From positions 1-20,181 of the IMG/VR virus record IMGVR_UViG_3300048837_000239: a DNA stretch of 20,181 nt. One strand, written 5' to 3'. Shown piece by piece: positions 1-20,181 of this stretch. This DNA is from a virus. The translations under genes and the position numbers were made by a program. The notes beneath the pieces are model-generated. The model did not search any database and was not told where the DNA came from. It saw nothing but the letters and a program-made list of their open reading frames with translations. Within the stretch, counting starts at the first letter, position 1. Every line of letters begins with the position of its first letter.

Positions 1-1334
1 ACTACCAGGTCGCTCTGGCTACGTACCTTCGCATCACCAGCCCGGTAGCGGGCATGTTCACCGGATCGGAGATCAAGCCGAACCCGAATGCTCGGAGTAT
101 CCGAGTGCCGGACATCCGAGTCGACGACTACATCGTGGACGCGGACATCAGCCGGATCGGGGCGGACCACTACTCCGGTTCCGAATACACCTCCGAGTGG
201 AAGAACGGTATTCCGCCGATCGAGTGGCGAACCTACTCGATGAGCCGGCACCGCTCCTTCGGCTTCACGGTGTTCGACGAGCAGTTGCGCTACTCGCCGA
301 TCAAGAACATCGTGCAGGAGTATACCGGCCGCAAGATGCAGACCACCGTGCTGCGCGACCACGACAAGTATTGTCTGCTCGCCGCGGTCCAGGGTCACAT
401 GACCGGCAAGCTCGTTCCCCGTCTGTCCACCGAGACGCCAGGCCCGGTTACCACTGGTGCCGACCGGATCGCCTGCACCGGCAACGCGGCCGACTACAAG
501 TGGGTTGCCGAACCGGGTGAGGACAGCGACAACCAGATCCAGCCGTCCTTCGCCACCATCAAGGGCATGAACCTGGATGACACCGACCCGATGTCGACCC
601 TCGACGCGCTGACGCTTCTGTTCAGCGACAACTGGTTTGACAGCAACTTCGGGAACAACGAGCGCTTCCTGCTCGTCACCAGTGCTCTCGAGCTCGTGTT
701 CATCAACGCGCTCATCGACAAGGGTGCCGGAACCGAGTCAGCGTTCAAGCTGTACAAGGACGGCGACATCTCCGGGGCGAACGCCTCCGGCTACCTCGGA
801 ACCCTGAAGGGTTCGTGGAAGCTGGTAAAGATCCACCCCGAGTTCCTTCCGAAGGTGTACGTGGACAGCAACCTGGTCGTCGACCCGGTCGCTTCCAGTG
901 CAACCGTCGGTCGCACGTTGAAGCAGGTCGTCGCTCTGGCCGCGTACAAGAACGCGATCCAGACGTACGAGCACTTCAGCGAGCGTCGGGAGCAGGACGG
1001 CGGCACCCGGTTCAAGGGAACCGAGTACGTGCAGGACTTCTCCTACGACGTGTGGGTCATCGATCAACTCTCGGAAGGTGTGGTCCCGTTGTTCCTGCCG
1101 AGCTCGACCGACAACCTCGATGTGGTGGACGACTCGTTCACCTTCGTTGCGGCTCAGGTCGCCGCGGCCCGTGCGCAGACTGGCGTCGCTCCGGTGACGT
1201 ACCCGCTGTCCGGACCCGATGTCAACCCGTCGCGGCCCGAGTGGTTCCAGCCTCCGTACAACACCACGAGTGCGATCGACTCCGGGCTCACCGTGCAGGA
1301 GACCGGCGACGTGGCACACACTGAGCGGAGCTGA
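1..1334 (+). CDS. Probable major capsid protein, 5' end cut by the window
   Basis: This is a probable HK97-fold major capsid protein, the main shell subunit of the phage head. The reading frame is open from base 3 to the first in-frame ATG at 54, so that ATG is internal: the encoded residues before it (starting YQVALATYLRI) are in frame and the true start lies left of the window. At least 443 residues are visible. The middle has the segment NERFLLVTSALELVFINALI followed by a conserved-looking stretch ending LPKVYVDSNL, which resembles the way capsid proteins of podoviruses alternate strand and helix around the A-domain. The gene ends with TGA at 1332-1334 and is followed by a tiny gene and a hairpin, a common arrangement after capsid genes. 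Identification rests on resemblance and context, not on a diagnostic motif; another abundant virion protein is the alternative. Confidence 0.7.
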   Translation, partial: YQVALATYLRITSPVAGMFTGSEIKPNPNARSIRVPDIRVDDYIVDADISRIGADHYSGSEYTSEWKNGIPPIEWRTYSMSRHRSFGFTVFDEQLRYSPIKNIVQEYTGRKMQTTVLRDHDKYCLLAAVQGHMTGKLVPRLSTETPGPVTTGADRIACTGNAADYKWVAEPGEDSDNQIQPSFATIKGMNLDDTDPMSTLDALTLLFSDNWFDSNFGNNERFLLVTSALELVFINALIDKGAGTESAFKLYKDGDISGANASGYLGTLKGSWKLVKIHPEFLPKVYVDSNLVVDPVASSATVGRTLKQVVALAAYKNAIQTYEHFSERREQDGGTRFKGTEYVQDFSYDVWVIDQLSEGVVPLFLPSSTDNLDVVDDSFTFVAAQVAAARAQTGVAPVTYPLSGPDVNPSRPEWFQPPYNTTSAIDSGLTVQETGDVAHTERS

Positions 1335-1343
1335 GGCTGACCA

Positions 1344-1523
1344 ATGGAACAGCTCATCGAACTGCTCAAGCAGATTCAGGAATTGGCCGGTGTCGCCATC
1401 GACGCACTGGAAGGTGCGACCGAAGGCGGCGGTGGGGAGGCACCCCCGGAGGGTGGCGGGGCAGGAGCGCCAGAGGGCGCGCCTGCTGAAGCACCTCCTG
1501 AGGAAATGCCGCCTGGTCAGTAG
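1344..1523 (+). CDS. Small acidic Gly/Pro/Ala-rich protein (59 aa)
   Basis: A 59-residue reading frame starts with ATG at 1344 and ends with TAG at 1521-1523. A GAGG at 1333-1336, overlapping the stop codon of the capsid gene, lies 7 bases upstream and supports this start. Residues 1-26 could form an amphipathic helix (MEQLIELLKQIQELAGVAID...), and the rest is a flexible acidic tail rich in Gly, Glu, Pro and Ala. I do not recognise a family. Position directly behind the capsid gene suggests a minor head or decoration-type partner, but that is inference only. Confidence 0.6.
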   Translation: MEQLIELLKQIQELAGVAIDALEGATEGGGGEAPPEGGGAGAPEGAPAEAPPEEMPPGQ

Positions 1524-1536
1524 TGTGATTGTTGGG

Positions 1537-1563
1537 GGCGGGTGTCAAGAAAAGGCACCCGCC
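1537..1563 (+). terminator. Terminator-like hairpin after the capsid genes
   Basis: The arms GGCGGGTGTC (1537-1546) and GGCACCCGCC (1554-1563) pair over 10 positions with one G-T wobble around a 7-base A-rich loop. It sits in the 59-base gap between the capsid block and the tail-fibre block. No T run follows, so it may be a weak or factor-aided terminator, an attenuator, or an mRNA 3'-end stabiliser. Confidence 0.5.
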
Positions 1564-1582
1564 TCTGACAGAAAGGGATCTG

Positions 1583-2275
1583 ATGGCTCTCGGTAACACT
1601 CCTCGTCGAGAGACGAACTTCACTGTTGAGATGAACAAGTCGTTCTCCTTCAGCATTTGGTTCAAAGCGGCGGATGACACCCCGGTTGATCTGTCAAACG
1701 CAGAACTTCGTTTTGTCGCCGGAGAGATGGCGCATCGTGGAGGAAACGAAGTTCTCGTTGCGACGGCTGTAATGACAGACCTTCCGGGAATGATGCAATT
1801 CGATTTCCAGGCAGAAGACCTTGCCATCGATCCAGGATCGTACGCATACGATGTCACGCTCATCCCGGAGTCCGGTTACTCCACACCCATCTTGAAGGGC
1901 GTGTTTGAGGTTGGGACGAACACCGACGAATATGTGGAGAACGTCTACACTTCAGAGGTCTCTACCGGATCAGACATCACGGTGTACCTCAATGAGCACG
2001 ATGTTGTTGAAGTCACCGTTGAACGTGTCGATGGTCTGTTCGTACTGACACAAGAACTCATCTCCGACTTTCGGGGTGAAATCGCTGCGGCCCAAGTCAC
2101 TCTGGCTGCCTCAGCGGATGCTGCTGCTGAGTCAGCTCAGCAAGCCTTCACCAGTGCCGATGAGTTGCGGCATTGGTTCAACACTGTCGGGTTCCCGTTC
2201 TGGAAGGGAACTCAGGCGCAGTACGACGCAATACCTGTGAAGAATCCTGACGTCCTTTACTTGATCACAGCGTGA
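1583..2275 (+). CDS. Tail/fibre protein with beta-sandwich N-terminus
   Basis: This 230-residue protein is probably a tail or fibre component. The start is taken as ATG 1583, behind AAGGGA at 1573-1578; a TTG at 1529 keeps the frame open further upstream but would begin before the hairpin and is unlikely. Residues 1-105 look like the beta-rich domain found at the N-terminus of many phage fibre and baseplate proteins, with the recognisable stretches KSFSFSIWFKAADDTPVDLS and GSYAYDVTLIPESGYSTPIL. An Ala/Ser-rich helical segment follows (about 170-195). The last 25 residues (WKGTQAQYDAIPVKNPDVLY and on) match a short C-terminal motif common in phage tail proteins. GC content is visibly lower than in most of the window (92 of 180 bases in 1621-1800). 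Exact role is unknown. Confidence 0.7.
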   Translation: MALGNTPRRETNFTVEMNKSFSFSIWFKAADDTPVDLSNAELRFVAGEMAHRGGNEVLVATAVMTDLPGMMQFDFQAEDLAIDPGSYAYDVTLIPESGYSTPILKGVFEVGTNTDEYVENVYTSEVSTGSDITVYLNEHDVVEVTVERVDGLFVLTQELISDFRGEIAAAQVTLAASADAAAESAQQAFTSADELRHWFNTVGFPFWKGTQAQYDAIPVKNPDVLYLITA

Positions 2276-2283
2276 GGTGACCC

Positions 2284-4856
<2,573 letters not shown>

Positions 4857-4882
4857 CCACCCCACCACCTAAGGAGCCAACC

Positions 4883-5113
4883 GTGGCCAAGACCCTCCCG
4901 CAAATCACCCTGACCGACGCGCAGTACGCCCGCGTCGCCAAGATCATCCCCGGCAAGACGGCGCAGGAGAAGGTCGCCGCGTACGAGGCGATGGTCAAGG
5001 ACATGCTGCGCGACCTGGTGATCGCCGACGACATCCAGACCGCCCGCGAAGCCGCCAACGTGCTGATTCGTGAGGCGGAGGCTGCCGCACGCGACAACGC
5101 CGACAACCTGTAG
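4883..5113 (+). CDS. Small helical protein of unknown function (76 aa)
   Basis: The GTG start at 4883 has a clear AAGGAG (4871-4876) six bases upstream, so this is a confident gene. The protein is predicted almost entirely helical, with an N-terminal ITLTDAQYARVAKIIPGKTA segment and an Ala/Glu/Arg-rich C-terminus that could form a coiled coil. It lies immediately behind the fibre gene and before the lysis cassette. I do not recognise a characterised family; a fibre-assembly accessory role is conceivable from position only. Confidence 0.8.
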   Translation: MAKTLPQITLTDAQYARVAKIIPGKTAQEKVAAYEAMVKDMLRDLVIADDIQTAREAANVLIREAEAAARDNADNL

Positions 5114-5115
5114 CG

Positions 5116-5229
5116 ATGACCACCACCGGCGACGGCCGCACCCTGCCGTGGAGGTTCCTGGGCAGGCAGGTCCGGCCCTACGCGCTGGCCGAATTGGATG
5201 CGGCGATCCGCGACGCGGAGCACGTGTGA
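5116..5229 (+). CDS. Very small hypothetical protein (37 aa)
   Basis: A 37-residue frame (MTTTGDGRTLPWRFLGRQV...) starts at ATG 5116, two bases after the previous stop, and ends with a TGA at 5227-5229 that overlaps the GTG start of the next gene (GTGA). The tight packing on both sides supports translation by coupling, since there is no clear ribosome binding site of its own. The tail has an amphipathic helix (RPYALAELDAAIRDAEHV). No function can be assigned; it fills what would otherwise be a 112-base gap. Confidence 0.55.
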   Translation: MTTTGDGRTLPWRFLGRQVRPYALAELDAAIRDAEHV

Positions 5230-5648
5230 CGATGCTAGACGCTGCTGTGACCTTCCGCGACGGGATAGGGGTTGACGACCTCACCTGGTTTGCCGGGCTG
5301 ATCTCCGTGGTCGCGGTGATCGTCGGGGCGGTGTGGACAATGATCAAACCGTTGAAACGGCAGGCCGATAGGATCGAGGCGTTCTGGGTGGACTGGAACG
5401 GCACACCAGCCGGACCCGGCCGCTCCGCCGCGCCCGGCGTGATGGAGAGGTTGCAGTCGATCGACGGGGAGTTGACCCGCAACGGCGGCAACTCGTTGAA
5501 GGACCAGGTGGTGGAGACCAGCCGCAAACTCGACGAACTCGCGCAGCAGAACGCATGCGAACACACCGACCTCGCCGGGCAGATCCAGAACGTGAAAGAC
5601 GAAGCAGAACGTCATCACGAGGGCATACACAAAGGAGACAAAACATGA
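5226..5648 (+). CDS. One-TM coiled-coil membrane protein of the lysis cassette
   Basis: A 140-residue protein starts at GTG 5226, with GGAG at 5217-5220 and a GTGA overlap with the upstream gene. An in-frame ATG at 5232 is an alternative. Residues 21-40 (WFAGLISVVAVIVGAVWTMI) form one strong membrane segment, followed by positive residues (KPLKR) that favour a cytoplasmic C-terminus. The rest is charged and helical with heptad-like spacing (MERLQSIDGELTR..., VVETSRKLDELAQ). It overlaps the next gene by ATGA. Its place ahead of a holin candidate and an M23 peptidase suggests a lysis accessory, second holin or antiholin, but the large soluble domain is unlike a simple holin. Confidence 0.75.
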   Translation: MTMLDAAVTFRDGIGVDDLTWFAGLISVVAVIVGAVWTMIKPLKRQADRIEAFWVDWNGTPAGPGRSAAPGVMERLQSIDGELTRNGGNSLKDQVVETSRKLDELAQQNACEHTDLAGQIQNVKDEAERHHEGIHKGDKT

Positions 5649-5887
5649 ATCGTGAACCGCTGGTTATCTCCGGCTCTGCTGTAGCACTGGCACAAGGATT
5701 ACTCACTGCTGTGGTGCTGATGGGTTGGTGGAATCTCACCGCCGAACAGACCGCAGCGTGGATGGGTGTGATCGCGTTGGGCGGCACATTCCTTGTAGTT
5801 GTACTCACCCGAGGCAAGGTCACGCCGATCAATGACCCACGCATTGAAGGCATGGGCGAGTACGCTTCACCTATGGAGGACGCATGA
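5645..5887 (+). CDS. Holin candidate with two membrane segments (80 aa)
   Basis: This 80-residue protein is the best holin candidate, the pore former that times host lysis. The ATG at 5645 has a strong AAAGGAG (5631-5637) seven bases upstream and overlaps the previous stop (ATGA). Two hydrophobic segments are visible, about residues 6-29 and 37-55, separated by the short polar turn NLTAEQTAA, a pattern common in actinobacteriophage holins. The C-terminus is polar and partly acidic. It overlaps the M23 peptidase gene by four bases. Family assignment is by topology and neighbours, since holins share little sequence. Confidence 0.7.
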   Translation: MNREPLVISGSAVALAQGLLTAVVLMGWWNLTAEQTAAWMGVIALGGTFLVVVLTRGKVTPINDPRIEGMGEYASPMEDA

Positions 5888-6414
5888 AACGCACCCTTTG
5901 GCCCAATCGCCGGCGCAACTGGCGACGCAATGCGTCGGCCCCGGTACGAACCCCGTTCAAACTGATCACCGCCGAACGCTACTCCAACGGCAACCCGCAT
6001 TGGGCGTTTGACCTTGCTCCGATCGTGTGGCGCTGGGGCGTGCGACTGCGTGCCGTACGTGACGGGGTGATTCTCGACTGCAACGACGGTGAACCGGATA
6101 ATGCTCCACGCCGTTGGTCTGGAATGCCGTCCAACTGGATCCTGCTTGGCTGGAAGAACAGTAAAGGCCAGAAGCGGTCCGCCTACTACCAGCACCTGGC
6201 CAAAGGCTCCGTGCGGGTCAAGAAGGGTGACCGGGTCAAGGCCGGCCAGTGGATCGGACGGATGGGATCGTCGGGTAACTCTACCGGACTGCACCTGCAC
6301 TTCTCCGTTCACAAGGGCTGGATCGACCGCACCCAGCGGTACAATCAGATGGCCGACCCGCAGCGGGTGTGGCCTCCGTCAAAGGTGTGGCTCAAGCCGA
6401 AAGAGAAACGGTAA
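5884..6414 (+). CDS. M23-family peptidoglycan endopeptidase (endolysin candidate)
   Basis: This 176-residue protein is a zinc metallopeptidase of the M23 (LytM/lysostaphin-like) family, which cuts peptide cross-links of peptidoglycan. The complete motif set is visible: H39-x3-D43 (HWAFD), H104 (YYQHL), and H137-x-H139 in TGLHLHF, preceded by the typical loop GDRVKAGQWIGRMGSSGNST. There is no signal peptide; the N-terminus is very basic (MKRTLWPNRRRNWRRN). No separate wall-binding domain is present beyond a short C-terminus. The ATG at 5884 overlaps the holin candidate stop and has GGAGGA at 5875-5880. Export through the holin is the expected route. A virion-associated hydrolase is the alternative, as fibre genes flank the cassette. 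Confidence 0.9.
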   Translation: MKRTLWPNRRRNWRRNASAPVRTPFKLITAERYSNGNPHWAFDLAPIVWRWGVRLRAVRDGVILDCNDGEPDNAPRRWSGMPSNWILLGWKNSKGQKRSAYYQHLAKGSVRVKKGDRVKAGQWIGRMGSSGNSTGLHLHFSVHKGWIDRTQRYNQMADPQRVWPPSKVWLKPKEKR

Positions 6415-6418
6415 GGAC

Positions 6419-6613
6419 ATGGATCTGATTGGCGTGGAAAAGGCGGTCTGCGATAACTCGCAGCTTGCCGGTATCTACGTCGGCCCACTCTGTGTCTGGC
6501 CTGATCCGTGGACAGACATCTGGGATGAAGGTCTGCTTGTGTTCTGGGAGCTCACCTGGCGAGACGAGTGGTCTGTTGACCCGGCACCGCCGGCAGTAGA
6601 AAAGGAGTTTTAG
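6419..6613 (+). CDS. Small Trp-rich protein, possibly a fibre adaptor (64 aa)
   Basis: The frame starts at ATG 6419, five bases after the M23 stop, with AAGGA unusually close upstream. The protein has seven Trp residues and an acidic, beta-prone character. The stretch LAGIYVGPLCVWPDPW resembles a short motif seen in phage tail proteins in which a beta-turn ends with VWP; this is a weak resemblance. It precedes two fibre genes, so a small tail structural role is plausible. Confidence 0.65.
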   Translation: MDLIGVEKAVCDNSQLAGIYVGPLCVWPDPWTDIWDEGLLVFWELTWRDEWSVDPAPPAVEKEF

Positions 6614-6615
6614 GC

Positions 6616-7131
6616 ATGGGAACCAGCAGCGCACCAGAGTTTCCCTTTCCAGGTGGAGAGGTTGGAAAAGAGCCTGCGGATCCGGTAGCAGGTAAACCCG
6701 GCCACTTCGCATGGTCACGCTGGATCAAGGAGTTCATCAAGCGTCTCGACCGTGACAGTGTGAAGAACTCCGGTGACACGATGACCGGCCCACTGATCAT
6801 GAAGAACGGTGCCACTGAGGTCACCGTACGTGTTGAGGGCAGTTCACTATCCGTTTCCCATCCTGTTCGCGGAGGAGAACCTTACTTTGCTGCCCATCTG
6901 GCAACCAAGAACTACGTTGACACCCGTATTCCGCAGTACCACGAAGTAACGATCACGGCGAACTCTTCCGGCTGGGCTGCTCCATCTGGGCTCAAAGCCG
7001 GAGCGGTCGTGTTCTCCATCTTGGACACCAGCTCTACACCGAGCACGGTTCCTCTCATGTTGAACCCTGCCAACAACAATGTCTACCTGGGGCCAAGCGC
7101 CACCAGGAGGATCCGCTTCTGGTACGTATAG
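6616..7131 (+). CDS. Tail fibre protein with GDTMTG repeat motif
   Basis: This 171-residue protein is a probable short fibre. The ATG at 6616 follows AAAGGAG (6601-6607). Residues about 52-102 carry the well-known fibre signature GDTMTGPLIMKNGATE then HLATKNYVDTRI, found in many phage tail fibres next to trimer-forming stalks. The last ~65 residues are beta-rich (tip). The N-terminal segment PADPVAGKPGHFAWSRW is closely matched in the next protein (PADPVEGQPGHFEHTLW), suggesting both attach to the same virion site. Confidence 0.8.
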   Translation: MGTSSAPEFPFPGGEVGKEPADPVAGKPGHFAWSRWIKEFIKRLDRDSVKNSGDTMTGPLIMKNGATEVTVRVEGSSLSVSHPVRGGEPYFAAHLATKNYVDTRIPQYHEVTITANSSGWAAPSGLKAGAVVFSILDTSSTPSTVPLMLNPANNNVYLGPSATRRIRFWYV

Positions 7132-7140
7132 GAGACACTG

Positions 7141-7914
7141 ATGACACTGCTTCCCGAACCGTGGCCGGCGGATCCTGTTGAGGGGCAACCCGGGCACTTC
7201 GAACACACACTATGGGTCAAGGCTGGGTTGTCCGCGCTTGACCAAGGAAAGATCTCCAAACCGGGAGGTACTGTTCCTGCCGGTCGTATCCTGGCAACCA
7301 CCGCCGAGAACACCTGGGGGGCTGTGCCGCCAACCTCTGTCGGTGTTGTACCGTCCGGGGCGATCATTGCGTATCACGGTTCCGGTGTACCTTCCGGCTG
7401 GGCATTGTGTGATGGTACGAATGGGACGCCCGATCTGCGCGGACGCTTCATTGTCGGTGCCTCGACCAGTCGTGCTCCGGGTTCTACAGGTGGAGAGGAA
7501 TACGTCACCTTGTCGGCTCAGCAGTCAGGTATCCGAGCACACACTCATACCACTAACCAGGCCAATGCAGCACACGCACACGGTTTGACAGAAACGAATC
7601 TTTCCCATAATCACGGGATGGACCACGCAGGTCAACACGCTCATGGTGGCAAATGGATTCCCTATATCAATAGTGTGGGTGTTGATGGCTCTGGAAAATG
7701 GGCAACAAGAGGTGACAACGGCCATGATTACATTCCCCTTGACGGCAATCATGCTCATGGTATTCACTACGCTTTGGGGAATCACGGCCACACTGTTCAA
7801 ACAGGCAATGCCACGCACGGTCACGATGTCAATCCGAACACCTCTGCTAACGCTGTTCAACCGCACAACAACATGCCCCCGTACTACGCTCTCGTCTATA
7901 TCATGAAGCTGTGA
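7141..7914 (+). CDS. Tail-collar-domain fibre with His-rich metal-binding needle
   Basis: This 257-residue protein has a phage tail collar domain (about 78-105: PSGAIIAYHGSGVPSGWALC, then TPDLRGRFIVGA) like T4 short tail fibre gp12. Behind it come seven H-x-H motifs, starting at residues 134, 145, 156, 166, 204, 215 and 226, and the classic C-terminus NMPPYYALVYIMKL. In T4 fibres, H-x-H triplets of a trimer coordinate a row of metal ions along a needle; the same is inferred here. The N-terminus shares an anchoring-like motif with the upstream protein. AGGAG lies just before ATG 7141. The role is host receptor binding, probably as a trimer. Confidence 0.9.
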   Translation: MTLLPEPWPADPVEGQPGHFEHTLWVKAGLSALDQGKISKPGGTVPAGRILATTAENTWGAVPPTSVGVVPSGAIIAYHGSGVPSGWALCDGTNGTPDLRGRFIVGASTSRAPGSTGGEEYVTLSAQQSGIRAHTHTTNQANAAHAHGLTETNLSHNHGMDHAGQHAHGGKWIPYINSVGVDGSGKWATRGDNGHDYIPLDGNHAHGIHYALGNHGHTVQTGNATHGHDVNPNTSANAVQPHNNMPPYYALVYIMKL

Positions 7915-7927
7915 GGAGGTGTGACGC

Positions 7928-9316
7928 ATGGCTTTCAAACTCATCCCGTGGTCGGGCAGTCGTTCGAATGACCCTGCGTCCAAACCTCTAGGACTGGGAG
8001 GCCGTGGTCAGGCGAAGGCCCCGGTTGACAAACCGTCCAGTTCGTACCGCCCACCACCCCTGTTACAGGCACCTCCTGAGGTGGCGGGTGTGACAGCGGT
8101 TCCCGCTCCGTCCACGTACACCATGCCTGCTGGTCAGCAACGACTGCTGAACGATACGAACTGGTCAGCCCCGGCGCCGGATCGACCGACGAAGATCGAG
8201 ACACCGGAGGATCTGAAGTACCGGAAGAAGCGCGATCTGGCCGAGTACGAGTACGAGCTGTCAGCGCTGCAACTGCGTGGCATGGATGACACGCTCTCCA
8301 ATCAGACCGGCTACCGTTCCACGGCGCAGTCCACCGATGACAAGCCTGACATCGAGAAGGAAAAGACGAAGGCGGAAGCCCAGAAAGGCGTGCTGACCTG
8401 GAAGCAGTACGACAAACTGGACGACGATCAGAAAGCCGCGGTCGACTTCAACACCCGGTTAGTCCAGGCACGCCAGAAAGATCTGAAGGCTGGCACGCGC
8501 ACCGAGACTCCGGCATACTCCGAAGCGCAGCTGAACCAGTACAACGCTGATGTGGAGGAGATCTTCGGCAAAGAGGGCGGGTCCGACACCATCGCCATCA
8601 ACACGGTGGAGCTGCTGAAGAGCATCAACTTCAAAGCCGTCGGTCAAGACCTGGACGAGTACCTGTCCCTTGAACGGGCCATCGATGCCGACGAGTTGAA
8701 GAACTTCACCTTGACCGACACACCTATCACGCAAGGTATTCAGTTGAGCACCACTCCCGAACTGTCGTACTACGGCAACATCGATCAGTTGCGTACGCCG
8801 GAGAACCTGGCGGCTGTCGACTCGTCGGCTGTCCGGTTGAACGTCGAAGCGATCGAAGCCGCTATGACGGATGCCGAACGAACCTTCTGGTCGGTTGACA
8901 CCGCGCTCAACCCGATCACCCCGACCAAGGAGAACATCAAGGACATCCCGTTCGGGTTCGGTGGGCAGATCCGAGACAAAGATACGCCGGACTATCAAGA
9001 GGTTGTTCTGCCTGATGGCCGTACGGTATCTCGACGACTATGGACCGATGACAGGTTCTACGAATCCTCCTGGTTGACACTGAAGATCCCGGACGAGACG
9101 ATCAAAGACCCGATGGCCGAGATCCGCCAGTTCTTCATCGATCACGAGTTCAGCCCGCAAGAGCAGAAGCAGTGGTATCGCACGACGTACCAGCGTGCCA
9201 TGAATGAGAAGCAGTACGGTGCGAAGGAAACTGTTGCCATCGATGGCGTACCTAGACCCAATCGGTCCCCGGATGAGATCATCGAGATGTTGAACATTGG
9301 AGGCCGTCGTGGCTAA
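7928..9316 (+). CDS. Large virion protein of unknown function (462 aa)
   Basis: The ATG at 7928 is preceded by a very strong GAGGAGGTG (7913-7921), suggesting high expression. Residues 1-90 are Pro/Ser-rich and low in order; residues 95-215 are charged and helical (YRKKRDLAEYEYELSALQLR, LTWKQYDKLDDDQKAAVDFN); the C-terminal half is mixed and ends in a helical segment before NIGGRRG. There is no membrane segment, signal peptide or enzyme motif I can identify. Position between fibres and the adaptor/nozzle pair, and pairing with the next gene, suggest an internal virion or ejection protein of a short-tailed phage. That is inference from order. Confidence 0.75.
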   Translation: MAFKLIPWSGSRSNDPASKPLGLGGRGQAKAPVDKPSSSYRPPPLLQAPPEVAGVTAVPAPSTYTMPAGQQRLLNDTNWSAPAPDRPTKIETPEDLKYRKKRDLAEYEYELSALQLRGMDDTLSNQTGYRSTAQSTDDKPDIEKEKTKAEAQKGVLTWKQYDKLDDDQKAAVDFNTRLVQARQKDLKAGTRTETPAYSEAQLNQYNADVEEIFGKEGGSDTIAINTVELLKSINFKAVGQDLDEYLSLERAIDADELKNFTLTDTPITQGIQLSTTPELSYYGNIDQLRTPENLAAVDSSAVRLNVEAIEAAMTDAERTFWSVDTALNPITPTKENIKDIPFGFGGQIRDKDTPDYQEVVLPDGRTVSRRLWTDDRFYESSWLTLKIPDETIKDPMAEIRQFFIDHEFSPQEQKQWYRTTYQRAMNEKQYGAKETVAIDGVPRPNRSPDEIIEMLNIGGRRG

Positions 9317-10508
9317 CACCATCCCTGTCAGGCCAAAAGGCAAGCGCCCGGTGAAGAAAGCTCCGGTGCTCGGTAAGCCGTCAACGGCACCACGCCCGAC
9401 ATCGACGAATCCCGCGTCACGGCCTTCGGCCCGCCCGTCAACGTCCAGGACGTCAAAGTCCAAGAGTTCGAAGTCGTCAGCGAAGAACTCGGTGGCGTCT
9501 GCGCAGCGCAGGGCGGAGAAGCAGCAGAAGGAACGCGACGACCGTACTGGCAAGCGCTACCTGAAGCAGGCGACGAACCTGAACAGTCAGGCGTCAGCGT
9601 TGAAGAAGGCGCTCGGTGAGATGAAGGAGCGCCGTAAGCAGGACATCCAGGACATCACGCGGACCCGGGACACCCAACTCGCGGATCTCACATCCAGTGC
9701 CGCAGAACTCGGCAAGACCTACACGGTTGCAGGGGAGAACAATGAGACAGCCACCGCGGCCACTCAGGAAAATGGGATGGCCAACCTGGTCCGTGAACGC
9801 CAGGATGCCTTGGGTCAAATCCTCACCCAAGGTGCCGGGGAGTCCGACACGATCAAGGCAATGCTGATTGCAGCACGCAATCAGAACGCCAATGCCGCCG
9901 AGGGCAACCGTGCGTTCTACGACACTCTCGCCAGCATCAATCAGGGTGTCGTCGGGTTGAACGAGGACACGAAGACGAAACTGTCCAACGCCTGGATCGC
10001 AGGTGAAGGTGAGAAGGAGCAGATCTGGCGTGATTACCTGGAAGCACGGGGCGAAGGACTGACTCAGCTCGGGCAGGTGCGCACGGCACAGGCGGATGCG
10101 TACGCCAACGCCGAGGAGTACGAGGCGAAGATCCCCCGGCTCGGTAAGAACAAGAAGGCGAAGAAGAAGCTGAAGAACACCAAGGGTTCTGGAACGGGCT
10201 TCTCCAATGCCGCGTCCTTGTCATCCTCCAACAAGCTGATCGGTATCTCCGGCACCGGTAAGAAGATGCGCAAGGGAAAGCCCGGCACACCCGCGGACAA
10301 ACTGCGCAGGCGTCAAGCCGGCAACGCTTTCGATGACTGGGCGGAACTGCAGGACGAGTCGTACGAACAGGAGGAGGCTCCCGACTGGATCAAGAACTAC
10401 CGGGGCATGGATCAGTTGAAGGGCGCACAGTCGAACTCCAACCTGGCTGCGGCTGTCACCATTGAAAAGGGTGGCCGTGCTGATGGCGCCAGTTTGAGGA
10501 AGTGGTAG
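9309..10508 (+). CDS. Basic, Ala-rich helical virion protein (399 aa)
   Basis: The start is GTG 9309, with GGAGG at 9299-9303; a TTG at 9297 is possible but lies in front of that site. The gene overlaps the previous one by eight bases. The first 60 residues are strongly basic with many Ser, Pro and Lys (KSKSSKSSAK). Residues about 60-260 are long, Ala/Gln-rich helices likely to be coiled coil. A Lys cluster (GKNKKAKKKLKNTKGSG) lies near residue 285. The C-terminus is acidic around 350-370. The composition fits a core protein in contact with DNA, or an ejected internal protein, but no family is recognised. Confidence 0.75.
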   Translation: MANTIPVRPKGKRPVKKAPVLGKPSTAPRPTSTNPASRPSARPSTSRTSKSKSSKSSAKNSVASAQRRAEKQQKERDDRTGKRYLKQATNLNSQASALKKALGEMKERRKQDIQDITRTRDTQLADLTSSAAELGKTYTVAGENNETATAATQENGMANLVRERQDALGQILTQGAGESDTIKAMLIAARNQNANAAEGNRAFYDTLASINQGVVGLNEDTKTKLSNAWIAGEGEKEQIWRDYLEARGEGLTQLGQVRTAQADAYANAEEYEAKIPRLGKNKKAKKKLKNTKGSGTGFSNAASLSSSNKLIGISGTGKKMRKGKPGTPADKLRRRQAGNAFDDWAELQDESYEQEEAPDWIKNYRGMDQLKGAQSNSNLAAAVTIEKGGRADGASLRKW

Positions 10509-10510
10509 CC

Positions 10511-11263
10511 GTGAACGTAGAGGTTGAACTGACACTCGACGATGCCGTGGCCGAAGTGTTGGGGCTGCTGACCGGACTCGATCTGGAATACGAGCCCGAG
10601 TACGACAGGTATCGCTCTATCACCCGGCAGATCAACAGGGCTCTACGCGCGAATGCGTTGGAACATGAATGGGGGTTCTACGCTTCCGAACTGAACATCG
10701 GGGCAGCAAAGGCCGGTGAGCAGATTCTGCAACTGCCGTCCAACGTGCGTCCCCGCATCATCAATGACGACGCGGTACGGCTGAAGAACGGCTCAAGCAT
10801 TGTGCAATGGGCGTACTTCCTTCCTCGGGAATCGCTGTCCAAATACGAACACATGCGAGGACTGTGGTGTTCAGTGACTCGGCAACAACTGACCTTCTCG
10901 CGTAGGTTCTTCTCTTTCGAAGAAGGACTGCAGATCTTCGTCCCGGTCATGCGGGAACCTCGTATGTTCCGGCTACCCCCCACAGGGGAAGAGGTGCCGG
11001 ATGGTGTCCGTGGGCAGCTTCTTGACTTCGACTACCCGGATGTGATCATTGCCAGGGCTGCATGGAACTACGCGCAGACCGACCCGATCATGCAGCCACG
11101 AGTGCAAACACTGGAAGCCGGCTACAAGGATCTGATGTACCAGGTGATCGAGCGTGATAGCCGTAACACCGACATGCCGTACAGCAACCAGTTCATCTTG
11201 CCGGTGGAGAACGGCCTGATTCCTGAGGTGCCGGAACACCTGCACCCTCACTCAAACTTCTAG
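10511..11263 (+). CDS. Tail adaptor, T7 gp11-like (tail tubular protein A)
   Basis: This 250-residue protein is probably the ring protein that joins the portal to the tail nozzle in short-tailed phages. Supporting stretches are the N-terminal helices (RYRSITRQINRALRANALE), the mid-protein AYFLPRESLSKYEH, the VPVMREPRMFRLPP strand, and a C-terminal helical bundle ending in a Pro-rich tail. Two GTG codons are in frame: 10511 is chosen because AGGA at 10497-10500 is 10 bases away, whereas 10502 would leave one base. The next gene encodes the matching nozzle, and this adjacency is the strongest support. The previous gene stops at 10508. Confidence 0.75.
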   Translation: MNVEVELTLDDAVAEVLGLLTGLDLEYEPEYDRYRSITRQINRALRANALEHEWGFYASELNIGAAKAGEQILQLPSNVRPRIINDDAVRLKNGSSIVQWAYFLPRESLSKYEHMRGLWCSVTRQQLTFSRRFFSFEEGLQIFVPVMREPRMFRLPPTGEEVPDGVRGQLLDFDYPDVIIARAAWNYAQTDPIMQPRVQTLEAGYKDLMYQVIERDSRNTDMPYSNQFILPVENGLIPEVPEHLHPHSNF

Positions 11264-11270
11264 GAGCAGC

Positions 11271-14200
11271 ATGCCTCCCAAGAAATCCATACCGGCCCCG
11301 ATCGACAGACCGCTGTCAAAGGCGTATCTACGTCAGTTCTCCGGTTGGTCCACCGCGTACCCGCCCGGATTGTCTGACCCCACATCATGCCGTGACATGC
11401 AGAACGTGATGGTGGATCGCAGCAAGGGGATCTCGGTGCGCCCGGGGTTGCGGTATGTGTCCTACACCGACACCCCGGACATGCATTACGACGAGGTCGC
11501 TGTCCCTGGCGTTGCGTTCAACCGCCCGATGGTCGGATCGATAGAGCCGTTCTACCTGCATGACGGGTCGAAGGCATTGCTGTTCGCATGCCGTGAAGAA
11601 GACGACACCGTGGGTTTCAGGGCGATGCTGTTCACCGACCCGAACCAGATCGTCTACAACATCACTGACACGAAGATCGGGTTCTACATCCCCCAGGGTG
11701 TATCAACACTGAACTTCTCGAGCGCCACGAAACATGTGTCGTACTTGCAGATCGACAACAAGATCATGGCTTTGTCCGATGCAGGCGAATCGATACGGCT
11801 GTTCTCCGTGGGAGCGGAGAAGGTCGCCAAGCGGATGAACTCGATCACTGCACCGGAGTGGGAAGACTCTCACAAGCTAACTGTCATGCACCCTGAAGCC
11901 GCGTGGATCTCGAAGCTCGGGTACACGATTCGGCGTAATGAGCTGATCAACCCCAGCTTCGAGGCGGGAACCGCTGGCTGGACGAAGGGTTCGACAACTG
12001 CATGGGCTGTGTCCAGAACAGAGTCACAACCAGCAGGCGGCACTTCTCTTCGAGTGTGGACTGCTCCCCTGCGCACAAACCTTGCCACCTCACCATTGCA
12101 CAACGTATCCGCGACAGGTATCGAAGGATGGCATTCCGGCCTGGGGGATCCTGTCCTGTATGGCGCAGGAGATGATCTGCGGATCTACGATGAGAAGGGC
12201 ACGAATGTCTTTCTCGCCCGCAGCGCGAAACTGGCTGGCATCGAAGAGGGCCGCAAGTACCGAGTAGCCTTTGATTTCACTCTAGCCACTGACACCGTGC
12301 TGCGAGTGCGACTGCAGTTCTACCGGAACAACGGCTCCCCCATCGGGGATCCCATCAAGTTCTTTCCGGACAAACGCTCCGGACGCTATGAGACCCCGGC
12401 TATCGAAGCACCCAGTAATGCGGTGACCGCCCGGATCCTCATCGGGGGAGACAGTACGAAGAAGAAACAGTCGTGGGTCCGTGTTCGCAATGTGGTGCTG
12501 TGTCGGGCGAATGAGTCGACAGACATGTTCTCCGGAGCTTCCGGCACCGGGTATTACTGGACTGGCACGGCCAACCAGTCCACGTCGGTGTACTGGCCGA
12601 ACCAAGACATCACGATTGTGGCGGCCCGTGTCAGTGTGGTTCCCGGCCGCCCTGTCACGAACAGTATGCATGTCAAGTCTCTTAACGGGGTGGCGAAATC
12701 CGTTAAGATCCAGGCGTTCATCTACAACCAGCACGGGGCGGAACTCGGCTACACCGAACACACCGCCTCATCAGGCACCGGAACGTGGGAGCGGAGCAGT
12801 GTGTCTACCCTTCCCTTGTTGAACGGTGTCGCCGCTGGGCTGCAGATCACCATCAGCGATGTCGGCCCGAACCAGGTGTTCGCTCTTGACGGTGGGATGA
12901 TCGAGTCCGATGCTGGAACGCTCGGCACCTACTTTGACGGTTCCACTCCCAGCACCACGCAGACGGTGCATCAGTGGGAGAACCCATTGGTTGCGCACCT
13001 GTCACCCAGCATTCTCACCAGGACCGTCGACCCTACTGCGATCCCGACACCGGAGACCCCGACTACGAATACTGTGATCTCGTCGGCCGCGACCGACACC
13101 AACAAGTACAAGATGGGCTTCTTCTACACGTTTGAGAATGAGATCGGGGAATCGGCCCCGTCGAAGATTACAGAGGTCCGCATGATGCGGCCCCAGTCGA
13201 ACTGGTTGTGGCAGACGGCCAACAGCAATGGTGAGCCGAGCGGTACGAAGACGGAGGTTGCGGATCTCTGCGCCGACCAGCTGGTGGCAGTCGTTCCCTC
13301 CGATGTCTACAACAAGGCTCTGCAGTCCGGGGCGATCAAATGGAACCTGTATACGTTCTCCTGGTCCGATCAGGATCCCGTCCCAGTGGAAGCCCAGTGG
13401 GTCGGGTCACGCGAGCTGCACCCGGATCAGGCGTCACGACTGTCGGGCAATGCCCTGCCGTACGAAAAAGGCGGCTGGATCAACATCACTCCGAGCCGGC
13501 GTTTCTCTTTGGACTCGCAGATGTTGCCGACCAAGGACAATCGGACGAACTACTCGCACCCTCCGAAGGCCAGTGCCGGGATTGTCGCAGCCGATAGGAT
13601 CGTCCTGGTCGGAGATGCCGAAAACCCCGGTGCGATCCGTTGGACGTCGAACCGTCCTGGTGAGTACACCAAGTTCACAGCCGGTAAGGGTGGCGGGGTC
13701 AAGACGCTGTCCTCGGGAAACCTGCACATCCCCGGAACGGTGGTGCTGTGGCAGAACCCGCAGTCTGTGGACACGTTGACGATCCTGTGCGTCGGTAGTG
13801 ACGGCACGTCGATCTGTTACTACATGATGCCGGCCGACGTGAACGCTCAGACCGGCTCGGCGCAGGTAATGGGGTTCGAGGAGACGACGAACACGCCAGG
13901 GACGATGGCTCCGTTCGGTGCACTCGTGCATAACAACGCCTTGTACCGGCCTATCGATCGTGCATTGCTGAAGTCCACGGCGCAAAACTACAACATCAAC
14001 CACAAGTCCATGTCGGATGACATTTCCAACATGTGGGAATCGTTGCAGTCGAAGAACTGGATCATGAGCGCTGTCCATGACAACCGGTTGTACTTCCTGG
14101 TGAATAACCCGTTGGGTATTCCGCTGGAAGAGGGTTGTCACGGTAACGAGATCTGGGTGTACGACACAGCCGGGGGGGAGTCCGGCACCTGGTCACGGTT

Positions 14201-14813
14201 CCTCATCCAGGCGACAGCACTGCGTGTCATCGAGTACGGCTCCCGTGTGTACGTCGGCGTGATCCGTCCTGATGGTGCGTACTACCTAGACCCCGACGCT
14301 CGCCAGGACGATTACGTCTTGGAAGACGGGACTGTCGGGCAGCGGCCCATCCCCTGGTTCTTCGAGACGAACACCCAGGGTGCCAACCGTGCTCACGATG
14401 CCTGGGCTCACCTGCAACAGGTGTCTGTGATGTTCGGCGATTTCAGTGGAGCCATGCGGTACGGAATCCGCGGTCGCACAGTGAACGGGCAGAACGTCAG
14501 CATCGAGAAGCAGTTTGAGGATCTGACTCCTGACAGGTCCACCTCGATGTCGTGGGACGTGGAAGATCATCTCCTGGTGCGCCGGGATATGAAGGAGTGG
14601 TACTTCTTCGCTGGCAACGTGGAGGGGAAAGCCGGCTCAGGATCCATTTGCCATGTGCAGTACCGCTACACCCCGGTCACGGTGAACGTGGGCTACGAGT
14701 ATGGCAGCATAGAGACCTTCGAGTACGGCAAGAATGTGCTGGAAGGTGCCGATGTCTACTCCACAAACGGCATCCCAAGGCCCGTACAGGACATGGAGTG
14801 GGAGCGCACGTAG
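11271..14813 (+). CDS. Tail nozzle, T7 gp12-like (tail tubular protein B), with inserted domains
   Basis: This 1180-residue protein is a probable tail nozzle, which in T7-like phages forms a hexameric tube below the adaptor. Residues 1-220 (RPLSKAYLRQFSGWSTAYPP, MVDRSKGISVRPGLRY) and about 605-1180 (FYTFENEIGESAPSKITEV, SRRFSLDSQMLP, beta-propeller-like repeats) look like the nozzle. Residues 221-572 are extra: one carbohydrate-binding-like jelly roll (221-264 plus 443-572) appears split by a second (266-442). Both end in an F-x-G...W motif (F420 to W430 and F555 to W569). T7 gp12 is about 790 residues, so the excess matches the insert. AGGAG at 11262-11266 supports ATG 11271. The stop lies inside the repeat element that follows. 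Confidence 0.78.
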   Translation: MPPKKSIPAPIDRPLSKAYLRQFSGWSTAYPPGLSDPTSCRDMQNVMVDRSKGISVRPGLRYVSYTDTPDMHYDEVAVPGVAFNRPMVGSIEPFYLHDGSKALLFACREEDDTVGFRAMLFTDPNQIVYNITDTKIGFYIPQGVSTLNFSSATKHVSYLQIDNKIMALSDAGESIRLFSVGAEKVAKRMNSITAPEWEDSHKLTVMHPEAAWISKLGYTIRRNELINPSFEAGTAGWTKGSTTAWAVSRTESQPAGGTSLRVWTAPLRTNLATSPLHNVSATGIEGWHSGLGDPVLYGAGDDLRIYDEKGTNVFLARSAKLAGIEEGRKYRVAFDFTLATDTVLRVRLQFYRNNGSPIGDPIKFFPDKRSGRYETPAIEAPSNAVTARILIGGDSTKKKQSWVRVRNVVLCRANESTDMFSGASGTGYYWTGTANQSTSVYWPNQDITIVAARVSVVPGRPVTNSMHVKSLNGVAKSVKIQAFIYNQHGAELGYTEHTASSGTGTWERSSVSTLPLLNGVAAGLQITISDVGPNQVFALDGGMIESDAGTLGTYFDGSTPSTTQTVHQWENPLVAHLSPSILTRTVDPTAIPTPETPTTNTVISSAATDTNKYKMGFFYTFENEIGESAPSKITEVRMMRPQSNWLWQTANSNGEPSGTKTEVADLCADQLVAVVPSDVYNKALQSGAIKWNLYTFSWSDQDPVPVEAQWVGSRELHPDQASRLSGNALPYEKGGWINITPSRRFSLDSQMLPTKDNRTNYSHPPKASAGIVAADRIVLVGDAENPGAIRWTSNRPGEYTKFTAGKGGGVKTLSSGNLHIPGTVVLWQNPQSVDTLTILCVGSDGTSICYYMMPADVNAQTGSAQVMGFEETTNTPGTMAPFGALVHNNALYRPIDRALLKSTAQNYNINHKSMSDDISNMWESLQSKNWIMSAVHDNRLYFLVNNPLGIPLEEGCHGNEIWVYDTAGGESGTWSRFLIQATALRVIEYGSRVYVGVIRPDGAYYLDPDARQDDYVLEDGTVGQRPIPWFFETNTQGANRAHDAWAHLQQVSVMFGDFSGAMRYGIRGRTVNGQNVSIEKQFEDLTPDRSTSMSWDVEDHLLVRRDMKEWYFFAGNVEGKAGSGSICHVQYRYTPVTVNVGYEYGSIETFEYGKNVLEGADVYSTNGIPRPVQDMEWERT

Positions 14814-14912
14814 TCGGTGTAGTCACTGTAGTCACCCCATTTCTAAACTTTTTGTGCGACATATGGTGTAGAAGTTTCCAAAACAGGTGACTACACTGAC
14901 TACAGTGACTAC
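14810..14912. repeat. Palindromic array of six GTAGTC nonamers
   Basis: Two 27-base arms (14810-14836 and 14886-14912) are inverted repeats matching at 24 of 27 positions. Each arm is three nonamers: GTAGTCGGT, GTAGTCACT, GTAGTCACC on the left, and GGTGACTAC, ACTGACTAC, AGTGACTAC on the right. The 49-base centre is AT-richer, with a smaller inverted pair AAACTT (14845-14850) and AAGTTT (14872-14877) and CATATG at 14860-14865. The nozzle stop TAG is part of the first nonamer. Candidate roles are a replication or regulator binding array, a recombination site, or a long RNA hairpin ending the upstream transcript. No T run follows. Confidence 0.9.
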
Positions 14913-14930
14913 ATAAGGCCATATCCTTAT
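14913..14930. other. Small hairpin beside the nonamer palindrome
   Basis: ATAAGG (14913-14918) and CCTTAT (14925-14930) form a perfect 6-base inverted repeat around CCATAT, directly adjoining the large palindrome and 22 bases before the next start codon. A TATCCT inside it (14922-14927) could serve as a -10 box, but no convincing -35 is seen. Confidence 0.4.
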
Positions 14931-14952
14931 CAGAACCCACCTAGGGAGTGAC

Positions 14953-15690
14953 ATGTCCACTGCTGAGAAGGCAGCCCTCTACAACGAACTGAAGGCGTCG
15001 GGGCTAACCCCTACCCAGCCGTATCGCAACTACACCGTGGCACAGCTCAAGGCTGAGCTGGGGAGGGTAGAGACGCCCCCGGAGCAGGCCGAGGACCAAT
15101 CACCCTCCCCCGAGTTCTTCGGGCTTCCTGAGCCTGCTCCTGCCCCGGCAACGGTGCCATCTGAAGAGCGCTCCATCCCGCGAGCCAGCGAACCTGATCC
15201 TGACGAACTGCCCGGTCAGCGGCTTAACACCCTGGCACCTGACGATGTGATCCGGGTTGACGAACAAGGCCGCAAGTGGCACCAGGAGGAGGTGCGCAAA
15301 CCTTCATACCCGAAGCCCCGTGGCCGGCGTGTTCTCAAATACATGGATACCGGGGTACGCACGGAGACAGTGCAGAACGGTGAGTACGTCGAGACCTTCG
15401 AGGTTTCCGGTGACCAGGCCCAACGCCCGGCCGAGGTGAAGATCACCCTGCCCTCGTATCAAGTCGGTATTTACACCGACCCCCGCTTTCCGTTCAAGAT
15501 CCATTGCTACGACGGACGGGAAGGTTTCAACCGCACTGATGTGCAAGCGTATTACGGGGGCAGCGAGCTGGTCCCTGACACCATCAAGCGGGTCTACGTC
15601 GAGAACGATCTGTGCTACGACATCCGATCCGTGATTCGCACCATCCAGGCCGAGCACCGGCACCTTCAACTGACAGGAAAGATCAAGTGA
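14953..15690 (+). CDS. Unknown protein with HeH/LEM-like N-terminal helix motif (245 aa)
   Basis: The ATG at 14953 has GGGAG (14944-14948) four bases upstream. Residues 6-37 contain two helices ending YTVAQLKAELGR, similar to the small HeH/LEM or SAP-like motif that binds nucleic acid or protein. A Pro/Glu-rich linker spans about 40-90. The C-terminal domain (about 95-245) is mixed alpha/beta, with a Tyr/Phe-rich core (VGIYTDPRFPFKIHCYDGRE) that I cannot place in a family. The gene ends in a GTGA overlap with the next. It is the first gene after the nonamer palindrome and may open a separate transcription unit. Function is unknown. Confidence 0.8.
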   Translation: MSTAEKAALYNELKASGLTPTQPYRNYTVAQLKAELGRVETPPEQAEDQSPSPEFFGLPEPAPAPATVPSEERSIPRASEPDPDELPGQRLNTLAPDDVIRVDEQGRKWHQEEVRKPSYPKPRGRRVLKYMDTGVRTETVQNGEYVETFEVSGDQAQRPAEVKITLPSYQVGIYTDPRFPFKIHCYDGREGFNRTDVQAYYGGSELVPDTIKRVYVENDLCYDIRSVIRTIQAEHRHLQLTGKIK

Positions 15691-16256
15691 CTGAGAACGT
15701 CGACGCCGAACTGACCGTGGAAGACATCCTTGCTGAAGCAGAGGACACGGACTACCACACCATCCTGCAGGTCTGGACCGCTGTGCTGAAGTCCAGTGAG
15801 GATGTGCGCACCGAGCGGATCACCCCGCAATGGGCCAACCGCATCATCAGTGCCCATGCGCAGATCCTGTTCGAGGACATGCCACACTTCCGGGATCTGT
15901 ACTACGACAAGATCGACCAGCTCCGGGAAGTCCTTCAGGCGGAGATCGACACCGATGACGAATGTCTGAACTACGCCAGCCCCGAGGAAGATGTCGAGCA
16001 CAACTCGATCCACTACCTCAACGTCATCATCAACTGGCAGAAGGTGATCTTGTCATGGGAGCTTGACTGGGACTGCACTCATGTTGACGCTCCTCTCGAA
16101 CTGGCCTCGATCGTTGAAGTCCACAAGATGTTCTTCGACCAGACCGGCCTGACCTCCCTGCTCGACAACATCAAGTTCGAGTTCAGCGATGAGCACCGGG
16201 AACTGCTCACGCTGGAACTGGAAGAGATGAAGCGCGAGTGGGGTAGCAATGAGTGA
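15687..16256 (+). CDS. Acidic helical protein of unknown function (189 aa)
   Basis: The GTG start at 15687 overlaps the previous stop (GTGA) and has AGGAAA about nine bases upstream. The protein is acidic and almost all helical (TVEDILAEAEDTDYHTILQV, FDQTGLTSLLDNIKFEFSDE, then LELEEMKREW). No membrane segment or catalytic motif is visible. It is sandwiched by overlaps between two other unknown genes, so the three are likely made together. A small terminase subunit, head-completion factor or assembly chaperone would all fit the position, but nothing in the sequence decides between them. Confidence 0.75.
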   Translation: MTENVDAELTVEDILAEAEDTDYHTILQVWTAVLKSSEDVRTERITPQWANRIISAHAQILFEDMPHFRDLYYDKIDQLREVLQAEIDTDDECLNYASPEEDVEHNSIHYLNVIINWQKVILSWELDWDCTHVDAPLELASIVEVHKMFFDQTGLTSLLDNIKFEFSDEHRELLTLELEEMKREWGSNE

Positions 16257-17271
16257 AGACACCCGTGAAGTCGTGGATCTACCGGGCATGGGGGATGCTG
16301 CTTTCAGCACTCTCATGGATGCGCTGGCGCCAGAGGAAGGCACAGAGGCAGTGGGAGATGGAGCAACGGCTCCTGCTGGAACTGAAGCTACAGCAACGAA
16401 TGCTGCTGATGGAGGCACTGACTCCGCTGGCACAGGCGCTGCAAAGGATGGACAACCTGCAACAGCAGCAGTGGCAGAAGAGTCACCTGCATCTGATGAC
16501 GCAGGAGGAGATGCTGCAGGAAGTGCTGAACGGCCTGATGCCCCTGGCGGAGCAACAGATCTTCCCGCGGATTGGACAGCCGATGCCAGTGATTTCCTCC
16601 CGAAACTCGGCAAGCTGAGCAGCGCACTCGAGGAAACCGTTATCAAGAGGTATCAGCAGGAGTCTTTCGATCAGGCCCGTGAGGATTACGAGAAATACTT
16701 CGAAGCCTTGGAGACGCACCCCCGTTTGCTGGTAGGCACACAGGTGCCGGCTATTGGCAAGGAGGGAATGGAGACCCTGCGCGACAGCAACGATGCGAAA
16801 GAATGGCAAGAGGCTGTGCGCAGTCTGCTCGTTCAAGAGGTCGAGGAGGCGACACAGCAGAAACTTGAAGAGTCTGGGTCACAACTGCAAACTCTCCACG
16901 CCTCGATCGATCTGTTCAAGAACAACAAGGATCTGATTCCCGGTACGAAGAACTTCAACAAGACTCTGGCTGACGAGTTCGCCAAACTCGCCATGCCGTA
17001 CGAGGTCAGGCAAGATGGCAAGTTGCAGGGGTACAGCATCCCCGTGCAGCCGATCATCGATGCGCTCCGGCAGAAGCAGACGGACCCCCCACCGTCAGCG
17101 AAACAGCCTGAGCCGAAGCCGGCCACCACGCCGCCTGGGGCGGGCAGAGACTCTGTTGCGGAGCCTGACCCGCCCCAGGCTGGCATCCCTTCCAAAGCCG
17201 GCAGTTCTGCGGAGAAGGAAGACTTTTCCACATTGTTCGGCACAATAGGGTTACCACACCTACAGATCTGA
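16249..17271 (+). CDS. Scaffold-like acidic protein (340 aa)
   Basis: The ATG at 16249 lies inside the end of the previous gene (8-base overlap) with only a weak ribosome site, so coupling is likely. Residues about 25-105 are a low-complexity Ala/Gly/Glu/Thr/Asp tract; residues 110-275 are helical and charged (LSSALEETVIKRYQQESFDQ, VEEATQQKLEESGSQLQTL); residues 275-325 are Pro-rich. This acidic disordered-plus-helical layout resembles phage scaffolding proteins. Scaffolds normally sit beside the capsid gene, but here the capsid gene is about 15 kb away, so another internal or assembly role is possible. The CAG-rich DNA also opens a Gln-rich shadow frame. Confidence 0.6.
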   Translation: MSEDTREVVDLPGMGDAAFSTLMDALAPEEGTEAVGDGATAPAGTEATATNAADGGTDSAGTGAAKDGQPATAAVAEESPASDDAGGDAAGSAERPDAPGGATDLPADWTADASDFLPKLGKLSSALEETVIKRYQQESFDQAREDYEKYFEALETHPRLLVGTQVPAIGKEGMETLRDSNDAKEWQEAVRSLLVQEVEEATQQKLEESGSQLQTLHASIDLFKNNKDLIPGTKNFNKTLADEFAKLAMPYEVRQDGKLQGYSIPVQPIIDALRQKQTDPPPSAKQPEPKPATTPPGAGRDSVAEPDPPQAGIPSKAGSSAEKEDFSTLFGTIGLPHLQI

Positions 17272-17284
17272 AGGGATCCCGAAG

Positions 17285-17710
17285 ATGACCACTCCTCACA
17301 ACGCCACCGTCTATACCAATCCTGCGCGGTCCACACCCGCAGAGACTGCGGCCAACAACGCACAGATCACCACCGCGTTACGAGCCGACTTCGACCGGAG
17401 CGAGAAGTCCAGCAAGGAGCAGTACCAGGACTTGACCGGACTGCAGGAGCCCGTGCCAACTGTCTCTGAGATCGACCCGTTAACAGCCGTGGAAGGCACC
17501 GGGCCTGTCACCGTCACTGTCACCGGCACAGGGTTCATCGATGAGTCCACTGTGTTGTGGGGAGAAACAGTGCTCACTCCGGTGGTGAACAGTGCCACCG
17601 AGCTTGAGGTCGATGTGCCTGACGAGGTTGCCGGCGACTACGACCTGGTCGTGGACAACGGTGAGTCGAAGCTGTCGACGGCGGCAGTCTTCACCTACAC
17701 CGCCGAGTAA
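17285..17710 (+). CDS. IPT/TIG (Ig-like) domain virion protein (141 aa)
   Basis: The ATG at 17285 has AAGGGA (17271-17276) eight bases upstream. Residues 1-55 are a polar helical stretch. Residues about 58-140 form one IPT/TIG-type Ig fold, shown by the order VSEIDPL..., GTGPVTVTVTGTGFIDESTV, a W-G-E strand turn, TELEVDVPDEVAGDYDLVV and a final VFTYT strand. Ig-like domains of this kind decorate phage heads and tails and can bind sugars or cell surfaces. The role as a head decoration or minor structural protein is inferred from fold and neighbours. Confidence 0.8.
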   Translation: MTTPHNATVYTNPARSTPAETAANNAQITTALRADFDRSEKSSKEQYQDLTGLQEPVPTVSEIDPLTAVEGTGPVTVTVTGTGFIDESTVLWGETVLTPVVNSATELEVDVPDEVAGDYDLVVDNGESKLSTAAVFTYTAE

Positions 17711-17725
17711 CTGTGCCGTCCTTCC

Positions 17726-17766
17726 CGTTTCCATGTCTATAGTCTAGGCTTATAGGCATGGAAACG
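17726..17766 (+). promoter_or_regulatory. Long hairpin covering the HNH gene start codon
   Basis: CGTTTCCATGTCTATA (17726-17741) pairs with TATAGGCATGGAAACG (17751-17766) over 16 positions with one G-T wobble, around a 9-base loop. The ATG of the HNH gene (17758-17760) lies inside the right arm, so folding of the transcript would hide the start and the weak upstream AGG. It could also end or stabilise the upstream transcript, but no T run follows. Confidence 0.75.
17745..17750 (+). promoter_or_regulatory. Possible -10 box for a leaderless HNH transcript
   Basis: TAGGCT fits the actinobacterial TANNNT -10 pattern and ends seven bases before the HNH ATG at 17758, the spacing expected for a leaderless mRNA. 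TATAGT at 17738-17743 is an alternative -10. No clear -35 is seen. A short transcript from here would lack the left arm of the hairpin. Confidence 0.25.
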
Positions 17767-18183
17767 TGGAAAGAAGTCCCCGGCTATGAACAGTACCTCG
17801 TATCAGACTCAGGAAGGGTGGCGAAAATCTCTCAGATGAAGCTCCCGACAGAAGCGCAGCCGTACTACGTCCACAACATCCCAGACGGCAATGGAGGACG
17901 AGTCAACTGTTACAGGCATGACTGGGTACTGGCCGCGTTCGTCGGCCCCAAACCCGAAGGTGCTGTCGTCAGACATCTGAACGATGTTCCGACGGACAAT
18001 AGGTTGGAGAACTTGGCCTACGGCACCCGCTCAGAGAACCAGTTTGACTGGCGTAATGCTCGCTACACACCTCTCACGGTCTGCAAGAGAGGGCATGTGC
18101 TCGCCGAGGTAGGCACTTATGAAGGCAATCGTTGCCGTAAGTGCCGGATCGACAGAGCACGGCGACAACGGGAGGTGAAGTAA
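17758..18183 (+). CDS. NUMOD4-HNH homing endonuclease
   Basis: This 141-residue protein is a probable free-standing homing endonuclease, a selfish DNA-cutting enzyme that spreads its own gene. Residues 4-24 (WKEVPGYEQYLVSDSGRVAKI) match the NUMOD4 DNA-binding motif. Residues 54-90 carry the HNH core: H54, then AAFVGPKPEGAVVRHLND with H73 and N75, then DNRLENL with N81 and N85. A C-terminal zinc-ribbon-like motif has C109, H113, C126 and C129. It sits directly before the terminase gene, a favoured homing target. No usable ribosome site is seen and the start lies in a hairpin, so expression is probably restricted. Confidence 0.88.
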   Translation: METWKEVPGYEQYLVSDSGRVAKISQMKLPTEAQPYYVHNIPDGNGGRVNCYRHDWVLAAFVGPKPEGAVVRHLNDVPTDNRLENLAYGTRSENQFDWRNARYTPLTVCKRGHVLAEVGTYEGNRCRKCRIDRARRQREVK

Positions 18184-18187
18184 ATGG

Positions 18188-19648
18188 GTGCTACGTTCCC
18201 AGTATTTCTATAAACCCCGGCCGTACCAGGAAGAACTCCATCGACTGTGGAGGAACAATCGGTACGGGATCGCGGTCTTGCCACGGCAGACGGGGAAGGA
18301 TGTCTCAGCCTCGATGGAGCAGTGCCACGCCCGGCTCAAGACTCCGAAGACGACTGGCGTATACATTAGCCTCTCGAATCCTATGATCCGGGACATTCTC
18401 TGGGACAAGACATACATTGACCCGGAGTCCGGGGAGTACATCCGTGGCCTGCAGGACAACGTGCCCGGGGAGACAGTGGACTGGAAGGGCACCGTCATGG
18501 AGGGCCGGTTCACCAATCAGAGCCGGCTGAAGCTGCAAGGCTACTTCCAGTCCGGACAGGACAAAGCCGGTGTGGGTACGTCCTTCCAGGACTACACGAT
18601 CACCGAGCTGGCGCTGTTCACCCGTGAGGATCCCATCCCACGGCTCATGCCGATCCTCGAGAACCGGGCAGAGGACAAACGGTTGATGGTCGTCAGCACG
18701 CCACGAGGGAAACGACGGAATCCGTTGTGGCAGTTGATGGAATCCATGAAGGACAACCCCGAGGCCGAGGTCATCATCAGGGACATCGATGATCTGAACA
18801 AGATCATGACGCGGGAAGGACTGCCCCCGGTCCTGACCACGGAAGAACTCGAGCGAATCCGGGACACCTACCTCAAACGGTTCGGCAATGACCGGATGTT
18901 CGAACAGGAATACTACGTCTCCTTCGAAGAGATGGACGCTGCTGCTGTGTACGGCGAGGCGTACATGAAACTCGAAGCGGAGAAGCGCAACATCGAGTTC
19001 AACCTCGACGCGGGCCACCCGGTGTACGTGGCCTTCGACATCGGCTCCTCCGGGATGCAGTCCGACGCCACCGCCTGGATCGCGTTCCAGTGGATCAACG
19101 GGCGGCTGTTCCTCTACGACTGCGGCGAGGGCCACGGCAAAGCACTGCCGGAGTACGTGGACGATCTACAGGTGAAGCCGTACTTCAACAAGTTGGCCGC
19201 GATCATCCTCCCGTGGGACGGTGAGCATCACGAGAAGGCGATCAACACCACGCCGGCTGACATGATGCGGCAGAGGTTCCCGAACGTGGCAGTGCTCGCC
19301 AAGTCGAACAAGGTGTGGAAGATCCCGGGATCCAGGTCCGGGGACTTCTCGATTGTCACCGACATTCAGCAGACACGCATGATGCTCTACAACAGCATCA
19401 TCCATTCGGGGAACTGCCAGTGGTTGCTCGAGTGCTTGGAGAACTACAAGTACGAGTTCAACACCCGGCTGCAGATGTGGACCCAGCAGCCGCTGCACGA
19501 CAAGCACAGCCACATGATGGACGCGCTGCGCTACGTGGTGCAGGCCGTGAAGGAATTGGATTTCTTCAACGGAAAATTTTTTGACAACGCTGGACAGTCC
19601 ACTGCGTCTGTGAACTACGAGGAAGACTGGACAGGAGTATGGGCTTAA
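18188..19648 (+). CDS. terL: Terminase large subunit (TerL)
   Basis: This 486-residue protein is the packaging motor and nuclease that pumps DNA into the head. The ATPase part shows Walker A LPRQTGKD (31-38), a Walker-B-like YTITEL with E140, and coupling motif STPRGK (170-175). The nuclease part shows AFDIGSSG with D284, SDATAW with D293, and a C-terminal HMMDALRY with D445. The GTG start at 18188 is nine bases from GGAGGTGA (18171-18178). The YKPRPYQEELHR segment normally found near the TerL N-terminus starts at residue 8, so little is missing. An out-of-frame ATG at 18184 starts a nine-codon frame. HNH genes lie immediately on both sides, the second overlapping the stop. Confidence 0.93.
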   Translation: MLRSQYFYKPRPYQEELHRLWRNNRYGIAVLPRQTGKDVSASMEQCHARLKTPKTTGVYISLSNPMIRDILWDKTYIDPESGEYIRGLQDNVPGETVDWKGTVMEGRFTNQSRLKLQGYFQSGQDKAGVGTSFQDYTITELALFTREDPIPRLMPILENRAEDKRLMVVSTPRGKRRNPLWQLMESMKDNPEAEVIIRDIDDLNKIMTREGLPPVLTTEELERIRDTYLKRFGNDRMFEQEYYVSFEEMDAAAVYGEAYMKLEAEKRNIEFNLDAGHPVYVAFDIGSSGMQSDATAWIAFQWINGRLFLYDCGEGHGKALPEYVDDLQVKPYFNKLAAIILPWDGEHHEKAINTTPADMMRQRFPNVAVLAKSNKVWKIPGSRSGDFSIVTDIQQTRMMLYNSIIHSGNCQWLLECLENYKYEFNTRLQMWTQQPLHDKHSHMMDALRYVVQAVKELDFFNGKFFDNAGQSTASVNYEEDWTGVWA

Positions 19649-20013
19649 CGTGCATTGAGCCAGAAGGCACTCGGGACAAAGATGGGTACGTTCGTTGGCA
19701 CGTCTACATAGACGGCGAACGTAAGAGACGCGGCGTTCATTGGTTGGTCTGGGCGGAGCAGTATGGCTTCCCACTGCGAGGCCAGCAGGTGTGCCACACA
19801 TGTGACAACCCAGCGTGCTGCAACATCGAGCACCTGTACTTAGGCGATGCAAAGTCCAATGCTCGTGACAGAGGTAACCGCAATAGGGCTAGCAACGGAA
19901 ACGACAGGAAGACGCATTGCATCTGGGGTCACGAGTTCACTGAAGAAAACACTTACCTCCACCAAGGACGCCGCCAGTGTCGAGCATGTGACCGAAGGAG
20001 GCACGCAGTATGA
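19639..20013 (+). CDS. HNH endonuclease overlapping the terminase end
   Basis: This 124-residue protein is an HNH-family nuclease, probably a homing endonuclease. The core is VCHTCDNPACCNIEHLYLGD with H53, N62 and H65 plus C52, C55, C60 and C61, followed by a basic NARDRGNRNRA tail. A C-terminal zinc-ribbon-like motif (C94, H98, C114, C117) resembles that of the HNH gene before the terminase, though the cores differ. The ATG at 19639 lies inside the last codons of terL (AGGAG very close upstream), and the stop overlaps the next gene by ATGA. It could also act as the HNH partner of a packaging terminase, as described in some long-tailed phages. Confidence 0.87.
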   Translation: MGLTCIEPEGTRDKDGYVRWHVYIDGERKRRGVHWLVWAEQYGFPLRGQQVCHTCDNPACCNIEHLYLGDAKSNARDRGNRNRASNGNDRKTHCIWGHEFTEENTYLHQGRRQCRACDRRRHAV

Positions 20014-20181
20014 AGATCGTCACGATCAGACAGGCTATGCAACTGGTGGCCGACAACCCCGTCATGAAAACTGATGACATGATCAGCCTGCCAGCACACG
20101 AGCTGGTGGTGCGCACGCTGTTCGAGATCGCCAACAGTGCCAACTCGACAGACCGTAGCTCGATGAAGGAAGCGAACACCG
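20010..20181 (+). CDS. Unknown gene, 3' end cut by the window
   Basis: The ATG at 20010 has a perfect AAGGAGG (19995-20001) eight bases upstream and overlaps the HNH stop (ATGA). Fifty-seven residues are visible (MKIVTIRQAMQLVADNPVMK and on), predicted helical and mildly polar, with no motif I can name. The frame is open to the last base, so the protein continues beyond the window. Confidence 0.8.
   Translation, partial: MKIVTIRQAMQLVADNPVMKTDDMISLPAHELVVRTLFEIANSANSTDRSSMKEANT

Follow-up and report, generated by a model that had tools for sequence, protein, structure and literature searches.

The window analysed here, a 20,181-base IMG/VR virus record, carries genes that match those of EK-type podophages of Microbacterium and Arthrobacter (Burrovirus, Akonivirus, MissAmericana). 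Genomes of this type are about 54 kb long and comprise a leftward early/replication half, encoding the prim-pol gp2, the helicase gp3 and Pol I, and a rightward late half that begins with a 13-kb gene; the record stops before gp3. The genome of the EK-size podophage Birdfeeder is circularly permuted (PMC9584313). A large palindrome lies between the homologs of MissAmericana gp45, a nozzle protein, and gp46 (Table 1), and is followed by the late genes gp46, gp47, gp48 and large terminase, the terminase gene being located about 3.3 kb downstream. A preliminary description, made from the letters of the window, had reported here six GTAGTC nonamers around a 49-base centre with AAACTT/AAGTTT and CATATG words, an upstream stop codon built into the element and a division of the late region in two. 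Its coordinates proved exact and all of these features are present, the element separating the nozzle gene from the gp46-terminase genes. Elsewhere, positions 2637-4856 of the window hold a tail-fibre-like ORF with collagen-like Gly-X-Y repeats.

Table 1. Palindrome and flanking genes, in positions of the window
Feature	Position	Strand	Remark
Upstream gene, nozzle protein homolog (MissAmericana gp45)	11271..14813	+	TAG stop 14811-14813 in first iteron
Left arm, three tandem iterons GTAGTCGGT, GTAGTCACT, GTAGTCACC	14810..14836	+	
A+T-rich centre, 49 nt, with AAACTT/AAGTTT and CATATG	14837..14885	.	proposed melting region
Right arm, three inverted iterons, minus strand GTAGTCACT, GTAGTCAGT, GTAGTCACC	14886..14912	-	
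Downstream gene, gp46 homolog	14953..15690	+	

Of the 27 positions in each arm, 24 pair with the opposite arm; when the right half of the window was shuffled 25 times with a Markov model, the best local inverted repeat of this length scored 17-22. A repeat finder ranked the palindrome, with 41-nt arms at 80%, first among the inverted repeats of the window, and its single-strand folding z was -4.7, none of 200 shuffles being equally stable. GTAGTC starts all six nonamers, each read on its own strand, and five continue as exact GTAGTCA, a word found six times in the whole window against 1.86 expected, with five of the six occurrences inside the palindrome. The centre contains 63% A+T, compared with 41% for the window. 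No match above the gathering score was obtained in Rfam, and scans of the palindrome revealed neither a sigma-70 promoter nor an intrinsic terminator, the hairpin not being followed by a U-tract. The long RNA hairpin initially suggested is predicted by folding.

Similar palindromes had been suspected to occur in other Gram-positive phages and chromosomes. BLASTN searches of annotated phages and plasmids with the 103-bp element or with a composite form (see below) returned nothing useful because short iterons and variable centres escape BLAST, so that pattern scans were needed. Three exact pattern scans of IMG/VR retrieved 98, 90 and 93 stretches; the 163 loci from these scans yielded at least 120 distinct inverted GTAGTCAC arrays, where a rough estimate puts the number of inverted patterns due to chance at a few. 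The iteron-like design proposed for the DNA has strong comparative support. The suspicion was correct for phages, although the arrays occur at GC contents of 29-67% and are thus not confined to high-GC or Gram-positive hosts. It found no support for chromosomes: among the matches listed in the bacterial-genome scan, almost all were single and chance-like, without an inverted partner. The one good case among them is an inverted GTAGTCAC array on a Deltaproteobacteria MAG contig (L172:3148-3252) and, as it lies at an SF3 helicase gene, this contig is probably a prophage or island. Chance may also explain a few viral matches, which fall within coding sequence or belong to 190-kb phages with no helicase detected (L250, L286, L276, L330). 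Among the literature matches listed for the motif, all were unrelated.

Across 74 arrays, the centres contain 66% A+T, compared with a contig mean of 45.5% (p about 3e-13; the sequences used in the tests of this study are related, and p-values are approximate). The window copy represents the simple form, consisting of the central unit alone. A composite form is frequent in EK-type phages, with outer iterons, a small hairpin, CGCAGGTCAGAGGC and inner iterons round an A+T-rich centre, followed by the mirror image. The small hairpins show 72-84% pairing at the first two positions that lie inward of the iterons, versus 39-52% expected, which goes beyond what a pure binding-site model requires and suggests that they may form as hairpins; the central hairpins pair weakly, with little compensatory change beyond the iterons. 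A T7-like RNA polymerase promoter was also considered for the centres, some of which contain ACTATAGG, and was dropped as not general.

In EK-type contigs, arrays were found only at two places, between the nozzle and gp46 genes and in the divergent gap between the tape-measure and early genes (the early/late gap). The 54,143-base record G002, which matches much of the window at 91-99%, has the same nozzle-gp46 element and carries another, larger array in the early/late gap. There are few or no extra array copies per genome, and gp3 lies 8-12 kb from the array sites, unlike in other groups. In a motif-independent sample, obtained by a terminase search and comprising 38 EK-type contigs that cover the nozzle-gp46 gap, 29 contigs have at least three GTAGWCA words in this gap; inspection of the sample revealed shifted-iteron arrays in L378, L379, L387, L396, L400 and L404, and no array was seen in the gap of L372, L382 and L432. 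The iteron varies between genomes (GTAGTCAC, GTAGACAC, GCAGTCAC or CTAGTCAC), with the same variant at both loci within a genome: GTAGTCA in G001, G002, G007 and G008, GTAGACA in G038 and G042, GCAGTCAC in G043 and CTAGTCAC in G046. Such concerted change of loci located 20-35 kb apart points to one protein reading both. Cultured EK phages have no iteron array at nozzle-gp46, so the window copy is not essential for the lineage; in the early/late gap, Arete, MissAmericana and Zhengyi carry the repeats GGTAACG, TCGTTAC and CGGTTCG. GC skew changes at the early/late gap, where transcription diverges too, and shows no change at the nozzle-gp46 copy. Since skew is unchanged there and cultured relatives have no array at this position, the nozzle-gp46 copy may be a secondary site.

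In non-EK phages with a recognisable helicase, the neighbour of the array is an SF3 primase-helicase (VapE/DUF5906/D5), annotated as DNA primase/helicase in PHROGs and matching VapE-like, DUF5906, D5_N, PriCT_2 and Prim-Pol domains in Pfam. These non-EK helicases form 16 clusters with less than 45% identity to each other, for each of which one representative array was considered. The array lies at most 710 bp from the SF3 helicase ORF in 15 of the 16 clusters and at most 180 bp from it in 12, mostly past its 3' end (usual distance 2-180 bp); in the remaining cluster, the largest, which has a DUF5906 helicase, the distance is about 0.3-2.7 kb. The Fisher combined p for this adjacency is about 7e-7, as a conservative local estimate. 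One phage of this set (L309) has an EK-like composite with CAGGTCAGA boxes 138 bp past its helicase. Several non-EK phages carry two sites 9-12 kb apart, the second of which (L066 group) adjoins terminase genes. No SF3 helicase was detected in the array-bearing records G010 (47 kb) and G029 (33 kb). Among cultured phages with VapE helicases, S. aureus JS02, Paenibacillus Bloomfield and Pd_22F, Bacteroides Bacuni_F1 and Streptococcus 315.6 have large inverted arrays of their own iterons in a 280-370-bp gap 3' of the helicase. The array of JS02 (L354:3418-3762) and those at L353, L355, L356 and L361 have no origin annotation in the records examined.

We examined gp3 in relatives of the window, namely G002 and other EK-type contigs. 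The protein matches the SaPI5 primase-helicase in sequence (7OLA, E=4e-10), and the same protein is its best structural match (Z 26.8). The predicted structure (pLDDT 87) combines a well-predicted AAA+ core with a helical domain at the C-terminus; this domain includes a beta hairpin and is interpreted here as a winged helix. From one iteron type to another, gp3 retains 53-69% identity in its core but only 11-32% in its C-terminus; within the GTAGTCAC type, C-terminal identity is 36-56%, and it reaches 47% between MissAmericana and Arete, both of which have GTAAC-type repeats. In a partial Mantel test, which is small and relies on iteron types assigned by hand, the C-terminus was correlated with the iteron among 19 phages (r=0.28, p=0.021), and more so when three cultured phages were added (r=0.60, p=0.0002). 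The C-terminal domain of gp3 thus appears to co-vary with the iteron, which is evidence of repeat-initiator co-evolution.

We consider it probable that the palindrome is an iteron array working as a replication origin, or as part of one, via gp3. Its best reading is a SaPI/PICI-type iteron origin or origin-like initiator site, putatively bound by the SF3 helicase, and a specific hypothesis can now take the place of the widespread element with no known function that had been envisaged. For gp3 binding, melting of the centre, initiation and the division of labour between the two sites, we infer the following scheme. The SF3-type initiator helicase gp3 (DUF5906), together with the prim-pol gp2, would bind the GTAGTCAC iterons via its C-terminal winged-helix-like domain. 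The oppositely oriented iteron sets would position two helicase rings face to face across the A+T-rich centre, which would be melted through ATP hydrolysis, possibly with the arms extruded as a hairpin. Priming by the prim-pol would allow forks to depart both ways. The early/late gap would probably be the main origin of each genome, and the nozzle-gp46 site a second origin or a crr-like auxiliary site. A bolder proposal, possible in our view but somewhat doubtful, is that lytic podophages of the window group start replication at two SF3-helicase origins which co-evolve and lie about 20-35 kb from each other, one of them in the late operon. Initiator and iterons would drift in step and form a specificity code that can be read; since many unrelated phages have its GTAGTCAC dialect in common, origins and initiators may then cross-talk or be exchanged between phages that infect the same cell.

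The concerted change of the iterons would fit any trans-acting binder, including a phage transcription factor that binds GTAGTCAC at two promoter regions and switches late transcription, without any origin. Both EK-type sites indeed lie where transcription units start (the early/late gap and the head of the gp46-terminase operon), and the second site of the L066 group adjoins terminase genes. We nevertheless regard an operator array of this kind as unlikely. It does not predict that arrays of many unrelated phages adjoin an SF3 helicase gene, for the most part at its 3' end, that the helicase C-terminus co-varies with the iteron, or that A+T-rich centres lie between inverted sets, and no sigma-70-like promoter was found at the element. 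Clearly less probable still is a role at the RNA level, in which a long transcript hairpin would terminate, protect or process late mRNA. Although the predicted fold is very stable, the pairing of the small hairpins extends past the iterons and the upstream stop codon lies inside the palindrome, this explanation is at odds with the lack of a U-tract terminator and of an Rfam match, with the scarcity of compensatory pairing past the iterons in the central hairpin and with the joint change of iteron copies at two loci 20-35 kb apart.

REP sequences carry a GTAG tetranucleotide. This resemblance, as well as the occurrence of one motif in unrelated phages, might evoke a REP/MITE-like mobile palindrome that a transposase has spread and that has no phage function. 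We rejected this very improbable explanation because the array positions are fixed across diverged phages; the concerted sequence change, the near absence of extra copies per genome and the rarity of the arrays in chromosomes, among the matches listed, also argue against it. A site for partition or packaging (pac-like), to which another phage protein would bind, seems just as improbable: the terminase gene is close to the window copy and adjoins the second copies of the L066 group, but the other EK-type copy sits in the early/late gap, arrays of other phages adjoin helicase genes, and inverted symmetry round an A+T-rich centre does not favour such a site. An attachment site was set aside as well.

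The architecture that the origin reading implies is already known; what is new is its spread through tailed phages, the two-locus layout with a late-operon copy, a repeat common to unrelated phages and the evidence for repeat-initiator co-evolution. In SaPI/PICI origins (SaPIbov1, SaPI5, EcCICFT073), two iteron sets flank an A+T-rich region located 3' of the initiator gene (PMC6092414, PMC7581432). The EK-type replicon likewise encodes an SF3/D5-type initiator helicase, gp3, which is related to SaPI Rep and is a relative of SaPI5 Rep in both sequence and structure. However, the arrays described here belong to tailed phages; EK-type genomes have two loci far from the helicase gene rather than one directly 3' of it, as in most non-EK phages, and the iterons are strictly inverted, partly extended into hairpins and accompanied by accessory CAGGTCAGAGG boxes. 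Another parallel is pRN1, in which a stem-loop of 100 nt, 3' of the gene for a prim-pol/SF3/winged-helix protein, is needed for replication; its authors proposed a similar stem-loop origin in Bordetella phage BIP-1, as a prediction only (PMC4234260). The likeness lies in the size of the stem-loop, about 100 nt, and its position 3' of a gene for such a replication protein, whereas the pRN1 origin has no iterons and no specific binding was seen (PMC4234260). In the present case, the palindrome stem is stable, and pairing past the iterons is strong in small hairpins and weak in central ones. Phage P4 has two iteron loci, ori and crr, and its alpha protein is a multifunctional primase-helicase with a C-terminal winged helix. 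EK-type genomes with both arrays resemble P4 in having the same iteron at two separate loci, a layout absent from cultured EK phages, which have no nozzle-gp46 array; they differ in iteron and primase type, and in that each of the two loci is formed by an inverted array round an A+T-rich centre. Finally, the C-terminal domain of SCCmec Cch2, a D5-family helicase, binds direct repeats downstream of its gene (PMC7581432). Repeats downstream of the gene for a D5-family helicase are thus a shared trait, but the Cch2 iteron is AAGTG, and binding needs direct, not inverted, repeats, which are present in few copies (PMC7581432).

Replication origins have been identified in only a minority of tailed phages. 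If the origin reading is true, inverted iterons that flank an A+T-rich centre, as a rule beyond the 3' end of the gene for an SF3 primase-helicase, would be a simple signature locating origins in a large share of SF3-helicase phages. The putative architecture is general, with GTAGTCAC as one dialect, and since iterons and helicase C-termini vary in nature in a matched way, initiator-origin recognition would be directly testable. One initiation system would then link lytic phages, satellites and plasmids, contradicting a 2018 statement that confined this origin architecture to phage-inducible islands.

Several composites, including L008:3049-3304 and L309:12000-12300, contain an inverted pair of CAGGTCAGAGG-type boxes between the hairpins. 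This pair is common to EK composites and the unrelated L309, and the boxes are possibly a second binding site. In one phage (G008), the two sites, L031 and L056, share part of their centre, AAGACCCCTATAnTnACTACT, in inverted orientation. Furthermore, a 58-bp non-coding stretch with the hairpin CGCTTGCGCTCAGGCTACTGAGCG was found near the early/late-gap iteron array in a window relative (L223:5474-5531) and in Arete (at 18.7 kb); its conservation between EK-type phages that have otherwise diverged is 88-91%.
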